A DNA stretch of 64,000 nt from Rubricoccus marinus (GTDB lineage Bacteria; Bacteroidota; Rhodothermia; Rhodothermales; Rubricoccaceae): positions 1,489,870 to 1,553,869 of the forward strand of contig NZ_MQWB01000001.1 of assembly GCF_002257665.1 (NCBI RefSeq). Reading direction: 5' to 3'. Within the stretch, counting starts at the first letter, position 1, and each line of letters starts with the position of its first letter. Below the pieces are notes generated by a model that worked only from the letters and a program-made list of their open reading frames with translations, was not told the origin of the DNA and did no database searches. A program made the position numbers and the translations under genes. This document shows, one piece after another, positions 1-64,000 of the stretch.

Positions 1-5
1 ACCCC

Positions 6-2903
6 ATGCCCCAGCGCCCCCAGACCGCCGCCGAAACCCGACAGGCCTTTCTCGACTTTTTCCGCGAGAAGGACCACGAGATCATCCCGACCGGCTTCCC
101 GCTCGTCCCGCAAGACGACCCGACGCTGCTGTTCATCAACGCCGGGATGAACCCGTTCAAGGACGTGTTCCTGGGCACGGGCACGCGGCCGTACAGCCGC
201 GCGGCGGACACGCAGAAGTGCCTCCGCGTGAGCGGCAAACACAACGACCTGGACGAGGTGGGCGTGGACACGTACCACCACACGTTCTTCGAGATGCTCG
301 GCAACTGGAGCTTCGGGGACTACTTCAAGAAAGAGGCGATCTCGTGGGCATGGGAGCTCCTGGTGGACCGCTGGGGCATGGACCCCTCGCGCCTCTACGC
401 GACCGTCCACGAGGGCGACGAGGCGTTGGGTCTGGAGCCCGACGAGGAGGCCGCCAAGTTGTGGGAGACCGAGACCACCATCCCGGCCGCGCACATCCTC
501 TACGCGCCCAGCAAGGACAACTTCTGGATGATGGGCGACACCGGCCCCTGCGGCCCGTGCTCCGAGATTCACGTGGACATGCGGCCCGACGAGGAGCGCG
601 CGCACGTGGCCGGGCAGGACCTCGTCAACAAGGACGACCCGCGGGTGATCGAGATCTGGAACCTCGTGTTCATCCAGTACAACGCGTCGGTGGAGGAGGC
701 CTCTGGCGAGACCGTGACCACCCTCGCGCCTCTGGCGGCAAAGCACGTCGATACGGGCATGGGCTTCGAGCGGCTGACGGCCGTGCTCCAGGGCTCGTCG
801 TCTACCTACGACACGGACATCTTCGCGCCCATCCTCCAGGCCGCCGCCGACCTCTCGCCAGAGGCCGGGATTCGCGGCTACAACGACATTGACGGGACGC
901 CAGAGGAGGTCGAGCGTCAGCGCATCGCGCTCCGCGTGGTGGCCGATCACGTCCGCACGCTCGTCTTCGCGATCACCGATGGCGCGCAGCCGGGCAACAC
1001 CGGGCGCGGCTACGTCATCCGCCGCATCCTCCGCCGTGCCGTCCGCTACGGCTACCAGGGCCTCGGCATCCGCGAACCGTTCCTGTTCAAGCTGGCCGAG
1101 TCCGTTATCGACACGATGGGCGAGGCGTTTCCGAGCATCGTGGAGTCCCGCGACTTTGTGACGCGTGTGATCCGGGCGGAAGAGGAATCATTCCTGAGAA
1201 CTCTCGGGACTGGCATTGACATGTTTGAGGCCGTCACGGACTATATCAAAACCATTGCCGGTTATGATCTATCAAATCCTGCTATCGTCGAAGAGGCGAT
1301 ACCAGACGTGACTGAGAATCTTCTCACGAACTGGGGCTCAAGTCTGCGAGTGCTGGAGCATTCTTTCGAAGGTGACTACGTCAGTGGAATCCTTGAAGCT
1401 GCCAAGGTCAGTCGTTTTCCCGGCGAAGTGACGTTTGTTCTCCACGACACATACGGCTTCCCCTCCGACCTCACCGCTGTCATGGCACGCGAGCACGGGC
1501 TGGAAGTAGACGAAGCCCGCTTCGAGGAACTGATGCAGGAGCAGAAGGACCGCGCGCGCGCCGCCGGCTCCTTCAAGCAAGACAACTCCCAGGTCGACAC
1601 GTGGGACGCCGTTCACGACACGCCAGAGGCCGTCGAGTTCGTCGGCTACGACGAGCTGAGCGTCGAGGACGCCAAGATCCTCCGCACCCGCGCCTCTGGC
1701 GAGGGCGAGGACGCGCGCTACGAGATCGTGCTGAGCAAGACCCCGTTCTACGCCGAGAGCGGCGGGCAGGTCGGCGACACCGGCACGCTCGAAACCGCCG
1801 GCGAGACCGTCCGCGTGCTCGACACGCAGAAAGGCGCCGACGGCGTCATCGTGCACGTCGTGGACCGCCTGCCGGGCGACGCTAGAGGCGCCGTGACCGC
1901 GACCGTCGACAGTGCGCGCCGTCAGAGAATCATGCGGCACCATACGGCCACGCACTTGCTGCACCGCGCCCTCCGCGAGGCACTCGGCGACCACGTCCAG
2001 CAGAAGGGCTCACTTGTGGCTCCCGACCGGCTCCGGTTCGACTTCTCGCACTACGAGAAGGTCTCGCCCGAGGCCATCGCACAGATCGAGCGGCGCGTCA
2101 ACGAGGCCGTATTGATGAACCTGCCTCTGGCGGAGGAGCGCGGCGTGCCCATCGAGGAGGCCAAGGCGCGGGGCGCGATGGCACTTTTCGGCGAGAAGTA
2201 CGGCGACGCCGTCCGCGTGATCTCGTTCACGAACGACGATGACTTCGTGAGCGTCGAGTTGTGTGGCGGCACGCACGTCCAGAGCACCGCCGAGGTCGGC
2301 ACCTTCCGCCTCACGACCGAGACGAGCGTGGCCTCTGGCGTGCGCCGCATCGAGGCCGTCGCGGGCGAGGCCGCGCTCGCTTCCATCACGGCGGATCTGG
2401 ACGAACTGAACACCGCGCGAGAGGCGCTGGGCCAGACGCCAGAGGGCATCGGCGCCGCGATCGTCGCGCTTCAGGCGCAGGCGAAGGCGTTGGAGAAGGA
2501 AGTCGCCGGCCTCAAGCAAGCCGCCGCCGCCAGCGGCCTGGACCAGTACATCGCCGACGCGACCGACGTGGACGGCATCGCGGTCGTCGCCGCCGAGATC
2601 CCGGGCGCCGACGCCGACGCGCTCCGCACGTTGGGCGAGGAGGCCCGCCAGAGGATGGGCTCGGGCGTCGCCGTGTTCGGCTCGCGCGACGAGGAGGCCG
2701 GCAAGGTCATGCTCGTGGCTGCGGTCACGGACGATCTCACAAAGCGCGTCCAGGCCGGGAAGCTGGTCGGCGCGCTGGCAAAGCACGTCGGCGGCGGCGG
2801 CGGCGGTCGCCCAACCCTCGCGACCGCGGGCGGCAAGCAGCCGGAGAACCTGCCCGTTGCGCTCAGCGCAGCGCCAGAGGCCGTGCGCGAGCTGATGGGG
2901 TAG
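6..2903 (+). CDS. alaS: Alanyl-tRNA synthetase
   Basis: Charges tRNA-Ala with alanine in the cytoplasm and edits mischarged Ser and Gly. The 965 residues show the class II catalytic core at the N-terminus (TLLFINAGMNPFKD near residue 40), the editing-site HHTATH at 645-650 and the zinc-ligand motif CGGTH at 753-757, then a DHHA1-type C-terminus ending in a glycine run and RPTLATAGG. The ATG at 6 lies exactly where AlaRS proteins begin; upstream regulation is outside the window. At 965 residues it is longer than the usual 870-880, largely because of an AT-richer insertion at about residues 395-479, just before the HDTYGFPSDLT motif. A hairpin of the dispersed 9-mer follows at 2982-3027. Confidence 0.98.
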   Translation: MPQRPQTAAETRQAFLDFFREKDHEIIPTGFPLVPQDDPTLLFINAGMNPFKDVFLGTGTRPYSRAADTQKCLRVSGKHNDLDEVGVDTYHHTFFEMLGNWSFGDYFKKEAISWAWELLVDRWGMDPSRLYATVHEGDEALGLEPDEEAAKLWETETTIPAAHILYAPSKDNFWMMGDTGPCGPCSEIHVDMRPDEERAHVAGQDLVNKDDPRVIEIWNLVFIQYNASVEEASGETVTTLAPLAAKHVDTGMGFERLTAVLQGSSSTYDTDIFAPILQAAADLSPEAGIRGYNDIDGTPEEVERQRIALRVVADHVRTLVFAITDGAQPGNTGRGYVIRRILRRAVRYGYQGLGIREPFLFKLAESVIDTMGEAFPSIVESRDFVTRVIRAEEESFLRTLGTGIDMFEAVTDYIKTIAGYDLSNPAIVEEAIPDVTENLLTNWGSSLRVLEHSFEGDYVSGILEAAKVSRFPGEVTFVLHDTYGFPSDLTAVMAREHGLEVDEARFEELMQEQKDRARAAGSFKQDNSQVDTWDAVHDTPEAVEFVGYDELSVEDAKILRTRASGEGEDARYEIVLSKTPFYAESGGQVGDTGTLETAGETVRVLDTQKGADGVIVHVVDRLPGDARGAVTATVDSARRQRIMRHHTATHLLHRALREALGDHVQQKGSLVAPDRLRFDFSHYEKVSPEAIAQIERRVNEAVLMNLPLAEERGVPIEEAKARGAMALFGEKYGDAVRVISFTNDDDFVSVELCGGTHVQSTAEVGTFRLTTETSVASGVRRIEAVAGEAALASITADLDELNTAREALGQTPEGIGAAIVALQAQAKALEKEVAGLKQAAAASGLDQYIADATDVDGIAVVAAEIPGADADALRTLGEEARQRMGSGVAVFGSRDEEAGKVMLVAAVTDDLTKRVQAGKLVGALAKHVGGGGGGRPTLATAGGKQPENLPVALSAAPEAVRELMG
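1190..1440 (+). other. Low-GC insertion inside alaS
   Basis: Between FLRTLGTG and the conserved LHDTYGFP, where family members have about 25-30 residues, this copy has about 70. The extra DNA uses A/T-ending codons (tat atc aaa; gat cta tca aat) unlike the flanks and has no copy of the dispersed 9-mer. The frame stays open, so it is translated. It is probably a transferred or recently acquired insertion in a surface loop of the catalytic domain. Confidence 0.6.
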
Positions 2904-2981
2904 GCTCTTCGCGAGGGGCGTCTGCGCGATCTCGTCGTGCTGCGGGTGTCGGACCGCTAGAAAGCGGATCGCGCTGTATTA

Positions 2982-3027
2982 CCTCGGCCTCTGGCGCTGC
3001 GACGACGCGTGGCGCCAGAGGCCGAGG
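2982..3027 (+). terminator. Hairpin from inverted 9-mer copies after alaS
   Basis: A perfect 16-bp inverted repeat (CCTCGGCCTCTGGCGC and its complement at 3012-3027) with a 14-base loop, 79 bases after the alaS stop. It has no U-run. Position and stem strength suggest termination or 3'-end protection of the alaS message. Confidence 0.5.
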
Positions 3028-3121
3028 CCTCGTGTCGACCGGGTTTAGGCGGCTATACCAACGCAGACCACCGTTGCGTTGGGGGCACACACGAATTGCA
3101 CACGGGGGATTGCGGTTGCCC

Positions 3122-3129
3122 TAGCTTCG
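3122..3129 (+). promoter_or_regulatory. Candidate -7 box TAGCTTCG
   Basis: TAGCTTCG, close to the Bacteroidota TAnnTTTG box, lies 35 bases before the metallopeptidase GTG start. A TTGC sits 22 bases upstream of it at 3096-3099 as a possible -33 element. Confidence 0.4.
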
Positions 3130-3164
3130 TGGCATCTTCAAGCAGTCACTACGCCCCTGTTCCT

Positions 3165-5162
3165 GTGTCCTTTCGCCACTCCTGTTTTCTCCTCGCCGCG
3201 CTGATTGCGGCCGCTCCTGCCTGGGCGCAAAAGCCACGCAACGCCAGCGCTCTCGAACTGGGCGCCGACCCGACACTTGCGGAGCCGTTCCCGTCGTCTA
3301 CGGGGCAGGCCAGTCTGACCTCCAGCCGGGCCGTCGCGCTGTACCGGCAGAACGCCGTCGTGCGCCCTGCGGCGCCAGAGGCCATGGCCCGCGAGTTCCT
3401 CTCCAACCACGAGAGCTTGTTGGGACTGCAAGAGGCGGACTTTGAGGTGACCCGCGTTCGCGAAGGCGATGTTGGCGCCGTTGTTCGCTTCCACCAGACT
3501 GTGGGCGGTGTGCCTGTCTGGGGCACGGAGACGATGGTGAACATCGACAAGGCCAACCGGGTCCAGACCGTGTTCAACGGAGCTCGTGACATCGGCCGCG
3601 TGTCCACCGATCCCACGCTGGCCTCTGGCGCCGCGCGCGCCACCGCGTTCGCGCACCTCGGCGTTACAGGCACGCTCCACTACGACGAGACGAACCTCGT
3701 CATCTGGCCCGGCGCCAGCGGCGCACGCCTCGCGTGGCAGGTCCGCGTGGAGGCCGAGGCCCCACGTGGCGACTGGGAAGCCATCGTGGATGCCCAAACG
3801 GGTGAACTGCTCCGCGTGGCGGACCGCCTCCTCACGCACCGCGGCGAGGACGACCCGACCACACCTCTGGCGATGCCGACGGTGGAAACGCACCCGCTCT
3901 ACAAGCGGCTCGACGCGACGGGCTTCATCTTCGATCCCAACCCGCTCACGCGCGCAAAGGCCTCATACGGTGGCGGCTACGTGGACGGCGGTGACGCCAA
4001 CACGCCACAGCTGGAAGCCGCCCGCTCGGCCGTCACGCTCCGCGATATCACGCAGGTGGGCTCGCGGTACGAATTGAAGGGGCCCTGGGCAGAAAGCGTG
4101 GACTGGGATTCCCCTCGCGAGGGGACCTACGGTCAGTCCACTCCAGAGTGGAACTTCACGCGTGACAACGACGCCTTCGAGGCCGCCACGGTCTACTGGC
4201 ACATCGACAACTACATGCGGTACATCAACGAGACGCTAGGCGTCCCCGCGGTGCCACAGGCGTACTCGTCCGGTGTGCAGTTCGACTCCAAGGGGTGGAA
4301 CGGCGCCGATAACTCCTCTTTCTCGTCTGGCTCTGACCGCCTCACCTTTGGCCACGGCTGCGTGGACGACTCCGAGGACGCGGACGTGATCCTGCACGAG
4401 CTCGGGCACGGACTCCACGACTGGCTCGCGAGCATCTCGCAGCAGAACGGCCTCAGCGAGGGCTTTGGCGATTACGTCGCGGTGAGCTACAGCCGCGGCC
4501 TCGGACTCATCGATCCTGCGAGCCCTCCCTACAACTGGGTGTTCAAGTGGGACGGTCATAACGAATGCTGGAATGGACGCTCAACGGCAATCACCTCCAC
4601 GTTCCCGGCCGGAAACGGCATCCACGCGCAGGGGCAGCACTTCTCCACGTCTCTGATGCGCGTTTGGGACGTGCTGGGGCGGGAGCGGACCGACAAGGCC
4701 GTTTTTGAGGGCATGACCATGACCACCGGGTCTACAACTCACCCGCAGGCGGCGCAGGCCATCATGCAGGCCGCTGCCAACCTCGGCTACAGCCATGACG
4801 AGATCGGCGTCTTCTACGACAGCTTCGTCGCCCAGGGCTACAACGGCCTCACGCGTCCGGCAGCGACCGCAGGCGAGGAGGGCCCCGATCTCGCCTCTGG
4901 CGCCGAGTTCACCGCGCCCGCCCCGAACCCGTTCATGGGCACGACCCAGGTCGAGCTTCGCGTGGACGACGCGCAGAGCGTCACGGTCAAGGTCTACGAC
5001 ACGCTCGGCCGGCAGGTCACGACGCTCTTGGACGAAGTGCTCGTCGCGGGCCGCCGCTACCCGATCACGCTCGATGGCCGCGGGCTCGACGCCGGCGTCT
5101 ACGTCCTCGTCGCCAGAGGCGAGACGTTCCAGCGCTCGCAGCGCGTGACGCTGACGCGGTAA
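3165..5162 (+). CDS. Secreted HEXXH metallopeptidase with T9SS sorting domain
   Basis: An exported zinc peptidase of 665 residues. A GTG at 3165 is chosen as start because it opens directly onto a signal peptide (SFRHSCFLLAALIAAAPAWA-Q). The longer open frame from 3009 would begin inside the hairpin repeat and bury the signal. An FTP/PepSY-like propeptide region follows (about 60-250). The catalytic motif HELGH is at 411-415 with a downstream Glu in SEGFGDY (E432), as in thermolysin/fungalysin-like gluzincins. The last ~80 residues (APNPFMGTTQVEL to QRVTLTR) are a type-A T9SS C-terminal domain, so the protein should cross the outer membrane and be anchored or released. Exact peptidase family (M4 or M36-like) is unsettled. 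Confidence 0.88.
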   Translation: MSFRHSCFLLAALIAAAPAWAQKPRNASALELGADPTLAEPFPSSTGQASLTSSRAVALYRQNAVVRPAAPEAMAREFLSNHESLLGLQEADFEVTRVREGDVGAVVRFHQTVGGVPVWGTETMVNIDKANRVQTVFNGARDIGRVSTDPTLASGAARATAFAHLGVTGTLHYDETNLVIWPGASGARLAWQVRVEAEAPRGDWEAIVDAQTGELLRVADRLLTHRGEDDPTTPLAMPTVETHPLYKRLDATGFIFDPNPLTRAKASYGGGYVDGGDANTPQLEAARSAVTLRDITQVGSRYELKGPWAESVDWDSPREGTYGQSTPEWNFTRDNDAFEAATVYWHIDNYMRYINETLGVPAVPQAYSSGVQFDSKGWNGADNSSFSSGSDRLTFGHGCVDDSEDADVILHELGHGLHDWLASISQQNGLSEGFGDYVAVSYSRGLGLIDPASPPYNWVFKWDGHNECWNGRSTAITSTFPAGNGIHAQGQHFSTSLMRVWDVLGRERTDKAVFEGMTMTTGSTTHPQAAQAIMQAAANLGYSHDEIGVFYDSFVAQGYNGLTRPAATAGEEGPDLASGAEFTAPAPNPFMGTTQVELRVDDAQSVTVKVYDTLGRQVTTLLDEVLVAGRRYPITLDGRGLDAGVYVLVARGETFQRSQRVTLTR

Positions 5163-5187
5163 AACGCCTGCCATGGGAGAATTCGAC

Positions 5188-5219
5188 GGGCCGGGAGCAC
5201 ACGCTTCCGGCCCGTTTGT
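5188..5219 (+). terminator. Terminator after metallopeptidase
   Basis: CGGGCCGG (5188-5195) pairs with CCGGCCCG (5208-5215) around a 12-base loop and is followed by TTTG. It lies 25 bases after the stop codon. Confidence 0.6.
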
Positions 5220-5315
5220 GTAGGCCTCTGGCGGCTAGCCCGCCTCGCGCCAGACCGCACATCTTCACCGGGGCCTAAAGGGTAACGCGCCAGAGGCCGT
5301 CCGTATCTTGGCCGC

Positions 5316-5402
5316 GGAGAGATGCCGGAGTGGTCGAACGGGCTAGTCTCGAAAACTAGAGTGCCTGTATGGGTACCGAGGGTTCGAATCCCTCTCTCTC
5401 CG
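5316..5402 (+). tRNA. tRNA-Ser (anticodon CGA)
   Basis: An 87-base type II tRNA. The acceptor GGAGAGA (5316-5322) pairs with TCTCTCC (5395-5401), followed by discriminator G. The anticodon loop CTCGAAA between CTAGT and ACTAG gives CGA, reading UCG. A long variable arm is present, and the T-arm contains GGTTCGAATCC. CCA is not encoded. Confidence 0.96.
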
Positions 5403-5406
5403 CTCG

Positions 5407-5435
5407 CGCCCGCCCCTTCTGGGGGCGGGCGTTTT
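5407..5435 (+). terminator. Rho-independent terminator of tRNA-Ser
   Basis: A strong GC stem (CGCCCGCCCC / GGGGGCGGGCG) with a TTCT loop followed by TTTT, directly after the tRNA. Confidence 0.85.
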
Positions 5436-5445
5436 GTGTAGAAGG

Positions 5446-5461
5446 CCTCTGGCGCCAGAGG
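5446..5461. repeat. Full 9-mer palindrome between convergent units
   Basis: CCTCTGGCGCCAGAGG lies 15 bases beyond the end of the minus-strand lipoprotein gene and just after the tRNA terminator, where it could end transcription from either side. Confidence 0.9.
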
Positions 5462-5476
5462 ACCTGAGGCTTCGGC

Positions 5477-6259
5477 TCAGTCGATCTCAATGACCTCGAC
5501 GCCTGTCGGGCGCGCGAAGCGCAGGCGGAAGTCCGAGGGGTTGACGAGCAGCCGGTTGTGCTCCAACTGGATGCGCACGCCTTCGCCCGGCGCCGTGAGC
5601 ACCACACGTCGCGGCATCACCACGCCGTCCACGGTGTCGAACGCCGAAAAGCGCTGGTCCGCGACGACGGTGTTGCTGGCGTCGAGCTCTTGGGCCTGCA
5701 CGACGCGCCAGAGGCTGGGGTCTACGACGAGAACGCGGCGCGTGCGGTCAGGACGGCGATGTACCAGGATGTAGCGACCGGAGTCCGGCGTCACGGTCCA
5801 GTCCATGCCGGCCTCTGGCGCCAGAAGCCCGGCGAGCGACTGCGCGAGGACCTCGGAGGAGCCCGCGCCCGGCACGTACCGGTCCGCCACCTCGATGTCG
5901 CCCACGAACAGCTTGCCGTTGATCTTGTCGTAGGCGACGAACGACTGCGGCGTGATCAGCCCGCGCCCGCCCTCAATGCCTAGGGGGCCGCGAACGGTTA
6001 CCGTTGTGGAATCCGCGAGTCGGGCGCGGATCGAGTAGGTCGCCTTCTGATCCAGCGTGCGCGTCGTGATCTCGATGCGGCCGTCGGCCGCGTAAAACGC
6101 GACGGGCTGCGTCGAGCGCTGGATGGCGTCACGGATCTGAGCGGCCGTTTGATACGGGTACGCATCTGGAAGCTGGCCCTCGGGCGCGTCATCGACGAGG
6201 GGGCCGGAGCTACAGGCGGCAAGAGAGAGGGCCGTGAGGAGGAGAAGGGCGAAACGCAT
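5477..6259 (-). CDS. DUF4292-like lipoprotein
   Basis: A 260-residue lipoprotein, probably in the outer membrane or facing the periplasm. The ATG at 6259 gives a short signal with lipobox (MRFALLLLTALSLAAC-SSG); the frame extends further upstream but only with arginine/proline-rich shadow sequence. After the cysteine comes a beta-rich region (GRIEITTRTLDQKATYS, TVTVRGPLG) resembling the LolA/LolB-like DUF4292 family of Bacteroidota. The role is not established; lipid or lipoprotein handling is inferred from fold resemblance only. It follows the TPR gene with a 44-base gap on the same strand and probably shares its transcript, ending at the palindrome at 5446. Confidence 0.75.
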   Translation of the reverse strand: MRFALLLLTALSLAACSSGPLVDDAPEGQLPDAYPYQTAAQIRDAIQRSTQPVAFYAADGRIEITTRTLDQKATYSIRARLADSTTVTVRGPLGIEGGRGLITPQSFVAYDKINGKLFVGDIEVADRYVPGAGSSEVLAQSLAGLLAPEAGMDWTVTPDSGRYILVHRRPDRTRRVLVVDPSLWRVVQAQELDASNTVVADQRFSAFDTVDGVVMPRRVVLTAPGEGVRIQLEHNRLLVNPSDFRLRFARPTGVEVIEID

Positions 6260-6303
6260 GCAGAGACGAGCGGCGGCGCAGACGCGCCAGGGGAGAGGGG
6301 AGA

Positions 6304-7665
6304 TCAGCGGGCGCGAAGCCACCCGTTGTCGGGGTCGAGCACCAGGGCGCGGTCCCACGCCGCGCGAGCGGCAGCGGACTCGCCTCTGGCGGCGGCGAGG
6401 TCGCCAGAGGCTGCGTCCGTGAGGACAGGATCGGCGCCCGATGCGCTGGCGAGCGCATCGGCGGCTTCGGCAACGCGGTCTAGGGCAGCGAGCGCCATCG
6501 CGCGGAGGGCGTGGCCGTTGGGTGTCGGGGGGGAGAGGCCTAGCGCGGCCTCTGCATCGCCTCTGGCGAGTGCGGCCTCAGCGGCGGCCTCGGCCACGTC
6601 TGGGTCCGAGCCTAGAAAGAGCAGCGCGTCATCGGTCACGCGTGCGGCCCGATCGTCGCCGCTACGGACGAGGGCGCGGACCGCCAGAGGCCACGCGCCA
6701 GCATCACGCGGGTTGGTGTCCAGCGCCCGCACGAGCCGATCGGCGGCGAGGGCGTACCGCCTCTGCGCGTACGCGATGCGGCCGCCTAGTCCCAGCGCCT
6801 CCGGCGTGGCCTCTTGCGCAAGAACCGACGCGACGAGCGTCTCGGCTTCTTCCAGCGTGCTCTCGTCTTCGGCAGAGGCCTCGTAGAGATCGCGGGCGCG
6901 CTGCAAGCGGTCGGCGGGGGAGCGGGCGTCCGCAGCGGCCCCTGGCGTTTCTCCGCTCAACTCCGCGCGGAGTGCGCGGGCGGCGGCGTCGGACGGATGG
7001 CGCGAGAGGTAGCGGTCCAGCGTCGCGAGGGCTTCTGGCGCTTGATTCGCGTCGCGCAGCGCGGTCGCGAGCAGCATCGCGATGGCGCCCTCGTCCGGAG
7101 CGAGAACGGACGCGCGGCGGAGGTGCCGCAGCTCGGCCTCGCTGTCGCCAGAGGCGTTCGCGAGCACGGCTAGGCGGATGTGGACGGCGGGCGTCTCGCC
7201 CACACGCACGAGGGCCGATAGCGCGCGGACGGCGTCCGTCGTGCGGCCAAGCGAGGCGTAGAGGTCCGCGAGAGTCGCGAGCAGGGCCGGGTCGTCCGGG
7301 CGGAGGCGAAGCGCCGTTTCGAAGTGCTCCGCCGCGGCCTCCGGGTCGGACTCGCGGAGCAGTTCGCCCAGCCGGGTCCAGACAGCGGGCTCCTCTGGCG
7401 CGAACCGCGTGGCGGCCTCGGCGGAGAGAAAGGCTTCTTCCGGCCGCCCTAGCGCGATGTAGCTCTCGGCCAGCGCGTCGTGGACGGCGCCGCTCTCTGG
7501 CTTGAGCTCCAAAAGGGCATCCAGCACCCCGATCGCGCCCTGGTGGTCATCCTCCCACTGAAGCGCCAGCGCGGCGACGAACTCGCGGTGCGCGTCGCGC
7601 CCGTTTTGGGCCTGCGCCAGAGGCGCGGCGACAAGGACGAGGGCCAGGAGGGAGAGGCGGAGCAC
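6304..7665 (-). CDS. Exported tetratricopeptide-repeat protein
   Basis: A 453-residue exported TPR protein. A GTG at 7665 is taken as start because it opens a clean signal peptide (LRLSLLALVLVAAPLAQA-Q). The open frame to 7980 would run across the divergent transporter gene. The mature part is a chain of helical repeats with TPR signatures (A..LL.L.P....H..LA..Y..LGR.EEA), about ten units, rich in the peptides ASG, ARG and PEA produced by the dispersed 9-mer. It probably scaffolds protein contacts in the periplasm; no enzyme motif is visible. It is transcribed divergently from the transporter at 7730 and is followed by the DUF4292-like lipoprotein gene. Confidence 0.82.
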   Translation of the reverse strand: MLRLSLLALVLVAAPLAQAQNGRDAHREFVAALALQWEDDHQGAIGVLDALLELKPESGAVHDALAESYIALGRPEEAFLSAEAATRFAPEEPAVWTRLGELLRESDPEAAAEHFETALRLRPDDPALLATLADLYASLGRTTDAVRALSALVRVGETPAVHIRLAVLANASGDSEAELRHLRRASVLAPDEGAIAMLLATALRDANQAPEALATLDRYLSRHPSDAAARALRAELSGETPGAAADARSPADRLQRARDLYEASAEDESTLEEAETLVASVLAQEATPEALGLGGRIAYAQRRYALAADRLVRALDTNPRDAGAWPLAVRALVRSGDDRAARVTDDALLFLGSDPDVAEAAAEAALARGDAEAALGLSPPTPNGHALRAMALAALDRVAEAADALASASGADPVLTDAASGDLAAARGESAAARAAWDRALVLDPDNGWLRAR

Positions 7666-7697
7666 GGCGGAAGATCGGGGGGATCCCCCTCTAACGC

Positions 7698-7705
7698 TAC
7701 CTTCG
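7698..7705 (+). promoter_or_regulatory. Candidate -7 box TACCTTCG
   Basis: TACCTTCG lies 24 bases before the GTG of the YfcC-like transporter in the 64-base divergent intergenic region. Confidence 0.35.
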
Positions 7706-7729
7706 CGCCAAACGTGCCACCCCCGCGCA

Positions 7730-9322
7730 GTGCCCGACGTCCCCGCCGATCCCCGCCCCGATTCGCCCGAGCCGCACGCCGTCGCGCCGGTCCCGCCTCT
7801 GGCGCCAGAGGCGCCGGTTTCCAGCGGGCCGCGCTTCCGAGCGCCGGACACAACGCTGATCATCTTCAGCATCATCCTGCTCGCAGCGGTCCTGACGTGG
7901 ATCATCCCGCCGGGTGCGTTCGAGCGGACCGAGCTGCAAGTGGAGGGCGTGGGGACGCGCGAGGTCGTCGTGCCGGGCACGTTCGCGCCGGTCGAGCGCG
8001 AGGTTGTCGGTGTACGCCAGAGGCTGATTCACACGGTCGCGATCGTGTTTCAGGCGCCGATCCGCGGGTTCGCGGACCCGCAGGTGGCGGACATCATCGC
8101 GTTCGTGCTGTTTATCGGCGGCATGTTTTCGATTCTCGCCGCCACGGGCGCTATCGATGCGGGGCTGAGGCGAACCGTGCTCGCGGCGGAGCGATCCCCG
8201 CGCCTGGAGCGCGCGCTGATCCCGCTGTTCATGGTGCTGTTTTCGCTCGGCGGCGCCGTGTTCGGCATGGCCGAGGAGACCATCCCGTTTGTACTCATCT
8301 TTGTGCCTCTGGCGCTGGCGCTGGGCTACGACAGCCTGACGGGGGCCGCCATCCCGTTTGTGGGCTCGGCCGCGGGGTTCGCGGCTGCGTTTTTCAACCC
8401 GTTCACGGTCGGCGTGGCGCAGGGGATCGCGGGCGTCTCGCTGTTCAGCGGCGCCGGCTTCCGCCTGGTGCTCTGGGTGTTCACGACGGGCATCGCGACG
8501 GCCTTTGTGATGTGGCACGCCGCGCGCGTCAAACGTGACCCACCAAAGAGTCCCGTCCACCGTCTCGACCTCACCAAGCGCGCCGATGCGACGCCGTTGA
8601 CCTCTGGCGACGCCCGCTTTACGGGCCGTCACCGCGCCGTGCTGTGGACGTTCGCGCTGTCCCTGCTCGTGCTCGTGTGGGGCGTATTCCCGCGTGAGCG
8701 CGTGATCGAAGGCATCGGCACGGTCCGCGGCCTGAGCTACTTCGTGGGCGGCGAGGGGTGGTACATCATCGAGATTGCGGCCTTCTTCCTCGGCCTCGGC
8801 GTGATCCTGGCGATGCTCGGCGGGCTCTCGCCCAACCGGGCCGCTGGCGCGTTCATGGAAGGCGTCAAGGACCTCGCACCGACCGCCGTGATCATCGGCA
8901 TCGCCAGAGGCATCCTCGTCGTGCTGGAAGACGGTCAGACGATCGACCCGATCCTGAACGCGCTCGCGAGCGGGTTGGAGGGCACGGGGTCCGCACTGAG
9001 CGCGATGGCGATGTTCGGTGCGCAGACGGCCATCAACTTTTTCGTGCCGAGCGGAAGCGGGCAGGCCGCGCTCACGATGCCGCTCATGGCACCTCTGGCG
9101 GACCTGGTCGGCGTGAGCCGCCAAACAGCCGTGCTCGCGTTCCAGATGGGCGACGGCTTTACCAACATGATCGTGCCGACGAGCGCCGTCCTTATGGGCG
9201 TGCTCTCCCTCGCGCGGATCCCGTGGCAGACGTGGGCGCGGTGGATCCTCCCGCTCCAGGTGGTCCTGTTTACGCTCGGTCTCATTGCGCTCGCCATCGC
9301 GTCCGCCGTCGGCTATGCATGA
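7730..9322 (+). CDS. YfcC/DcuC-family membrane transporter
   Basis: A 530-residue inner-membrane carrier. A cytoplasmic proline-rich N-terminus of about 40 residues includes PLAPEA, encoded by a complete 9-mer palindrome (7796-7811). It is followed by about 12 hydrophobic segments. Family traits visible are IIPPGAFER after the first helix, the GGAVFGMAEETIPFV segment and, in the second half, FFVPSGSGQAALTMPL. Members of this family (PF03606) are predicted carriers of C4-dicarboxylates, basic amino acids or peptides; the substrate here cannot be read from sequence. The start is a GTG; a TACCTTCG box lies 24 bases upstream. A 9-mer palindrome follows at 9351. Confidence 0.88.
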   Translation: MPDVPADPRPDSPEPHAVAPVPPLAPEAPVSSGPRFRAPDTTLIIFSIILLAAVLTWIIPPGAFERTELQVEGVGTREVVVPGTFAPVEREVVGVRQRLIHTVAIVFQAPIRGFADPQVADIIAFVLFIGGMFSILAATGAIDAGLRRTVLAAERSPRLERALIPLFMVLFSLGGAVFGMAEETIPFVLIFVPLALALGYDSLTGAAIPFVGSAAGFAAAFFNPFTVGVAQGIAGVSLFSGAGFRLVLWVFTTGIATAFVMWHAARVKRDPPKSPVHRLDLTKRADATPLTSGDARFTGRHRAVLWTFALSLLVLVWGVFPRERVIEGIGTVRGLSYFVGGEGWYIIEIAAFFLGLGVILAMLGGLSPNRAAGAFMEGVKDLAPTAVIIGIARGILVVLEDGQTIDPILNALASGLEGTGSALSAMAMFGAQTAINFFVPSGSGQAALTMPLMAPLADLVGVSRQTAVLAFQMGDGFTNMIVPTSAVLMGVLSLARIPWQTWARWILPLQVVLFTLGLIALAIASAVGYA

Positions 9323-9350
9323 CGGCGCCGTCTAACCCGGTGGACGCGGG

Positions 9351-9366
9351 CCTCTGGCGCCAGAGG
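9351..9366. repeat. Full 9-mer palindrome after the transporter
   Basis: CCTCTGGCGCCAGAGG lies 29 bases after the transporter stop, with no competing T-run terminator nearby. Confidence 0.9.
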
Positions 9367-9470
9367 CCACAGCCGGGAGGGTAGGGCGCGAGAGCGCGCT
9401 GGTAGCGGTTTTCCAGGCGATGTCAGCGGATACGGCTTAGGCCTCGGGCACGGAACGGGACTTGCAATCG

Positions 9471-9501
9471 TTTGGTGACTGCGAAGGCGCCTACTAGTTT
9501 G
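9471..9501 (+). promoter_or_regulatory. Bacteroidota-type promoter of DUF2147 gene
   Basis: TTTG at 9471-9474 and TAGTTTG at 9495-9501 are spaced by 20 bases, matching the Bacteroidota primary-sigma pattern (TTTG, 19-23 bases, TAnnTTTG within one base). The start codon is 33 bases downstream. Confidence 0.55.
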
Positions 9502-9534
9502 CGCCTTCCTCCCCTTGAGACCCATCCCACCATT

Positions 9535-10011
9535 ATGACTCTCCGCATCTCCCGCTTTGTCGGCGTCGCCGCGCTGCTCGCGCTCGCGCTCCCCGCCTTC
9601 GCCCAGTCACCCGTCGGGCAGTGGCGCACCTTCGAGGACGGCAACGCCAAGTCCATCGTCGAGATCTCCGAATCTCGCGGCGTGCTGACCGGCCGCATCA
9701 TCCGCCTCCTGCCGGAGGGCCGCACGTGTGGCAACTGCGTGGACCGCTACCCCAACGACGGTCCCGTGGCCGCCATGCGTGGCCGCCAGCTGAAGGGCTC
9801 CAACCTGCGCGATCTCGTCATCCTGTCTGGCTTTTCGGACCCGGATGGCGATGGGAAGTACACCGGCGGCTCCGCCTTCAAGCCCGACGAGGGCAAAAAC
9901 TACAGCGGCTGGATGCAGGTGCAGTCCGACGGTCGCCTCCGTCTCACGGGCGGCTACAAGATCCTCGGCCGCGTGATCGGCAAGACGCAGTACTGGGAGC
10001 GGGTTCGCTAA
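9535..10011 (+). CDS. DUF2147 family exported protein
   Basis: A 158-residue exported protein. The ATG at 9535 begins a signal peptide ending ALPAFA-Q. The mature region has the DUF2147 pattern: VGQWRTFEDGNAKSIVEI at its start, a CGNC pair after RLLPEGRT, GFSDPDGDGKYTGG, and a closing GYKILGRVIGKTQYWERV. It is a small lipocalin-like beta protein of unknown role; some relatives respond to stress or bind ligands. It is a single-gene unit with its own promoter and a hairpin of paired 9-mers at 10015-10049. Confidence 0.88.
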   Translation: MTLRISRFVGVAALLALALPAFAQSPVGQWRTFEDGNAKSIVEISESRGVLTGRIIRLLPEGRTCGNCVDRYPNDGPVAAMRGRQLKGSNLRDLVILSGFSDPDGDGKYTGGSAFKPDEGKNYSGWMQVQSDGRLRLTGGYKILGRVIGKTQYWERVR

Positions 10012-10014
10012 CCC

Positions 10015-10049
10015 CCGCCAGAGGCGTGGCTCGAACGAGCCTCTGGCGG
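10015..10049 (+). terminator. Inverted 9-mer hairpin after DUF2147 gene
   Basis: CCGCCAGAGGC (10015-10025) pairs perfectly with GCCTCTGGCGG (10039-10049) around a 13-base loop, three bases after the stop codon. Confidence 0.6.
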
Positions 10050-10089
10050 CTCTGATCTGCTCGCCATCTGGAACAGAACTCGAAAGGGT

Positions 10090-10121
10090 GACGCCCTCTG
10101 ACCTGACGGTCGGGGGGCGTC
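10090..10121 (+). terminator. Second stem-loop before HNH gene
   Basis: GACGCCC pairs with GGGCGTC and, inside, GACC with GGTC. A TATACT follows at 10129, so the structure may end the upstream message just ahead of the HNH promoter, or be part of it. Confidence 0.35.
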
Positions 10122-10156
10122 CTCGTTATACTCGGCTCTACACATCCTTCACACGC

Positions 10157-10198
10157 ATGAAAGAGTCCGAACTCGCGCCGTGGGGCAGGGGGCTATGA
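10157..10198 (+). other. Possible 13-codon upstream ORF
   Basis: ATG at 10157 opens 13 codons (MKESELAPWGRGL) and stops with TGA overlapping the HNH ATG as ATGA. The coupling geometry matches other gene pairs here, but nothing else shows that it is translated. Confidence 0.25.
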
Positions 10199-10704
10199 GC
10201 GGCCTGGGAGGACACGTCCTCGTCCTGAACGCGGACTACCAGGCGATGTCCGTTTGCAGCGTGGAGCGCGCGATGGTGCTCGTGTTCCTGCAAAAAGCTG
10301 AACTCGTCGCCGACCGCGCCGACCGATTTATCCGCTCCGCCCGCGTGCAGCACCCGTGGCCCACAGTTGTGCGGCTCAAGCGCTATATCCGCGTGCCGTA
10401 CCGCCGTGTGTTGCTCACCCGCCGGAACGTCCTCCGCCGAGACGATCACACGTGCCAGTACTGCGGGAGCATGGACAAGCTCACGCTCGACCACGTGATC
10501 CCCCGCAGCCGCGGTGGGCGCGACGCTTGGGACAACCTCGTCGCGGCGTGCACGCCGTGCAACAACCGGAAGGGGAACAAGACGCCCGACGAGGCGCGGA
10601 TGCCTCTGGCGCGGAAGCCGTTTCGGCCCAGCCATGTGATGTACATGCGCGACCTGGTCGGTACGCTGGAGGAGACGTGGAAACCGTACCTGTTCGCCGC
10701 CTAA
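10195..10704 (+). CDS. HNH endonuclease
   Basis: A 169-residue protein of the small stand-alone HNH family. The N-terminal half begins HVLVLNADYQAMSVCS and contains LKRYIRVPYRRVLLTRRNVLRRD. The nuclease core has CQYCG, LDHVIPRSRGG, and CTPCNNRKGNKTP: two CxxC zinc pairs and the His-Asn-His residues, complete. The ATG at 10195 is preferred to the GTG at 10180 because the family starts close to the VLVLN strand and a G-rich stretch lies before it. It is a conserved single-copy type of HNH gene in many bacteria, not tied here to a restriction system, phage or intron. The physiological role is unclear. Confidence 0.9.
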   Translation: MSGLGGHVLVLNADYQAMSVCSVERAMVLVFLQKAELVADRADRFIRSARVQHPWPTVVRLKRYIRVPYRRVLLTRRNVLRRDDHTCQYCGSMDKLTLDHVIPRSRGGRDAWDNLVAACTPCNNRKGNKTPDEARMPLARKPFRPSHVMYMRDLVGTLEETWKPYLFAA

Positions 10705-10731
10705 AGTGCGGCTGCCCGCGCGGAGCCAAAG

Positions 10732-10747
10732 CCTCTGGCGCCAGAGG
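10732..10747. repeat. Full 9-mer palindrome after HNH gene
   Basis: CCTCTGGCGCCAGAGG lies 27 bases after the HNH stop and 68 bases before the next gene. Confidence 0.9.
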
Positions 10748-10815
10748 CTTGGCGGCGTCTTCGAGGGACCACGGAGCGTTGTGCGCGTACGTCTGGGAGT
10801 CACTCCCCCCTTCGG

Positions 10816-11346
10816 ATGAACTTCCTCTCGAACCCCATCGTGGCCCGTTTGCTGTGGCTGCTCCCGCTTTTGTTGGTCGCTATCGCCATCCTGCTGACCG
10901 TCAGCGGGTTCGAGCAGCGCGAGACGGCGGAGTACGGGGAACGCGTCGTGGCCGAGGTTCTCGACGTGGAGGTCCGCGAACGTAGCGAGATCACCCACGG
11001 CATGGTCAAGCTCCGCTACACGCCGCCAGAGACCGCTGCCCCGGTGGAGCGCTACATCGAACTGCCGCTGGCGTTCATGAAAGAGATCCAGGGGGACTTC
11101 GAGTCCGACTCCACGCTCGCGCTTCCCATCCGGGTACAGGCCGGAAGCGATCAGATTATCCTCGACGCCTTTTCCCGCGTGCAGTGGGTCATGACGTTCT
11201 CGTTTGCCGCGATGTCGGCCTTCGGCGCCATCTGCCTCGCCTGGCTCGTGGGCGGATGGAACCGGTTCCTGGCCCGCGAAGGCGACCCCGCCAACCGTGA
11301 GGTAACGGAGGCCGACATGGTCCCGCCTCTGGCGCCAGAGGCGTAG
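10816..11346 (+). CDS. Two-helix membrane protein, DUF3592-like
   Basis: A 176-residue membrane protein with one helix at each end of a soluble domain (about 12-32 and 130-155). The middle has RVVAEVLDVEVRERSEITHG and VKLRYTPPE, the beta-strand pattern of DUF3592-like proteins. The C-terminus PPLAPEA is made by a complete 9-mer palindrome (11326-11341) that overlaps the last codons, so the gene end itself may fold as a hairpin. Function unknown. It stands alone, convergent with the DUF164 gene. Confidence 0.7.
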   Translation: MNFLSNPIVARLLWLLPLLLVAIAILLTVSGFEQRETAEYGERVVAEVLDVEVRERSEITHGMVKLRYTPPETAAPVERYIELPLAFMKEIQGDFESDSTLALPIRVQAGSDQIILDAFSRVQWVMTFSFAAMSAFGAICLAWLVGGWNRFLAREGDPANREVTEADMVPPLAPEA

Positions 11347-11377
11347 CGACCGGCGAGGGGGTGCCGTCTCGCGACGG

Positions 11378-11412
11378 CAAAAAAAGCCCCGCTTCCAGAT
11401 CGAAAGCGGGGC
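11378..11412 (-). terminator. Rho-independent terminator of the DUF164 gene
   Basis: On the minus strand a GC stem (GCCCCGCTT / AAGCGGGGC, 11386-11412) is followed by seven T. It ends the DUF164 transcript 24 bases after its stop. Confidence 0.85.
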
Positions 11413-11435
11413 GGAGGGCGTAGACGCCAGAGTGC

Positions 11436-12191
11436 TTACTCGATCGACTCCTGGACCTCGCGGTAGAGGTCGGGGTCGACGACGATGCGGCCGTCGTGCT
11501 CGGAGACCATGATGCGGTCACGCTGGCGGATCTCCACCTGGCGCTGCGGGGGCACGAGAAAGCCGGCGGCGGCGCCGCGCTCGATCGGGACCACGGCGCG
11601 TCCGTCGCGCATGCGGCCGCGGAGACGTTCGTACGCCTTGAAGTAGCGCTCGTCGATGTCCTCGGCCGCCTTGGCGCGGGCCTTCTCGAAGGCCTTCTGC
11701 TCTTTCGCGGTGTCCTTCTCGACGTGCGAGAGCTCCTCGTTCTTCTCGGCCAGCATCGCCTCCAGCTCCTTCAGGCGCTCGTCGGACGAGGACACGACGT
11801 CCTCGTTGTCGACGTCGCGTCCTTCCAGGGACTCGATCTCGTCGTGGGCGTTCTGGATCCGCTGGCGGTGCGCCTCGATCTCCTTGGTGAGCGCGTCGTA
11901 CTCGCGGTTGTTGCGGACCTGGAGCTGCTGCTCTTCGTACTTACGGATCAGGCCCTCACTCTCGGCGATGTCGAGCTTGAGCTTTTTGCGCTGGACCTCG
12001 CCCTCCTTCTTCTCGGAGCCGATCTGGGAAAGGCGGGTTTCGAGCCCGGCCTTCTCGTCTTCGAGGTCGCGGATCTCGTCGGGGAGGTCGCCGCGGAGCT
12101 TGTCGAGCTGGTCGATGCGGCTGTCGATGGCCTGGAGGCGGACAAGCGCGCGGAGCTGGTCTTCGATGGAGGTGGTCGTGTCGGTCGCCAT
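11436..12191 (-). CDS. DUF164 (CdsZ-like) coiled-coil protein lacking zinc cysteines
   Basis: A 251-residue protein. The ATG at 12191 begins MATDTTTSIEDQLRALV, the normal family start. Residues ~10-190 form a long charged coiled coil, followed by the segment GRAVVPIERGA and VPPQRQVEIRQRD that precedes and spans the family's zinc ribbon. In relatives this region carries two CxxC pairs (CGGC and CEYCGR types). Here they read AAAGFLV and VSEHDGR, so all four cysteines are gone. Family members are proposed to bind nucleic acid or support flagellar/cell functions. This copy has its own terminator and probably acts through the coiled coil. Confidence 0.85.
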   Translation of the reverse strand: MATDTTTSIEDQLRALVRLQAIDSRIDQLDKLRGDLPDEIRDLEDEKAGLETRLSQIGSEKKEGEVQRKKLKLDIAESEGLIRKYEEQQLQVRNNREYDALTKEIEAHRQRIQNAHDEIESLEGRDVDNEDVVSSSDERLKELEAMLAEKNEELSHVEKDTAKEQKAFEKARAKAAEDIDERYFKAYERLRGRMRDGRAVVPIERGAAAGFLVPPQRQVEIRQRDRIMVSEHDGRIVVDPDLYREVQESIE

Positions 12192-12472
12192 CTGGGGGTC
12201 GTGTCGCGAGGAGGAAGTGGAGAGACTACCGCCGGAGGCGACCGCGGGTTTTGCAGAGAGCCAGAATTCGCGAGGATGTGGGGAGGTAGGTGGCCTGACC
12301 TGTCCCGCCAGAGGCCGGCCACGCCCCGTACGTGCTTCGAAGTAAGCACCCTCGCGCACCGCCAGAGGCTTGCCTGATCTCTCCGGAGAGCCTCTGGCGG
12401 AATCCCCGGTCGCTTCGTGCGAGTGCTGGGGACGTGCGCCATCTTCTGGCTTCCATCTCTGATCCCTCTCTC

Positions 12473-13843
12473 ATGCCACTCATCGCCTCCGTCTCCGGAA
12501 TCCGCGGCGTCGTCGGCGACGGCCTCGATGCCGCCGTCCTCGTCCGCTACACCGCTGCCTTCGCCGGCTGGCTCCGCCAGACCGAGGACCGGCCGACCGT
12601 GGTCGTCGGGCGCGACGGCCGCGACACGGGCGAGGTGTGCGCTCGCATCGTCACGGCCACGCTCCAAGCGTCCGGTTGCGACGTCGTCGACGGCGGGCTC
12701 GCCACGACGCCCAGCGTCGCGATGGGCGTGCTGAAGCACGAGGCCTCTGGCGCCATCATCCTGTCCGCGAGCCACAACCCGGCGGAGTGGAACGCGCTCA
12801 AGCTGCTTGGCCCGTCCAGTGCGTTCCTCACGCCGGAAGAGGGCGGCGAGGTGCTGAAGATGGCCGAGCAAGAGCCCGCAGCGTATGCCGTCGGGCACAA
12901 AGAGGTAGGCTCGTACGTGCAGGACGACCTCCTGCCGTACCACATCGAGAAGATCCTCGCGCTGAACCTGATCGACCCCGAGGCGATCCGCGCCAGAGGC
13001 TTCCGCGTGGTCGTGGACGGCATCAATTCGGTCGGCGCGTTCGCCATCCCGGCGCTGCTACGCGAGCTCGGCGTGAGCGACATCGAGGTGCTCAACGGCG
13101 AGGTCAACGGGCAGTTCGCGCACAACCCGGAGCCGCTGCCGCACAACGTGACCGGCATCATGGAGCGCGTCAAGGCCTCTGGCGCCGACCTCGGCGTGGT
13201 CGTGGACCCCGACGCCGACCGGCTGGCGTTTGTGGAGGATGGCGGAGCGTTTTTCGGCGAGGAGCTTACGCAGGTCGTGGCCGCAGACTTCGTGCTGGGC
13301 CACACGCCCGGTCCCATTGTCACGAACCTCTCCTCCAGCCGCGCGATGGACGACATCGCGGCAAAGCACGGCCAAGAGTCCCACCGCGCCGCCGTTGGTG
13401 AGATTAACGTGGTGCAGGAGATGCGCCGCGTGGGCGCCATCGTGGGCGGCGAGGGCGCCGGCGGCGTCATCCTCCCCAAACTCCACTACGGCCGCGACGC
13501 GCTTGTGGGCGTTGCGCTGACGCTGCAGTACCTCGCGGAGAGCGGCAAAGCGCTGAGCGAGATCCGCGCGGGCTACCCCGCCTACCACATCGCCAAGCAC
13601 AAGCTGCCTCTGGCGGGGCTGGACGCGAAAACGCTTCTCGCCTCGCTTGCCGAGTCCTACGAGGCGGCGCCAGAGGCCCGCGTGTCGACCGTAGACGGCG
13701 TGAAGGTGGACTTGCCCGAAGGGTGGGTCCATGTCCGTACGTCCAACACCGAGCCCATCGTCCGGGTCTACGCCGAGGCCGAGACCGCCGCTGGCGCGGA
13801 TGCCCTGGCGGAGCGGTTCAAGCGCGAGCTCGTCGAGGCGTGA
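12473..13843 (+). CDS. glmM: Phosphoglucosamine mutase / phosphomannomutase family
   Basis: A 456-residue alpha-D-phosphohexomutase in the cytoplasm. It has the phospho-serine loop SASHNP (active Ser100), the Mg-binding loop DPDADR (245-250), the sugar-binding GEGAGGVIL and the phosphate-binding RTSNTEPIVRVY near the C-terminus. The start MPLIASVSGIRG (ATG 12473) resembles GlmM-type enzymes that make glucosamine-1-phosphate for cell-wall synthesis. Phosphomannomutase/phosphoglucomutase activity is possible and cannot be excluded from motifs. Six or more 9-mer copies lie in the coding region as ASG, ARG, PLA and PEA. It overlaps the next gene by four bases (GTGA). Confidence 0.9.
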   Translation: MPLIASVSGIRGVVGDGLDAAVLVRYTAAFAGWLRQTEDRPTVVVGRDGRDTGEVCARIVTATLQASGCDVVDGGLATTPSVAMGVLKHEASGAIILSASHNPAEWNALKLLGPSSAFLTPEEGGEVLKMAEQEPAAYAVGHKEVGSYVQDDLLPYHIEKILALNLIDPEAIRARGFRVVVDGINSVGAFAIPALLRELGVSDIEVLNGEVNGQFAHNPEPLPHNVTGIMERVKASGADLGVVVDPDADRLAFVEDGGAFFGEELTQVVAADFVLGHTPGPIVTNLSSSRAMDDIAAKHGQESHRAAVGEINVVQEMRRVGAIVGGEGAGGVILPKLHYGRDALVGVALTLQYLAESGKALSEIRAGYPAYHIAKHKLPLAGLDAKTLLASLAESYEAAPEARVSTVDGVKVDLPEGWVHVRTSNTEPIVRVYAEAETAAGADALAERFKRELVEA

Positions 13844-14283
13844 TCGGGACCATCTTTGCGGCCCTCGTCTGCTACGCCTCTGGCGCGTTCGCCGCGCCGG
13901 CGGCGGGGTGGGAGGGCCTGCGCTTCGCGTATGCAGGAGACGCGCCTCCGGTCGCCCGGACGCTCGTGATCGCGGCCGTCGAGTGCTTTGTCGGCTTTGG
14001 AACGGCCGCGCTGGGCGTAGGGCTGGCCATCCTGACGCCGGCGCCGGATACGCCGACGCTCGTGGCCGCCTCGGCCGTCGGGTTGGGCTTCGGCATCGCG
14101 CGGACCCTCCGCAGCGCGCGCAACTCGGTCGCCATTGAGGCCGCCGCCGAAGAAGCCGCGCCGGACCGGCCCGACGCGCCAGAAGCCATCGGGGCTCGCC
14201 TCCGCCGCCTCGCGCTGTTCTCCGCGACCGTCCGCGGCCTCGCTGCCGTCACGGTACCGTTGGTGGCGGCGCTGCTCGGCTAG
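13840..14283 (+). CDS. Small multi-helix membrane protein
   Basis: 147 residues starting at a GTG that overlaps the glmM stop (GTGA). Three or four hydrophobic segments are visible: IGTIFAALVCYASGAF, ARTLVIAAVECFVGFG, AALGVGLAILTPA and a C-terminal LAAVTVPLVAALLG, with an Ala/Glu-rich cytoplasmic stretch between. No family recognised. Coupling to glmM suggests a role at the cell envelope, but this is context only. Confidence 0.65.
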   Translation: MIGTIFAALVCYASGAFAAPAAGWEGLRFAYAGDAPPVARTLVIAAVECFVGFGTAALGVGLAILTPAPDTPTLVAASAVGLGFGIARTLRSARNSVAIEAAAEEAAPDRPDAPEAIGARLRRLALFSATVRGLAAVTVPLVAALLG

Positions 14284-14299
14284 CCTCTGGCGCCAGAGG
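14284..14299. repeat. Full 9-mer palindrome between convergent genes
   Basis: It starts immediately after the stop of the 13840 gene and lies six bases before the end of the opposing T9SS gene. It is the only structure that could separate the two transcripts. Confidence 0.9.
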
Positions 14300-14304
14300 C
14301 GGCC

Positions 14305-15801
14305 CTAGCGGACCAGGACGGCCTGGCGAGACGCGGTAAACGTCTCGCCCGTCACTCGGACCACGTACGCCCCGGCCGGGAGCGAGCGCCCGTCTAGGAC
14401 GAACGATTCGGTGTAGTCGGCGCCGACCGCGCCACTAAAGACGTGCGCGACGAGACGGCCCGAGAGGTCGTACGCGTCGACGCTGACCTGCTGGCGTGCG
14501 TCCACGGCGAGATCGAACGAGACGCGGCCCTGGGAGGGGTTCGGCTTCCCATCGGACAGCGCGTAGCCTTCGGGGCCGACCTCGATGGGGGGCTCGACGC
14601 CAGAGGCCACGAAGGCGGGATCGGGTGAGAGCACAAACAGTCCGTTGTTGCCGTCGTTCGCGATCAAAACCCCGCTGGAGAAATACGGGTAGTTGCTCCA
14701 CTGCCCGTTAAAGCTCCCACCGTTGCCCTGCGGGTAGGTGTCGAAAAAGCCGACCTCGGTCATCTCATCGTCGCCGATGCGCGCGAGGTCGTAGATGCGC
14801 GTGCCGCCCTCGTAGTTGCTCAGGAAGGCGTGGGATCCCCGCACGTACAGGTTGTGGTCGCGCACGGGGATGTCCGCGATCGTGGCAAAGGCGTACTGCG
14901 GGCTGTCCAGGTCGCTCAGATCCATCACGATGGTCCGTGTTCCGTTCGCCGACGAGTCCAACTCATCGTCCACGATGAAGTAGCGCTGATCCTCGGTGAA
15001 CCACCCCTGGTGCGTGTACCCCGGGTTGGGATAGAAGCCGCGCGAGATCTGGACCGGGCTTGACTTGTCCGTCACGTCCACGATGGTCACGGTGTCCTCG
15101 TTGCTCGCCACACAGATCTGCTTTCCCGTGTGGTCGGTATCGGGGCCGTTGTACACCACGCACTGCGCGTCGTGGGTATAGCCGTCCTCGTCGAAGCAAC
15201 CGGCGTACGTCGGCGCCAGAGGCTGGCGGATGTCGACCATGTGGAGGCCCTGGCCCCCGCAGGTGGACGCGCTCACGCCCACGCCGTAGGCGAAGCCGCT
15301 GACGTCGTCGATGACGATGTTGTGCGCGCTTCCGAAGCCGGTGTAGCGCGCATCCGCCGCGAAGGTCTGGGGCGGGTTGGTAACGTTGCGCAGCCGCGTG
15401 AGATCGAAGACCTGCATGCCGTGGCCGCCGGCCTCACTCACCACGAAGGCGAACGTCCCGTAGGTCTTGATGTCGCGCCACGTCGAGGGGTTCGTCGCGG
15501 TCGGGAGCTTGCCCAGGAAGACGGGGGCCTCTGGCGTGGTCACGTCCACAAAGGCCGTCCCGTTGCGGAGGCCTACAAGCGCGTACTCGCGGTCGGTCTC
15601 CGGGTCCGTCCATCCCCAGATGTCGTTGCCCTCCGACGGGGCGGGGGAGCCAGAGGTCGCGAACGTCGCCAGAGGCAGGTGCGCGTACAGACCGACACGA
15701 GAGCAGGGGTAGCCATCGGCGCTCCCGTTCGTGCATGGGGTCTGCGCGGACGCGGATGCGGCCGCGACAAGCGCGAGGGCCGTGAGGGACAGGAAGCGCA
15801 T
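14305..15801 (-). CDS. Choice-of-anchor B family protein, T9SS cargo
   Basis: A 498-residue exported protein. Its signal peptide ends ASASA-Q. The body is a LVIVD-type repeat propeller with repeated units (DPETDREYALVGLRNGTAFVDV, KTYGTFAFVVSE, VFDLTRL) typical of the choice-of-anchor B family (TIGR04312), with about five cysteines. The last ~80 residues (SDGKPNPSQGRVSFDL to RQAVLVR) form a type-A T9SS sorting domain. It is predicted to sit on the cell surface; function unknown. Confidence 0.88.
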   Translation of the reverse strand: MRFLSLTALALVAAASASAQTPCTNGSADGYPCSRVGLYAHLPLATFATSGSPAPSEGNDIWGWTDPETDREYALVGLRNGTAFVDVTTPEAPVFLGKLPTATNPSTWRDIKTYGTFAFVVSEAGGHGMQVFDLTRLRNVTNPPQTFAADARYTGFGSAHNIVIDDVSGFAYGVGVSASTCGGQGLHMVDIRQPLAPTYAGCFDEDGYTHDAQCVVYNGPDTDHTGKQICVASNEDTVTIVDVTDKSSPVQISRGFYPNPGYTHQGWFTEDQRYFIVDDELDSSANGTRTIVMDLSDLDSPQYAFATIADIPVRDHNLYVRGSHAFLSNYEGGTRIYDLARIGDDEMTEVGFFDTYPQGNGGSFNGQWSNYPYFSSGVLIANDGNNGLFVLSPDPAFVASGVEPPIEVGPEGYALSDGKPNPSQGRVSFDLAVDARQQVSVDAYDLSGRLVAHVFSGAVGADYTESFVLDGRSLPAGAYVVRVTGETFTASRQAVLVR

Positions 15802-15820
15802 GGGGAGTCGTTGGGTGGTG

Positions 15821-16333
15821 CTACGCGGCAGCCTCGGATGTGCGGGCGTCCTCGAAGCGGTTCTGAGCGCGGTTCTTCCGGACGGAGAGCGCGTCGAAGA
15901 CCTGGCCGTTCATGGCCACGTACACGCCGGGCCGGAGGGTCTGGACGGCCGCCCACGCGAAGCCGACGTTGAACTCGGCGTCTGACTCGCGGAAGCGGGC
16001 CGGCGTCAGCGACCCGACGAACACGACGGTCTTGGTGGAGGCGGAACCGAGGCGAGCCGAGACGACCTGCGCCGTTTTCGCCATCGTATCCGTGCCGTGG
16101 GTGATCAGCACGCGCTCGGCAGGCGTCTCCGCGATGGCGGTCGCGATGACCTCGCGGTCCTCGTCGGTGATCTCCAGGCTGTCTTTGCGGAGCAGCGTCT
16201 CGACCTCTAGCGGGAACTTGACGCCGGCGGTGCGGAGGATCTCGGCGACGAGCGGATCGCCGATCTCGAACTCGCTCTGCGCGTCGAAATACACCTTGTC
16301 GATGGTGCCGCCCGTGGTGAAAACCTGAATCAT
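15821..16333 (-). CDS. Single-domain asparaginase-like protein
   Basis: 170 residues matching only the N-terminal domain of L-asparaginase: the first catalytic Thr in FTTGGTIDK and the second in THGTDTM, plus VFVGSLTPARF. Full-length enzymes have about 330 residues and a second domain that completes the active site between subunits. Stand-alone versions exist in several phyla; their activity is uncertain. It is translationally coupled (ATGA) to the lipoprotein gene upstream. Confidence 0.8.
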   Translation of the reverse strand: MIQVFTTGGTIDKVYFDAQSEFEIGDPLVAEILRTAGVKFPLEVETLLRKDSLEITDEDREVIATAIAETPAERVLITHGTDTMAKTAQVVSARLGSASTKTVVFVGSLTPARFRESDAEFNVGFAWAAVQTLRPGVYVAMNGQVFDALSVRKNRAQNRFEDARTSEAAA

Positions 16334-16653
16334 GGGGTCTGCGTGGTGGGTCGCCTCAGGATGTCCTGCACGGCGCCGAAAAGAGCGGAGACGTCCTCCG
16401 GCTGCTCGCTGTGCTCGCGCAGTCGCCTCTCGACGGCGACTGAATCCGTGCCGTGATGTGCGAACGCGAGAGCACGGAGGCTGTCCAGCGGCTCGCCGGT
16501 GGTCTCCGCGCGGGCGTCTGCAAGGTGCAGGTCCGCGAGGATAATGGCCAACGTGGTGTCTGTCGGGACCGCGCCCTCCTCGCCAGAGGCCTCTGGCGAC
16601 TCGCCGCAGGCGGCGAGCAAGAGCATGGTGGAAAGCGCCAGAGGCGTTTTCAC
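16330..16653 (-). CDS. DUF4296-like lipoprotein
   Basis: 107 residues with a lipoprotein signal (TPLALSTMLLLAAC-GES). A helical domain follows with IILADLHLADAR, matching the DUF4296 pattern (a small Bacteroidota lipoprotein family). An inverted pair of 9-mers (16581-16598) encodes the segment ESPEASGEE right after the lipid cysteine. It overlaps both neighbours by four bases, so the three genes 16970-15821 form one coupled unit. Confidence 0.75.
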   Translation of the reverse strand: MKTPLALSTMLLLAACGESPEASGEEGAVPTDTTLAIILADLHLADARAETTGEPLDSLRALAFAHHGTDSVAVERRLREHSEQPEDVSALFGAVQDILRRPTTQTP

Positions 16654-16970
16654 GCGGCCTCTGGCGCGTCGACCTCCATGCGAAGGAGATGGGCAGCGTA
16701 GGTCTTGCCCTGCGCGTCGAGCTTGAGCGAGACCGTGCCGCCGCCGCCGAGGGCGCCGTGGAGCATGAAGTTCAGCGCCGAGAGGTTGGGCAACTCGAAG
16801 CGCTCGACCTCGCCGTCCACGCGGGGGCCGAAGTGCGCCTTGACGCGCTCAGGCGTGACCTGCTCGCGCAGGAACTCGTAGTGGGCGGGGTCGCGGGCAA
16901 TGAGGCCGACGTTGACGGCGTCGCCTTTGTCGCCGCTGCGGCCGTAACAGAGATCGAGGAGCTTGGGCAC
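16650..16970 (-). CDS. AtuA-like ferredoxin-fold protein
   Basis: A 106-residue cytoplasmic protein. The GTG at 16970 is chosen because VPKLLDLCYGRSGDKGD is where relatives start. The sequence matches the C-terminal domain of AtuA (acyclic terpene utilisation, formerly part of DUF1446), here as an independent protein: CYGRSGDKGDAVNVGL and LNFMLHGALGGGGT. Stand-alone forms are often beside acyl-CoA metabolism genes; here the neighbours are lipoprotein and asparaginase-like genes. A TAGCTTCC box lies 21 bases upstream. Confidence 0.75.
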   Translation of the reverse strand: MPKLLDLCYGRSGDKGDAVNVGLIARDPAHYEFLREQVTPERVKAHFGPRVDGEVERFELPNLSALNFMLHGALGGGGTVSLKLDAQGKTYAAHLLRMEVDAPEAA

Positions 16971-16991
16971 GTGCGTTGGGAGAGGTGTGCT

Positions 16992-16999
16992 GGAAGCTA
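16992..16999 (-). promoter_or_regulatory. Candidate -7 box TAGCTTCC
   Basis: It lies on the minus strand, 21 bases before the GTG of the AtuA-like gene, and so would drive the three-gene coupled unit. Confidence 0.4.
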
Positions 17000-17012
17000 C
17001 GGGCGCCGCGGG

Positions 17013-17028
17013 CCTCTGGCGCCAGAGG
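17013..17028. repeat. Full 9-mer palindrome at end of DUF4837 gene
   Basis: It abuts the DUF4837 stop codon (17029) and precedes the promoter box at 16992-16999, separating the two minus-strand units. Confidence 0.9.
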
Positions 17029-18144
17029 CTACGCCTCCGCTTCGGCGCGGGCCTCGTCCTGGGTTGTGCGAAACGTCGTCGCGATGGCCTCCATCTGGCG
17101 GAGGAACTCACGCTTGTCCAGCGTGCGGCTGGGCGCGAACGTCATCCCGTAGTAGAGGTAGAGCCGGTCGGTCTCCGGGTCCACGAACGCGTAGCGGATA
17201 AACGCGCCACCCATGAGGTCTTCCACCATGAACCAGAGGCCACGCGTCTCGCGCGCTTCTCGGCCCGCCAGAGGCAGCGTCTCGCGCACCATCGGGCGCC
17301 GGAAGTCCTGCTGCACGTAGCTGTCGTCTTCCTCGCCTCTGGCGAAGACCTCCAGCAAGCCGTCGGTCAGGCGGTCCATCTCGTCATCGGAGGGGAGCTC
17401 GCTCACGCCGTCCTGGGTGAAGACGAAGAAGTCACGCCAGGAATCCGGGATCACCCGGCGGAATCGGATAAAGTCCCCCGTCCGGCCTGCGACGGTCAGA
17501 GTGGAGTCCTGGATCTGCACGTAGTCGTGCTGCATCGCCACGGTCCAGCCGCGCGAGGCCAGGAGCTCGGTCTCGATCTCGTTCTGACGCCCGGCGTCGA
17601 ACATCTCGCGCGTGGTCGTGGCGAGCACGTTGCGGTCGAAGGCTGCGCGGAGGGAGTCGCCGCGCTCAATGATGGCGCTCGCGAGGAGCGAGTCGTTCGC
17701 GGCCGTGGCCGTCACGGCGATCTGGCCCGCGGCCCACAGGTTTTCGCGGATGGTGACGGCGACGGAGTTGCCGGACTCGATCGCGCCCTGCTGACCTTCG
17801 GGGATTCGCGCCCGGATGTACTCACCGATGGGCGTCTCCACGCCGATGGGTGCCACAAAGATGACGTTGCGCGTCTCGCGGATTTGCGACAGGAACTGGC
17901 TCGCCAGAGGCTGATACCGCAGCTTGAACGCGCCCTGCTGGTTGGGCAACGTCATGATGGGCTTAGCGAGCTCCTGGCGCACGGCGTCGCCCACGGTCCC
18001 GGCCCACGTCGCGGAGTCGGTCACGACCAGGATCTCGGGGATCGCGCCGACGGCGGGCTGGAGCCCGACGAGCGAGCGCTCGCAGCCGAGCAGCGCGGCG
18101 CCAGAGGCGAGAAGGGCGAAAACGGCGAGGCGGAGTCGGATCAT
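17029..18144 (-). CDS. DUF4837-like lipoprotein
   Basis: A 371-residue lipoprotein (signal ending ALLGC-ERS). The mature protein resembles the DUF4837 family of Bacteroidota: an N-terminal segment IPEILVVTDSATWAGTVGDAV, repeated mixed alpha/beta regions with ETRNVIFV and QQGAIESG, and a C-terminal RRVIPDSWRDFFVFT. Function unknown. It begins 20 bases after trpA, so it may be the last gene of the trp transcript or have its own promoter. Confidence 0.75.
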   Translation of the reverse strand: MIRLRLAVFALLASGAALLGCERSLVGLQPAVGAIPEILVVTDSATWAGTVGDAVRQELAKPIMTLPNQQGAFKLRYQPLASQFLSQIRETRNVIFVAPIGVETPIGEYIRARIPEGQQGAIESGNSVAVTIRENLWAAGQIAVTATAANDSLLASAIIERGDSLRAAFDRNVLATTTREMFDAGRQNEIETELLASRGWTVAMQHDYVQIQDSTLTVAGRTGDFIRFRRVIPDSWRDFFVFTQDGVSELPSDDEMDRLTDGLLEVFARGEEDDSYVQQDFRRPMVRETLPLAGREARETRGLWFMVEDLMGGAFIRYAFVDPETDRLYLYYGMTFAPSRTLDKREFLRQMEAIATTFRTTQDEARAEAEA

Positions 18145-18164
18145 GGGTCGGGTGGAGCCTTCGG

Positions 18165-19007
18165 TCAGGCGTCGTGGCGGGTGGCGCCGTTTTTCAACGT
18201 AGTGGCCCAGTCGCGTATTTCAGCCAGCCGAGCCTCTGGCGACATCTCCTCGCGCCAGAGGCGGTCGGCGAGGCGGATGAGCGCGCTGCCGACGATAACG
18301 CCGTCGGCCTCTTTTCCGAGCCGCGCGGCGTCATCGGCGGTGCGGATGCCGAAGCCGACGCACATGGGAAGGCCTCTGGCGTGGATGGCCTCGCGCGTAC
18401 GGGCGAGGTAGGCGGCCGTGATCTCGGCGTCGGCGAGCTCGGCGCCCGTGAGCCCGGCCTGCGAGACGGCGTAGACGAAGCCCGTCGCGCGCTCAGTGAC
18501 GAGTGCGACGCGGTCGGGCGCGGTGTTGGGGGCGACGAGGTAGACGGTCGTGAGGTCGTGGTGGGCGGCGGCCTCGTCGAGTTCGTCCGATTCCTCTGGC
18601 GGGAGGTCGGGGAGGATGAGGCCGTCTACCCCCGCAGACTTCGCTGCGGCGCAAAAGTCGCTCACGCCGTAGCGGAGGACGGGGTTGGCATAGCCCATCA
18701 GCGCCAGAGGCACGTCGGATTGTTGCCGGAGGCCTCTGGCGATATCGAACACGCCGTCCATCGTCATGCCTGCCGCGAGGGCCCGCTCGCTCGCCTGCTG
18801 GATGGGCAGGCCTTCGGCGACGGGGTCCGAGAACGGCATGCCGAGCTCGATAAAGTCGGCGCCGCCAGAGGCCTCGGTGCCTTCGGCTGCGGCGAGCAAA
18901 ATGTCGAGCGTGGCCTCTGGCGTGGGCGTGCCGGCGGTGAGGAAGAGACCGAGGGCGGTCTCGCCGCGGTCGCGGAGGGCGTCGAGGGTGGAGCGGAGGC
19001 GGTTCAA
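18165..19007 (-). CDS. trpA: Tryptophan synthase alpha chain
   Basis: Cleaves indole-3-glycerol phosphate to indole, which is channelled to TrpB. The 280 residues show FIELGMPFSDP with catalytic Glu54 and ILPDLPPEE with catalytic Asp134, and the phosphate-binding GFGIRTADDA. The start is a TTG at 19007 (NRLRSTLDALRDRG), the only candidate that gives the family length. It is the last biosynthetic gene of the operon, separated from trpB by a 95-base gap holding a GTACC heptad array. Confidence 0.96.
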   Translation of the reverse strand: MNRLRSTLDALRDRGETALGLFLTAGTPTPEATLDILLAAAEGTEASGGADFIELGMPFSDPVAEGLPIQQASERALAAGMTMDGVFDIARGLRQQSDVPLALMGYANPVLRYGVSDFCAAAKSAGVDGLILPDLPPEESDELDEAAAHHDLTTVYLVAPNTAPDRVALVTERATGFVYAVSQAGLTGAELADAEITAAYLARTREAIHARGLPMCVGFGIRTADDAARLGKEADGVIVGSALIRLADRLWREEMSPEARLAEIRDWATTLKNGATRHDA

Positions 19008-19017
19008 AGCGTTTGCT

Positions 19018-19080
19018 GGGTACGCGGTGCGGGGTACGTAGAAGGTGGAGACGTACCCGGTACCCCGTACCCCGTACCTC
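19018..19080. repeat. Inverted GTACC heptad arrays between trpB and trpA
   Basis: A G-rich arm (GGGTACGCGGTGCGGGGTAC) is followed by a C-rich arm with period 7 (GTACCCG, GTACCCC, GTACCCC, GTACCTC). GGGTACGT and ACGTACCC pair perfectly across 11 bases, so the intergenic RNA can form a hairpin. Confidence 0.75.
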
Positions 19081-19102
19081 TCGGCGCCAGAGGCCTCTAG
19101 CG

Positions 19103-20335
<1,233 letters not shown>

Positions 20336-20400
20336 CGGTGGGAAGTCTGAACCGTGTGGGGCGCGCGATGCGCCAGAGGCCAGATAAAGGGAGGCGTGGC

Positions 20401-20430
20401 GAGTACCCGGTACCTCGTACCCAGTACCTC
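20401..20430. repeat. GTACC heptad array between trpF and trpB (C-rich arm)
   Basis: Units GTACCCG, GTACCTC, GTACCCA, GTACCTC. It ends five bases before the trpF stop codon and is inverted relative to the arm at 20290. Confidence 0.75.
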
Positions 20431-20434
20431 GCCG

Positions 20435-21106
20435 CTAGGCGCCAGAGGCAGCGTGGAAGGCGTCGAAGAAGGCGGCCATCTTGTCGAAGTCCTTGACGCC
20501 GGGCGACTCCTCGACGCTCGACGCGAGGTCGACGGCGTAGGGCCGCATCGTGTCGATGGCCTCGGCGACGTTCGTGTCGTTGATGCCGCCGGCGAGAAAG
20601 AGCGGGAACTCGCGGGCGACCTGGCGCGCGAGGCGCCAGTTGAAGCTCTCGCCGGTCCCGCCCCACAGGCTGGTGTGGTGCGTGTCGAGAAGGATGAAGT
20701 CGGCGGCCTCGCGGTACGGCTCTGCGATGGCGAGGATCTGCTCGGCGGCGGCGTCGCTCACGACCTGCACGGTCTTCACGACGCGGAGGCCCGCCTCACG
20801 GACGGCCGCGCAGGCCTCTGGCGTCTCGTGGCCGTGCATCTGGGCGTGGGTGAACCCGCCCGCTTCGCACGTGTCGATCACGTCCTGCGCCTCGCGGTTG
20901 ACGAACACGCCGACGGGCTCGGGTCCGACGGCCCACTCCATGATCTCCTTCGCGTTGCGAGGGTCGATGTAGCGCGGGCTGTCCGGGAGCTGGATAAAGC
21001 CGAGGTAGTCCGCGCCATTGGCGGCGCAGAAGCGGGCGTCTTCGAGCCGCGTGATGCCGCAGATCTTGACGCGGACGCGGTCGTCTTTGGGGTCGATGGG
21101 CAGCAT
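20435..21106 (-). CDS. trpF: Phosphoribosylanthranilate isomerase
   Basis: Converts phosphoribosylanthranilate to CdRP. The 223 residues have the catalytic-Cys segment VKICGITRLEDA, the C-terminal Asp region in ILLDTHHTSLWGGTG and the phosphate-binding FLAGGINDTNV and VDLASSVEESPGVKD. The ATG at 21106 overlaps the trpC stop by one base (TGATG). Longer open sequence upstream in the same frame is a shadow of trpC and trpD. Confidence 0.96.
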   Translation of the reverse strand: MLPIDPKDDRVRVKICGITRLEDARFCAANGADYLGFIQLPDSPRYIDPRNAKEIMEWAVGPEPVGVFVNREAQDVIDTCEAGGFTHAQMHGHETPEACAAVREAGLRVVKTVQVVSDAAAEQILAIAEPYREAADFILLDTHHTSLWGGTGESFNWRLARQVAREFPLFLAGGINDTNVAEAIDTMRPYAVDLASSVEESPGVKDFDKMAAFFDAFHAASGA

Positions 21107-21945
21107 CAAGCAGGGATTGAAGCGGTGCGGGCGGCGATGGCGATGGCGGTCTCCCGGCGGAGACGAGCGAGCGCGCGACCGGGGTCCTGCTCGCGCATGA
21201 GCGACGTGCCGACAAGCACGGCGTCGGCGCCAGCGGCGTGGACGCGCGCGGCGTCGTCGCCCCCAGCGATCCCGCTCTCGGCCACCTTTGCGGGACCCTT
21301 GGGGAGTTGCGGCATCAGCCGCTCGCTCAGGCCGAGGTCGATGGAGAAGTCGGTCAGGTCGCGGTGGTTGACGCCGACGGCGTCGAGCGTCGCGAGGTCG
21401 ACGGCGTTGTGTGCCATTTCGGCTTCGGCTTCGCTGTGGACTTCGAGGAGCACGCTGAGCCCGAGCGCGTGGGCGCGGTCGACGAGTTCGGCCATCGTCG
21501 GCGCGTCGAGCGCGGCGGCGATGAGGAGGACCGCATCGGCGCCGAAGGCGCGGGCCTCGGCGATCTGGTACGGCGTCACGATAAAGTCCTTCCGCAAGAG
21601 CGGGAGGTCGACCGCGGCGCGGACCTGGGCGAGGTGCCCCAGCGAACCGCCGAACTGGCTGCTTTCGGTCAGAACCGAGATCGCGGCAGCGGCGGCGGCT
21701 TTGTAGGCGGCGGCGTGCTCGGCAGGCTTGTACTCGGGCTTGATCACGCCCTCGCTCGGGCTCGCGCCCTTGCACTCGGCGATAAACGAGAGGCCGTCGG
21801 GACGCGTGAGGGCGCGCTTGAGCGAGAGCGTCGGCGCGTGGTAGGCGCTGCGCTGCTGGAGTGCCGCCAGAGGCGTCAGGACCTCGCGTTCGGAGGCGGA
21901 GGCCCGTGCGGCGGCGACGAGGGTGTCGAGGATGGTGCTGCTCAT
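21106..21945 (-). CDS. trpC: Indole-3-glycerol phosphate synthase
   Basis: Cyclises CdRP to indole-3-glycerol phosphate. The 279 residues show the family core FIAECKGASPSEG (catalytic Glu and Lys), LLRKDFIV (Lys) and AESGIAGGDDA, VLVGTSLM for phosphate binding. The ATG at 21945 overlaps the trpD stop (ATGA). About 1 kb across trpC/trpF is nearly free of the dispersed 9-mer. Confidence 0.96.
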   Translation of the reverse strand: MSSTILDTLVAAARASASEREVLTPLAALQQRSAYHAPTLSLKRALTRPDGLSFIAECKGASPSEGVIKPEYKPAEHAAAYKAAAAAAISVLTESSQFGGSLGHLAQVRAAVDLPLLRKDFIVTPYQIAEARAFGADAVLLIAAALDAPTMAELVDRAHALGLSVLLEVHSEAEAEMAHNAVDLATLDAVGVNHRDLTDFSIDLGLSERLMPQLPKGPAKVAESGIAGGDDAARVHAAGADAVLVGTSLMREQDPGRALARLRRETAIAIAARTASIPA

Positions 21946-22982
21946 GCCGTCGCGAGGTCTGCGGTGGCCTCCACGAGCGCGTCCAGCTTGCCGAGCGCGG
22001 CGCCAGAGGCGATGCTCTCGCGGGCGGCTTCGAGCGCGTTGTCGAGCCCCTTGAACTCGGCCGATGCCAGAAGCGCGTAGGCGGCGTTGAGCAGCACGAT
22101 ATCGGCCTGTGGCCCCGAAACGCCCCCAAGGATGGAGCGCACGATCTCGGCGTTCTCCTCTGGCGTGCCGCCCTGGAGCGCGGCGGCGCTGACGCGCGCC
22201 AGGCCGAACTTCTCCGGCACGACGGTCTGCTCCAAGAGCCCACCGTCGAACGCGTCGGAGCCGGTCTGGTAAACCGTCGTGGGAGAGGTGGTCGAAAGCT
22301 CGTCCAGCCCATCGTGGGCGTAGACCACCACGACGTGCTCGCTGCCCAGCCGCATCAGGATCTCGGCCATCATGCGTGCGGTCTCGTCGGAGAACGCGCC
22401 GATAAGCTGCCGCTTGACGCCCGCCGGGTTGCACAGCGGCCCGAGGATGTTGAAGAACGTACGCACGCCGAGTGCGCGGCGGACGGGCATCACGTGCTTG
22501 AGCGCGGGGTGGAACTGCGGCGCGAACAGGAATGCGATGCCGGTCTCGTGCAGGCACCGCTCCACGCCAGAGGCGTCGAGGTCGGCGCGCACGCCGAGCG
22601 CGCTCAGCACGTCGGCCGAGCCGCTGGAGGACGACACGCCTTTGTTGCCGTGCTTGGCGACGGGCACGCCTGCGCCAGCGGCCACGAAGCTCGCGGCGGT
22701 CGAGATGTTGAACGAGCCGCTGTGGTCGCCGCCCGTCCCACAGAGGTCGATGGGGTTGAGGTCGCCCGCGTCGACGGGGATGGCGAACTCGCGCATCACC
22801 TTGGTGAAGCCGGTGAGCTCGTCGATCGTCTCGCCTCTGGCGCGGAGGCCCATCAGCAGCCCGGCGATCTCGGCCTCAGAAGCCTCGCCGCGCAGCATGA
22901 GGTGCATCGCGCTCTCGGCCTGCGGCTGGGTGAGGGTCTCGCCTTCGGCGATGGACTGAAGGATTGGTTTCAGGGAACTCAT
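21942..22982 (-). CDS. trpD: Anthranilate phosphoribosyltransferase
   Basis: Transfers phosphoribose from PRPP to anthranilate. The 346 residues include CGTGGDHSGSFNIST (PRPP loop), KHGNKGVSSSSGSADVL and HPALKHVMPVRRALGVRT, FNILGPLCNPA. The start at 22982 overlaps the four-helix-bundle stop (ATGA). A GTACC array lies directly before it, inside the end of the upstream gene. Confidence 0.96.
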   Translation of the reverse strand: MSSLKPILQSIAEGETLTQPQAESAMHLMLRGEASEAEIAGLLMGLRARGETIDELTGFTKVMREFAIPVDAGDLNPIDLCGTGGDHSGSFNISTAASFVAAGAGVPVAKHGNKGVSSSSGSADVLSALGVRADLDASGVERCLHETGIAFLFAPQFHPALKHVMPVRRALGVRTFFNILGPLCNPAGVKRQLIGAFSDETARMMAEILMRLGSEHVVVVYAHDGLDELSTTSPTTVYQTGSDAFDGGLLEQTVVPEKFGLARVSAAALQGGTPEENAEIVRSILGGVSGPQADIVLLNAAYALLASAEFKGLDNALEAARESIASGAALGKLDALVEATADLATA

Positions 22983-23413
22983 TCTGTGGTGGGGTACGGA
23001 GTACCGGGTACGAGGTACAGGTCGGATTCGTCTTCAGAGACACGACCCGTGCGGTTGCGATTGTGGTGGGCGAGAGCCCCGGTCGCGCCTGAAATCCGAG
23101 ACGCGAGGCGCGAGAGCTCATCGAACGTTTCTCGGTCGATGTAGCCGAGGTCGAGAGCAGCGTAGAGTTGAGAGCGGACCTCGCCAGAGGAGCCTCTGGC
23201 GATCAAGAGAAACCGTGCGAACTCGGCAGGGCTTCGGCGCTCGAAGCCTTCAGCGATGTTGGAGGTGATGGAGACAGCCGCGCGCTGGATCTGATCGCGA
23301 AGCCCGAAGTCTCGCGAGAATGCGCCTTCGCGTGTGACCTCGTACACACGGCGCGTCAGCTCGCGCCCGAGTTGCCATGCCTGGATGTCTTCAAAGCGCT
23401 TGAAGCCGCTCAC
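22979..23413 (-). CDS. Four-helix-bundle (23S rRNA IVS-type) protein
   Basis: 144 residues, starting at a GTG that overlaps the trpG stop (GTGA). Family traits are clear: FKRFEDIQAWQLGRELTRRV, SRDFGLRDQIQRAAVSITSN, IAEGFERRSPAEFARFL, and ARGSSGEVRSQLYAA. This family occurs in 23S rRNA intervening sequences, next to diversity-generating retroelements (Avd) and as scattered chromosomal genes; the biochemical role is poorly defined. It has no known place in tryptophan synthesis. GTACC heptad arrays flank it in inverted orientation, and the one at its end encodes its tail (LYLVPGTPYPTTE). It looks like a cassette inserted in the operon without breaking coupling. Confidence 0.88.
   Translation of the reverse strand: MSGFKRFEDIQAWQLGRELTRRVYEVTREGAFSRDFGLRDQIQRAAVSITSNIAEGFERRSPAEFARFLLIARGSSGEVRSQLYAALDLGYIDRETFDELSRLASRISGATGALAHHNRNRTGRVSEDESDLYLVPGTPYPTTE
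22991..23021. repeat. GTACC heptad array, 3' side of four-helix-bundle gene
   Basis: G-rich arm. Bases 23006-23021 (GGGTACGAGGTACAGG) are the exact reverse complement of 23424-23439. Confidence 0.85.
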
Positions 23414-24036
23414 GACGACGTACCCTGTACCTCGTACCCCGTACCCGCCCGCGCGAGCGCGGCCCGCACCCAGTTCGCCACCATCTTCGGCCCCTCCGTG
23501 GTGAGGACGCTCTCCGGGTGGAACTGGACGCCGCAGACGGGATGCGTTTTGTGCCGAAGGCCCATGATGATGCCCTCGCCTCTGGTGTCCTCGGCGCTCT
23601 CGGCCGTCACCGCCAGAGGCTCCGGGAGCGTCGCGCGGTCCACGATCAGAGAGTGGTAGCGCGTGGCGACAAAGTCGGGCTCGACGTTCTCGAAGACGCC
23701 CGAGCCGTCGTGGCGGACGCGGCTCGTCTTGCCGTGCATAAGCGCCGGCGCGTGGACCACGTCGCCGCCGTAGACCTCGCCGATGGCCTGCATCCCGAGG
23801 CAGACGCCGAAGATGGGCGTCGTGGGGCCGAGGTCGCGGATGACCGGCTCGGTGATGCCCGCGTCGGCCGGTCGGCCCGGGCCGGGGGAGATGAGGATGC
23901 CCGCCGGGTCCATCACGCGCACGTCGTCGACCGTGATCTCGTCGTTGCGGACGACGCGCATCTGGTCCGTCTCCGCGCCCACCAGGTGGACGAGGTTGTA
24001 CGTAAACGAGTCGTAGTTGTCGATGACGAGGATCAT
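23410..24036 (-). CDS. trpG: Anthranilate synthase glutamine amidotransferase subunit
   Basis: Supplies ammonia to TrpE. The 208 residues have the nucleophile Cys79 in FGVCLGMQAIG and the His-Glu pair in FHPESVLT, plus the start MILVIDNYDSFTYN. The C-terminal tail AGTGYEVQGTSS is written by the GTACC array at 23420-23446 and goes beyond the usual end. It starts 45 bases after the trpS stop; a full 9-mer palindrome lies in that gap. Confidence 0.96.
   Translation of the reverse strand: MILVIDNYDSFTYNLVHLVGAETDQMRVVRNDEITVDDVRVMDPAGILISPGPGRPADAGITEPVIRDLGPTTPIFGVCLGMQAIGEVYGGDVVHAPALMHGKTSRVRHDGSGVFENVEPDFVATRYHSLIVDRATLPEPLAVTAESAEDTRGEGIIMGLRHKTHPVCGVQFHPESVLTTEGPKMVANWVRAALARAGTGYEVQGTSS
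23420..23446. repeat. GTACC heptad array, 5' side of four-helix-bundle gene
   Basis: C-rich arm with units GTACCCT, GTACCTC, GTACCCC, GTACCC. Bases 23424-23439 pair exactly with 23006-23021. Confidence 0.85.
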
Positions 24037-24057
24037 GGGAGCGCCGTGGTGGCCGGG

Positions 24058-24073
24058 CCTCTGGCGCCAGAGG
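24058..24073. repeat. Full 9-mer palindrome between trpS and trpG
   Basis: It sits in the 44-base gap inside the trp operon. If such palindromes terminate, expression of trpG onward would be lowered. Confidence 0.9.
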
Positions 24074-24080
24074 CCGGGGA

Positions 24081-25169
24081 TTAGCGGATCGTGGTGGCGA
24101 GGCCGGTGGCTTCGCGGACGCGGGAAAGCGTGGCGGCGGCGGCCTCTTGCGCGGCGGTCGCACCCTGGCGGAGAACGTCCCACACGTCGTCCGGACGCGC
24201 CGCTAGCTCGCGGCGGCGCTCGCGCGCTTCCGCAAACTGCTTCTCGACCATCCCGAGAAGCGCCTTTTTGGCGTGGCCGTAGCCGTAGCCGCCCGCGCGG
24301 TAGCTCTCCGCGATCTCAGCGGCCTCATCACCCCCAGCGAACAGCTTGATCAGCGCGAAGACGTTGTCGGTCTCCGGGTCCTTCGGGTCCTCCAGCGGCG
24401 TCGAGTCCGTCACGATGGACATGATGATCTTCTTGAGCGCCTTGCCCTCCTCGAAGATGGGAATCGTGTTGCCGTAGCTCTTCGACATCTTGCGCCCATC
24501 GATGCCGGGCACGATGGCGACCTCCTCCATGATGCGCGCCTCGGGAACGGGCAGGATGGGCTCGGCCTCTGGCGCGAAGACGTTGTTGAAGCGGATGGCG
24601 AGGTCGCGCGCGATCTCGATGTTCTGCTTCTGGTCGGCGCCGACGGGCACGAGGACAGGCGCGCTCGGATCGCCGTAGGCGAGGATGTCAGCGGCCTGGA
24701 GGATCGGGTACGCCAGAAGTCCACCGTTTGCCGAGAGGCCCTGCGCCACCTTGTCCTTGTACGAGACGCCCTTCTCCAACTGGCTCACCGGCGTGAGCGT
24801 GAGAAACACCCACGTCAGTTCGGTCACCTCCGGCACGTCGCTCTGCACGAACAGGTGCGCGTTCGTCGGGTCGAAGCCCAGCGCGAGGTAGTCCAGCGCG
24901 ACGTCGAACGTGAGCTGCCTCAGCCGCTCCGCATCGCGCAAGGAGGTCAGCGCGTGGTAGTTGGCGATAAAGAAGAAGGCGTCGGTGCGCCCCTCCGTGT
25001 TCGCCGCGTTGGCGATGTGCTGCCGGATCGCGCCGAAGTAGTTGCCGATGTGCAGCGTCCCCGAGGGCTGGATGCCCGAGAGGAGCGACGGCACGCCAGA
25101 GGCCTCTGGCGAAGGCGCGTCCGGCGAGGGCGCGTCTGGCGACGCGGACGTGGTGGGAGCGGCCTCCAT
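24081..25169 (-). CDS. trpS: Tryptophanyl-tRNA synthetase
   Basis: Class I synthetase charging tRNA-Trp. The 362 residues show HIGN (40-43) in PSGTLHIGNYFGA and the KMSKS loop KMSKSYGNTI. The first ~28 residues are a low-complexity extension (SPDAPSPDAPSPEASG) produced by 9-mer copies, including an inverted pair at 25092-25109. The family core begins at LLSGIQPSG. The ATG at 25169 overlaps the stop of the unknown gene upstream by one base (TAATG). Its place between trpE and trpG puts it under the trp leader. Confidence 0.96.
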   Translation of the reverse strand: MEAAPTTSASPDAPSPDAPSPEASGVPSLLSGIQPSGTLHIGNYFGAIRQHIANAANTEGRTDAFFFIANYHALTSLRDAERLRQLTFDVALDYLALGFDPTNAHLFVQSDVPEVTELTWVFLTLTPVSQLEKGVSYKDKVAQGLSANGGLLAYPILQAADILAYGDPSAPVLVPVGADQKQNIEIARDLAIRFNNVFAPEAEPILPVPEARIMEEVAIVPGIDGRKMSKSYGNTIPIFEEGKALKKIIMSIVTDSTPLEDPKDPETDNVFALIKLFAGGDEAAEIAESYRAGGYGYGHAKKALLGMVEKQFAEARERRRELAARPDDVWDVLRQGATAAQEAAAATLSRVREATGLATTIR

Positions 25170-25642
25170 TATCCGAGGTCGGCGAGCAAGGCGCGGAGCA
25201 TGTTCAGGCGGTCGTTGGACTTGTCCGCGTTGTGTCCCAGGATGGCGCGCGTACGCTCCTGGTGGTGGACGGCCTCTACCTCATCGCGCAGGCGGTCTCC
25301 GAACGCGCGGTCGCGCTCCAAGAGCGTCTTGAGGGAGTCGGTGTCGTTGCCATCAAGGCCGCTGGCGGACCAGTCCATGTCCGCACCCGTCGGGGCGCTG
25401 CCACCGAGCGAGAAGATGGTCTCGTACAGCTTGTTGAGCTCGGTGCGGACGTTGGGCAGGACTACCTCTTCGAAGCGCTGGCGCACGGCGGGCGCGTCGA
25501 GGCGCTTCGCGACGTAGTCGTAGTCGCGCAAGAGGCCGAGCTGGTCGGCGACGACGGGCACGAGGCGGTCGACGGACTCCTCGCGGGAGATGTAGTTGCC
25601 AGCGCCGCCCTTGTTGAGGATCGGCCGGAGAACAGGAAACAT
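25169..25642 (-). CDS. Uncharacterised protein in trp operon
   Basis: 157 residues, mostly helical and charged (SREESVDRLVPVVADQLGLL, RFEEVVLPNVRTELNKLYE), with no signal peptide or membrane segment. No family recognised. It lies 43 bases after trpE and is coupled to trpS (TAATG), so it should be made together with the tryptophan enzymes. The ATG at 25642 begins MFPVLRPILNKGG. Confidence 0.7.
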   Translation of the reverse strand: MFPVLRPILNKGGAGNYISREESVDRLVPVVADQLGLLRDYDYVAKRLDAPAVRQRFEEVVLPNVRTELNKLYETIFSLGGSAPTGADMDWSASGLDGNDTDSLKTLLERDRAFGDRLRDEVEAVHHQERTRAILGHNADKSNDRLNMLRALLADLG

Positions 25643-25684
25643 GGTCGTAAGGGGGAGGGAAAGTGAGGCCTCTGGCGCGAGAGG

Positions 25685-27235
25685 CTAGAGGAGGTCGCCA
25701 GAGGCGGTCTGGAGCGCCTGAATCAGGGCCGCGGCTTTGTGGCGGGTCTCGTCGAACTCGGCCGCCGGGTCGCTATCGGCCACGACGCCCGCTCCGGCCT
25801 GCACGTAGGCCGTGTTGTCTTTGACGACGAAGGTGCGGATCGCGATGCAGGTGTCCAACGCGCCGTCAAAGCCGGCGTAGCCGACGGCGCCCGCGTACGG
25901 GCCGCGGCGAATGGGCTCCAACTCGTCGATGATCTCCATCGCGCGAACCTTGGGGGCCCCGCTCACGGTTCCGGCAGGGAAGCACGCTGCGAGGACGTCG
26001 GTCGCTTTGCGCTCGCCGACGGCGCCGGTCACGCTGCTCACCAAGTGCATCACGTGGCTGTAGCGCTCCACTTGGGCGTAGCGCTCCAGCCGAACCGAGC
26101 CCACGTCGGAGACGCGACCGAGGTCGTTGCGCCCGAGGTCGACAAGCATCAGGTGCTCGGCGCGTTCCTTGGCGTCCGCCAGAAGCTCGTCTGCCAGCGC
26201 CTGATCGGCCTCTGGTGTCGCGCCGCGCGGGCGCGTTCCGGCGATGGGGAGGACCTCGGCGCGGCGGTCGGTCCCGCGTGGGTCCACGCGTGCCAAGACT
26301 TCGGGGCTGGAGCCCACGAGAGTGAACTGCGAGCCGTCCTCTTCGAGACCGTCCACGTCCACGTAGAAGAGGTAGGGGGACGGGTTCACCTGTCGCAACG
26401 CGCGGTACAGGTTGAAAGAGTCGCCCTCGAACGGCGTCGCGAATCGCTGCGAGAGCACGACTTGAAAGATGTCGCCCTCGGTGATGTGATCCTTGGCCGT
26501 ACGGACCGCGGCTTCGTACGCCCCGCGTTCCACGCTGGACGACGGCTCGCCCAACAGCCGGATCGGGTCGCCAGGGGCCGCTGGCGCGGTGAGGTCCGTT
26601 TCGAGCGCCAGAAGCCGGTCTTGAGCTTCCTCCCACGCACTGCGGAGATCCGTCTCAACGTCCAGGAAGACCGTCGCCATGAGAACGAGCTGGTGGCGGA
26701 CGTGGTCGAAGGCGGCGACGAGGTCGTAGAACGCCCACACGCCGTCGGGGAGGCCCAACAGGTCCGGCGGCCCCACGCCCATGGCTTCAACCTGCCGGAC
26801 TGCGTCGTACCCCACGAAGCCGACCGCGCCGCCGGTAAATCGCGGCAGGCCAGGGACGGTGGGCTGATCCACGCCTTCCAACATCGCGCCCAGCGCGTCG
26901 AACGCGGACTCGTCCACGCACTCCACGGCGTGCGGAGCCCCGTCGCCCGTGTAGGCGCCCGGCGGCCGGTGAATGAGGGAGCGCCCCCCGCGCGATTCGA
27001 TGACGAGGTACGGGCGCTTCCCGAGAAAGGAGTACCGCGCGAGCCGCTCGCCGCCCTCCACGCTTTCCAGCAGGAAGCCGAACGTCCCCGGCTCTCGTAG
27101 CGACAGGAACGCGCTGACGGGCGTCAGCAGGTCCGCCGACCGCCGCGACCACACGGGCACGGCCAGGCGGTGGCCTCTGGCGATCGCCGAGGGGAGGTGG
27201 TCAGAGACGAAGCTCTGGAAGGCGTCGAAAGTCAC
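25685..27235 (-). CDS. trpE: Anthranilate synthase component I
   Basis: Makes anthranilate from chorismate with ammonia from TrpG. The 516 residues show the chorismate-binding core: [72 protein letters not shown] and [12 protein letters not shown]. The start is a GTG at 27235, just after the attenuator T-run, giving a short or absent ribosome-binding site. The gene has almost no 9-mer copies over 1.4 kb. Confidence 0.97.
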
Positions 27236-27246
27236 GGGAAGGGGTA

Positions 27247-27276
27247 TAAAAAAAGCCCGCTGCTAGGCAGAGGGCT
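27247..27276 (-). terminator. trp attenuator terminator
   Basis: On the minus strand AGCCC and CTGC pair with GCAG and GGGCT around a CTA loop with one mismatch, followed by seven T. It lies between the leader peptide stop (27299) and trpE (27235). An upstream segment GGGCGCTC (27316-27323) can pair with GAGAGCCC (27272-27279) and block it. Confidence 0.85.
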
Positions 27277-27298
27277 CTCGGTCGGAAGCAGGACGCCG

Positions 27299-27376
27299 TC
27301 AGGCGTGCCGGGACTGAGCGCCCATCGCAGAAGCGGGGTGCCACCAGGTCCAGGCGCGGAGCGTGTCGGTCGTCAT
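27299..27376 (-). CDS. trpL: trp operon leader peptide (Trp-Thr-Trp-Trp)
   Basis: A 25-residue ORF whose codons 9, 11 and 12 are UGG (RAWTWWH). The Trp codons lie at 27352-27350 and 27346-27341. The GCGCC just before them can pair with GGCGC inside the antiterminator segment. A ribosome stalled at the Trp codons would therefore free GGGCGCTC to pair with GAGAGCCC and prevent the terminator: the classical attenuation logic. The ATG is only five bases from the TAGTTTG box, so the message may be leaderless. Confidence 0.85.
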   Translation of the reverse strand: MTTDTLRAWTWWHPASAMGAQSRHA

Positions 27377-27381
27377 GCGGG

Positions 27382-27411
27382 CAAACTACGCGCGCGGCCG
27401 GGCGGGGGCAA
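27382..27411 (-). promoter_or_regulatory. trp operon promoter
   Basis: On the minus strand TTG (27411-27409) and TAGTTTG (27388-27382) are separated by 20 bases, the Bacteroidota primary-sigma arrangement. It sits directly before the leader peptide. Confidence 0.65.
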
Positions 27412-27604
27412 CGGGCCTCTGGCGATCCCGCCCACGCCCCAGGCGGAGCCACTGCGGCGATTATTTCTGCGCGCCAGAGGCAAAGTGCGGGGGAGGCGGC
27501 CCAATTGGTCCGACGTTTGCGTGAGGCCCCGGTGTCCACGTTTTCCGCCTCCACGTCCTGACTCACGTAACGGGATGCCCCCAACCGTTACGAGAACGCC
27601 CCTC

Positions 27605-28456
27605 ATGATTCAGATCCTCCCAGTCATCACGAACAAAGGCGGCGTGGGTAAGACCACGACGTGCGTGAACCTGGCCGCGGCCTTCGCACTCGCCGGCCGG
27701 CGCACGCTCATCGTCGACCTCGACGGGCAAGCGTCGGCGTCGCTCACGCTCGGGCTCAAGCGGTCAGACCTCGCGGTCTCCTCGGCACAGGTCATCTTCG
27801 GTGACGTCAGCGTCTCGGAGGCCGCCGTCCAAACGAAAGTGCCGCTGCTCGACCTCGTGCCGGGCTCGATGGACCTCGCGAGCGCGGACCTCCGCCTCGG
27901 CCGCATGGCCGACCGCGTCACGCGCCTCCGCGCTGCCCTCGCGCCGGCACGGAAGGACTACGACCTGATCTTGCTGGACTGCCCCCCGTCGGCCTCGCTG
28001 CTGACGATCAACGCGGTGATGGCCGGGGACGCGCTCATCATCCCCGTCGTGCCGTCCTACCTCTCCATCGAGGGGCTGATCTCGTTTGGCGAGATGCTGC
28101 GGCACATCCACTCCGGTGTCGGGCGCATGGCGCCCGTCCTCGGCATCGCGATCACGCGCGCTGATATGGACAAGCGCGAGGTGAGGATGGCCGCCGAGGT
28201 CATCACGCAGCGCTACGGCGCCCGCGTGTTCAGCACCATCATTCACCCCGACCCCAAGCTGGAAACGGCGCCCCTGCAGGGCAAGACCGTGTTTGAGGTC
28301 GACGCGTCCACGCCAGGGGCCCTGGAATACGCGGCGCTCGCCGACGAGGTCATCGAGCGGATCACTCAACTCGCCGAAGCCGTCACGCGTGCCAAGGCGA
28401 AGCGTGCCGCTGAGGAGCTCACAACGCCCGCGCCTCCCGCGGGGCAGCCAGCCTAG
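27605..28456 (+). CDS. ParA/Soj-family ATPase
   Basis: A 283-residue P-loop ATPase with deviant Walker A NKGGVGKTT at 9-17, Walker A' region LIVDLDGQAS and Walker B DLILLDCPPS. Such proteins position chromosomes, plasmids or other cargo by ATP-driven dimer binding to DNA. No parB gene or parS-like site (TGTTTCACGTGAAACA) is visible nearby, so it may be an orphan. The C-terminus is extended by a charged helix and APPAGQPA. The ATG at 27605 follows a stop-rich region containing the divergent trp promoter. The following gene starts nine bases after its stop. Confidence 0.85.
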   Translation: MIQILPVITNKGGVGKTTTCVNLAAAFALAGRRTLIVDLDGQASASLTLGLKRSDLAVSSAQVIFGDVSVSEAAVQTKVPLLDLVPGSMDLASADLRLGRMADRVTRLRAALAPARKDYDLILLDCPPSASLLTINAVMAGDALIIPVVPSYLSIEGLISFGEMLRHIHSGVGRMAPVLGIAITRADMDKREVRMAAEVITQRYGARVFSTIIHPDPKLETAPLQGKTVFEVDASTPGALEYAALADEVIERITQLAEAVTRAKAKRAAEELTTPAPPAGQPA

Positions 28457-28465
28457 GGTGAGACG

Positions 28466-28930
28466 ATGAGCAACCCTTTCGCCGCGCTCTTCGAGGACGT
28501 TGACCGGATGTCGGACCCGATCCTGGCCGACACCGATCTTTCGGACCCGATGTTCGCGCCCATGGAGTCCATCGCGCTGGCGCCGCCTCCGGCGAGGTCC
28601 GCGCCTCCGCCCGCCGCCGCGTCCGCGCACGCGCCGCCGTCGCAAAGCGCGCCTCAGCAGAGCGCGCCGCCGCAGCCGGAGCCCCGGAGCGCCGTCCACG
28701 AGATGCTCCTGCCGCCGATGCCGAGCGCGAGCAAGCCCGCGGCAGGGCGCCGCAAGGCCATCCAGCAAGCGCTCGTGATCACGTGGGACAAGGGCAACGT
28801 GCCCGACCTCATGGAACTCAACGACCTCCTCGCTTCCGGCTGGCGCGTCGCCACGACCGCCGGCTTCCCGACCGCCGAGGGCGCACGCGGCTCGCTGCTC
28901 GTCGTCGTCGAGCAGGAGATGCCGGGCTAG
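28466..28930 (+). CDS. Proline/alanine-rich partner of ParA-like ATPase, unknown
   Basis: 154 residues. An N-terminal acidic segment (PFAALFEDVDRMSDP) is followed by a Pro/Ala/Gln linker (about 40-75) and a small C-terminal domain (QQALVITWDKGNVPDLMELN, SGWRVATTAG, LLVVVEQ). No family recognised. The nine-base spacing makes co-expression with the ATPase likely; an adaptor or cargo-linking role is a guess. The two genes lie in a 1.46-kb stretch without a single 9-mer copy. Confidence 0.7.
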   Translation: MSNPFAALFEDVDRMSDPILADTDLSDPMFAPMESIALAPPPARSAPPPAAASAHAPPSQSAPQQSAPPQPEPRSAVHEMLLPPMPSASKPAAGRRKAIQQALVITWDKGNVPDLMELNDLLASGWRVATTAGFPTAEGARGSLLVVVEQEMPG

Positions 28931-28946
28931 CCTCTGGCGCCAGAGG
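28931..28946. repeat. Full 9-mer palindrome after ParA unit
   Basis: It begins one base after the stop of the 28466 gene and lies between convergent genes. Confidence 0.9.
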
Positions 28947-29033
28947 CCGTTCCGTCCAGCCGCCTCTGGCGGCTCTACAAAGGTGGAACGGTGGCCGCGC
29001 CTCGCGGCTGCGGCTCACCTGCCTTCCAGCGGT

Positions 29034-30137
<1,104 letters not shown>

Positions 30138-30165
30138 AGCGCGGTGGGAGATCGCGGAAGGAAGG

Positions 30166-30173
30166 TCAACCTA
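30166..30173 (-). promoter_or_regulatory. Candidate -7 box TAGGTTGA
   Basis: On the minus strand, 29 bases before the ketosynthase ATG. Confidence 0.3.
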
Positions 30174-30278
30174 AGAAGCGGCCAGGGGTTCGCCCGCGAG
30201 GGGCCGAGACACAGCCCGGCCTCTGACGAAACGACTCGCCAGAGGCCGGAAACAGGTGCGCGCCTCTGGCGCCGCAGG

Positions 30279-31616
30279 CTAGCGAGGCTCGCCGGGCAGC
30301 GAGAGCGCAGGCTCGCGGTCGAGGTACTCGTCGTAGAGGCGGATGTGGCGGCTGTCGATCGGCACGCGGACGCCCTCGATAAAGAGGTGCGTGATCTGCG
30401 TGGCGGGCTCGAACGGGTCGCCGGTGGCCACGAAGAGGCTGGCGCGCTTGCCGACCTCGATGGAGCCGATCTGGCTGTCCAGGCCCATGATCCGAGCGGG
30501 GATGATGGTCACGGATTCGAGCGCGTCCTGCGCCGTGTAGCCGTGCTGCATCCCGTAGGCGGCGGCGAAGCCGGCCTGGAACGGAAGGTTGCGCACGTTC
30601 TCGCTCTCGTCCGAGCGGAGCGCGACGGTCACGCCAGCAGCGTGCATAAGGCCAGCGTTCTCATACGCGCGGGAGTAGCGGTCGCTTGCGCGTGTCGGCA
30701 GGCCGGTGCTCGGGCCGGTGATGACCGGCACGCCAGAGGCCGCGATCTCGTCCGCGACGCGCCATCCTTCGGCGGCGCCGGTGAGAACGGCGCGGACGCC
30801 TTTCTCCTCGATCCACTTCAGCGCCGCCGTGATGTCGGCGGCGGAGTTGGCCTCCACCATGAGCGGCGTCACGCCGCGCAGGACGGGGAGCAGCGCCGCG
30901 GCCTCTGGCGCGTAGGGGAGCGGCTCGCGGGCGCCAGAGGCGGTCCGAGCGGAGTCGATGGCGGCGTAGCGAACGGCCTCGGCCCAGAACTCGTCGATGG
31001 TCTCGACGGCCTTTTCGTTGGCCTTTTTGATGGCCTCGTCCGTACGGCGGTCAAAGCGCCCGCGGCGCCCGCTGCGGGGGAAGTTGACCACAACGGCCTC
31101 GAAGCCGGCGTCCATCTGCGCGGGCGAGTAGCCCACGAGGTGAACGAGGGCGGCCGTTCCGGGCATCGCGCCGCCGCTCGGCTTCACGACGGCGTGCGTG
31201 ACGCCGCCGACGCGCGTCACCGGGATGTGCGTGCTGGACGGGTTGACCGCGGTCAACGCCTTTACCTGCGGCACGATGTCGCCGATCTCGTTGTTGTCGA
31301 CCGTGACCTCGACTGAGTTGATCTCGGTCAGGCCGATGCTCGTGCCCCCGTCGATCATGCCGGGGTAGACCGTCAGGCCGCTGGCGTCTAGGACGGTCGC
31401 ATCGGCCGGCGCTTGCACGCCGGAACCCACGGCCTCGATCTCGCCGTCGCGGATCACGACCGTGCCTCGTTCGATCACGCCGTTGGTGACCGTCTGGATG
31501 CGCGCGTTGGTGATGGCGTACGTGCCGGTCTCGTACCGGTACGACGGGTCCTGAGCCGCGGCGCCAGAGGCGAGGCCGCTGGCGAGGACGAGAAAGGCGA
31601 GAGCGATCAGTCGCAT
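30279..31616 (-). CDS. Secreted amidohydrolase-fold protein without HxH
   Basis: 445 residues from the ATG at 31616 (signal ending ASGAAA-Q). An in-frame ATG at 31688 overlaps the upstream stop (ATGA), but its extra 24 residues are written by a 9-mer palindrome. The composite amidohydrolase pattern is visible (TYAITNARIQTV, GTVVIRDGEIEAV, LTVYPGMIDGG, GSIEVGKRASLFV). The metal-binding HxH that normally follows the first strand is replaced by DGGTSIGL. It is probably a non-catalytic or altered member, downstream of two paralogues. Confidence 0.8.
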   Translation of the reverse strand: MRLIALAFLVLASGLASGAAAQDPSYRYETGTYAITNARIQTVTNGVIERGTVVIRDGEIEAVGSGVQAPADATVLDASGLTVYPGMIDGGTSIGLTEINSVEVTVDNNEIGDIVPQVKALTAVNPSSTHIPVTRVGGVTHAVVKPSGGAMPGTAALVHLVGYSPAQMDAGFEAVVVNFPRSGRRGRFDRRTDEAIKKANEKAVETIDEFWAEAVRYAAIDSARTASGAREPLPYAPEAAALLPVLRGVTPLMVEANSAADITAALKWIEEKGVRAVLTGAAEGWRVADEIAASGVPVITGPSTGLPTRASDRYSRAYENAGLMHAAGVTVALRSDESENVRNLPFQAGFAAAYGMQHGYTAQDALESVTIIPARIMGLDSQIGSIEVGKRASLFVATGDPFEPATQITHLFIEGVRVPIDSRHIRLYDEYLDREPALSLPGEPR

Positions 31617-31651
31617 GGAAGCGGAGCGTCGTGAGAGCACGAGGGAAGGGG

Positions 31652-31667
31652 CCTCTGGCGCCAGAGG
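31652..31667. repeat. Full 9-mer palindrome between amidohydrolase genes
   Basis: It falls in the short gap before the preferred start at 31616. If the longer start at 31688 is used, the palindrome encodes LPLAPEAP. Confidence 0.85.
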
Positions 31668-31684
31668 CAAGCGGGAGCGGCGCG

Positions 31685-33028
31685 TCATCGGAGGACCATG
31701 CAGCCGTCCGAGTGGCGGACGAGGAGCGCGGACGTGTCCATGACCTCTTCCGAGGGGTCCACGTAGAGGCGCTGGTCGTCGCCGTCGCGGGCGCGGTCAA
31801 AGCGGACCACGCCGTCTACGAGCGTTTTCTCCACGACGGCGTAGACGGAGAGCGGGTGCGCGGAGAACAGCGCGAGATCGGCGTCCTTGCCGCGCTCGAT
31901 GGAGCCGACGCGGTCGTCGATGCCGAGCTGGTAGGCGGGGTTGATGGTGATCAGCGCGAGGGCTTCGTCGTCTGAGAGGGAGCCGTAGCGCTGCGTCTTG
32001 GCGGCCTCGTGGTAGAGGTGCCTGATCATCCCCGCGTCGTCGCTGTTGATGGACGTGCGGACGCCGTTCTTGGCAAGGATGGCGGCGTTGTAAGCCGAGG
32101 AGTAGTACACCTCGAACTTGTAGCTCCACCAGTCGCTGAACACGCTCGCGCTCGCGCCAGCGGCGGCGAGCTCAGGCGCCACTTTGTATGCCTCGTTGGC
32201 GTGCTGGAACGTGACGCGCTCCACGCCGAAGTCCTGGAGCACGCCGAGGAGCATCAGGATTTCGTCAGAGCGGTAGGAGTGGCTGTGGACCAACACCTCG
32301 CCGCTGAGGATGTCCGCGAGGGTTTCCATGCGCCGGTTGATGGGCGGCAACGGACGGTTCTCGCGGCGGGCGGCCTCTTGCGCGGCGGCGTAAGCGCGCG
32401 CCTCGGTAAAGGCCTCGCGGTACACCTGCTCGATGCCCATGCGCGTGCGCGGACGAATGCCGCGGCCCTGACCGTGGACGCGAGTCGGGTTCTCACCGAG
32501 GGCGAACTTGATGGTGCGCGGTGCGCCCTCGAAGATGAGGCCGTCCGGGTCCAGGGTGCCCCAGCGGAACTTGATAGTCTCGTTCTCACCTCCGACCGGG
32601 TTGGCCGAGCCGTGCATGAGGTGCGCCGACGTGGTCCCACCGGCAAGCGCGCGGTAGATGCCGACGTCGGACGGGTCGAGCGCGTCGCGCATCTGCACCT
32701 CGGCGACGATGACGTTGGAGGCCTCGTTGACGCTGGAGAGCGCGATGTGGCTGTGGGCGTCGATGATGCCCGGCATGAGGTGCATGCCGCTGGCGTCGAT
32801 GGTCTCGACGCCGCGCGGGGCGCTGAGGCCCTGCCCGATGCGGTCGATCTTGCCGTCGCGCACGAGCACGTCGGCGTTCTCCATCGTGCCGTTGGTGACC
32901 GTGTGGACGGTCGCGCCGGTGATGAGGACCGAGCCTCTAGCGTCGGCGGGGGGGAGCGTGGAAGGCGTCTGCGCCGCCAGAGGCGTGGCAAAGGCGACGA
33001 GAGCCGCCAGAAGGGTGGAGCGGATCAT
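31685..33028 (-). CDS. Secreted amidohydrolase with HxH
   Basis: 447 residues. The signal peptide ends ATPLAA-Q. The metal motif is present: MPGIIDAHSHIAL (HxH), with further candidate ligands in VLVHSHSYRSDE and TFQHANEAYK and an Asp in INSDDAGMIRH. The SIERGKDADLALF segment marks the composite domain of imidazolonepropionase/dipeptidase-like amidohydrolases. It is the only one of the three tandem paralogues with an apparently complete site; substrate unknown. The ATG at 33028 overlaps the upstream stop (ATGA). Confidence 0.88.
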   Translation of the reverse strand: MIRSTLLAALVAFATPLAAQTPSTLPPADARGSVLITGATVHTVTNGTMENADVLVRDGKIDRIGQGLSAPRGVETIDASGMHLMPGIIDAHSHIALSSVNEASNVIVAEVQMRDALDPSDVGIYRALAGGTTSAHLMHGSANPVGGENETIKFRWGTLDPDGLIFEGAPRTIKFALGENPTRVHGQGRGIRPRTRMGIEQVYREAFTEARAYAAAQEAARRENRPLPPINRRMETLADILSGEVLVHSHSYRSDEILMLLGVLQDFGVERVTFQHANEAYKVAPELAAAGASASVFSDWWSYKFEVYYSSAYNAAILAKNGVRTSINSDDAGMIRHLYHEAAKTQRYGSLSDDEALALITINPAYQLGIDDRVGSIERGKDADLALFSAHPLSVYAVVEKTLVDGVVRFDRARDGDDQRLYVDPSEEVMDTSALLVRHSDGCMVLR

Positions 33029-34773
33029 TCGGGCTGGCGGGTGGCGGTGATCGGGAAGGCGCCAAAGGAGCCGACGTCGGCGGTGCCCGCGAACTCCAGG
33101 CCGGACACGATGCCGGAGACGGTGATCTCGGGGCCGCTGTTGGGGGCCGTAAAGGAGAACGTGAGCGCGTTGCCGTCGAGCGCGACGGACGAGAGGTTGA
33201 GCGTCTCGCCCTGGGCGCTGAGGGTGCCCTCGAAGCTGCCGGGCGTGCCGGTGAACGTCATCGTGCCGCCCTCGCTGCTGCCGGGGAGCTCGATCTCGTA
33301 CGTCCACGTGCCGACGATCTCGACGACCGCGTCCGGGTCGCCAGAGGCGGCTTTGGGCTTGTTCTCGATCTCGTGGCGCATGCCCTCGACGAACACGAAG
33401 CGCACGTCGGTGGAGTCCGAGAAGTAGTCGCCGGTGGTGACGAGGAGGTTGGCGAGCTTGCCGCGCTCGATGGTGCCGAGCGTGCCGCTGAGCCCCATCA
33501 TCTCGGCCGGAGCCGTCGTGAGCGCGGCGAGCGCGGCCTCTGGCGAGAGCCCGGCCTCCACCATGCGGCGGAGGTTGGCGCGGATGTCCTTGCCCTTGGC
33601 TTCGAACGAGCCGAAGGCGAAGTCCACGTCGCCAGAGGCGAGCAGCGATGGGCTGCGCTCGGCGGCGCCGACGCTTGCGAGGCGCTGCGCGGTCAGCGCG
33701 CCCTTTTCAGCGTCCGTATCGCGGAAGCTGATCGTCCGGCGGTCGGTCACAAAGGACACGCCGCCCGGGTTGGCCGAGGACGGCGGCGGCAGCGCGATGG
33801 TGCGGCTCAGGCTGTCGGTCTTGACCGTATCCGGCAGCGCCAGCGGCGCGATCACCGATAGGCCTCTGGCGCGGATTTTGGCGAGAACGGGGGAGACGTC
33901 CGGCACACCCGCGAGGACGGTGTTCGGGATGCGCATCTCTTCGGTCACGCGGATGGCGCGGTGCGCGTCCAGCCAGCCGTCGGTGTAGAAGACGAGGGCA
34001 CGGTCGCCGTCCAGAACGGGCGCGAGCGCCTCGGCGACGGGGTCGTACATCGGCCGCGTGGCGCCAGAGGCGTCGCGGCGGAAGGCCGTCCGGCTCGCGG
34101 TCTCGCGGCGCGCGTTCTCGACCGTCTCGCGCATCATGCTCAGCACGCCCATCGGGGTGCCGGGGTAGACGCCTCGGGCGGGGTCGATCTGCGCGATCGC
34201 GGTCTCGGTCTGGGGCAGGAACAGCATCTCGGCGGCCTCGCCTCTGGCGACGTTGCGCAAGAGGACGACGGCGCCGGTGCCGGCGAAGAAGCCGTCGCGC
34301 GGCGCAAGGTGCGCGGCGGTGAAGCCGGCCTCGCGGAGCGCTTTGACCTCGGCCTTGGACGCGTCGTAGAGCGTGCGCACGTCGAGGTCAGGCGTCAGGC
34401 CGGCGCGCTCGCGCGGCGGGTTACCGGGGTCGCCCTCGTAGCGCTCGGGGTCTTCGGGCTCGGCGACGCCCGCGTAGGCGAAGGCGTCGACGAAGCCGGC
34501 GTAAACGGTCAGCGAGTCGCCCTCGATGACCTGGGCGTCGAACGGAACGTCGGCGTTTTCGCGGACGGCGACGATGCGGCCGTCGCGGATGACGACCGTC
34601 GCGCGGTCGAGCACGCGCCCGGGAGCGACAACGACGCGGGCGTTGGTGATGGCGTGAGCGGTAGAAACGGGACGCCGGGGCGTGTCACCGTTAGTACCGC
34701 CGCGCAGAACCTGGCCGCTGACCTCGGCGCTCAGCAGGAGCGCCAGAGCCGCGACCGCCAGAGGGCGAATCAT
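33025..34773 (-). CDS. Secreted amidohydrolase-fold protein with extra C-terminal domain
   Basis: 582 residues; signal peptide ending LSAEVSG-Q. It has the amidohydrolase frame (AITNARVVVAPGRVLD, VVIRDGRIVAV, TIERGKLANLLVTTGDYF), but the HxH position reads YAGFVDAFAYAG, so metal ligands are missing. About 110 extra C-terminal residues form a beta domain (GTWTYEIELPG, TMTFTGTPGSFEGTL) like those following other periplasmic members. First gene of the coupled trio, with a TATCTTCG box 23 bases before the ATG. Confidence 0.82.
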   Translation of the reverse strand: MIRPLAVAALALLLSAEVSGQVLRGGTNGDTPRRPVSTAHAITNARVVVAPGRVLDRATVVIRDGRIVAVRENADVPFDAQVIEGDSLTVYAGFVDAFAYAGVAEPEDPERYEGDPGNPPRERAGLTPDLDVRTLYDASKAEVKALREAGFTAAHLAPRDGFFAGTGAVVLLRNVARGEAAEMLFLPQTETAIAQIDPARGVYPGTPMGVLSMMRETVENARRETASRTAFRRDASGATRPMYDPVAEALAPVLDGDRALVFYTDGWLDAHRAIRVTEEMRIPNTVLAGVPDVSPVLAKIRARGLSVIAPLALPDTVKTDSLSRTIALPPPSSANPGGVSFVTDRRTISFRDTDAEKGALTAQRLASVGAAERSPSLLASGDVDFAFGSFEAKGKDIRANLRRMVEAGLSPEAALAALTTAPAEMMGLSGTLGTIERGKLANLLVTTGDYFSDSTDVRFVFVEGMRHEIENKPKAASGDPDAVVEIVGTWTYEIELPGSSEGGTMTFTGTPGSFEGTLSAQGETLNLSSVALDGNALTFSFTAPNSGPEITVSGIVSGLEFAGTADVGSFGAFPITATRQPE

Positions 34774-34796
34774 GCGGGAATGGGGGAGGAGCGCCC

Positions 34797-34804
34797 CGAA
34801 GATA
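34797..34804 (-). promoter_or_regulatory. Candidate -7 box TATCTTCG
   Basis: On the minus strand, 23 bases before the ATG of the amidohydrolase trio. Confidence 0.4.
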
Positions 34805-34875
34805 GCGGGATGAAGGCCGGGTGGAGGTCCGCGCGATGGGAGAGGGATGCCGGGCGTCGCGAACCGCAGCGCGAG

Positions 34876-34891
34876 CCTCTGGCGCCAGAGG
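34876..34891. repeat. Full 9-mer palindrome between PduL-like gene and trio promoter
   Basis: It lies 57 bases beyond the stop of the PduL-like gene (34949) and upstream of the next promoter, as expected for a unit boundary. Confidence 0.9.
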
Positions 34892-34948
34892 CCTCGGCGA
34901 GGGGGCGTTTGGGGCCGCGAGCGCCTCTATGCCGGCTCGGACCGCGGT

Positions 34949-35602
34949 TTAGGCGAACACGCCGTGCTCGCGTGCAAGGCTCGCCGCAGCCGGCGTGACG
35001 ATCTGATCCGGCCGGATCGTGAGCCTCTGGCGGCGGAGCATCGCCTGGCGCACGTCGGTCTCGGTCACCACGCGGCGGGGGACGGTGAGCGGGCGGCTGG
35101 CGCCAGAGGCCGGGGCCTCGCGCGGGGCCTCAATGCCGAGGTCCAAGCCCGCCACCCAGCGCGCGGTCGCGGGCGAGCCTGCGCCAACCCACAGCGTGTG
35201 CTCTACGAACAGCCCCAGCGTGGTCCCGTCCTCTATGGGCAGCGAGAGCGCGATGGGACCGAGCACGAGCGTGCCGGTCTCTCCCAGACCCCACGCGCGG
35301 CGGAGTGCCGAGGGCGCGACGAGTCGCGAGCGGACGGGCGCGACCTCTGGCGCCGCGACGGCGCCGAGCGGGCCGGAGAGCCGGAGGCCTTTGTGATCCG
35401 TTATTGCAATGGCTTTGTCGGTCTCCACACGTGTTTGCGCTCCAACAGACACCGAGACCGTCGCCAGAGGCTCGCCCAGCCGGATGATGTCTACGCGCTC
35501 CGATCCGCGGAGCGATGCGCTGCCGAAAAGCGCCTTCGCGTCCTCTGGCGCGAGGACGGCGCGTGACGCCAGAGGCGTGACCGGGATCGCGTCGGGCCTC
35601 AT
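34949..35602 (-). CDS. Possible PduL-like protein with EutT-N-like tail
   Basis: 217 residues from the ATG at 35602, which overlaps the rpiB stop (ATGA). The pattern IPVTPLASRAVLAPEDAKALFG followed by VGAQTRVETDKAIAITDHKGLRLSGPLG loosely recalls phosphate propanoyltransferases (PduL), but the His pair expected at SRHVHL is absent (ASRAVLA), so catalysis is doubtful. The last 40 residues (VVTETDVRQA... QIVTPAAASLAREHG) resemble the N-terminal module of the RpiB-like neighbour and of EutT. Such modules occur in proteins of bacterial microcompartment loci. No shell genes are visible here. Confidence 0.45.
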   Translation of the reverse strand: MRPDAIPVTPLASRAVLAPEDAKALFGSASLRGSERVDIIRLGEPLATVSVSVGAQTRVETDKAIAITDHKGLRLSGPLGAVAAPEVAPVRSRLVAPSALRRAWGLGETGTLVLGPIALSLPIEDGTTLGLFVEHTLWVGAGSPATARWVAGLDLGIEAPREAPASGASRPLTVPRRVVTETDVRQAMLRRQRLTIRPDQIVTPAAASLAREHGVFA

Positions 35603-36270
35603 TCGTGGCAGCCGCAGTCGTCGCCGGGGAGGAAGCGGGCTTCCACGTCCATCAACTTTTGGACGCGTGCGGCGTGGCGACCGCCCTCGAAGTCCGTCGC
35701 CAAGAACTCCGCGAGGATGCGCTTGCAGGACTCGACGCCCATCGTGCGTGAGCCCAGCGTGATCACGTTCGCGTCGTTGTGCGCACGGGCGTTGAACGCC
35801 GAGAACACGTCCGGGCAGAGCGCGGCACGCACGCCGGGCACCTTGTTGCACACCATCGCGCTGCCCACGCCCACGCCGTCGATCATCAGGCCTCTGGCGA
35901 CGGCGCCGGTCTGCACCAGCCGCGCGACGGCAAAGGCGAAATCCGGGTAGTCCACGCTGTCCGTGCTGGTCGTGCCCACGTCGCGGACGGTCCAGCCCAG
36001 CGATTGGGCATACGCGACGAGCGGCGCTTTCAGATCAAAGCCGCCGTGGTCGCAGCCGACGGCGAGCGTCTTGGGCGGCGGCACGGGGCCGCTGGAGCCA
36101 GAGGCAGCGGGCCGCTCAGCCTCTGGCGAGACGAAGGTGAGTCCGCTGTCCTTTGCGAGGTCGCGCGCGAGAGCGGTGATCAGCGCGTCGTCGGCGACAG
36201 CGAGCGTCGTCGCGCCCGCGTCGAGGGCGTCGCGCACGTGGCGCTCGGAGATAAGGGGGCGTCCGGGCAT
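35599..36270 (-). CDS. RpiB/LacAB-type sugar-phosphate isomerase
   Basis: 223 residues with an extra ~65-residue N-terminus: a module (PLISERHVRDALDAGATT to ITALARDLAKDSGL) joined by a Pro/Ser/Ala linker to a complete RpiB core. Core motifs are AVGCDHGGFDLK, SVDYPDFAFAV, DGVGVGSAMVCNKVPG and ARAHNDANVITLG. RpiB interconverts ribose-5-P and ribulose-5-P; LacAB-like enzymes act on other sugar phosphates. The C-terminus ends DCGCHE. The ATG at 36270 is five bases after a TAGCTTCC box, so initiation may be leaderless. Coupled to the PduL-like gene. Confidence 0.85.
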   Translation of the reverse strand: MPGRPLISERHVRDALDAGATTLAVADDALITALARDLAKDSGLTFVSPEAERPAASGSSGPVPPPKTLAVGCDHGGFDLKAPLVAYAQSLGWTVRDVGTTSTDSVDYPDFAFAVARLVQTGAVARGLMIDGVGVGSAMVCNKVPGVRAALCPDVFSAFNARAHNDANVITLGSRTMGVESCKRILAEFLATDFEGGRHAARVQKLMDVEARFLPGDDCGCHE

Positions 36271-36273
36271 GCG

Positions 36274-36281
36274 GGAAGCTA
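36274..36281 (-). promoter_or_regulatory. Candidate -7 box TAGCTTCC of rpiB
   Basis: On the minus strand with only CGC between box and ATG; if used, the message would start at or next to the start codon. Confidence 0.4.
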
Positions 36282-36284
36282 CGG

Positions 36285-36308
36285 GGTGTGAGGGTGTGAG
36301 GGTGTGAG
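36285..36308. repeat. GGTGTGAG tandem octamer, 3 copies
   Basis: Three exact 8-base units immediately upstream of the rpiB -7 box, where copy-number change would shift promoter spacing. Confidence 0.85.
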
Positions 36309-36540
36309 GAGGGCCGCGGCCCGGTTTGTTCCGCCACAGGCCTCTGGCGTCACGCGCCATCCGCTCTGCCTCTGACTCCACTCTGCCTCCGGCGCTCGTT
36401 CGGTCTCCCGTAGGGCGTGAGGCACACCCCCGACGCTCAGGGTCCCACCGGGTCCCGCCAGAGGCTCCGGCGGTCGAACCGGCCCTCACCCTGTCTCTCT
36501 CCAGAGGGGAGAGGGGACCTCGGAGGTAGGTCCCAGGAAC

Positions 36541-36556
36541 CCTCTGGCGCCAGAGG
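36541..36556. repeat. Full 9-mer palindrome in divergent region
   Basis: It lies between the rpiB promoter and the ACCCAGA array, 146 bases before gdhA. Confidence 0.9.
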
Positions 36557-36574
36557 CGAGCGAGGGACAGCTTT

Positions 36575-36634
36575 ACCCAGAACCCAGAACCCAGAACCCA
36601 GAACCCAGAACCCAGAACCCAGAACCCAGAACCC
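36575..36634. repeat. ACCCAGA tandem heptamer array (8.6 copies)
   Basis: Eight exact ACCCAGA units plus ACCC. Its GAACCCA phase differs by one base from the GTACCCA heptads of the trp region, with the same period of 7. It lies 68 bases before the gdhA start. Confidence 0.95.
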
Positions 36635-36702
36635 GTCGAAACATCGGTTGCCCGGCTTGGAAGCGCTACCGATCTTGGGGGCCCTTCCAACCCACACCTC
36701 AT

Positions 36703-38007
36703 ATGAGCGTCGTACCCCCTCCCACCTCGTCCCCAACAGTCGCAGCGCTGCCCAAGGTCTCCGCCTACGAGATCGCTACCGGCAACTTCAACAAAGCTGC
36801 AGACATCATGGGCCTCAGCGACGAGTGGCGGACGCTCATCCGCACACCCTTCCGCGAGATGAAGGTGGAGGTGCCGTTGCACCGCGAGGACGGGACCATG
36901 ACGGTCTTTAGCGGCTTCCGCATCCAGCACAACGGCGCCAGAGGCCCATTCAAAGGCGGCATCCGGTTCTCGCCCCACGTGGACGAGCTGGAGGTCCGCG
37001 CGCTCGCGGAAACGATGACGTACAAGACCGCCCTCGTCGACATCCCGTTTGGCGGAGGCAAAGGCGGCGTCAACGTTGACCCGCGCACGCTCACGCAGAT
37101 GGAGCTGGAGCACGTGACGCGCCGCTATGTCTCGCGCATCCACCTCATCCTCGGCCCCAACCGCGACGTGCCCGCGCCTGACATGGGCACGAACGCGCAG
37201 ACGATGGCGTGGATCGTGGACCAGTACGGACGCCAGCACGGCTACAACCCGGCCGTTGTGACCGGCAAGCCGCTAGAACTCGGCGGGAGCCCGGGCCGCG
37301 AGCAGGCCACAGGCCGAGGCGTCGTCATGGTCGGCCTTGCCGCCGCGCGCGACCACCTCGGCATGGACCCCAAGGAGATCAAGGTGGTCGTGCAGGGCTT
37401 CGGCAACGTGGGCATGAACGCCGCGCTCCTCTTCGCCGAGGCCGGGTGCACCGTCGCGGCCGTGAGCGACATCTCCGGCGGATATCACAACCCGAACGGC
37501 CTCAACCTCGAAGAAGCCATCGCCTTCAAAAACCGCGAGGAGGGCGACGGCACGCTGGCTGGCTACTCGGCCTCTGGCGTCGAGTTCGTGGCCCACGAGG
37601 ACTTTATGGGGCTGGACTGCGACATGCTGGTTCCCGCCGCGATGGAGAGCGCGATCCACAGCGACAACATGGACACCGTTAAGGCGAAGCTCATCGTGGA
37701 GGGCGCGAACCTGCCCGTGACGCCAAAGGCCGACGAGTACCTAAAGGAAAAGGGCGTTCTCGTGGTTCCGGACATCCTCGCCAACGCGGGCGGCGTGATC
37801 GTGAGCTACTTCGAGTGGAGCCAGAACTTCCAGCAGTATCGTTGGAGCGAGGAGGACGTGAACTCCCGGTTGGAGCGCATCATCATCAAGGCCTACGACG
37901 ACGTGGCCGTGCAGATGAAACGCCACGAGGCCTCCATGCGCGAGTCCGCTTTCGCGCTCGCCATTGACCGCGTGGTCACCGCCGAGAAGCTCCGCGGCGC
38001 GCTCTAG
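36703..38007 (+). CDS. Glutamate dehydrogenase (Glu/Leu/Phe/Val family)
   Basis: A 434-residue enzyme that reversibly deaminates glutamate to 2-oxoglutarate. Visible motifs: GPFKGGIRF and PFGGGKGGV with the substrate and catalytic lysines, DVPAPDMGTN with the catalytic Asp, the Rossmann VVQGFGNVG and EGANLPVTPKAD, NAGGVIVSYFEW. The ~20-residue N-terminus is Pro/Ser-rich. The ATG at 36703 fits the family. It is monocistronic, with a perfect 9-mer hairpin after the stop. Leucine or other amino-acid specificity cannot be strictly excluded. Confidence 0.93.
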   Translation: MSVVPPPTSSPTVAALPKVSAYEIATGNFNKAADIMGLSDEWRTLIRTPFREMKVEVPLHREDGTMTVFSGFRIQHNGARGPFKGGIRFSPHVDELEVRALAETMTYKTALVDIPFGGGKGGVNVDPRTLTQMELEHVTRRYVSRIHLILGPNRDVPAPDMGTNAQTMAWIVDQYGRQHGYNPAVVTGKPLELGGSPGREQATGRGVVMVGLAAARDHLGMDPKEIKVVVQGFGNVGMNAALLFAEAGCTVAAVSDISGGYHNPNGLNLEEAIAFKNREEGDGTLAGYSASGVEFVAHEDFMGLDCDMLVPAAMESAIHSDNMDTVKAKLIVEGANLPVTPKADEYLKEKGVLVVPDILANAGGVIVSYFEWSQNFQQYRWSEEDVNSRLERIIIKAYDDVAVQMKRHEASMRESAFALAIDRVVTAEKLRGAL

Positions 38008-38037
38008 CCTCTGGCGCCCAATACCTGTCCGCATCCC

Positions 38038-38067
38038 GACGCCAGAGGCCTCCCCGCCTCTGGCGTC
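38038..38067 (+). terminator. Perfect inverted 9-mer hairpin after glutamate dehydrogenase
   Basis: GACGCCAGAGGC pairs with GCCTCTGGCGTC (12 bp, 6-base loop) 31 bases after the stop; GTTT follows within ten bases. Confidence 0.6.
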
Positions 38068-38126
38068 GGCGCGTTTGGGAGGTCTCGCCAGAGACGTTAT
38101 GCTGAGGCACCTGGCTTCTCAGATCT

Positions 38127-40262
38127 ATGCGCGTATTGGTTCTCTGGCTCGTCCTCGCCTCCGCCGCTGCTGCGCAGGAGCCCGACTTTCAGTTCGCGCA
38201 GGGCCCCTGGCGCACAGACCATGAACTCATCGGCGTGCTCGCGGACGGGTACGTTCTCGGCAGCATCGACGGGCAGTTGATCGCCTCCGACGACGGTGGT
38301 CTCAGTTGGACCGTCCGCGAAGGCGTCGCGGTGCCTCTGGCGATCGTGGAGCACGAGGGCGAACTCATCGGCGCGTTCGGCGCGGAGGGCATCCGGCGCT
38401 CGACGGATGGTGCGCGCTCATGGGGCGCGCCAGAGGCGGTCGGCGGGCAGGTGGAGCAATTGGCCTCTGGCGGGGACGCGCTGTGGGCCGCTACTCAGAC
38501 CGCTGTATTCAAATACGAAGACGGTAGGTGGGCTGACCTGTCCTTTCCGCTGGAAACGTCGGAGCGCATTGGGGGAGTCGCAGTGCTAGATGGCGTAGGT
38601 GGAGTATCTGTGTGGCGCGGCTTCGATACGGGGTCTGTGTACGCTATCCGCACGCTCGACGGTGGAGGAACGTGGGCCCGGCGTAGCATCGGTGTGTGTT
38701 CGCCAAGCGGGGTGGCTGTGGCTGGGCGTGAACTCTGGTACGGCCGCGCAGGATGCGATGTCAACTTCATCGGGTACTTCTCAGGCGGCTTGTACCGATG
38801 GCCGGAGGACGCCGTGTCCCCGCGCGAAGTCACGAGAGGGGACGTGCGCAGCGTCGTCACTACGAAAGGTGGCACTGTTGTGTACGCCACCGGCTCGGCA
38901 CTCGTTGAGGCGGCCTCTGGCGATACCTTGACGAACCTCCGTGCTCAACCAGCAACGCTCTCGCTCGATGGAGCCAACCCGCTGTTGTGGACGACGACAG
39001 AGGTAGAATGTGGGGTCGACCCACCGTGCTACGCCGCCCAAGTCGGGGGAGGAATCGAGGTACGCGTGGATGACAGGTGGGCGCAAACGGGAGTCCTTGC
39101 TGATGAGACACGTCAAGTTTTGTATTTGAATGGGCGGCTGTTTGCGAGCACCGATGAGTCCATCTTCGAAATCGTGGAAGAGACGTGGGAAATTCCGGCT
39201 CGGTCCCTACTCGGCGTCCGCACCCTCGCCGACGTGCCTGCCATCGGGCCTCTTGCACTGGTGGACCCTAGCCCCGTCGGCGGTGGACTCTTTCCAAATG
39301 CAGTCGATTTAGAGGAGCCTAGCACGGATGTGTTCATCAACTCATTCGGCCTTGCTATCGCGCAAACCGAGACCTCTGTAGTTGTCTCGTTTCGAGGAGG
39401 GTTCTATTCAAGCGGGAGCGAGGATGGCGTCACGCTATGCCCGATAGCTGAGTTCTACGAGTGCGAGTATGATATCGACCTTCGCCTTCCGTTCGACAAC
39501 GTGCGCACGCTTCACGCCTCTGGCGCGAACGTCTACGCGGGCGCCAGTGGCCCTTCGAACGAGTGGAATTACGAGCCACGTCCACTCCCCACGCCGGTCT
39601 GGGCCTCTGGCGACGGCGGCCAGACCTGGGCCGATGACTCCGAAGGACTCACCGACGTGAGCGAGGCCTTCGCGTTCGCCTCTGGCGAGGGCGAAGCGTG
39701 GGTCGGAACAGACGTGGGCATTTTCCACCGGATCGACGGACAGCCATGGACGCTCAGCCTGGACACGAGCGAGCGCGTCTACGTGCTGGAACGCGACGCC
39801 AGCGGCGCGCTTCTCGCAGGCGGCGAAGGTGGCCTCTGGCGCCTCAGCGAGACTGGCTGGGCGCCGTACGGAACTGGCCTGAGTGGGCGCACGGTCTACG
39901 ACATCGCGCTGGACGAAACCGACGGCACGCTCGCTCTCGCGACCGACCGCGGCGTGTGGGCCACGCGTCCGCTCGTGACGGTGGAGAGCGAAGCTGCACC
40001 GCCAGAGGCGCCTGCACAACTCACGCTCTCAGCGTTTCCCAACCCCGCCTCTGGTGCCGTCCGCATCACCGCCGTCTCGCCAGAGGCGGGACCCGTGCGC
40101 GTGCGCGTGTTCGACGTCCTGGGTCGCGAGGTGGCAGACCTCGGTTCGCACGCCTCTGGCGCGACGGTGACGTGGACCGGAGCCGCGCCTGCCGGGATCT
40201 ACCTCGTGCGCGCCGAAACGGCTACCTCCACCGTCACGACGCAGATCACGCGCCTGCGGTGA
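38127..40262 (+). CDS. T9SS-exported propeller (BNR/sialidase-like) protein
   Basis: 711 residues. A short signal peptide (RVLVLWLVLASAAAA-Q) is followed by Asp-box-like repeats (IASDDGGLSWTVREG, RRSTDGARSWG, TLDGGGTWARRS, ASGDGGQTWADDSEG), the sign of a multi-blade beta-propeller. The C-terminus (LSAFPNPASGAVRITA to TTQITRLR) is a type-A T9SS domain. The middle (about 38.5-39.5 kb) is visibly poorer in GC and in 9-mers than its flanks. It overlaps the convergent B3/B4 gene by 17 bases. Function unknown; surface display is likely. Confidence 0.85.
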   Translation: MRVLVLWLVLASAAAAQEPDFQFAQGPWRTDHELIGVLADGYVLGSIDGQLIASDDGGLSWTVREGVAVPLAIVEHEGELIGAFGAEGIRRSTDGARSWGAPEAVGGQVEQLASGGDALWAATQTAVFKYEDGRWADLSFPLETSERIGGVAVLDGVGGVSVWRGFDTGSVYAIRTLDGGGTWARRSIGVCSPSGVAVAGRELWYGRAGCDVNFIGYFSGGLYRWPEDAVSPREVTRGDVRSVVTTKGGTVVYATGSALVEAASGDTLTNLRAQPATLSLDGANPLLWTTTEVECGVDPPCYAAQVGGGIEVRVDDRWAQTGVLADETRQVLYLNGRLFASTDESIFEIVEETWEIPARSLLGVRTLADVPAIGPLALVDPSPVGGGLFPNAVDLEEPSTDVFINSFGLAIAQTETSVVVSFRGGFYSSGSEDGVTLCPIAEFYECEYDIDLRLPFDNVRTLHASGANVYAGASGPSNEWNYEPRPLPTPVWASGDGGQTWADDSEGLTDVSEAFAFASGEGEAWVGTDVGIFHRIDGQPWTLSLDTSERVYVLERDASGALLAGGEGGLWRLSETGWAPYGTGLSGRTVYDIALDETDGTLALATDRGVWATRPLVTVESEAAPPEAPAQLTLSAFPNPASGAVRITAVSPEAGPVRVRVFDVLGREVADLGSHASGATVTWTGAAPAGIYLVRAETATSTVTTQITRLR

Positions 40263-40890
40263 TCCCGACGACCTCTGTTTGCGCGCCAGAGGCTCCGAGG
40301 AGGGAGCGGTACCACGCCGTCGCTTCGTTTAGTTGCTCCGTATGGGCCTCTGGCGCCCACAGGATGCTCAGCGTCTCGCGCGTGGCATCGTGCGTTTTGG
40401 TGCGCTGGCTGTCGCGGACGGGGTTGGCGCACGGGCCGCTGGCGTCGAACAGGCAGAGCAGGCCGTCCAGCTTGATCTCGTGGCCGCTGGCGTTGAACAC
40501 GTAGGCGTCACCCGGCTCGCCAGAGGCGATGCGGAACGGTGCCGCGGCGCGGTCCAGGCTTACGACCGAGATGGGCAGACCGCTGTGCAGCGAGACCGCG
40601 TTGCACGCGTCCACAGCGGCGTTGATGGGGCCAAGGAATCCGCCCTCCGCGGCTTTGACGAGGTACTCACTCGCGGGCTTGCCGCGTCCGGTGGGCTTGT
40701 AACCCCTGGCGCGGAGCAGATCGCGCACGGCCATTCTCACGTCCTCGTCCCGCGCCAGAGGCGCGTCGGCACCGAGGGACAGCAGATCCGTCACGGCCTC
40801 TGGCGTCTCCGTCTCCGCCAGAGGCGCGGGGAACGACGTGCGGAACGCGGCGACGGCGAGGCCGGGGTAGTCGGAGACGGCGATGTGCAT
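40246..40890 (-). CDS. B3/B4 tRNA-binding domain protein
   Basis: 214 residues from the ATG at 40890. It resembles the B3/B4 editing domain of the phenylalanyl-tRNA synthetase beta chain as a stand-alone protein: FLGPINAAVDACNAVSLHSG, PISVVSLDRAA, YVFNASGHEIKLDGLLC and ILWAPEAHTEQLNEA. Such proteins may clear mischarged aminoacyl-tRNA, but few have been tested. It ends within the tail of the convergent T9SS gene. Confidence 0.85.
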   Translation of the reverse strand: MHIAVSDYPGLAVAAFRTSFPAPLAETETPEAVTDLLSLGADAPLARDEDVRMAVRDLLRARGYKPTGRGKPASEYLVKAAEGGFLGPINAAVDACNAVSLHSGLPISVVSLDRAAAPFRIASGEPGDAYVFNASGHEIKLDGLLCLFDASGPCANPVRDSQRTKTHDATRETLSILWAPEAHTEQLNEATAWYRSLLGASGAQTEVVGITAGA

Positions 40891-40938
40891 GGAGCCTCTG
40901 GCGGGGGGCGGCAAGATCGCCAGAGGCTCGCGTCTCGT

Positions 40939-41547
40939 CTAGGGCGCGGCGTCTAGGCTATCGTCCGGGGCCTCGTCTTCGATGAGACCGGCCTGGGAGA
41001 GCGCGTCGCCCAGAAAGGCGCCGTCGGTGCCGAGCGCGATGGCCTCGCGGATCATCGAGGAAAGATTGCCGCTGACCTTGGTGAGCATCAGGTTGTCCTC
41101 GGCGGCGACGATGGCGAGCAGGTTGGTGATCTCCTGGTTGCGGCCGCGCTCGCGCAGCATGATCCACACGGCGGCGGAGGAGTCGCGGACGGTCACGAAG
41201 GGGTGCCAGCCGCCGCGCTCGTACCGATCCAAATAGGCAGGCTTCTCGATGAGACGTCCGTCGAACCCGCCCCGGATGGGGCGGGAGGAGAACTTCACGC
41301 TGGCGACATGGCGCCCGATCTGGCGGGGGATCTTCGAGGACTCGGGCGCGAAGGCCCACGCCCCGAGCTGAACCGTGGCGAGCGAGACGGGGCCGACGCT
41401 CATCGAGATGCCGCCGCCGACGTCCGCGCCGGTCTGGCGCTCGATGTCCTGGCCGACGCGGCGGCCGATGCGAGACATCTCGAAGGAATAGCACCCCGAA
41501 AGCGCGAGGCCGCAGACGACGAGCAGGAGGAGGGGAGCCTTACTCAT
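40939..41547 (-). CDS. DUF4252-like lipoprotein
   Basis: 202 residues with a lipoprotein signal (APLLLLVVCGLALSGC-YSF). The C-terminal half has VWIMLRERGRNQEITNLLAI, AAEDNLMLTKVSGNLSSMI, the DUF4252 pattern shared with the preceding gene. Its start overlaps that gene's end by eight bases. Last gene of the sigma-factor operon; probably an envelope sensor or target of the regulon. Confidence 0.75.
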   Translation of the reverse strand: MSKAPLLLLVVCGLALSGCYSFEMSRIGRRVGQDIERQTGADVGGGISMSVGPVSLATVQLGAWAFAPESSKIPRQIGRHVASVKFSSRPIRGGFDGRLIEKPAYLDRYERGGWHPFVTVRDSSAAVWIMLRERGRNQEITNLLAIVAAEDNLMLTKVSGNLSSMIREAIALGTDGAFLGDALSQAGLIEDEAPDDSLDAAP

Positions 41548-42109
41548 CGTCCTCACCCTCGTCGTCGCCCATCGAGAAGGACACGTTGCCGAAACGCTTG
41601 CTGAGCTGCGCCACGTCGGCGGGGGAGATCGTCCCGTCGATGTGGACGAACACGGCGTTTTCGGTACCGTCCTCCTCATCGTCGGCGATGGCCATGACGG
41701 CCATGCCGCCAAAGGAGTCGCCGTCGTCGAGGACGTACACCCACACGTCGCCTTCGTCGTTGGGGGAGTCCGGCTGGGAGCGGACGCGGACCATCGTCAT
41801 CCAGCCGTCTTGTTCGAACGTCTGCCCGATGCCGTTCATGCTGGAGAGGAAGCGCGGGCGCTGCCCGTCGGTGGAGTAGATGCGGACGGTGACGGAGCGG
41901 AGGCCGTTCAGCATCATCGCGACGTCGGGTTCGTCCTCGCCAGCGGCGGCGGCGGCAAGCTTGAGAAGGGAGCCGCGGAGGTTGACCTCCACCATCGGCT
42001 GCGCGTCAAAGAGTTGGTCGAGCCGGGCTACGTCGAACGTGGACTGGGCGCGAGGCGCCAGAGGCGCGAGGAGGACCGCGAGGGCAGCCAGGAGGAAATA
42101 GCGTTTCAT
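41540..42109 (-). CDS. DUF4252-like exported protein
   Basis: 189 residues; signal MKRYFLLAALAVLLAPLAPR-AQ. The mature region (FDVARLDQLFDAQPMVEVNL, MMLNGLRSVTVRIYST, HIDGTISPADVAQLSKRFGN) matches DUF4252, a Bacteroidota family often placed after ECF sigma/anti-sigma pairs. An acidic tail (DDEGEDDE) ends it. It lies four bases after the anti-sigma gene. The region has no 9-mer for about 1.1 kb. Confidence 0.78.
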   Translation of the reverse strand: MKRYFLLAALAVLLAPLAPRAQSTFDVARLDQLFDAQPMVEVNLRGSLLKLAAAAAGEDEPDVAMMLNGLRSVTVRIYSTDGQRPRFLSSMNGIGQTFEQDGWMTMVRVRSQPDSPNDEGDVWVYVLDDGDSFGGMAVMAIADDEEDGTENAVFVHIDGTISPADVAQLSKRFGNVSFSMGDDEGEDDE

Positions 42110-42113
42110 CGGG

Positions 42114-42953
42114 TTAGAAGGGAAGCGTTTGATCGAGAGTGGAGGAGAGCGCGCCGGCCTCGCTGCGGACGGCCCGGCCGGCCTGTCGCTGGGCGCCTGC
42201 GATGAGGGTGAAGGCCAATTCGAGATCGGCCTGGGCGCGGTCGATGTCCTGCGGTGTAGGGGTGGGCTCGGCGTCCGCGACGAGCGGATCCTGAACCGTA
42301 TCGGGTGTCGGCTGCGGCGCGGGGGCCTCTGGCGACGAGTCGGGGCGAGCAGCGCGGCGGCGTGGGGCGCGAGGCGCGACGCGGCGAGGCGCCGGGCGTG
42401 GCGTTTGGGCCACGCGGTCGGGCTCGGGGGCGGTCTCCGCCTCTGGCGCCAGCGGCGCTTCGGGACGCGCGCCGTCTTCCTGCGGCGTATCGAGCGAGTC
42501 GTCCGCCAGAGGCGGGGGCGCAAGCGGTGTCTCGTTCTCGGCAACGACGGCCTCTTGCGGCGTCGAATCCGGGCGGAGCGCCGTCCACGAAAGCGCGGCG
42601 AGAAGGAGAGCGGCAAGCGTGACGCCGCCCACCCGCCAGAGGCGAGAGTCGGTGCGCGAGGCCACTGCGCCTCTGGCGCCAGAGGCGCGGGCGGGCCGGT
42701 CCGCGGCGAGCGTGCGAGCGCCAGAGGCGGATTCGCGGCTCGCCTCCCGGCGGGCCTGAGCGAGCGCGGCTTCAATGAGGGCGGGCGGAGCTGTGACGGC
42801 GCCGCGGGCGGCGAACACGCTGTCGACGCGGCGGGCGAGCGCGGCCTCGGCGGCGCAGGTCTCGCAAACGTCGAGGTGGGTCTGCACATCGGGAGCCGTG
42901 GGCTCTCCCGCCAGGAGCAGGTCGAGATCGTGGGGGCGGTCGGGGCAGGTCAT
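42114..42953 (-). CDS. Transmembrane anti-sigma factor
   Basis: 279 residues. The cytoplasmic N-terminus has the zinc anti-sigma motif HLDVCETC (H, then CxxC) near residue 27. One membrane helix (GGVTLAALLLAALSWTAL, ~110-128) is followed by a long Pro/Ala/Arg-rich periplasmic region including PLAPEA. A full 9-mer palindrome lies in the coding region at 42670-42685. It is coupled (ATGA) to the sigma-factor gene and should hold that sigma factor inactive until an envelope signal releases it. Confidence 0.85.
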   Translation of the reverse strand: MTCPDRPHDLDLLLAGEPTAPDVQTHLDVCETCAAEAALARRVDSVFAARGAVTAPPALIEAALAQARREASRESASGARTLAADRPARASGARGAVASRTDSRLWRVGGVTLAALLLAALSWTALRPDSTPQEAVVAENETPLAPPPLADDSLDTPQEDGARPEAPLAPEAETAPEPDRVAQTPRPAPRRVAPRAPRRRAARPDSSPEAPAPQPTPDTVQDPLVADAEPTPTPQDIDRAQADLELAFTLIAGAQRQAGRAVRSEAGALSSTLDQTLPF

Positions 42954-43489
42954 GGGATCGGGATGAGGTCCGGCGCCGCGAGGACGAGCGCCTCGCGGAG
43001 GCGCCGCTTGGCGCGGTGCAGGTAGACCTTCATGGTGTTCAGCGGGAGGTCGAGCGTGTCGGCGACCTCCTGGTAGGCGAGGCCTTCGACCTCGCGCAGG
43101 ATGACGATGGAGCGGTAGGGTTCGTCCAGCGTGGCGAGCGCGCGGTCCAACTCGCGCTGGAACTCGGCGCTTTCGGCGTCTTCCTCTGGCGAGGGCGTCT
43201 CCGCCAGAGGCTCCATCAGCGTTTGGGGATCGTGGGCGGGTTGGGGGCGCGAGCGGCGGCGGCGGATATGGTCCAGCGCGCAGTTGCGCGCCACGCGGCA
43301 GCACCAGGCGCGCTGGCTGGTTTCGGGGATCTCGGCGCAGCCGCGCCAGACCTTGACGAGGGCCTCTTGCGCCGCGTCGGCGGCCTCGTCGGCGTCGCGC
43401 AGGAGGTTGAGCACCACGCGGTAGACGAGGTCTGCGTGCCGCCGCACGAGGTCGTCTTGGGGAGCAAGGGAGGAGGTAGCGTGGCGCAT
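42950..43489 (-). CDS. ECF-type RNA polymerase sigma factor
   Basis: 179 residues with sigma region 2 (HADLVYRVVLNLLRDADEAADAAQEALVKVWR) and region 4 (LDEPYRSIVILREVEGLAYQ, LNTMKVYLHRAKRRLREAL), no region 3. An acidic linker (TPSPEEDAESAEF) joins them. The motif upstream at 43511-43538 looks like its own promoter. First gene of the sigma / anti-sigma / DUF4252 / DUF4252 operon. Confidence 0.93.
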   Translation of the reverse strand: MRHATSSLAPQDDLVRRHADLVYRVVLNLLRDADEAADAAQEALVKVWRGCAEIPETSQRAWCCRVARNCALDHIRRRRSRPQPAHDPQTLMEPLAETPSPEEDAESAEFQRELDRALATLDEPYRSIVILREVEGLAYQEVADTLDLPLNTMKVYLHRAKRRLREALVLAAPDLIPIP

Positions 43490-43510
43490 CTTCGGGGTGA
43501 GGTACTGCAG

Positions 43511-43538
43511 CGACGCACCCCGTTCCGAGAAGGTTACA
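43511..43538 (-). promoter_or_regulatory. ECF-type promoter of the sigma operon
   Basis: On the minus strand TGTAACC (43538-43532) and CGTCG (43515-43511) are separated by 16 bases, the usual ECF arrangement (AAC about 16 bases before CGTC). The ATG is 21 bases downstream. It differs from the housekeeping boxes seen elsewhere. Confidence 0.6.
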
Positions 43539-43573
43539 GCCTTGGGAGAAACCGCCGGTCCTCGCGCAAAAGA

Positions 43574-43597
43574 GCCTCTGGCGACTGCGCCAGAGGC
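43574..43597 (-). terminator. Perfect inverted 9-mer hairpin after spondin gene
   Basis: GCCTCTGGCG and CGCCAGAGGC separated by four bases. It lies between the spondin stop (43620) and the ECF promoter, insulating the two units. Confidence 0.6.
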
Positions 43598-43619
43598 CTC
43601 TCAAACCCGAAGCACCGTT

Positions 43620-44555
43620 CTAGCGCGCGACCACGACGCGTTGGGTCTGCACCTCGGCGCCTATCGCGGCGCGGAGCACGTAGACCCCAGGCGCGAGGCC
43701 GCTGGCGTCCAGGCGCAGCGCCGTTTCGCCGCTCGCCAGAGGCCCGTCGTGGAGAACGTGGACGCGCCGCCCGCGCACGTCATACAGGACGACCTCGGCG
43801 TCGCCAGAGGCGGGGAGTGTGAGCGCGACGGTCCCGGCGCCCCCCCCCATCGGTTGTGGCCACACGCGGAGGCTCGCCGCGGCCTCTGGAGCGCGTTCGG
43901 TCTCCACCACGTTGAGAAGCGTGAACGTGATCGTACCGACCGGTGTGAGTGTGCCGCCGACGACGAACGGCGCGGCCTCGATGCGCGCGATGGGCTCCTG
44001 CGGGTCCGTGTCCGCATCGCCAGAGGTGTAGCTCGGCCCACTGTCGGTCCCGGCGTCCCACACGTACAGCGGTTGGCGGATCTCGGCGCGCCACGCACCC
44101 TCGGTATCGCGCAGGTCCAGGCCTTCGGTCCCCACGAACCAGTCCGGGCTGGGCGCGATCATGGAGACGAGTGTCACGAGCGCGTGCGTGTCAGTCGCGG
44201 TGAGTTCCAGTCCGACTGAGCCGGGCGATACGCGAATTCCGCCGCCCTGAACCACGTGGAGCGCCGAGCCGCTGGCGCGCAGCGCATCGACCTCGGCGTG
44301 GAGCGCGCCTGTGCTCCCGGTCTCGGCCATCGCCTCGATCCCGCCAGAGGCGATCCCGCCGGCCTCCCACAGCTTCGCACCCTCAGCGTGCACCGCGCCG
44401 ACAAGGGGCGAGAAGTGCGGATCGCCGGGAAACCCATCGGGGTGCGTTTGCGCGCTCCAGGTCGCCTCCAGCGTCACGAAGTAGGTGGCCGAGGACTGTG
44501 CGAGGGCCGCGCCGCTGAAGAGCAACACGAGGCAAAGAGAGAGGACGAGGCGCAT
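43620..44555 (-). CDS. Spondin-domain protein, T9SS cargo
   Basis: 311 residues. Signal peptide ends SGAALA-Q. The domain has the spondin N-type pattern: YFVTLEATWSAQTHPDGFP, FSPLVGAVH, LWEAGGIASGGIEAMAETG, SPDWFVGTEGLDL. Spondin domains in animals bind matrix; bacterial roles are undefined. The C-terminal ~75 residues (VWPQPMGGGAGTVALTLP to TQRVVVAR) are a type-A T9SS domain. Single gene ending at the hairpin at 43574. Confidence 0.85.
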   Translation of the reverse strand: MRLVLSLCLVLLFSGAALAQSSATYFVTLEATWSAQTHPDGFPGDPHFSPLVGAVHAEGAKLWEAGGIASGGIEAMAETGSTGALHAEVDALRASGSALHVVQGGGIRVSPGSVGLELTATDTHALVTLVSMIAPSPDWFVGTEGLDLRDTEGAWRAEIRQPLYVWDAGTDSGPSYTSGDADTDPQEPIARIEAAPFVVGGTLTPVGTITFTLLNVVETERAPEAAASLRVWPQPMGGGAGTVALTLPASGDAEVVLYDVRGRRVHVLHDGPLASGETALRLDASGLAPGVYVLRAAIGAEVQTQRVVVAR

Positions 44556-44619
44556 AGATCGGCACGGGAGCGTACGTGTCCAACGTACGCCGCCCGCTCG
44601 CGACTGCAGGCCTCTGGCG

Positions 44620-45645
44620 TTAGTCGGCGACGTGGACCGAGGCCACCATGCGCCACGGCTCGCCTCGCGCCATCCGTACCGCTACGCGAACCGGCTCGCG
44701 CCCGATGCGGACGCGCCCGCTCCACACGTCGCCAGAGGCCCGAAGCTCTTGGTTGAGCACGCCGCCGTCGAAAATGGCGACCTCGCGCGCGCCCTCCACC
44801 TGCACGCGGATCGCGGCGCGAGTGCCGGCGGTGTACCCGTCGGGCGGGACGGGGCTGAGGAGCCGGAACCTCACGCCGTGCGTGAGCGCCCACGGCGGGC
44901 CTTCGCCCTGCTGCGAGACGTTGGAGTTCCACGGGTTGCGGCGCGTGGTCTGGCCCGGAGCGTCCAGGCACTCCGCCAGAGGCTCGGTTCTCGCCACCGC
45001 GTCGGCGAGTGAGAGCGGAGAGGCCAGAAGCTGCCACCGCTCCAGCGTCGGGATGTGCGTGCGTGCGAAGTCGTCGGGCGGTGTGGCGAACCACTCGGGC
45101 TTGTAGCGCGCGATAAACCGGCCTCTGGCGACGCCGCCAGCGGCCCATGTCGGGTCCAACAGGATCCAGTCGCGCCCGGCGCGCGCGGCCACCCAGGCGT
45201 GAAGCCCGTCGGGCGAGATCGCAGCGGTCCCGTTTCGCGGAAGGCCCCACCCGTCCACGTACTCCGCCTCGATGTCCATCTCGGTGAGGAGCGCGACGAG
45301 CAGCCGCGCGTAGCCCTCGCACACGCCCATGCGCGCCGCAAACGTGGTGTCGGCGGACTGGCTCGGGCGCCTTCCCGTGAGCGCGTCCACGTCGTACGCG
45401 ATGCGGTCCGCGGTCCATCGGAATGCGGCGCGGATACGGGCGCCGTCGCTTCGTCCGGCGCGGTGGAGGTAGCGCGCGAGGTGTTGGATGCTTCGCTCTT
45501 CTCGATCCGTCGCCGCCAGCGCGTACCCGTCCACGGCGGACCAGTCGCCGCTCGCCAGAGGCGAAGGGCAGGACTGCGCGACCGCCTGGGGCGCGAGAAC
45601 GCAAAGCAGGAGCAGAAGGCGGCACATCCGCCCCGTATCGGCCAT
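44620..45645 (-). CDS. Exported transglutaminase-like protein
   Basis: 341 residues; signal ending APQAVA-Q. The start is ATG at 45645; an ATG at 45627 would also give a signal peptide. The transglutaminase-like catalytic triad is visible: Cys in MGVCEGYARLL, His in GLHAWVAAR and Asp in LLDPTW, in the order seen in bacterial transglutaminase/kyphoscoliosis-peptidase-like proteins. A C-terminal beta region (VRFRLLSPVPPDGYTAG) probably folds separately. It may hydrolyse or crosslink peptides in the periplasm; no substrate can be named. Confidence 0.82.
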   Translation of the reverse strand: MADTGRMCRLLLLLCVLAPQAVAQSCPSPLASGDWSAVDGYALAATDREERSIQHLARYLHRAGRSDGARIRAAFRWTADRIAYDVDALTGRRPSQSADTTFAARMGVCEGYARLLVALLTEMDIEAEYVDGWGLPRNGTAAISPDGLHAWVAARAGRDWILLDPTWAAGGVARGRFIARYKPEWFATPPDDFARTHIPTLERWQLLASPLSLADAVARTEPLAECLDAPGQTTRRNPWNSNVSQQGEGPPWALTHGVRFRLLSPVPPDGYTAGTRAAIRVQVEGAREVAIFDGGVLNQELRASGDVWSGRVRIGREPVRVAVRMARGEPWRMVASVHVAD

Positions 45646-45691
45646 GCGCGGCCGTTCTCAAACGTCCTCCCGTCCGGTGACGACCGCGTGC

Positions 45692-45709
45692 CGCCAGAGG
45701 CCTCTGGCG
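45692..45709. repeat. Back-to-back 9-mer pair (CGCCAGAGG-CCTCTGGCG)
   Basis: An 18-base perfect palindrome in the opposite half-site order, between the pyrF end (45714) and the transglutaminase start. Confidence 0.9.
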
Positions 45710-45713
45710 CCGC

Positions 45714-46550
45714 CTACGGCGCGAGCGAGTCGGCGAGGCGGCTCGCGGCCTCTCGCGCGGCGCGCTCGAAGCCGTCGCCGCCAGAGGCGTAGAGGATGCC
45801 GCGCGAGGAGTTGACGAGGATCGGTCCGCCCGCGTTCGCGCGGAGCACGTCCCCCGCTGTGCCGCCCTGCGCGCCCACGCCCGGCACGAGCAGCGGCGCC
45901 TCGGGATACGCCTCGCGGATCTCGGCCAACAACTCGGGCCGCGTCGCGCCCGCTACGAAGCCGACCGTTCCTGGTAGCCCGTCGCCCGCTCGAATCGCCA
46001 TGTCTGCGGTGTGGCGCCAGAGGCTCCGCTCGTCGCCGTCCGCGCCTCTGGCGACAAGCGCCTGCAGGTCCGCGCCGCCGGGGTTGGAGGTAGTCACGAG
46101 GACGAACGCGCACCGGCCTTCGTGCTCCAGGAATGGCGCGACCGAATCTGAACCCATGTAGGGCGCGACCGTGCTCGCGTCGCCCAACAGGCGGTCGTAC
46201 AGCGAGGTCGCATAGCGCCGTCCCGTGTTGCCGATGTCGCCGCGCTTGCCGTCGAGGATCAGGAGCCGGCCGCTGGCGCGGACCGCCTCGCACACGGCGT
46301 CGAGCGCGTCCCAACCGTCCGGGCCGTAGGCTTCGAAAAACGCGAGGTTGGGCTTGAACGCGGCCGCGCGCTCGGCCGTGGCCTCCACGATCGCGCGGCA
46401 GAACGCCGCGGCGCCCGTCGCGCCGGCGGTCTCGCTCGCGCCAGAGGCGAACGCGGCCGGCATCCGCTCGGGGTCGGGGTCGAGGCCGACGCAGAGGACG
46501 GAGCCGCTGGCGCCAGAGGCGGCGGCGAGGCGGGCGGGGAAGGGCGTCAT
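45714..46550 (-). CDS. pyrF: Orotidine-5'-phosphate decarboxylase
   Basis: Last step of UMP synthesis. The 278 residues show the subfamily-2 motif LILDGKRGDIGNTG with the catalytic Lys/Asp set, FKPNLAFFE, TTSNPGGADLQ and LVPGVGAQGG. The insertions (ASGASG, ARGADG) come from 9-mers. The ATG at 46550 overlaps the stop of the lipoprotein upstream (ATGA). Confidence 0.93.
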   Translation of the reverse strand: MTPFPARLAAASGASGSVLCVGLDPDPERMPAAFASGASETAGATGAAAFCRAIVEATAERAAAFKPNLAFFEAYGPDGWDALDAVCEAVRASGRLLILDGKRGDIGNTGRRYATSLYDRLLGDASTVAPYMGSDSVAPFLEHEGRCAFVLVTTSNPGGADLQALVARGADGDERSLWRHTADMAIRAGDGLPGTVGFVAGATRPELLAEIREAYPEAPLLVPGVGAQGGTAGDVLRANAGGPILVNSSRGILYASGGDGFERAAREAASRLADSLAP

Positions 46551-47116
46551 GGGCAGGGGCGGATGGTGTCGGAAATATCCGGCATCAGGTTCTCGCCGCG
46601 CGCCTTGAATCGACCGATGATCTCGAATCGCGGGTTTCCCTCGGGGTCGCCTCGGTCAGGGCGGCGTCCCTGGTCGAGATAGCCGTTCACGCGCAAGCGG
46701 CCCTCGATCACCGTGTCCGAGCGGTACTGCACCTCAAGCGACACGTCGTAAACGGTGGTGTCTGGGTCGGGGCCCAGGTTGAACACACCGGGTCCGGTTT
46801 CCACGCGCCCAGAGACCGCGCGGTCCGTTGGATTCGTGCGCGCGGGTTCGCGGGCCCGGAAGTAGTACGTGCAGCCTTGAAACGGATCGTCCGAGTCGTA
46901 GACCATCTGAATCAGCAAGTCGTCCGGGTCCTGAAGCGTAATCGTGTACTGCCGTCCGTTCGCCGCAGGGTCTGCCACCGCCGTAGCGTCCCCTCGAAAG
47001 CCGATGGTGTCGAAGGAACTACCGATCCGCTTCGCTTCGAAGTCCGCGTCGCCGCGGATGGCATCGCACCCCGCGATGAGACACGCGGCGAGGAAGAGGA
47101 GGGGCGTAGATCTCAT
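46547..47116 (-). CDS. Uncharacterised lipoprotein
   Basis: 189 residues; the signal STPLLFLAACLIAGC-DAI gives the lipobox, with ATG at 47116. The mature part is beta-rich (RQYTITLQDPDDLLIQMVYD, TVYDVSLEVQYRSDTVIEG) and contains two other cysteines. No family recognised. Coupled to pyrF by ATGA, although a shared role is not evident. No 9-mer over about 550 bases and softer GC. A TAGCTTGG box lies 24 bases upstream. Confidence 0.72.
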   Translation of the reverse strand: MRSTPLLFLAACLIAGCDAIRGDADFEAKRIGSSFDTIGFRGDATAVADPAANGRQYTITLQDPDDLLIQMVYDSDDPFQGCTYYFRAREPARTNPTDRAVSGRVETGPGVFNLGPDPDTTVYDVSLEVQYRSDTVIEGRLRVNGYLDQGRRPDRGDPEGNPRFEIIGRFKARGENLMPDISDTIRPCP

Positions 47117-47140
47117 GGGGCGCCGGGAGAGCAGGACGTC

Positions 47141-47148
47141 CCAAGCTA
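47141..47148 (-). promoter_or_regulatory. Candidate -7 box TAGCTTGG
   Basis: On the minus strand, 24 bases before the lipoprotein ATG (47116). Confidence 0.4.
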
Positions 47149-47318
47149 CCGGGCCTCTGGCGAAACAAGGGAGCGAAAAGCTGCGGGTCCTGATAACGAG
47201 AGGCCTTCGCGCCAGAGGCCGCGTTTCGCACAATCCGGGCTTGCCGGAGGGACCCCGGGGGCTGTTCTTGGCGTTGCAAAAGCGCTTCCAACGACACACC
47301 TCTCAGCCAGAACCGACT

Positions 47319-49349
47319 ATGTCTCTCCTCACCCAGCTAAAAGGCGTCTCCGCTCGCGATCAGAAGATGATCGAGGAGGCCGAAGTCATGATGGGGCCCG
47401 AGCCCGATGAAATGGGCTTCATCAAGAACCTCTTCTGGGGACGCGTCCGCGAGGAACTCGTCTTCCCGTACCCCGAGGTCTCGCCAGAGGAGAAGGCCAA
47501 GACGGACGCCCTCGTCGAGGAACTGGAGGCGTACATGCAGAACGAGCACCCCCGCGTGCAGATCGACGCCGAGGAGCGGATCCCGGAGTGGGCCATCCAG
47601 CGCCTGTTCGACATGGGTGTGCTCGGCATGACCATCCCCGAGCAGTACGGCGGCCTCGGGCTGGGCGTGGCGAGCTACAACCGCGTGCTCGAAACCATCG
47701 GCCGGTACTGCGGCTCCACGTCCGTCGTGGTCAGCGCGCACCAGTCCATCGGCTGCAAAGCGCTGATGCTGTTCGGCACGGAGGAGCAGAAGGACGAGTT
47801 TCTCCCCATGGTGGCGCGCGAGAAGCTCTCCGCCTTCGCCCTCAGTGAGCCGCAGGTCGGCTCCGACGCCGCGGGCCAGGAGACGACGTGCTACTGGGAC
47901 GATGAGGAGTAGGTCTATGTCCTCAACGGCGAGAAGAAGTGGTCCACCTCTGGCGCCTACAGCGGTCTCTACACCGTGATGGCGAAGCACCGTTATACCG
48001 ACCCCAAGACGGGCAAGGAGCGCGACGGCGTAACGGCTCTCATCGTGACGCCCGACATGGAGGGCGCCGAGGTCTTCGAGGCCAACCGTTCCAAGACCGG
48101 CATCCGCGGCACGTGGCAGGCCCGTTTCCGCTTCACGAACGTCAAGGTCCCGGCGAGCCGCCGCCTCCACACCGAGGGGCAGGGCCTTAAGGTCGCCCTG
48201 ACGTGCCTCAACTACGGCCGCTGCACGCTCAGCGCGGGCGTGACCGGCGCCGCCAAGCAGGCGTCCGAGCAGGCCACCAAGTGGGCCAGCACGCGCTACC
48301 AGTTCCAGCGGCCTCTGGCGGACTTCGAGCTCGTGCAGAAGCGCATCGCCGAGATGCACGCGCTGACGTATGCCATGGACGCCGCGCTCTACATGACGTG
48401 TGGCTTCCTGGACCGCCACGACAAGGACATCATGGTCGAGACGGCCGCGTGTAAGGTCTTCTGCTCCGAGCAGGGCTGGAACGTGATCGACAGCGCCATG
48501 CAGATCATGGGTGGCGAGGGCTACGTGACCGAGAACGAGTTCGACCGCCTCTGGCGCGACAACCGCATCCACCGCATCGTGGAGGGCTCGAACGAGGTCA
48601 TGCAGTCGTTCATCTTCGCCTACGGCGGCAAGCAGCTGGCGGAGCACATGCTCGGCTTGCTCAACGCTGTCTCGTGGGACGGAGAGGAGACCCCCGCTGA
48701 GAACCTCGGCCGCATCTTCGGCAACGCGTTCAAGCCGGCGACGGTCAAGGCCGGCACGCCGATCGCAGCCGAGCTCTACCTCGGCAAAAAGGTCGCCAAG
48801 AGCGATGTCGCCCGCGTCCACCCGAGCCTCCGCACGTTTGCGGACCGCCTCGCGAAGCACGCGCAGAACCACACGATGGTGTTCAAGAAGGCGTCCAAGG
48901 CCTTGGAGGACGAGATCGTGGGCCGTCAGGCCGTCCAGGCTCGCCTGGCCGATAACGCAATCCTGATGTTCGTGTGGGCCTCGGTCCTCTCGAAGCTGGA
49001 CCGCCAGATGGCCTCTGGCGCCAGCGGCACGGCGTGGGAGCGCGACAAGGCCGCCGGCCTGCATTTCCTCCACATGGCGCACGAGACCATCGAGGAGAAC
49101 AACCGGAAGGTCATGAAGAACTCCGACGACTCCATGCGCCGCGCGGCCGCCGCCGCCATCAACTGGGTGGAGACGATGCCGAACGAGGAGTTCTACATCC
49201 ACGAGTCCAGCCCGATCGCGGCCGGCACGGGCCACCCGGTCCAGAAGGCGTACGTCAAGCAGTTCCCCGGCGACGGCGAGCCGTTCGTCCCGACCGACGG
49301 CGCCTCTGGCGACGGCGCGATGGCCGACGCCACGCCAGCCAACGCGTAG
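47319..49349 (+). pseudogene. Acyl-CoA dehydrogenase interrupted by one in-frame TAG
   Basis: The full coding span would be 677 codons, flavoenzyme of fatty-acid beta-oxidation. The first part (MSLLTQLKGVSARDQ to CYWDDEE) ends at TAG 47910-47912 (codon 198). The same frame continues at once with VYVLNGEKKWSTSGAYSG and stays open to 49349. Motifs on both sides fit one protein: FALSEPQVGSDAAG before, and MGGEGYVTENEFDRLW, RIVEGSNEVMQ with the catalytic Glu after, then a long C-terminal extension of the VLCAD/ACAD9 type. Nothing else is damaged. Either a very recent nonsense mutation, a sequencing error, or readthrough. A terminator follows. Confidence 0.85.
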
Positions 49350-49370
49350 AGCCCCCTGGGTTTCCCGCTC

Positions 49371-49411
49371 CGGCGCCCCCTCTCATCCGTGGGAGGGGGC
49401 GCCGTCCGTTT
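49371..49411 (+). terminator. Terminator after acyl-CoA dehydrogenase
   Basis: CGGCGCCCCCTC pairs with GAGGGGGCGCCG over about 12 bp, followed by TCCGTTTC. A 9-mer palindrome comes directly after. Confidence 0.6.
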
Positions 49412-49414
49412 CGG

Positions 49415-49430
49415 CCTCTGGCGCCAGAGG
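49415..49430. repeat. Full 9-mer palindrome after acyl-CoA dehydrogenase
   Basis: It follows a conventional stem-loop and lies 34 bases before the next start codon. Confidence 0.9.
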
Positions 49431-49463
49431 CCCGTATCCTGATCCATCGACCTTCCGATTCCC

Positions 49464-50903
49464 ATGCGCGCCTTCCTGCTCACCTTTGTCCTCCTCGTCG
49501 CTTCGGGCGCGTCTGCCCAAGACCTCGGCGAGACCTCGTTCGCCAACTCCGGCGAAGCGGATGCGCAGGAGCCATTCTTGCGCGGCCTCCTCTTGCTCCA
49601 CTCGTTCGAGTACGACGACGCGCGCGACGCTTTCCGCGAGGCGCAAGAGGCTGACGCCGGCTTTGCGATGGCGTACTGGGGCGAGGCGATGACGCACAAC
49701 CACCCGGTCTGGATGCGGCAAGACCGCGACGCCGCGCTGGCGGTCCTCGCTCGCATGGAGGCCAATGCCGTGGAGGTGACGCCGCGCGAGCGGGACTACC
49801 TCCGCGCGCTCGGCTTCCTCTTCGACATGGGTGAGGAGGAGCAGTACGACAAGGAAACGCGGGACGACCGCTACGCCACCGCCATGCGCGCGCTCGCCGA
49901 ATCGTACCCGGACGATCTGGATGCCCGAGCCTTCTACGCGCTATCGATTCTCGGGACCGCGCACGAGGGCCGCGACTTCACGACTTACATGAAGGCAGCG
50001 GCGGTCGCGGAGGAGGTGTTCGACGCCAACCCGCGGCACCCGGGCGCAGCGCATTACCTCATCCACGCCTATGACGATCCGGTCCACGCCCCGCTCGGGC
50101 TCCGTCCTGCGCGCGTGTACTCGGACATCGCGCCGGCGGCCAGCCACGCGCTCCACATGCCGACCCACATCACGCTCGCGCTCGGCATGTGGGACGAGGT
50201 CGCCGAGCTCAACGAGCGCAGCTACGACGCCGCTCGAGCGGCGTCCAACCGCCGCGGCGAAGAACTCAACGGCCACGGCTGGCACGCGCTTTGGTGGTGG
50301 CACTACGCCGCGACGCAGCTCGACGACCGGCCTCTGGCGGATTCGCTGCTCGCCGTCGCCCGGACAGCAGCTGAAGCGGACTTCGACGGCTCCACCGCGC
50401 AGGCGCACATCGGACGCATCGCGGCGCAGCACGCGACGGCGTTCGGGGACGGCTCCGTCTGGAACCGCGTGACGGAGTCTGGAAGAGGCTCGCTCTCGAC
50501 GCGCGCCCAGATCGATTTCGCCAGAGGCTTCGACGCGGCCATGTCCGGTGACCTCGGCCGCGCACGCCAGATCGCGGACCGGCTCTCGGAGGCCTCTGGC
50601 GAGGACACGGCGTGGAGCGTCCGCGCGGCGGCGCTGGCGCTCGACGGGTTGGTGCTGATCGGGGAAGAGCAGACCGAGCAAGGCGTGGAGAGACTGCGCG
50701 AAGCTGCCGCGCTCGAAGCCGAGGCGCCGCTCATGTTCGGGCCGCCCTCGCCGGTCATCCCCGCGCACGAGGCGCTGGGCTACGCGCTTCTCGCCTCTGG
50801 CGATGCGGCGGGAGCCGCCGAGGCGTTCGAGGTGGCGCTGAGCCGCGCGCCCAACCGTCGGCAGTCGGTCCGCGGTCTCGCACTCGCCCGCGACGCGCAG
50901 TAG
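49464..50903 (+). CDS. Exported TPR-like protein
   Basis: 479 residues; signal peptide MRAFLLTFVLLVASGASA-Q. The mature region has helical repeats (LLLLHSFEYDDARDAFREAQ, AFAMAYWGEAMTHNHPVW-type) of the TPR class and a His-rich middle: HPGAAHYLIHAYDDPVHAP, ASHALHMPTHITLALGMW. Conserved His clusters of this type are found in a family of predicted periplasmic TPR proteins with no known activity. Metal binding is possible. Single gene between the dehydrogenase and the M16 protease. Confidence 0.8.
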   Translation: MRAFLLTFVLLVASGASAQDLGETSFANSGEADAQEPFLRGLLLLHSFEYDDARDAFREAQEADAGFAMAYWGEAMTHNHPVWMRQDRDAALAVLARMEANAVEVTPRERDYLRALGFLFDMGEEEQYDKETRDDRYATAMRALAESYPDDLDARAFYALSILGTAHEGRDFTTYMKAAAVAEEVFDANPRHPGAAHYLIHAYDDPVHAPLGLRPARVYSDIAPAASHALHMPTHITLALGMWDEVAELNERSYDAARAASNRRGEELNGHGWHALWWWHYAATQLDDRPLADSLLAVARTAAEADFDGSTAQAHIGRIAAQHATAFGDGSVWNRVTESGRGSLSTRAQIDFARGFDAAMSGDLGRARQIADRLSEASGEDTAWSVRAAALALDGLVLIGEEQTEQGVERLREAAALEAEAPLMFGPPSPVIPAHEALGYALLASGDAAGAAEAFEVALSRAPNRRQSVRGLALARDAQ

Positions 50904-51001
50904 CGCAGACGCCAGAGGCCTGCGGTCCTCACCGAACTCTCGCTCTCTTCCGGGATCCGCGCCAGGGGCCACGGCTACCATCGGGAAACACCTCCCTGAA
51001 C

Positions 51002-52258
51002 ATGGCCAAGAAGCAGCCTCTGGCGCCCGGATTCGAGCGCACCGTATTGGACAACGGCGTCCGCGTCGTGACCGAAAGCATCCCCTCCGTCCGCAGCGTT
51101 GCCGTGGGCGCGTGGGTGGACGCGGGCAGCCGCGACGAGACCGAGTCCGAGGCCGGGCTCACGCACTTTATCGAGCACCTCGTCTTCAAGGGGACTCGGG
51201 CGCGTCAGGGGCACCACATCAACCAGCGGATGGAATCCGTCGGCGGCTACCTCAATGCGTTCACGACCAAGGAGAACACCTGCTTCTACGCCCGCGCTCT
51301 GGATGAGCACCTCGCGCGCGCGCTGGACACCACCCTGGACCTCGTCACGCAGCCAACGCTGCCGCCGCGCGAGATCGAGAAGGAGAAGGATGTCGTGATC
51401 GAGGAGATCAAGATGTACGAGGACGCGCCAGAGGACCACGTCTACGACCACTACGAGGCGGCGATGTACCCCGGCCACCCGCTCGGCCGGCCCATCATCG
51501 GCACGCCCGAGACGGTCCGCTCGTTCTCGCGCGAGGACCTCACTGGCTTTATGGATCGCCACTACGTGCCCAACCGGCTCGTCGTCAGCGTCGCCGGCCA
51601 CGCCCGCCACGCCGACGTGGTGCGGCTCGTGGAGAAGCAACTCCGCGACTTCGACCGCGCGCCAGAGGCCTTCCGCCGTGAGCCCGCCAACGACTACACG
51701 CCTCTGGCGACGGAGATCGAGGTCACGACGACGCAGCAGGCGCACCTCGTGGTGGGCACGCGCAGCTTTGGCGCGTTGGACGAGCGGCGCACGGCGCTTA
51801 GCGTGCTCAACACGATTCTGGGCGGCGGGATGTCCTCGCGGCTCAACCAGAACATCCGCGAGAAGTACGGCTACTGCTACTCCGTCTACTCGTTCGTCAA
51901 CCTCGTCCGCGACGCGGGCGACGTGGGCGTGTACATGGCGACCGACCCCTCGCGTCTGGACCGCTCGCGCCAACTCATCGTGCGCGAGTTGCAGAAGCTC
52001 GCCGCCGCGCCGGTCAGTGCGCGAATGCTGGCGCGCGCGAAAGAGCAGCTGAAAGGCTCCGTGATGTTGGGCGTCGAGAGTATGTCAAACCGCATGCAGC
52101 GTCTGGGACGCGTGGAACTGACGTACGAGGAGCACATCTCGTTGGACACAGCCATCGAGGAAGTGATGGCGGTGACGGCCGAGGACGTGCGGAGCGTGGC
52201 CGAGGCGCTATTCGTGGAGGACCGGCTGAGCACGGTCGCGCTCGTGCCGGCGGCGTAG
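51002..52258 (+). CDS. M16-family zinc protease
   Basis: 418 residues without a signal peptide. The inverted zinc motif HFIEH (55-59) lies in LTHFIEHLVFKGT, with the third ligand Glu further on in the ENTCFYARALDEH / IEEIKMYED region. The second domain has GGGMSSRLNQNIREKYGYCY and an Arg/Tyr pair, as in processing-peptidase-like PqqL/YmxG proteins. It probably degrades peptides in the cytoplasm. The ATG at 51002 is chosen because family members begin near LDNGVRVV. Confidence 0.92.
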   Translation: MAKKQPLAPGFERTVLDNGVRVVTESIPSVRSVAVGAWVDAGSRDETESEAGLTHFIEHLVFKGTRARQGHHINQRMESVGGYLNAFTTKENTCFYARALDEHLARALDTTLDLVTQPTLPPREIEKEKDVVIEEIKMYEDAPEDHVYDHYEAAMYPGHPLGRPIIGTPETVRSFSREDLTGFMDRHYVPNRLVVSVAGHARHADVVRLVEKQLRDFDRAPEAFRREPANDYTPLATEIEVTTTQQAHLVVGTRSFGALDERRTALSVLNTILGGGMSSRLNQNIREKYGYCYSVYSFVNLVRDAGDVGVYMATDPSRLDRSRQLIVRELQKLAAAPVSARMLARAKEQLKGSVMLGVESMSNRMQRLGRVELTYEEHISLDTAIEEVMAVTAEDVRSVAEALFVEDRLSTVALVPAA

Positions 52259-52274
52259 CCTCTGGCGCCAGAGG
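52259..52274. repeat. Full 9-mer palindrome after M16 gene
   Basis: It begins at the base after the stop codon (TAG then CCTCTGGCG). Confidence 0.9.
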
Positions 52275-52403
52275 CCTCTGTCCTATCGTTGAACGCGAAG
52301 GTTCTCGGCAGGGCAAACGCCTATCTCTGACTGGCATGCGCCAGGGTCGCAACTGATTCCCTATCCTGCCGTACCCCCCTTTTGCTCGCACACGAGGCGC
52401 ACC

Positions 52404-52580
52404 ATGTCAAAGACCACGTTTGTCATCCTCACGACGCTCGCTTTCGCCGTGGCAACGCTGGCGATCGGGATTCGGGGGATCGAAAACTGGGAGCCGTACG
52501 AGCTCTCGTTTTACTACGTAGCGTTGGCCTGGGCTGCGCACGACGTATACCGCCGTCGCGTCCAGATAACGGCGTCTTAG
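52404..52580 (+). CDS. Small two-helix membrane protein (58 aa)
   Basis: ATG at 52404 opens 58 codons: MSKTTFVILTTLAFAVATL, a first hydrophobic segment, then GIRGIENWEPYE, a second segment SFYYVALAWAAHD and a basic end VYRRRVQITAS. The loop-helix pattern and conserved-looking aromatic residues suggest a real small membrane protein of unknown role. It lies alone between the M16 gene and the convergent LptD-like gene. No 9-mer copy lies inside. Confidence 0.6.
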   Translation: MSKTTFVILTTLAFAVATLAIGIRGIENWEPYELSFYYVALAWAAHDVYRRRVQITAS

Positions 52581-52672
52581 AGGCAAGGGGGGCGCAGAGC
52601 CGTCCGCTGCAGCTCTTCCGCAGACGAGATCCGCGCCCGGCCTGAGACCGACCGCGGCAGAGGCCTCTGGCG

Positions 52673-55441
52673 CTAGCGCGGCAGCCCCACGTTGTTAAAG
52701 GCCGAGCGGAAGTCCGCATTCGGAAGGTCCAGCCGGAGCAGGTCCTTGAGGTAGCCGCTCTTGAGGTAGATCCCCACGCTGAATGCCTTAACGGGTCCGA
52801 TAGGCGTCCAGCGGATCTGCATCTCCCAGCAGTGGAGGTCGCGGCGGAGCACGAGCTGAGTGCTTGTGATCTCCTGCTCCAGCACGTCGAACCCGGCCGC
52901 GCCCGAGAGCCCCCAGTTGTCCGTGAGCTGGTACGTGAGGTTGTTCACCGCCACGGTCGTCGTCCACTGCGCGTCGCGCGTGCCAATTGCGGGACGGTAG
53001 GCCGCCGTGAGGTCGAAGCTCGCGCTCAGGCGCGGGTCGCGGGGGCCGAGCGCGAGCGTGCTCGCGGAGTAGTCCGGGTCGGAGGGATCGTAGAGGACGC
53101 CGGCGCCAGAGGCCGTGCGGACCGTCGAGCGCGGTCCTGCGGGCAGCTCCGCCTCGCCGGGGACGCGCGCCAGAGGCTGCCTCTGGCGGGAGCGGAGGCT
53201 CCAGCCCGCGTTGAAGCGCAGCGCTTCGAGGCGCACCGGCCGGCCCGTTGCCGCGAGGTAGGTGGCGTCCGTGAGCGCGCCGGTGTCATCGAGGGAGTAC
53301 GCCGAGAACGAGCCGCTGGCGGAGGCCTGGAACGGGCCGGACCCGGCGCTCGCGCGAAACGAGACGTTGTCGATGGGGCGCTCGTCGGCCGCGAAGTTGT
53401 AGCCGCCGCTGATGGCGAGCGAGAGGAGTTGAAGCGCTCGCCGCGACTCTTCGCCCGTGGAGTCCGTGCTGACTACGCGCGTGAGAAACGCGTTGTCCAG
53501 GCTGAACCGGAGCCCGCCGACGGGCTGCGTGGGGACTCCAGATAGCGTGGCGAAGCGCCGTTCCACGCCCGCCGTATCCGTCAGCACCTGCACCGTGTTG
53601 AACGGCGCAGCGGAAAAGTCCGGTTGCGCGACAAGCGAGACGCTGGGGCGCAGCACGTGCCGAAGGCCATCCAGGTTGGCGACCCGAACGGGGGCCGTGC
53701 CGTACAGCGCGGTCCGAAGGCTGAGCTCGGCACGTACGCGGCGGTCGAAAAAGAACCCGTCCTCCTGCGTCTCCACGAACGCGCCAGAGGCCGGGTCCAG
53801 CGCGCGCAGGGTCCGCTCGTCCACCCAGTTCTCGGCGTAGGTGACGCTCGGCGTGATGTCGAGGTTGTAGCGCGGGACGGAGAACGAGGCGGAGATCGGC
53901 ACGTTGTGCGAGGCTCCATAGGCGAACCGCTCGCCCTCGGCGTTGCCTCTGGCGAAGGCGTCGCCGCTGAAGAGAGCATCCACCCAGGACGGGGCGCCGC
54001 CATCGTCGAACAGGCTGTCGGCCTTCGGGACGTAGGAAAACGCGTTCGTGGCCGAGCCGGAGTAGGAGACGCCGATCTTCTCGTACCAGCGCTCGCCGCG
54101 CCCGTCGCGCCTCTGGCGCTTAAAGGGGAACCGCCGCTGCTGGCTAAACGAGAGGCTGGGAAGCGTGAGCTGTGCTGAACTGACGTCGAACTGCTGGTTT
54201 GCGCGAAGCTGGACCGTGAGCGAGCGCCCCGCGCGGGGCCACGTCTGCGCGTAGCTCACCGTCGAGGTCGAACTCTGGCGGACCTGGCTCGCGAGGTCGT
54301 CGGAGACGAACCGCGCGCTGGAGGACTGGAGGTCCACATCGGCGGAGAGGCGTTGCCCGGCGGGGAAGGTCTGGGTGTGGTTCCACCGCAGCGCGACGGG
54401 CGTCGCGATCTGAAAATCGAGGTCGTCGCGCTCGCCGCGGCGCAAGCGGCCGTAGGAAAGCGAGATGTCGCCGTCGTAGGCGTAGCGCCGGGTGTAGTCC
54501 AGCCGCGCGTAGCCCTGAATGGACCCCGTCGTGCCGATCTTGCCTCGGACGATGGCGCCGAGGTAGTCGTTGACGGCCCAGTAGTAGCCGAGGTCTTCGA
54601 GGAAGAGCCCGTAGTCCGGGCTCGTGCCGAAGCCCGCCGCCAGAGGCCCGCTGCGCCGGCCTTCGGTCGCGGGGAAAAAGCCAAACGGCAGCCACAGCGG
54701 CGTCGGGATGCCGAGCAGACGGAGCCGGACCGGTCCGGTGTAGACCGTCTTGCCGTCTACGACTTTGATGCGCCCGGCCTCCATCGCGTAGTGCGGATGG
54801 TCCAAGTCGCAGGTGGTGTAGGCCGCGTTTTCGGCGTAGATGATGTGCGGCGCGGCCTGCTTGACGACGCCCGCGAGCAGGAAGCCGTCGTCCAGTTGCG
54901 TACGCCCGCCCACGATGCGCCCACGCCGCGTCCGCAGGTTGAACGCCAGCTCGTTGCCGGTGAACCCTTCGTCGCCCTGCGCGAACGTCGGAATCCCGAC
55001 CTGAGCGTCTTGCAGCGCCAGAGGCCTCGCGCGAAGCGTTTCACGGCCCAGGAAAATCTCCACGAGCCCCGCGTCCAGCGTTGCCCCGTCGTACTCCGCT
55101 CGGGCCTCGCCGAACAGCGCGGCCTGGTCGTCCGCCCGTTCGCCGCTGGCGAGCGAATCGCGAGGTGCGAACACGATGCGGAGTGAGTCGGCCGCGCGGA
55201 AGGTGACGGGCTGTTCTAGACCGCCCTCGGCCGCTGGCGCCAGAGGCACGCCGTAGTCAGTGCGCGCGGGGCGGGAGGGGAGAGCGGGCCGCGTCGTATC
55301 CGCCACGGCGCCGGGATCGGGTACGCGGGCCGAGTCGGCTGGCGCCAACGTGATCTCGCGCGGGGCCGCCGTCGAGTCCGCCGTCTGAGCGTGCGCAGCG
55401 CCAGAGGCGAGCAGGAGCAGGAGCGTAAGGGCGCGGAGCAC
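52673..55441 (-). CDS. LptD-like outer-membrane assembly protein
   Basis: 922 residues. A GTG at 55441 opens the signal LRALTLLLLLASGAAHA-Q and is preferred; an ATG at 55588 would add 49 Arg/Pro-rich residues. After a Pro-rich linker comes an OstA-like N-domain (ALFGEARAEYDGATLDAGLV, NLRTRRGRIVGGRTQLDDGF, CDLDHPHYAMEAGRIKVVDG) and a long beta-barrel region (PLWLPFGFFPATEGRRSG, YWAVNDYLGAIVRGK). This matches the putative LPS-assembly LptD of Bacteroidota, which inserts lipopolysaccharide in the outer membrane. It ends with aromatic-rich strands. Confidence 0.85.
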   Translation of the reverse strand: MLRALTLLLLLASGAAHAQTADSTAAPREITLAPADSARVPDPGAVADTTRPALPSRPARTDYGVPLAPAAEGGLEQPVTFRAADSLRIVFAPRDSLASGERADDQAALFGEARAEYDGATLDAGLVEIFLGRETLRARPLALQDAQVGIPTFAQGDEGFTGNELAFNLRTRRGRIVGGRTQLDDGFLLAGVVKQAAPHIIYAENAAYTTCDLDHPHYAMEAGRIKVVDGKTVYTGPVRLRLLGIPTPLWLPFGFFPATEGRRSGPLAAGFGTSPDYGLFLEDLGYYWAVNDYLGAIVRGKIGTTGSIQGYARLDYTRRYAYDGDISLSYGRLRRGERDDLDFQIATPVALRWNHTQTFPAGQRLSADVDLQSSSARFVSDDLASQVRQSSTSTVSYAQTWPRAGRSLTVQLRANQQFDVSSAQLTLPSLSFSQQRRFPFKRQRRDGRGERWYEKIGVSYSGSATNAFSYVPKADSLFDDGGAPSWVDALFSGDAFARGNAEGERFAYGASHNVPISASFSVPRYNLDITPSVTYAENWVDERTLRALDPASGAFVETQEDGFFFDRRVRAELSLRTALYGTAPVRVANLDGLRHVLRPSVSLVAQPDFSAAPFNTVQVLTDTAGVERRFATLSGVPTQPVGGLRFSLDNAFLTRVVSTDSTGEESRRALQLLSLAISGGYNFAADERPIDNVSFRASAGSGPFQASASGSFSAYSLDDTGALTDATYLAATGRPVRLEALRFNAGWSLRSRQRQPLARVPGEAELPAGPRSTVRTASGAGVLYDPSDPDYSASTLALGPRDPRLSASFDLTAAYRPAIGTRDAQWTTTVAVNNLTYQLTDNWGLSGAAGFDVLEQEITSTQLVLRRDLHCWEMQIRWTPIGPVKAFSVGIYLKSGYLKDLLRLDLPNADFRSAFNNVGLPR

Positions 55442-55591
55442 GGGGCGGGGCGGGGACTCCGGCGCAACGCCCGCACCTCCAGCCCTCGTGCCCCCCAGGG
55501 CCGTCCGCGCCAGAGGCACGGCGCTACGCCTCTGGCGCGGTGCAGGCGCACACGGCGCGGCAGGCTCCCGGCCGCAGGCGTCGGTCATGGC

Positions 55592-56593
55592 TCAGGCGCC
55601 CGCCGCGTCCTCGGCGTGCTCGAAGACGAGGCGTGCCGCGCCTTGGACGGCAACGGCGTTGCCGCTTTCCTCGCGCAAGACCGTGATGCCATCGCGGAGA
55701 GCAGGCAGCACGAACCGCCCGATGGACGCGCGGATGGGGTCCAGGAGAACGTCCCCGGCCTGGGACACGCCGCCGCCGATTACGAACGTCCGGATGTCCA
55801 GCAGGTTGACGATCCCACCCAGCGCGACGCCGAGCTTGTGGCCGGCCCACTGGAAGATCTCGATCGCCGCGCCGTCGCCCGCCATCGCGGCGCGGTGCAG
55901 CGAGATCAGGTCGAGGTGCTCCAGGTCGGTGCCGGCGGTTTGGTGCAGGCAGGTCGGCCGCGTGAGGAGCTGATAGCGCGCGTGGCGCGTCAGAAACCGG
56001 TGACCGAGGTACGCCTCCAGCGCGCCGGCCACGCCAGACCGCGCGTACGGCCCCTCGTAGTCGATGCTCATGTGGCCGATCTCGCCAGCGGCCCCGGTCG
56101 CGCCCCGGAACAGACGGTTGTGGTGGATGATGGCCCCACCCACACCCGTTCCGAGCGTCACCATGATAAAGGAGTCGTACGGCTGCCCCGTCCCCCAGAA
56201 CGCGCTGCCGAGCGCGGCCACGTTCGCGTCGTTCTCCGCCAGAATGGGCGCATCGCGCGCGAGCCTCTGGCGGAGCGCCTCGGAGAACCGCAGGCGGAGG
56301 CTGTCCGGGAGCACCACGTCTTTCCAGCCCGGCAGGTTGGGCGGGCTACGCACCGTGGTGCGGTCCAACGAGACCGAGCCGGGGCACCCCACGCCGATTC
56401 CCGCCAGAGGCTCGCCGTCTGGCGCGCCCTGGGCGACTTGCTCGATCACCTGCGCGATAGAGTCCAACACGGCCTGTGGCCCCGCGGCTGCGGGCGTGTC
56501 CGTCCGAGCGGTTTTGACGGCGTGGCCGTCGTCGCGGACGAGTGCGGCTTTGATGTGGGTACCGCCGAGATCGACGCCGATGGCGTAGCGCAT
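55592..56593 (-). CDS. ROK-family sugar kinase without zinc cysteines
   Basis: 333 residues. ATP-binding DLGGTHIK and GTGVGGAII are present, as are the catalytic Asp in ENDANVAALG and ROK signature GEIGHMSIDY. The usual zinc motif CxCGxxGCxE is replaced by YARSGVAGALEAY, with no cysteine. Probably a glucokinase-like enzyme whose fold is stabilised without zinc; the substrate is not certain. The LptD-like gene follows closely. Confidence 0.88.
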   Translation of the reverse strand: MRYAIGVDLGGTHIKAALVRDDGHAVKTARTDTPAAAGPQAVLDSIAQVIEQVAQGAPDGEPLAGIGVGCPGSVSLDRTTVRSPPNLPGWKDVVLPDSLRLRFSEALRQRLARDAPILAENDANVAALGSAFWGTGQPYDSFIMVTLGTGVGGAIIHHNRLFRGATGAAGEIGHMSIDYEGPYARSGVAGALEAYLGHRFLTRHARYQLLTRPTCLHQTAGTDLEHLDLISLHRAAMAGDGAAIEIFQWAGHKLGVALGGIVNLLDIRTFVIGGGVSQAGDVLLDPIRASIGRFVLPALRDGITVLREESGNAVAVQGAARLVFEHAEDAAGA

Positions 56594-56612
56594 AGGTCTG
56601 AAAGGGTGCGCG

Positions 56613-56620
56613 AGAAACTA
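56613..56620 (-). promoter_or_regulatory. Candidate -7 box TAGTTTCT
   Basis: On the minus strand, 19 bases before the ROK kinase ATG. Confidence 0.35.
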
Positions 56621-56656
56621 CGAGCCGGGGGGCGCTGGCTTCCGCTCCGCCTGGGG

Positions 56657-56674
56657 CGCCAGAGGCCTCTGGCG
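56657..56674. repeat. Back-to-back 9-mer pair after glycosyltransferase
   Basis: A perfect 18-base palindrome (CGCCAGAGG-CCTCTGGCG) between the end of the glycosyltransferase (56725) and the start of the ROK kinase; both genes are on the minus strand. Confidence 0.9.
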
Positions 56675-56724
56675 AGAAATAGACAGAAGCCCACACGCGG
56701 CACGCAGGACGTCCGCGCGGGCGG

Positions 56725-57918
56725 CTACGCGGAGAGGATGACCTCGAAGCGGTCGGCGATGGCTTCGATGTCGAACGTGCGCTCGGCGTAGGCGCGGGCG
56801 CGGGCCGCCATCGCGCCACGCAACTCCTCGTCCGCCAGAAGACGCTGCCCCTCGATCCCGAACGCCGAGGGGGCGGTGGGGGGGACCACGACGCCGGCTT
56901 CCTCGCGCCGGACAATCTGCGCCGCGAGGTTTTCCGGCGGGACCGCCAGAAGCACGGGGCGGGCCGCGCAGAGGTACGAGAGCACTTTGGACGGCACCGA
57001 GTACACGCCGGCATCGGGCTCCAGAATAGCCGCCAGCACGTCGGCGGTGCCGTGCACGTCGGGCAGGTCCTCGAACGCCTGGAAGGGGAGAAGCAGGAGG
57101 TTCGCGGGCGGCGAACTCGAGCGAAGCCATTCGGCACCCGCACCCTCGCTCACGACGACCACGCGGGCGTCCGGGTCGTTTTCCATCTGCCGCGCCAGCG
57201 AGAGCAGCAGCTCCGGGTTGTGCTTCATCCCGAGCGTCCCCGCATAGAGCACCACGCGTTTGTCCTCCAGCCCGAGCGACTGCGCCCAGGGGTTGTTCTT
57301 GGGCCGCGGCGGCATCTCCTCCAGCGGCGCCCAGTTCTCCACCACGTGGACCTGGCGCGCGGGAATGCCCCATTCCGTCAAGAGAGGCCGGAACCCCTCG
57401 GTGATCGCGACGATGGCGTCGGCGCCTAGCAGAAGCCGCCTCTCGCGCGCCATGTACGCCCGGCCCACCATCCCGCCGATAACCGGGAGCTTCTGGCGCA
57501 GGAACCGGTCCGTCCCCACAGAAAGGATGTCTTGCAGCCAGTTCACGAACCGTACGCCGCGGCGCGAGGCCCACCGCTGCACGGGCGCAAGCGCGTCCAC
57601 GGGCGTGTTCGCGGCCAGGATCACGTCGGGTTTGAACGCCGCGACGCTCTGCACCAGCGAGGTCCCGTACAGGCGCTCGGTCTGCCGCCGCTTGACGAGC
57701 CCTGAAAACGAGCGGGCCGCCTTGTCGACGGGGTTGTCGAGCGCGATGGGGTCGGGCGCGAACGTCTCCGGGTCGTCGTCGCGCCGCGCAAGCGCCCCTT
57801 GCGGCGTCAGGTTGGTCGACGAGTAGCCGTGCGCGACGGTGTGCCCACGCCCCGCCAGCGCTCGCGAGAGCTGCACTTGGAAGGGGTGTCCCGCGTAGTC
57901 GTGGACGTAGATCCGCAT
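56725..57918 (-). CDS. GT-B glycosyltransferase (WbuB-like, family 4)
   Basis: 397 residues from the ATG at 57918 (MRIYVHDYAGHPFQVQL). N-domain features: ALAGRGHTVAHGYSS and the acceptor-side region ANTPVDALAPVQRW. The C-domain has VVLYAGTLGMKHNPELLLSLA and the sugar-nucleotide site YSVPSKVLSYLCAARPVLL. Probably adds a sugar to a lipid-linked surface polysaccharide. It is a lone gene in the window, not part of a polysaccharide cluster; sugar unknown. Confidence 0.88.
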   Translation of the reverse strand: MRIYVHDYAGHPFQVQLSRALAGRGHTVAHGYSSTNLTPQGALARRDDDPETFAPDPIALDNPVDKAARSFSGLVKRRQTERLYGTSLVQSVAAFKPDVILAANTPVDALAPVQRWASRRGVRFVNWLQDILSVGTDRFLRQKLPVIGGMVGRAYMARERRLLLGADAIVAITEGFRPLLTEWGIPARQVHVVENWAPLEEMPPRPKNNPWAQSLGLEDKRVVLYAGTLGMKHNPELLLSLARQMENDPDARVVVVSEGAGAEWLRSSSPPANLLLLPFQAFEDLPDVHGTADVLAAILEPDAGVYSVPSKVLSYLCAARPVLLAVPPENLAAQIVRREEAGVVVPPTAPSAFGIEGQRLLADEELRGAMAARARAYAERTFDIEAIADRFEVILSA

Positions 57919-58005
57919 GGTGTCGGCGCCAGAGGCCAGAAACAACGACGCCCAGCCGAAGCCGGGCGACAGTGGCCCCGGAAGGGCCGGTCCTGAGTGG
58001 ACCTG

Positions 58006-58079
58006 TAGCGTGGGAGAGACTTGAACTCTCGACCTCACGATTATGAGTCGTGCGCTCTAACCAGCTGAGCTACCACGCC
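58006..58079 (-). tRNA. tRNA-Met (anticodon CAU)
   Basis: 74 bases. Acceptor GGCGTGG pairs with CCACGCT (first pair G-U), discriminator A, no encoded CCA. D-stem GCTC/GAGC, anticodon stem CACGA/TCGTG with loop CTCATAA, T-arm GAGAG TTCAAGT CTCTC. The first pair and D-loop exclude an initiator; elongator Met is favoured, but tRNA-Ile2 with a lysidine-modified CAU is possible. Confidence 0.93.
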
Positions 58080-58160
58080 GAGTGATGCGAAGATACCGAA
58101 GCCTCTGGCGAAGTGGAAAGCCAAGGTTGAGTGGAGCGCGTGGGTTCTGCCGTTTCGAGG

Positions 58161-58176
58161 CCTCTGGCGCCAGAGG
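58161..58176. repeat. Full 9-mer palindrome upstream of hutU
   Basis: It lies 22 bases before the TAGCTTGG box of the hut operon, on the side of the tRNA. Confidence 0.9.
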
Positions 58177-58197
58177 CGCCGTGCGAGAGCGGGCGGC

Positions 58198-58205
58198 TAG
58201 CTTGG
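58198..58205 (+). promoter_or_regulatory. Candidate -7 box TAGCTTGG of hut operon
   Basis: 22 bases before the hutU ATG; no convincing -33 element. Confidence 0.4.
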
Positions 58206-58227
58206 TGGGTCCTCTCCCCCGAGTCCG

Positions 58228-59895
58228 ATGACCGCGTCCCCCCGTACCGTCCGTGCCGCCAGAGGCTCCGCGCTCACCTGCAAGGGGTGGCACCAGGAAG
58301 CCGCCCTGCGGATGCTCATGAACAACCTTGACCCGGAGGTCGCCGAGCGGCCCCAGGACCTGGTGGTGTACGGCGGCAGCGGCAAGGCCGCGCGCAACTG
58401 GGACAGCTTCGAGGCGATCGTCGCCACGCTGCGGAGGTTGGAAAACGACGAGACGCTGCTCGTGCAGAGCGGGAAGCCCGTCGGCGTGTTCCGCACGCAC
58501 GACGAGGCCCCGCGCGTGCTCATCGCCAACAGCCACCTCGTCCCGCGCTGGGCGACCTGGGACAACTTCCGCCAGCTCGAAGCCGAGGGGCTCACGATGT
58601 ACGGCCAGATGACGGCCGGAAGCTGGATCTACATCGGCACGCAGGGCATCCTCCAGGGCACGTTCGAGACGTTCGCGGCGTGCGCCCGCACGCACTTTGG
58701 CGGGACGCTGGACGGCCGGCTCGTGGTCACGGCCGGGCTCGGCGGCATGGGCGGCGCGCAGCCTCTGGCGGCAACGATGAACGGCGCCGCGTTTCTGGGC
58801 ATCGACGTGGACGAGACCCGCATCTGTCGCCGCGTGGAGTCCGGCTACTGCGACCGCCTCGAAACCGACTTGGACGCCGCGCTAAACGCCGTATTGGACG
58901 CGCGCCAGAGGCGCGTCCCGCTCTCGGTCGGGCTCGTGGGCAACGCCGCTGAGGTCTTGCCCGAACTCGTCCGCCGAGGCGTAGACGTGGACGTGGTGAC
59001 CGACCAGACCAGCGCGCACGACCTCCGCGTGGGCTACATCCCGGCCGGCTACTCCCTGGCCGACGCCGAGGCGTTCCGCACGCGCGAGCCGCTGGCGTAC
59101 GATGAGGCTGTCCTGGACTCGATGCAAACGCACGTCCAGGCCATGCTGGACCTCAAGGCATCTGGCGCCGTCGTGTTCGATTACGGCAACAACCTCCGTG
59201 GTCAGGTCGCCGACCGCCGCGGGATGACGCGCGCGTTCGAGATCCCGGGGTTCGTCCCCGAGTACATCCGCCCGCTGTTCTGCAAGGGGTCGGGCCCGTT
59301 CCGGTGGGCGGCCCTGTCCGGGGCGCCAGAGGACATCGCGGTCACCGATGCGGCTATCCTGGAGCTGTTTCCGGAAAAGGAGCACCTCGCGAGGTGGATC
59401 CGCATGGCGCAGGATAAAGTGCAGTTCCAGGGACTCCCGGCGCGGATCTGCTGGCTGGAATACGGCGAGCGCGCCGAGGCGGGGGAGAAGTTCAACTGGC
59501 TGGTGGAGACCGGCCGCGTGCAGGCGCCGCTCGTGATCGGGCGCGACCACCTGGACACCGGCAGCGTGGCGAGCCCGAACCGCGAGACCGAGGGCATGAA
59601 GGACGGGTCGGACGCCATCGCGGACTGGCCTCTGCTCAACGCGTTGCTCAACACGGCGTGCGGCGCGAGTTGGGTGAGCCTGCACCACGGCGGCGGCGTC
59701 GGCATCGGGTACTCCATCCACAGTGGCATGGTGAGCGTGGCGGACGGGACCCCGGCAGGCTACCGGCGCCTTTCACGCGTTCTCACGGCCGACCCGGGCA
59801 CCGGCGTGATGCGCCACGCCGACGCCGGGTACGATCTTGCGACCGACACCGCGCGCGAGCGCGGCGTCGATCTCCCCATGTACAACACACCCTGA
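58228..59895 (+). CDS. hutU: Urocanate hydratase
   Basis: Second step of histidine degradation: urocanate to imidazolonepropionate, NAD-dependent. The 555 residues have the family segments [73 protein letters not shown] (NAD binding) and DQTSAHD, YNNPLF-like [12 protein letters not shown], and a C-terminal [17 protein letters not shown]. Length is normal. First gene of hutU-lipoprotein-hutH. Confidence 0.97.
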
Positions 59896-59904
59896 CCCCG
59901 CTCG

Positions 59905-60504
59905 ATGGCCTCTGGCGTCCTCCTTTCCCGTCTCGCGCCTCTGGCGCTCGCGTTCCTTGTTGCCGGGTGCTCGTCGGCCCCGCCTGTGGTCAGCGTGCCG
60001 TCGCCGCGCCCACCCTCCCTAGAGGGGCAACCTGAACCGGACGCCGCGCCCTCCGCCAACCGCCTGCCGAACGCCGAAGACGCCTTCGAGCCGCCCCCGC
60101 CGCCGGATCCTCCGGTTCCCGCTGATTCTCTGGCGAACCGGCTGCTCGACGTCGCGATGGTCGAGGCCCGGGAGTCCATCAAGCAGTACAACAACGTCGT
60201 CGTGATTGCGCTGGAGGAGAGCGCGGACGCGCAAAGCCGCGCGAGGCGGAAGGCGCTGGAAGCGGCCCTTGCTGCCGAGCGCGCCGAAACGCTCATGCGC
60301 GTTCGGTTCGCGCTGCTGGGCGGCATCCCGATGGAGGCAGAAGGCGAGATGCGGCTGTACCTCTCGTTTTTGAGCGTGGCCGCAGATGACCTACTAGAGC
60401 TCGACGTGATCGACGGCAACACGTTTCTCGTCGGCCTGGAAGAGGTCACGACCCCGCTGCTCGATGCGATGAGGCGCGTCAAGGACAACCCCGACGCGCC
60501 ATGA
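59905..60504 (+). CDS. Uncharacterised lipoprotein between hutU and hutH
   Basis: 199 residues; lipoprotein signal ending LAFLVAGC-SSA. A long Pro-rich linker (PSPRPPSLEGQPEPDAAP, EPPPPPDPPVPAD) precedes a helical domain (NRLLDVAMVEARESIKQYNN, QSRARRKALEAALAAERAE). No family recognised. It starts nine bases after hutU and overlaps hutH by four bases (ATGA), so it is made with the histidine enzymes. A cell-envelope role in a catabolic operon is unexplained. Confidence 0.75.
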   Translation: MASGVLLSRLAPLALAFLVAGCSSAPPVVSVPSPRPPSLEGQPEPDAAPSANRLPNAEDAFEPPPPPDPPVPADSLANRLLDVAMVEARESIKQYNNVVVIALEESADAQSRARRKALEAALAAERAETLMRVRFALLGGIPMEAEGEMRLYLSFLSVAADDLLELDVIDGNTFLVGLEEVTTPLLDAMRRVKDNPDAP

Positions 60505-62027
60505 GCGCCGCCGTCGCTCTTCGGATCGGACGCGTAGACGCGGACCTCGACGCGAGTCTCGCCGCGCTCCGAACCGAACTGGGCGGCGACGAATGCCGCG
60601 TCCGCGCCTCGCGCCAGAGGCTAGAAACGGCCCTCGCCTCTGGCGACGCGCTCTACGGCGTCAACACCGGATTCGGCGCGCTGAAGTCGGTTCGAATCGG
60701 CGCCGAGGACCTGGAGGCGTTGCAGGTCAACCTGCTCCGCTCGCACGCGGTTGGGATGGGCGCGCCGGTCGCCCGCAGCCTCTCGCGCCGGATGCTGCGG
60801 CTCAAGGTTCACGCGTTGGGGCTCGGCGCCTCGGGCGTGAGCGTGGCCGTTGTAGAGCGCCTGCTGTGGATGGCGGAGAACGACGTGATCCCCGTCGTGC
60901 CGAGCCAGGGGAGCCTGGGCGCCTCAGGTGACCTCGCGCCTCTGGCGCACCTCGCGCTGCCACTCATCGGCGAGGGCCTGGTGTGGGAGGGGGGCAGCCC
61001 GACGCCAGCGGCGGACGTTCTGGCCCGGCACGGCCTGGCGCCTCTGGCGCTGGGCGCGAAAGACGGCCTCGCGCTGATCAACGGGACGCAGTTCATGGCC
61101 GCGCACCTCGCCGAGGTCGTGGTCCGCGCGCAACGTCTCGCCACAGCGGCGGACATCGTCGCCGCGATCACGCTCGACGCCGCCAGAGGCTCGCTTCGGC
61201 CGTTTGGAGAGGCGGTCCAGGGCGTGCGCCCGCATCCCGGCGCGATCGCCGCCGCCGCGAACGTGCGCGCCCTCTTGGTGGGGTCGGAGATCCTGCCCAG
61301 CCATGAGGGCTGCGCCAAGGTTCAAGACCCGTATTCCATCCGATGCGTTCCGCCGGTCCACGGCGCGAGCCGCGACGCGCTGGCCTACGCCTCTGGCGTG
61401 CTGGAAATCGAGGTCAACAGCGTGACCGACAACCCGCTGGTGCTGGGGACCGACCGCGCGCCGGAGATCGTCTCTGCGGGGGCCTTCCACGGACAGCCTC
61501 TGGCGCTTGCGGCGGATACAGCCGCTATTGCACTTGCCGAATGGGCGTCCGTCTCCGAGCGCCGCACGTACCTCTTGCTAGACGAACACGACGGCCTCCC
61601 GCCGTTTCTCGTCGCCGCCAGCGGCCTGAACTCGGGGTTCATGATGCCGCAGTACCTCGCCGCGGCGCTCGTCTCGGAGAACAAGACGCTGTGCCACCCG
61701 GCGTCGGTGGATTCCATTCCGTCCAGCCGCAACCAGGAGGATCACGTCTCGATGGGGGCGTGGGGCGCGCGAAAGGCGCTCCTCGTGCTGGAAAACGCCG
61801 AGCGCGTGCTCGGGGTTGAGGCGCTGTGTGCCGCCCAGGCGCTGGAGCACCGCCGCCCGCTACGCTCGGGCGCCGGCGTGGAGGCCGCGCACGCGGCGCT
61901 TCGCCAGAGGATCGCGCCGCGCGACGCCGACCGCGCGTTCTCGGACGACTTGGAGGCTGCGGTCGACCTCGTCCGCTCTGGTGCACTCGTCCGCGCCGCC
62001 GAGGCGGAGACGGGGCCTCTGGCATAG
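60501..62027 (+). CDS. hutH: Histidine ammonia-lyase
   Basis: First step of histidine degradation: histidine to urocanate. The 508 residues contain the MIO-forming Ala-Ser-Gly (141-143) in GSLGASGDLAPLAH, the active-site YGVNTGFGAL and QDPYSIRCVPPVHGASRD, EVNSVTDNPLV. Overlaps the lipoprotein stop (ATGA). 9-mers occur as ASG, PLA and ARG in variable loops. Confidence 0.97.
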   Translation: MSAAVALRIGRVDADLDASLAALRTELGGDECRVRASRQRLETALASGDALYGVNTGFGALKSVRIGAEDLEALQVNLLRSHAVGMGAPVARSLSRRMLRLKVHALGLGASGVSVAVVERLLWMAENDVIPVVPSQGSLGASGDLAPLAHLALPLIGEGLVWEGGSPTPAADVLARHGLAPLALGAKDGLALINGTQFMAAHLAEVVVRAQRLATAADIVAAITLDAARGSLRPFGEAVQGVRPHPGAIAAAANVRALLVGSEILPSHEGCAKVQDPYSIRCVPPVHGASRDALAYASGVLEIEVNSVTDNPLVLGTDRAPEIVSAGAFHGQPLALAADTAAIALAEWASVSERRTYLLLDEHDGLPPFLVAASGLNSGFMMPQYLAAALVSENKTLCHPASVDSIPSSRNQEDHVSMGAWGARKALLVLENAERVLGVEALCAAQALEHRRPLRSGAGVEAAHAALRQRIAPRDADRAFSDDLEAAVDLVRSGALVRAAEAETGPLA

Positions 62028-62122
62028 CGCGCGTCGCTCGGTAGCGAGGTCCCAACTGGCCTCTGACGCCTGTGGCCTGACCGCTTTCATCCCGAACCCG
62101 GATCTAGGCGCCAGAGGCGTCG

Positions 62123-62130
62123 GTAGCTTG
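62123..62130 (+). promoter_or_regulatory. Candidate -7 box TAGCTTGC of cysS
   Basis: 18 bases before the cysS ATG, in the 121-base gap after hutH. Confidence 0.35.
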
Positions 62131-62148
62131 CGGCACAACGCCACGCCC

Positions 62149-63717
62149 ATGCCTGAGACCCCCGAATTCCGCCTCCACAACACGCTCACGCGCCAGACCG
62201 AAGCGCTGATGCCGACCGAGACGGCCGCCTCTGGCGCGCCGCTGCTCCGGTTCTACAGCTGCGGGCCGACGGTCTACAGCTTCGCGCACGTGGGCAACTT
62301 CCGGACGTTCCTCACCGCCGACCTCGTGGTGCGGACCGCGAAGGCGCTCGGCTGGGAGGTACGTTACGTCAGCAACGTCACCGATGTGGGCCACCTCACC
62401 GATGACGACGTGGCCGACGCGGGAGGCGAGGACAAGCTGGCCAAGGCGCTCGCGAGCAAGGAAGGCGAGCGGTTCGCGAACGTGTGGGACCTAGCGCGGC
62501 ACTACACCGGCGGGCTCGTCGCGGACTGGAACCGCCTGAACCTCGTGGAGCCCGACGTGCGCCCCCGCGCGACCGAGCACGTGACGGAGCAGATTGATGC
62601 CGTCTGTGCGCTGATGGAGGGCGGCCACGCGTACGAGACCGAGGACGGCGTGTACTTCCACGTCCCCAGCTTTGAGGGCTACGGCAAGCTGAGCGGCAAC
62701 GAGGCTGCCGACGCGCTCCGCGATGGCTTGCGCGAGCTGGTCCAGGACAGCGGCAAGCGCGACCCGCGCGACTTCGCGCTCTGGAAAAAGGACCCCGGCC
62801 ACCTCATGCAGTGGCACGCGCCGTTCGGCAAAGGCTTCCCCGGCTGGCACCTGGAGTGCTCCGTGATGGCCCAGAAGTACCTCGGCACGACGATCGACCT
62901 CCACGGCGGCGGCGAGGACCTCCGATTCCCGCACCACGAGTGCGAGATCGCGCAGGCCGAGGCATTGACGGGCGAGCCGTTCTCGCGCATGTGGATCCAC
63001 ACCCGCTTTCTGCAGGTGGAGGGCGAGAAGATGTCCAAGAGCAAGGGCAACTTCCTCACCGTGCGTGATCTCACCGTTGCACCCGAGTTCGGCGGTCGCG
63101 AGGACTGGGGCGCGCCCGTTGATCCTCTGGCGCTGCGCCTGCTGCTCATCTCCGGCCAGTACGGCAAGCCGTTCAACCTCACGCGCAAAGCGCTGGAGGA
63201 CGCGGCTAAGAACCGCCAGCGCTACGTCGACGCGCTCGATGCAGCACAAAACGCCTCTGGCGCTGACGTTGACCGCGATCTCGCCGCAGGGCTGGGCGAG
63301 GAACTCGACGAGGCCTACGCCGACGCGCTCGACGGCATGACGGACGACCTCAACACGCCGGTTGCTCTCGCCGCCGCGCTCCGCGGCGCCAACGCGATCC
63401 TCGCTCTCGCCAGAGGCCCGGGCTTGGACGCCGGAATGGCGGGCTCGGCGATGGGCTACCTCCAGAGCATCGACTCCCTGCTCGGCATCGTCGGCATCGA
63501 CGCGCCAGACGTCCCGGCCGATGGAGCCTCTGGCGGTGCAGGCTCGAGCGCCGCCGACGCAGCGCTGGGCGCCGAGGTCGACGCGTTGCTTCGCGAGCGC
63601 GAGGCCGCCCGCGCCAACAAGGACTGGGCCCGCGCCGACGCGCTCCGCGACGAGATCGACGCGCTGGGCGTCATCGTGATGGACACGCCCTCCGGCCCGA
63701 CCTGGAAGCGCGCCTAG
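62149..63717 (+). CDS. cysS: Cysteinyl-tRNA synthetase
   Basis: Class I synthetase of 522 residues (usual length about 460-480). Zinc-site Cys38 in [17 protein letters not shown] (the HIGH-type motif follows), further zinc ligands in HLECSVMAQ and HHECEIAQ, and the KMSKSKGNF loop at 294-302. The extra length is an N-terminal ~10 residues plus a C-terminal insertion with [15 protein letters not shown] written partly by 9-mers. The ATG at 62149 begins [16 protein letters not shown]. Confidence 0.97.
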
Positions 63718-63893
63718 CCTCTGGCGAAGCGGACCGGTCGCCGTTTGCGGCATCCCGCACCAACCTCTGCCGCCAGAGGTGAGCGGATGCCTCCTACGTC
63801 GCAAGACCGACCGACGGAGGCTCGCGAGGCGCCGCACGCACCACGCAGTACGCCTCAATCCTAGCGATCGCCAGAGGCCCGCATCGCCGTCGA

Positions 63894-63914
63894 TCTTACC
63901 GTACACCGTACCCC
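63894..63914. repeat. Short GTACC heptad array
   Basis: TCTTACC, GTACACC, GTACCCC: three units of period 7, just before the last gene. Confidence 0.5.
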
Positions 63915-63921
63915 CAGACGC

Positions 63922-64000
63922 ATGGACGCATCCGACTACTCCGAACTCGAAGGCGGCCTCGTCCGCATGCTGGACCGGCTCAAAAACGAGGGCACCGCGA
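63922..64000 (+). CDS. Unknown protein, 5' end only
   Basis: An ATG at 63922 opens 26 codons to the window edge (MDASDYSELEGGLVRMLDRL...). Acidic, helical start without signal peptide. Too short to classify. The 204 bases before it hold scattered 9-mers and the short heptad array but no clear promoter. Confidence 0.5.
   Translation, partial: MDASDYSELEGGLVRMLDRLKNEGTA

Follow-up and report, generated by a model that had tools for sequence, protein, structure and literature searches.

A predicted trp attenuator with a probably leaderless leader gene precedes trpE in Rubricoccus marinus and in many of its relatives

Classical trp attenuation has so far been best described in Proteobacteria and Actinobacteria. 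In the enterobacterial trp leader (Rfam RF00513, E. coli trpL), a short ORF with tandem Trp codons and alternative antiterminator and terminator structures lies directly before trpE. The trp attenuators of Actinobacteria (Streptomyces, Corynebacterium; trpL1 MFAHSTRNWWWTAHPAAH) have been studied experimentally and combine two or three UGG codons with a GC-rich terminator and an antiterminator that uses the 5' arm of that terminator (PMC1262725); trpL of S. lividans is transcribed leaderless (PMC8079986). The RNA of a third Trp attenuator, trpL/rnTrpL of Sinorhizobium meliloti, begins with the leader ATG (PMC7298713). Within the Bacteroidota, clues of leader-peptide attenuation before amino-acid operons have been reported for Flavobacterium psychrophilum, as predictions only and with no trp leader named in the main text (PMC9723704), and leader-like sORFs of unspecified kind have been reported for Bacteroides thetaiotaomicron (PMC7366714). 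A literature search, with most subscription journals outside its reach, found no experimentally described trp attenuator in the phylum, which is consistent with the statement in the initial annotation that none was known in this lineage. In the accessible literature, trp attenuation in Bacteroidota was previously only hinted at; the kind of mechanism is itself known.

The window analyzed here, a 64-kb stretch of the Rubricoccus marinus genome (Bacteroidota; Rhodothermales), carries a predicted trp attenuator before trpE. All of its elements are on the minus strand:

27406..27411, minus strand: -33-like element TTGCCC of the leader promoter, with TTG spacing conserved in relatives
27381..27388, minus strand: -7 box TAGTTTGC (TAnnTTGY/TAnnTTTG type), 4 nt before the leader ATG
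27376-27299, minus strand: leader peptide ORF MTTDTLRAWTWWHPASAMGAQSRHA*, predicted leaderless, 25 codons plus TGA (ATG at 27376, TGA at 27301-27299)
27357-27353, minus strand: GCGCC, proposed region 1, whose pairing with region 2 is at chance level
27352-27341, minus strand: Trp codons 9 (27352-27350), 11 (27346-27344) and 12 (27343-27341) in TGG ACC TGG TGG, the proposed ribosome stall site, a cluster conserved in relatives
27312..27323, minus strand: region 2, antiterminator 5' strand GGGCGCTCAGTC, within the leader ORF, its GGG starting 17 nt after the last Trp codon
27272..27283, minus strand: region 3, antiterminator 3' strand GACCGAGAGCCC, overlapping the terminator 5' arm, from 2:3 pairing and folding
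27248..27279, minus strand: intrinsic terminator with seven T, conserved in relatives
25685..27235, minus strand: trpE, anthranilate synthase component I, GTG start at 27235 (TIGR00564 above cut-off)

The features of the enterobacterial leader named above recur here, and Rfam RF00513 gave no match at its gathering threshold over the window, nor any at E up to 10 over 27200-27450. The locus differs from E. coli trpL in that region 2 lies inside the ORF rather than after its stop, the 1:2 hairpin is not significant, the start is predicted to be leaderless and trpS is part of the operon. The actinobacterial systems share the UGG codons, the GC-rich terminator and the use of its 5' arm; they belong to another phylum and have another promoter type, and in Streptomyces trpS is under its own separate leader, whereas here it lies in the trp operon behind a single leader. 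The S. meliloti RNA is similar in its start at the leader ATG, which is predicted here, and differs in sequence and phylum.

The 25-codon ORF with three Trp codons that had initially been annotated before trpE was found as described, as was the terminator at 27279-27248. The terminator alone folds to -17.6 kcal/mol (z -3.3), a stability equalled by 2 of 200 shuffles; its stem runs to 27254, and the T run occupies 27254-27248 (7 T). The fold stability of the whole 165-nt leader is unexceptional (z -0.84). A small hairpin, CGCC UGAC GGCG (27291-27309, minus strand), nested within the predicted antiterminator fold, holds the leader stop codon in its loop.

The antiterminator segments, GGGCGCTC at 27323-27316 and GAGAGCCC at 27279-27272 (minus strand), belong to a helix that is longer than first annotated and consists of GGGC/GCCC, CUC/GAG and GUC/GAC, with single mismatches between them. 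For the stretch 27326-27266 the folding energy is -26.2 kcal/mol (z -1.96), and 8 of 200 shuffles were as good. For the window by itself the 2:3 duplex is no more than suggestive (p 0.07); the case for it rests on relatives.

Conservation was examined in the order, represented by 114 genomes in 15 families, by scanning the trpE upstream regions of 87 genomes for an ORF of 10-60 codons that has two or more Trp within 5 codons and is followed by a hairpin and a T run; the choice of upstream region and ORF and the finding of hairpins were automatic. Fifty-eight of the 87 Rhodothermales regions were positive, as against 0-3 in 20 rounds of dinucleotide shuffling and 4/87 on the antisense strand. 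With a stricter cut of at least 3 Trp in 5 codons there were 41 positives versus 0-1 in shuffles. The same kind of Trp-cluster scan before hisG, ilvB and leuA gave 0/63. By these criteria, a Trp cluster plus terminator was missing from roughly one third of the order, namely from most of families f3 and f14 and from some of f13 and f15. The element was present in 24/24 other genomes sampled in the class, and Trp leaders were found in 33 of 53 genomes sampled elsewhere in the phylum. The class and some other Bacteroidota clearly show the simple 2:3 design; many further members of the phylum fail the duplex test for it. Leaders for His, Leu and Ile/Val were also sought in relatives before hisG, leuA and ilvB, which are possibly not the first genes in their operons, and none was found apart from one chance-like Leu candidate.

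The 2:3 pairing was assessed in 57 leaders. In 40 of them the sequence downstream of the Trp codons forms a better duplex with the 5' arm of the terminator than shuffled sequence does (p<0.05), and the leader's own terminator pairs better than the terminators of other families (p 5e-6), values that are optimistic in that related genomes were treated as independent. Because choosing the register by complementarity was to be avoided, the alignment was anchored on the GGG 8-20 nt past the last Trp codon (region 2) and on the CCC of the terminator arm (region 3). So anchored, 63% of 16 positions were paired, compared with 32-43% when the strands were slid; for the nine central pairs in 43 distinct sequences, 80.9% of cells were paired, compared with 33-46% when slid. 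Two-sided changes were seen in six of these nine pairs, and the covariation score of 0.293 was reached by none of 500 shuffles. A distance of 17 nt from the last Trp codon to the start of the GGG is shared by all five members of family f1 (the window included) and also by f4, f5, f9 and f11. Two compensatory changes are synonymous: between L116 and L119 the leader changes from GCA to GCG as the terminator changes from CCCACTGC to CCCACCGC, and between L016 and L014 AGC becomes AGT as GGCTCT becomes GACTCT. These two changes indicate that RNA pairing is selected, and not only the peptide. The median distance from the last Trp codon to the start of the helix is 12 nt, as is that from the end of the helix to the stop codon, so that in most cases the helix lies inside the leader ORF.

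The covariation check of the alternative stems that had been proposed at the outset thus has an answer: the relatives keep both the Trp codons and the 2:3 stem, and the 2:3 stem covaries, which bears out the annotated antiterminator. The weak duplex in the window alone (p 0.07) would suit a constitutive terminator lying by chance beside a meaningless ORF; with 58 of 87 regions positive against about one in shuffles, and with covariation, that reading is refuted by conservation and its probability is negligible. It could also be supposed that the leader mainly raises trpE translation by reinitiation or coupling, with a secondary role for the terminator, since Bacteroidetes have an excess of leader ORFs lying 11-14 bp before genes (PMC4833913). 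However, 63 nt separate the leader stop from trpE and include the terminator, and the Trp codons and covarying antiterminator would be left unexplained, making this supposition highly improbable.

The competing role of the 'competing GCGCC upstream' of the initial annotation found no support. GCGCC is present at 27357-27353, but its competing pairing is at chance both in the window, where GCGCC:GGGCGC is no better than shuffles (p 0.45 or 0.32), and in relatives, where a 1:2 hairpin sought in 57 leaders gave a combined p of 0.50 before the Trp codons and 0.14 when these were included. In the Salinibacter-type family f11, GCGCCCACT lies directly before the Trp codons and mirrors region 3, which is possibly the sole exception with a 1:2 signal. 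The complementarity of GCGCC to GGGCGC in the window, together with the f11 case, could be taken to favor a textbook four-segment version, in which a 1:2 hairpin forms once the ribosome leaves and protects the terminator, all else being as in the mechanism preferred below; as the 1:2 duplexes equal shuffles, this version is regarded as rather doubtful. In our view the 1:2 hairpin is a feature of the enterobacterial version and is not essential to leader-peptide attenuation in general.

The promoter had been annotated as of Bacteroidota type, and the conserved box and TTG spacing support this more tightly than first stated. A TTG lies 23-24 nt upstream of the TA of the -7 box in 49 of 57 Rhodothermales leaders, and the gap between a TAnnTTTG-like box and the start codon is 4-8 nt in 51 of 57; such a box just upstream of the leader start is also found in most class and phylum leaders. 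With a gap of this size, a leaderless mRNA is expected, or one with a 5' UTR of no more than 4 nt. As the -7 box of F. psychrophilum occupies -12 to -5 (PMC9723704), the +1 position would coincide with the A of the ATG in the window, and in most relatives it would lie 0-4 nt upstream of the ATG. From promoter geometry, therefore, the leader transcript is probably leaderless. In several other phylum members the gap is 15-16 nt, and those leaders would not be leaderless. In F. psychrophilum only 5.5% of the mapped mRNAs are leaderless (PMC9723704), and in B. thetaiotaomicron about 3.7% have a 5' UTR under 10 nt. As with S. meliloti (PMC7298713), high Trp would lead to the release of a short leaderless RNA, and the leader RNA or peptide might then also act in trans like rnTrpL/peTrpL; the peptide sequence is, however, poorly conserved outside the Trp cluster, and such a role is considered improbable.

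The genes that follow trpE in the operon are, in order:

25169..25642, minus strand: conserved 157-aa protein with no assigned function, after trpE in most Rhodothermales
24081..25169, minus strand: trpS, tryptophanyl-tRNA synthetase (TIGR00233 above cut-off; single match in the genome)
23410..24036, minus strand: trpG, anthranilate synthase component II
22979..23413, minus strand: four-helix-bundle / 23S rRNA IVP-family gene between trpG and trpD (TIGR02436, PF05635)
21942..22982, minus strand: trpD (TIGR01245)
21106..21942, minus strand: trpC (NF001377)
20435..21109, minus strand: trpF (PF00697)
19103..20335, minus strand: trpB (TIGR00263)
18165..19007, minus strand: probable trpA, read from the translation only

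The 157-aa protein, at about 32-75% identity through the order, matches no family above cut-off (a Ferritin match at E 0.013 is sub-threshold) and was not detected between trpE and trpS in the neighboring part of the class. trpS adjoins trpE in nearly every member of the order checked and in 17/17 checked in that part of the class; in family f14, trpS is not next to trpE, and the f14 leaders also have no Trp cluster. Since the operon under control contains the only TrpRS gene found, the switch is expected to set tRNA-Trp charging along with tryptophan synthesis.

Other regulators of the operon were also considered. TrpR was not found in the R. marinus genome, and TrpR-type repressor genes occur in three of 24 relatives (G032, G043 and G024), each right beside hisG. 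TRAP (PF02081) was found neither in the R. marinus genome nor in 24 genomes, and the 64-kb window contained no T-box or other Rfam cis-element; a TRAP- or T-box-regulated trp operon was rejected on these grounds. In the R. marinus genome hisG and leuA were not found and ilvB gave only a weak match (E 5.6e-7), and relatives have these genes; the organism may be auxotrophic for His and branched-chain amino acids and yet have kept its trp operon, or the assembly may have gaps.

Two repeats were observed in the window. Arrays of GGTAC units about 7 nt apart lie between trp operon genes (19019-19078, 20291-20428, 22993-23018 and 23420-23445), and these intergenic stretches hold 24 of the 25 matches in the window, where 1.3 would be expected. 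A non-palindromic 10-mer, CGCCAGAGGC, is present in 232 copies in the window (0.56 expected), for example at 27415-27424 and 27472-27481. The 4.43-Mb genome as a whole holds 14,176 copies, compared with 61 of the reversed word; copy numbers are 99 in the second genome of the genus and 8-77 in other members of the family. One-mismatch neighbors are rare, so the word is sharp; it is a species-specific HIP1-like iterated motif.

The best explanation for the locus, as initially proposed, is ribosome-mediated attenuation, given that relatives keep the Trp codons and the covarying 2:3 stem. It is very probably a classical transcription attenuator, one that would respond to charged tRNA-Trp and so control how strongly the trp operon, including trpS, is expressed. 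The transcript would begin at the leader AUG or no more than about 4 nt from it, and ribosomes would initiate on leaderless mRNA. When Trp-tRNA is scarce, the ribosome would stall on the UGG cluster; region 2, starting about 12 nt past the last UGG at the front edge of the stalled ribosome, would stay free and pair with region 3, destroying the terminator. When Trp-tRNA is plentiful, the ribosome would pass through region 2 to the stop a few codons downstream, 2:3 pairing would be blocked and the 3:4 terminator would form just before trpE. With the last UGG in the A site, the ribosome footprint would leave region 2 just uncovered, and a ribosome nearing the stop would cover it. Masking by the translating ribosome is preferred to a 1:2 hairpin because the latter gives no signal.

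The predicted leaderless start, the apparent lack of a 1:2 hairpin and the sole trpS in the operon would be the notable features of this attenuator. To our knowledge, the Bacteroidota do not use Shine-Dalgarno initiation and have a different sigma factor consensus, so that an attenuator there must work with leaderless or near-leaderless initiation, which raises the question of how transcription-translation coupling is kept. We suggest tentatively, as a possibility somewhat short of even, that this trp attenuator is ancestral, widespread in the Bacteroidota and leaderless by design, that it has no protector hairpin because the moving ribosome masks the antiterminator strand inside the leader gene, and that in Rhodothermia it sets the whole of tRNA-Trp charging because the sole TrpRS gene shares the operon. 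Classical trp attenuation is now placed across the Bacteroidota, and trpS under the same switch would form a closed feedback loop on tRNA charging itself.

Follow-up and report, generated by a model that had tools for sequence, protein, structure and literature searches.

A terminal module shared by an RpiB-like isomerase and a PduL-like pseudoenzyme points to a probable dispersed microcompartment in Rubricoccus marinus

Two overlapping genes of Rubricoccus marinus, encoding an RpiB-like sugar-phosphate isomerase and a PduL-like pseudoenzyme, carry a common segment at opposite ends of their products, and this segment is best explained as a self-contained mini-domain, about 41 residues long, by which bacterial microcompartment components can be recognised. 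We propose, with a probability of roughly 0.7, that the two proteins belong to a dispersed microcompartment of the FRAG type with sugar-phosphate chemistry, and that the module docks both of them to the shell or core. The genes lie in a 64,000-nucleotide stretch of DNA, here called the window, whose relevant features are as follows.

33025 to 34773, minus strand: amidohydrolase-family gene, directly downstream of the pair and not claimed as a microcompartment part
34949 to 35602, minus strand: PduL-like pseudoenzyme, 217 aa, with a PduL fold at about residues 1-150, a low-confidence linker (153-169) and a C-terminal module
34952 to 35074, minus strand: putative docking module at the PduL-like C-terminus (residues 177-217), from profiles and predicted structure
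35599 to 35602, minus strand: ATGA, where the RpiB stop codon overlaps the start codon of the PduL-like gene
35599 to 36270, minus strand: RpiB-like sugar-phosphate isomerase, 223 aa, with an N-terminal module, a linker (about 48-67) and an RpiB core (68-210)
36130 to 36255, minus strand: N-terminal putative docking module of RpiB (residues 6-47), from sequence profiles

The coordinates and quoted segments of both genes that an earlier, sequence-only reading had given are all in place, and the ATGA overlap suggests that translation of the two genes is coupled.

The gene pair shares a terminal module

The sequence-only reading had proposed that a module of about 40 residues is shared by the RpiB N-terminus and the PduL-like C-terminus, and had named profile comparison as the way to learn whether the two segments are unrelated. 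Its own evidence was thin, since the pair alone lies only in the top 5% of shuffles: a Smith-Waterman alignment of the two single sequences is weak, with a score of 48 that was equalled by 47 of 1000 shuffles. Profiles of the two modules built from 10 orthologue pairs bore the proposal out. Aligned with hhalign, module against module, the segments are related (P 96.1%, E 3.6e-9, score 39.7), and none of 200 column shuffles reached this score (maximum 19.4). Full-length profiles selected the same segments unprompted, pairing residues 176-216 of the PduL-like protein with residues 4-45 of RpiB (E 7.7e-6; 0 of 200 shuffles reached the score, maximum 19.0), and in 2 genomes the PduL-like family profile alone also retrieved the N-terminal end of RpiB (E 1.5e-4 and 2.4e-4).

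Predicted alone, the module forms a compact strand-helix-strand-helix mini-domain (pLDDT 92.7). A canonical encapsulation peptide is an amphipathic helix of 15-20 residues; the predicted module, with 41 residues, two helices and strands, is not of this kind. No structural relative stood out among the PDB matches listed for it (best VIA Z 3.9). The idea that the module arose by internal duplication, and so consists of two similar halves, found no support, the score being reached by 43 of 200 shuffles.

The module recurs in microcompartment proteins

When 16 module sequences were scanned against the 18,950 models of NCBIfam at E up to 1, four models were matched and all four describe microcompartment proteins. 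TIGR02536 was matched by 14 of the 16 sequences (best E 3.2e-7) and the EutQ model by 6 (best E 8.9e-4), while the two PduM models, TIGR04493 and NF011957, were matched by 5 and 4 sequences, respectively (best 0.0095 and 0.004). The matched regions are the N-terminus of EutQ and the C-termini of TIGR02536 and PduM. The module of an additional RpiB, scanned later, also matched a small transporter family (E 0.16).

We also compared the module profile with 68 CDS from three loci: an E. coli eut region, a Cetobacterium eut locus and a compartment locus on a Kosakonia plasmid. These CDS were drawn from 84 listed features by setting aside truncated features, most of the transposases and several small ORFs. 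Residues 3-42 of E. coli EutQ ranked first (E 5e-7), followed by Kosakonia PduM (0.0085), a Cetobacterium protein annotated as 'ethanolamine utilization protein' (0.026), E. coli EutT (0.18) and a PduQ (0.2). A broader profile gave 2.9e-7 for EutQ, 0.0013 for PduM and 0.096 for EutT, and placed a BMC-T shell protein, probably by chance (0.24), ahead of the Cetobacterium protein (0.25). Two Cetobacterium Eut proteins that resemble the module by eye were missed by the module profile. On these profile scores, the kinship of the module with EutQ is firm, that with PduM probable and that with EutT unproven. The resemblance to the EutT N-terminus to which the sequence-only reading had pointed thus fares poorly, EutQ being much the closer protein. 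We note separately that the C-terminal end of a PduM (LITALAREV..., L174:25505-25984) matches the module. A 2025 study describes PduM as having no known homologues outside Pdu compartments (PMC12108088).

KSB1 bacteria carry the module as well, at the C-terminus of PduL in five loci and at the N-terminus of RpiB in three. Four of the five PduLs keep all seven active-site residues, and directly upstream of the module-bearing PduL, again in 4/5 loci, stands a presumed acylating aldehyde dehydrogenase gene, one of them confirmed by profile. One KSB1-like PduL (L100:5566-6339) has lost most of its zinc ligands and kept its C-terminal module, a second case of active-site loss.

By profile alignment, the module shares ancestry with the H1/H2 segment of EutQ. 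Work in Salmonella reports that this segment (residues 9-21 and 22-41) associates with the shell and H3/H4 (residues 62-99) with cargo peptides, and that deletions separate shell from cargo (PMC12487888). It is mainly because the module aligns to residues 3-42 of EutQ, the H1/H2 region, that we call it a putative shell-docking module.

Shell genes lie elsewhere in the genome and track the module

The sequence-only reading had noted that there are no shell proteins here, and had suggested from this either a remnant or an assembly of the two proteins that needs no shell. The absence holds for the 64-kb window. A search of the genome, however, found two tandem BMC-H genes (C1:808301-808831) and three BMC-P genes, two in tandem (C1:3434773-3435323) and one single (C1:679296-679574), that is, shell genes at three places outside the window. 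Both suggestions lose their support, because they rested on an absence of shell genes that was an artefact of viewing one window; a conserved set lies elsewhere in the genome. The second BMC-H protein (L003:12575-13093) has a C-terminal extension of about 85 residues with a Rho_N/SAP-type helical look by eye; Pfam reported only the BMC domain in it.

Across 114 genomes of the order, BMC-H was found in 49 and BMC-P in 52, mostly as two BMC-H and three BMC-P genes per genome. Strong module matches occurred in 45 of the 52 shell-bearing genomes and in 0 of the 62 shell-less ones, counts that come from related genomes, so that p-values drawn from them are not independent. By genus, the module is present in 24/28 shell-bearing and 0/21 shell-less genera, and once the eight genomes that supplied profile sequences and so match by construction are removed, the tally is 37/44 against 0/62. 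The threshold for a strong match (E 1e-7) was chosen after seeing a gap from 2.7e-8 to 1.3e-4; at E 0.1 the tally is 56/114. Seven shell-bearing genomes gave no strong module match (G013, G015, G043, G049, G090, G094 and G096), and G015, a single contig that is 95% complete, is seemingly a true exception. In all 30 genomes with module loci L061-L090 one module ORF is RpiB; 10 genomes of families f1 and f9 have a second module ORF, not RpiB, which corresponds to the PduL-like gene. The suggestion that such modules serve microcompartment targeting is therefore supported by co-occurrence with the shell, by NCBIfam matches confined to microcompartment proteins and by alignment to the shell-binding part of EutQ.

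Co-occurrence is equally compatible with the module being an element of core assembly, binding cargo to cargo and condensing RpiB, the PduL-like protein and a dehydrogenase that bears an encapsulation peptide, with the shell recruited by other means. Encapsulation peptides are reported to drive condensation (PMC12339742), and residues 1-23 of Salmonella PduM go to the core and not the shell (PMC12108088), so that shell docking is not the sole way in. However, the module aligns to the shell-binding H1/H2 of EutQ and not to the cargo-peptide-binding H3/H4, and it is predicted as a folded mini-domain and not as a single amphipathic helix; we consider core assembly unlikely, although a serious competitor.

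Distinctly less probable is a mutual binding of the two modules that would link RpiB and the PduL-like protein without any compartment. The genes do overlap, and both modules are retained in 10/10 genomes that have the gene pair, but no PduL-like partner was found in 35 of the 45 module genomes (it was found in only 10), and shell-less genomes gave no strong module match at all.

The PduL-like protein resembles a pseudoenzyme

No Pfam or NCBIfam model matched the PduL-like protein above threshold, and the Pfam profile for PduL (PF06130, PTAC) found no true PduL in the R. marinus genome or in the 114 genomes of the order. When a profile of 8 orthologues was compared with 177,635 PDB sequences, the one match at E up to 10 was the PduL structure 5cuo (E 0.0053). 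The predicted structure (pLDDT 78.3) has the double-barrel PduL fold, and 5cuo was its only Foldseek match below 0.001 (E 1.5e-4), a result favoured by the presence of true KSB1 PduLs in the alignment behind the model. With VIA, the match to 5cuo has a Z of 10.1 over 144 residues (rmsd 4.7), the next row having a Z of 6.6.

In PduL, the zinc ligands are His48, His50, Glu109, His157, His159 and His204, and Arg103 contacts phosphate (PMC4784909). None of these seven residues is kept in the PduL-like protein and 0-1 in five relatives, whereas four KSB1 PduLs keep 7/7. The sequence-only reading had remarked that the expected His pair is lacking, which is true and understated, all seven zinc and phosphate positions being gone; judged by these residues, the PduL-like protein looks catalytically dead. 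The module is its best-conserved part: within the family, invariant columns make up 13 of 42 in the module and 19 of 175 in the body, and pairwise identity is 0.66 and 0.41, respectively. A first search matched the PduL-like protein in 11 of the 114 genomes, from which G013 was dropped (E 8.3e-4, four internal stops), leaving 10; by profile search, the gene is thus present in 10 of the 12 genomes of families f1 and f9.

Neighbourhoods of the pair and the shell genes

A gene for dihydrolipoamide dehydrogenase (LPD) adjoins the single BMC-P gene in 12/12 genomes of families f1 and f9 (R. marinus included; one copy is cut by a contig end). For other families, which comprise 40 shell-bearing genomes, LPD and amidohydrolase neighbourhoods were sampled at 10 RpiB loci and 9 BMC-P loci, and genes in raw loci were called by a home-made codon score. 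There, LPD stands beside BMC-P in none of the 9 sampled genomes, and lies within about 1.1 kb of the module-bearing RpiB in 9 of 10 loci (one cut by a contig end). It is possible that LPD (L008:7683-9575; L103-L111; L152-L162) is an unrecognised component of the compartment.

In 4 of 5 relatives, the RpiB/PduL-like pair also has a homologue of the amidohydrolase gene next to it. Such a homologue neighbours the single BMC-P gene in 5 of the 9 sampled genomes of other families and in 0 of 11 of f1 and f9. Because the homologue stands beside BMC-P in those five genomes, we take the amidohydrolase to mark shared ancestral surroundings. The simplest account would be a single ancestral cluster of BMC-P, LPD, amidohydrolase and RpiB, the last with or without PduL, that was broken differently in the two groups, an account by which the window's pair is tied to a shell gene independently of the module. 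Across several families (L155, L157, L158, L160, L163 and L170), an AAA ATPase gene also stands beside the single BMC-P gene, and in most of these loci a small Phd-like ORF lies alongside the ATPase gene.

The LPD neighbourhoods, 12/12 beside BMC-P and 9/10 near RpiB, would suit a module that is an E3-binding-like domain recruiting LPD, and Pfam E3_binding was matched by 8 of the 16 module sequences (best 6.2e-4). However, the Pfam match spans 14 of 36 positions among the matches listed, and the scores of the PduL-like protein (11.2 bits) and of its module (15.5 bits) fall short of the E3_binding (PF02817) cut-off of 23.7 bits. The predicted module also has strands, and no E3-binding domain is among the structural matches listed, which is no proof. 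A permuted E3-binding domain was also considered: a search of 177,635 PDB sequences gave as its best match an E2 subunit-binding domain whose halves come in swapped order (E 0.027). Neither EutQ nor PduM is known to be linked to LPD, and we regard LPD recruitment as very improbable. Least credible is an evolutionary remnant of a lost microcompartment, to which the loss of all zinc ligands and the distance of the pair from the shell genes might point, since shell genes persist as an intact, conserved set (two BMC-H genes and, for the most part, three BMC-P genes in each genome) and the module is the best-conserved part of the PduL-like protein.

As a separate observation on the window, the octamer CTCTGGCG (extended GCCTCTGGCGC) occurs in 263 copies in its 64 kb, against about 5 expected from base composition. 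At three further sites in the genome its density is 82-97 copies per 20 kb, and it is absent from 6.3 kb of a same-genus genome; we take it to be a genome-specific HIP1-like repeat.

An altered active-site loop in the module-bearing RpiB

The RpiB core, preceded by about 67 extra residues, matches PF02502 at residues 70-206 with 169.1 bits (cut-off 24.7) and TIGR01120 with 144.8 bits (138.65). The catalytic base of RpiB is a cysteine. In place of the ICGTGxG motif, with its canonical CGTGxG loop, this RpiB reads IDGVGVGS; CGTG is present in all four solved RpiBs aligned, and module-bearing RpiBs read [IL]DG[VA]GxGS. Aspartate was found in the motif of the module-bearing RpiB in 30 of 31 genomes examined, the remaining one (G017) being unmatched by the search pattern. 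The loop aspartate could serve as the base or change the substrate.

A proposed microcompartment

Two further enzymes encoded in the genome bear on our proposal of a dispersed compartment with sugar-phosphate chemistry. One is an acetylating acetaldehyde dehydrogenase that shares 49% identity with the KSB1 enzyme encoded beside PduL (TIGR02518, 552 bits; cut-off 620), whose C-terminal tail resembles the tails of the KSB1 enzymes and was called encapsulation-peptide-like by eye. The other is DeoC (279.6 bits; cut-off 117.3), which has a 62-residue N-terminal extension.

The shell (2 BMC-H, 3 BMC-P), the acetylating aldehyde dehydrogenase with its encapsulation-peptide-like tail and the N-extended DeoC are all encoded elsewhere on the chromosome. 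DeoC would split deoxyribose 5-phosphate, the dehydrogenase would convert the resulting acetaldehyde to acetyl-CoA, and RpiB would feed or rearrange the sugar phosphate. Through the module, RpiB would be held at the inner face of the shell, and so would the PduL body, which looks catalytically dead; the PduL-like protein would then act as a structural adaptor rather than as a phosphotransacylase. Homology of the modules, the presence of shell genes, the co-occurrence of module and shell and the loss of the PduL active site are observed here, whereas docking to the shell, encapsulation, the pathway and the role as adaptor are what we infer.

Discussion

A wider reading of these results, put forward tentatively and at somewhat less than even odds, is that the segment is an undescribed shell-docking domain used across microcompartments: at the N-terminus of EutQ, at the C-termini of PduM, TIGR02536 and KSB1 PduL, and at the N-terminus of the RpiBs of dispersed compartments. 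The PduL of Rubricoccaceae and similar bacteria would have turned into a pure docking adaptor, and LPD and the RpiB with the changed loop would be hidden parts of the same organelle. No description of the shared module was found in the literature searched, most subscription papers lying outside its reach, so that newness is unproven.

If this wider reading is true, the module is a sequence handle by which cargo of dispersed compartments can be found anywhere in a genome. FRAG compartments have been called enigmatic because few enzymes adjoin their shell genes (PMC8217296), and a terminal module whose presence follows that of the shell from genome to genome offers a way to find their contents, here RpiB and the PduL pseudoenzyme. 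The module also links PduM to the shell-binding part of EutQ, which suggests a role for the PduM body, and in a PduL that keeps the module and loses its active site, the structural role of a cargo protein is seen apart from its catalytic one.

Several known systems can be compared with the one proposed here. In the Eut compartment, the N-terminal H1/H2 segment of EutQ corresponds in sequence to the module, is likewise terminal, with a linker after it, and was shown to bind the shell; EutQ, however, continues with H3/H4 and a cupin domain, whereas the fusion partners of the module here are RpiB and a PduL pseudoenzyme and docking is putative (PMC12487888). The PduL phosphotransacylase 5cuo and the PduL-like protein have their fold in common, but the latter is without any metal ligand and carries the module at its C-terminus (PMC4784909).

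At the level of whole compartments, the SPU (sugar phosphate utilization) set of DeoC, RpiB and an acetaldehyde-type dehydrogenase is also found in this genome; SPU loci are described as clustered, mostly with PduL, whereas here DeoC and RpiB are encoded away from the shell genes, the genes are dispersed and no PF06130 protein was found in the 114 genomes (PMC4207490, PMC8217296). The FRAG microcompartments of Sutter et al. (2021), in whose main text words beginning 'Rhodotherm-' are absent, have shell genes at several places, three BMC-P genes and a dehydrogenase away from the shell (PMC8217296). R. marinus has the same arrangement, with 2 BMC-H and 3 BMC-P genes dispersed over three places. 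For the FRAG types that paper names no signature enzyme (PMC8217296), whereas here RpiB, DeoC and the PduL pseudoenzyme are tied to the compartment by co-occurrence or presence.
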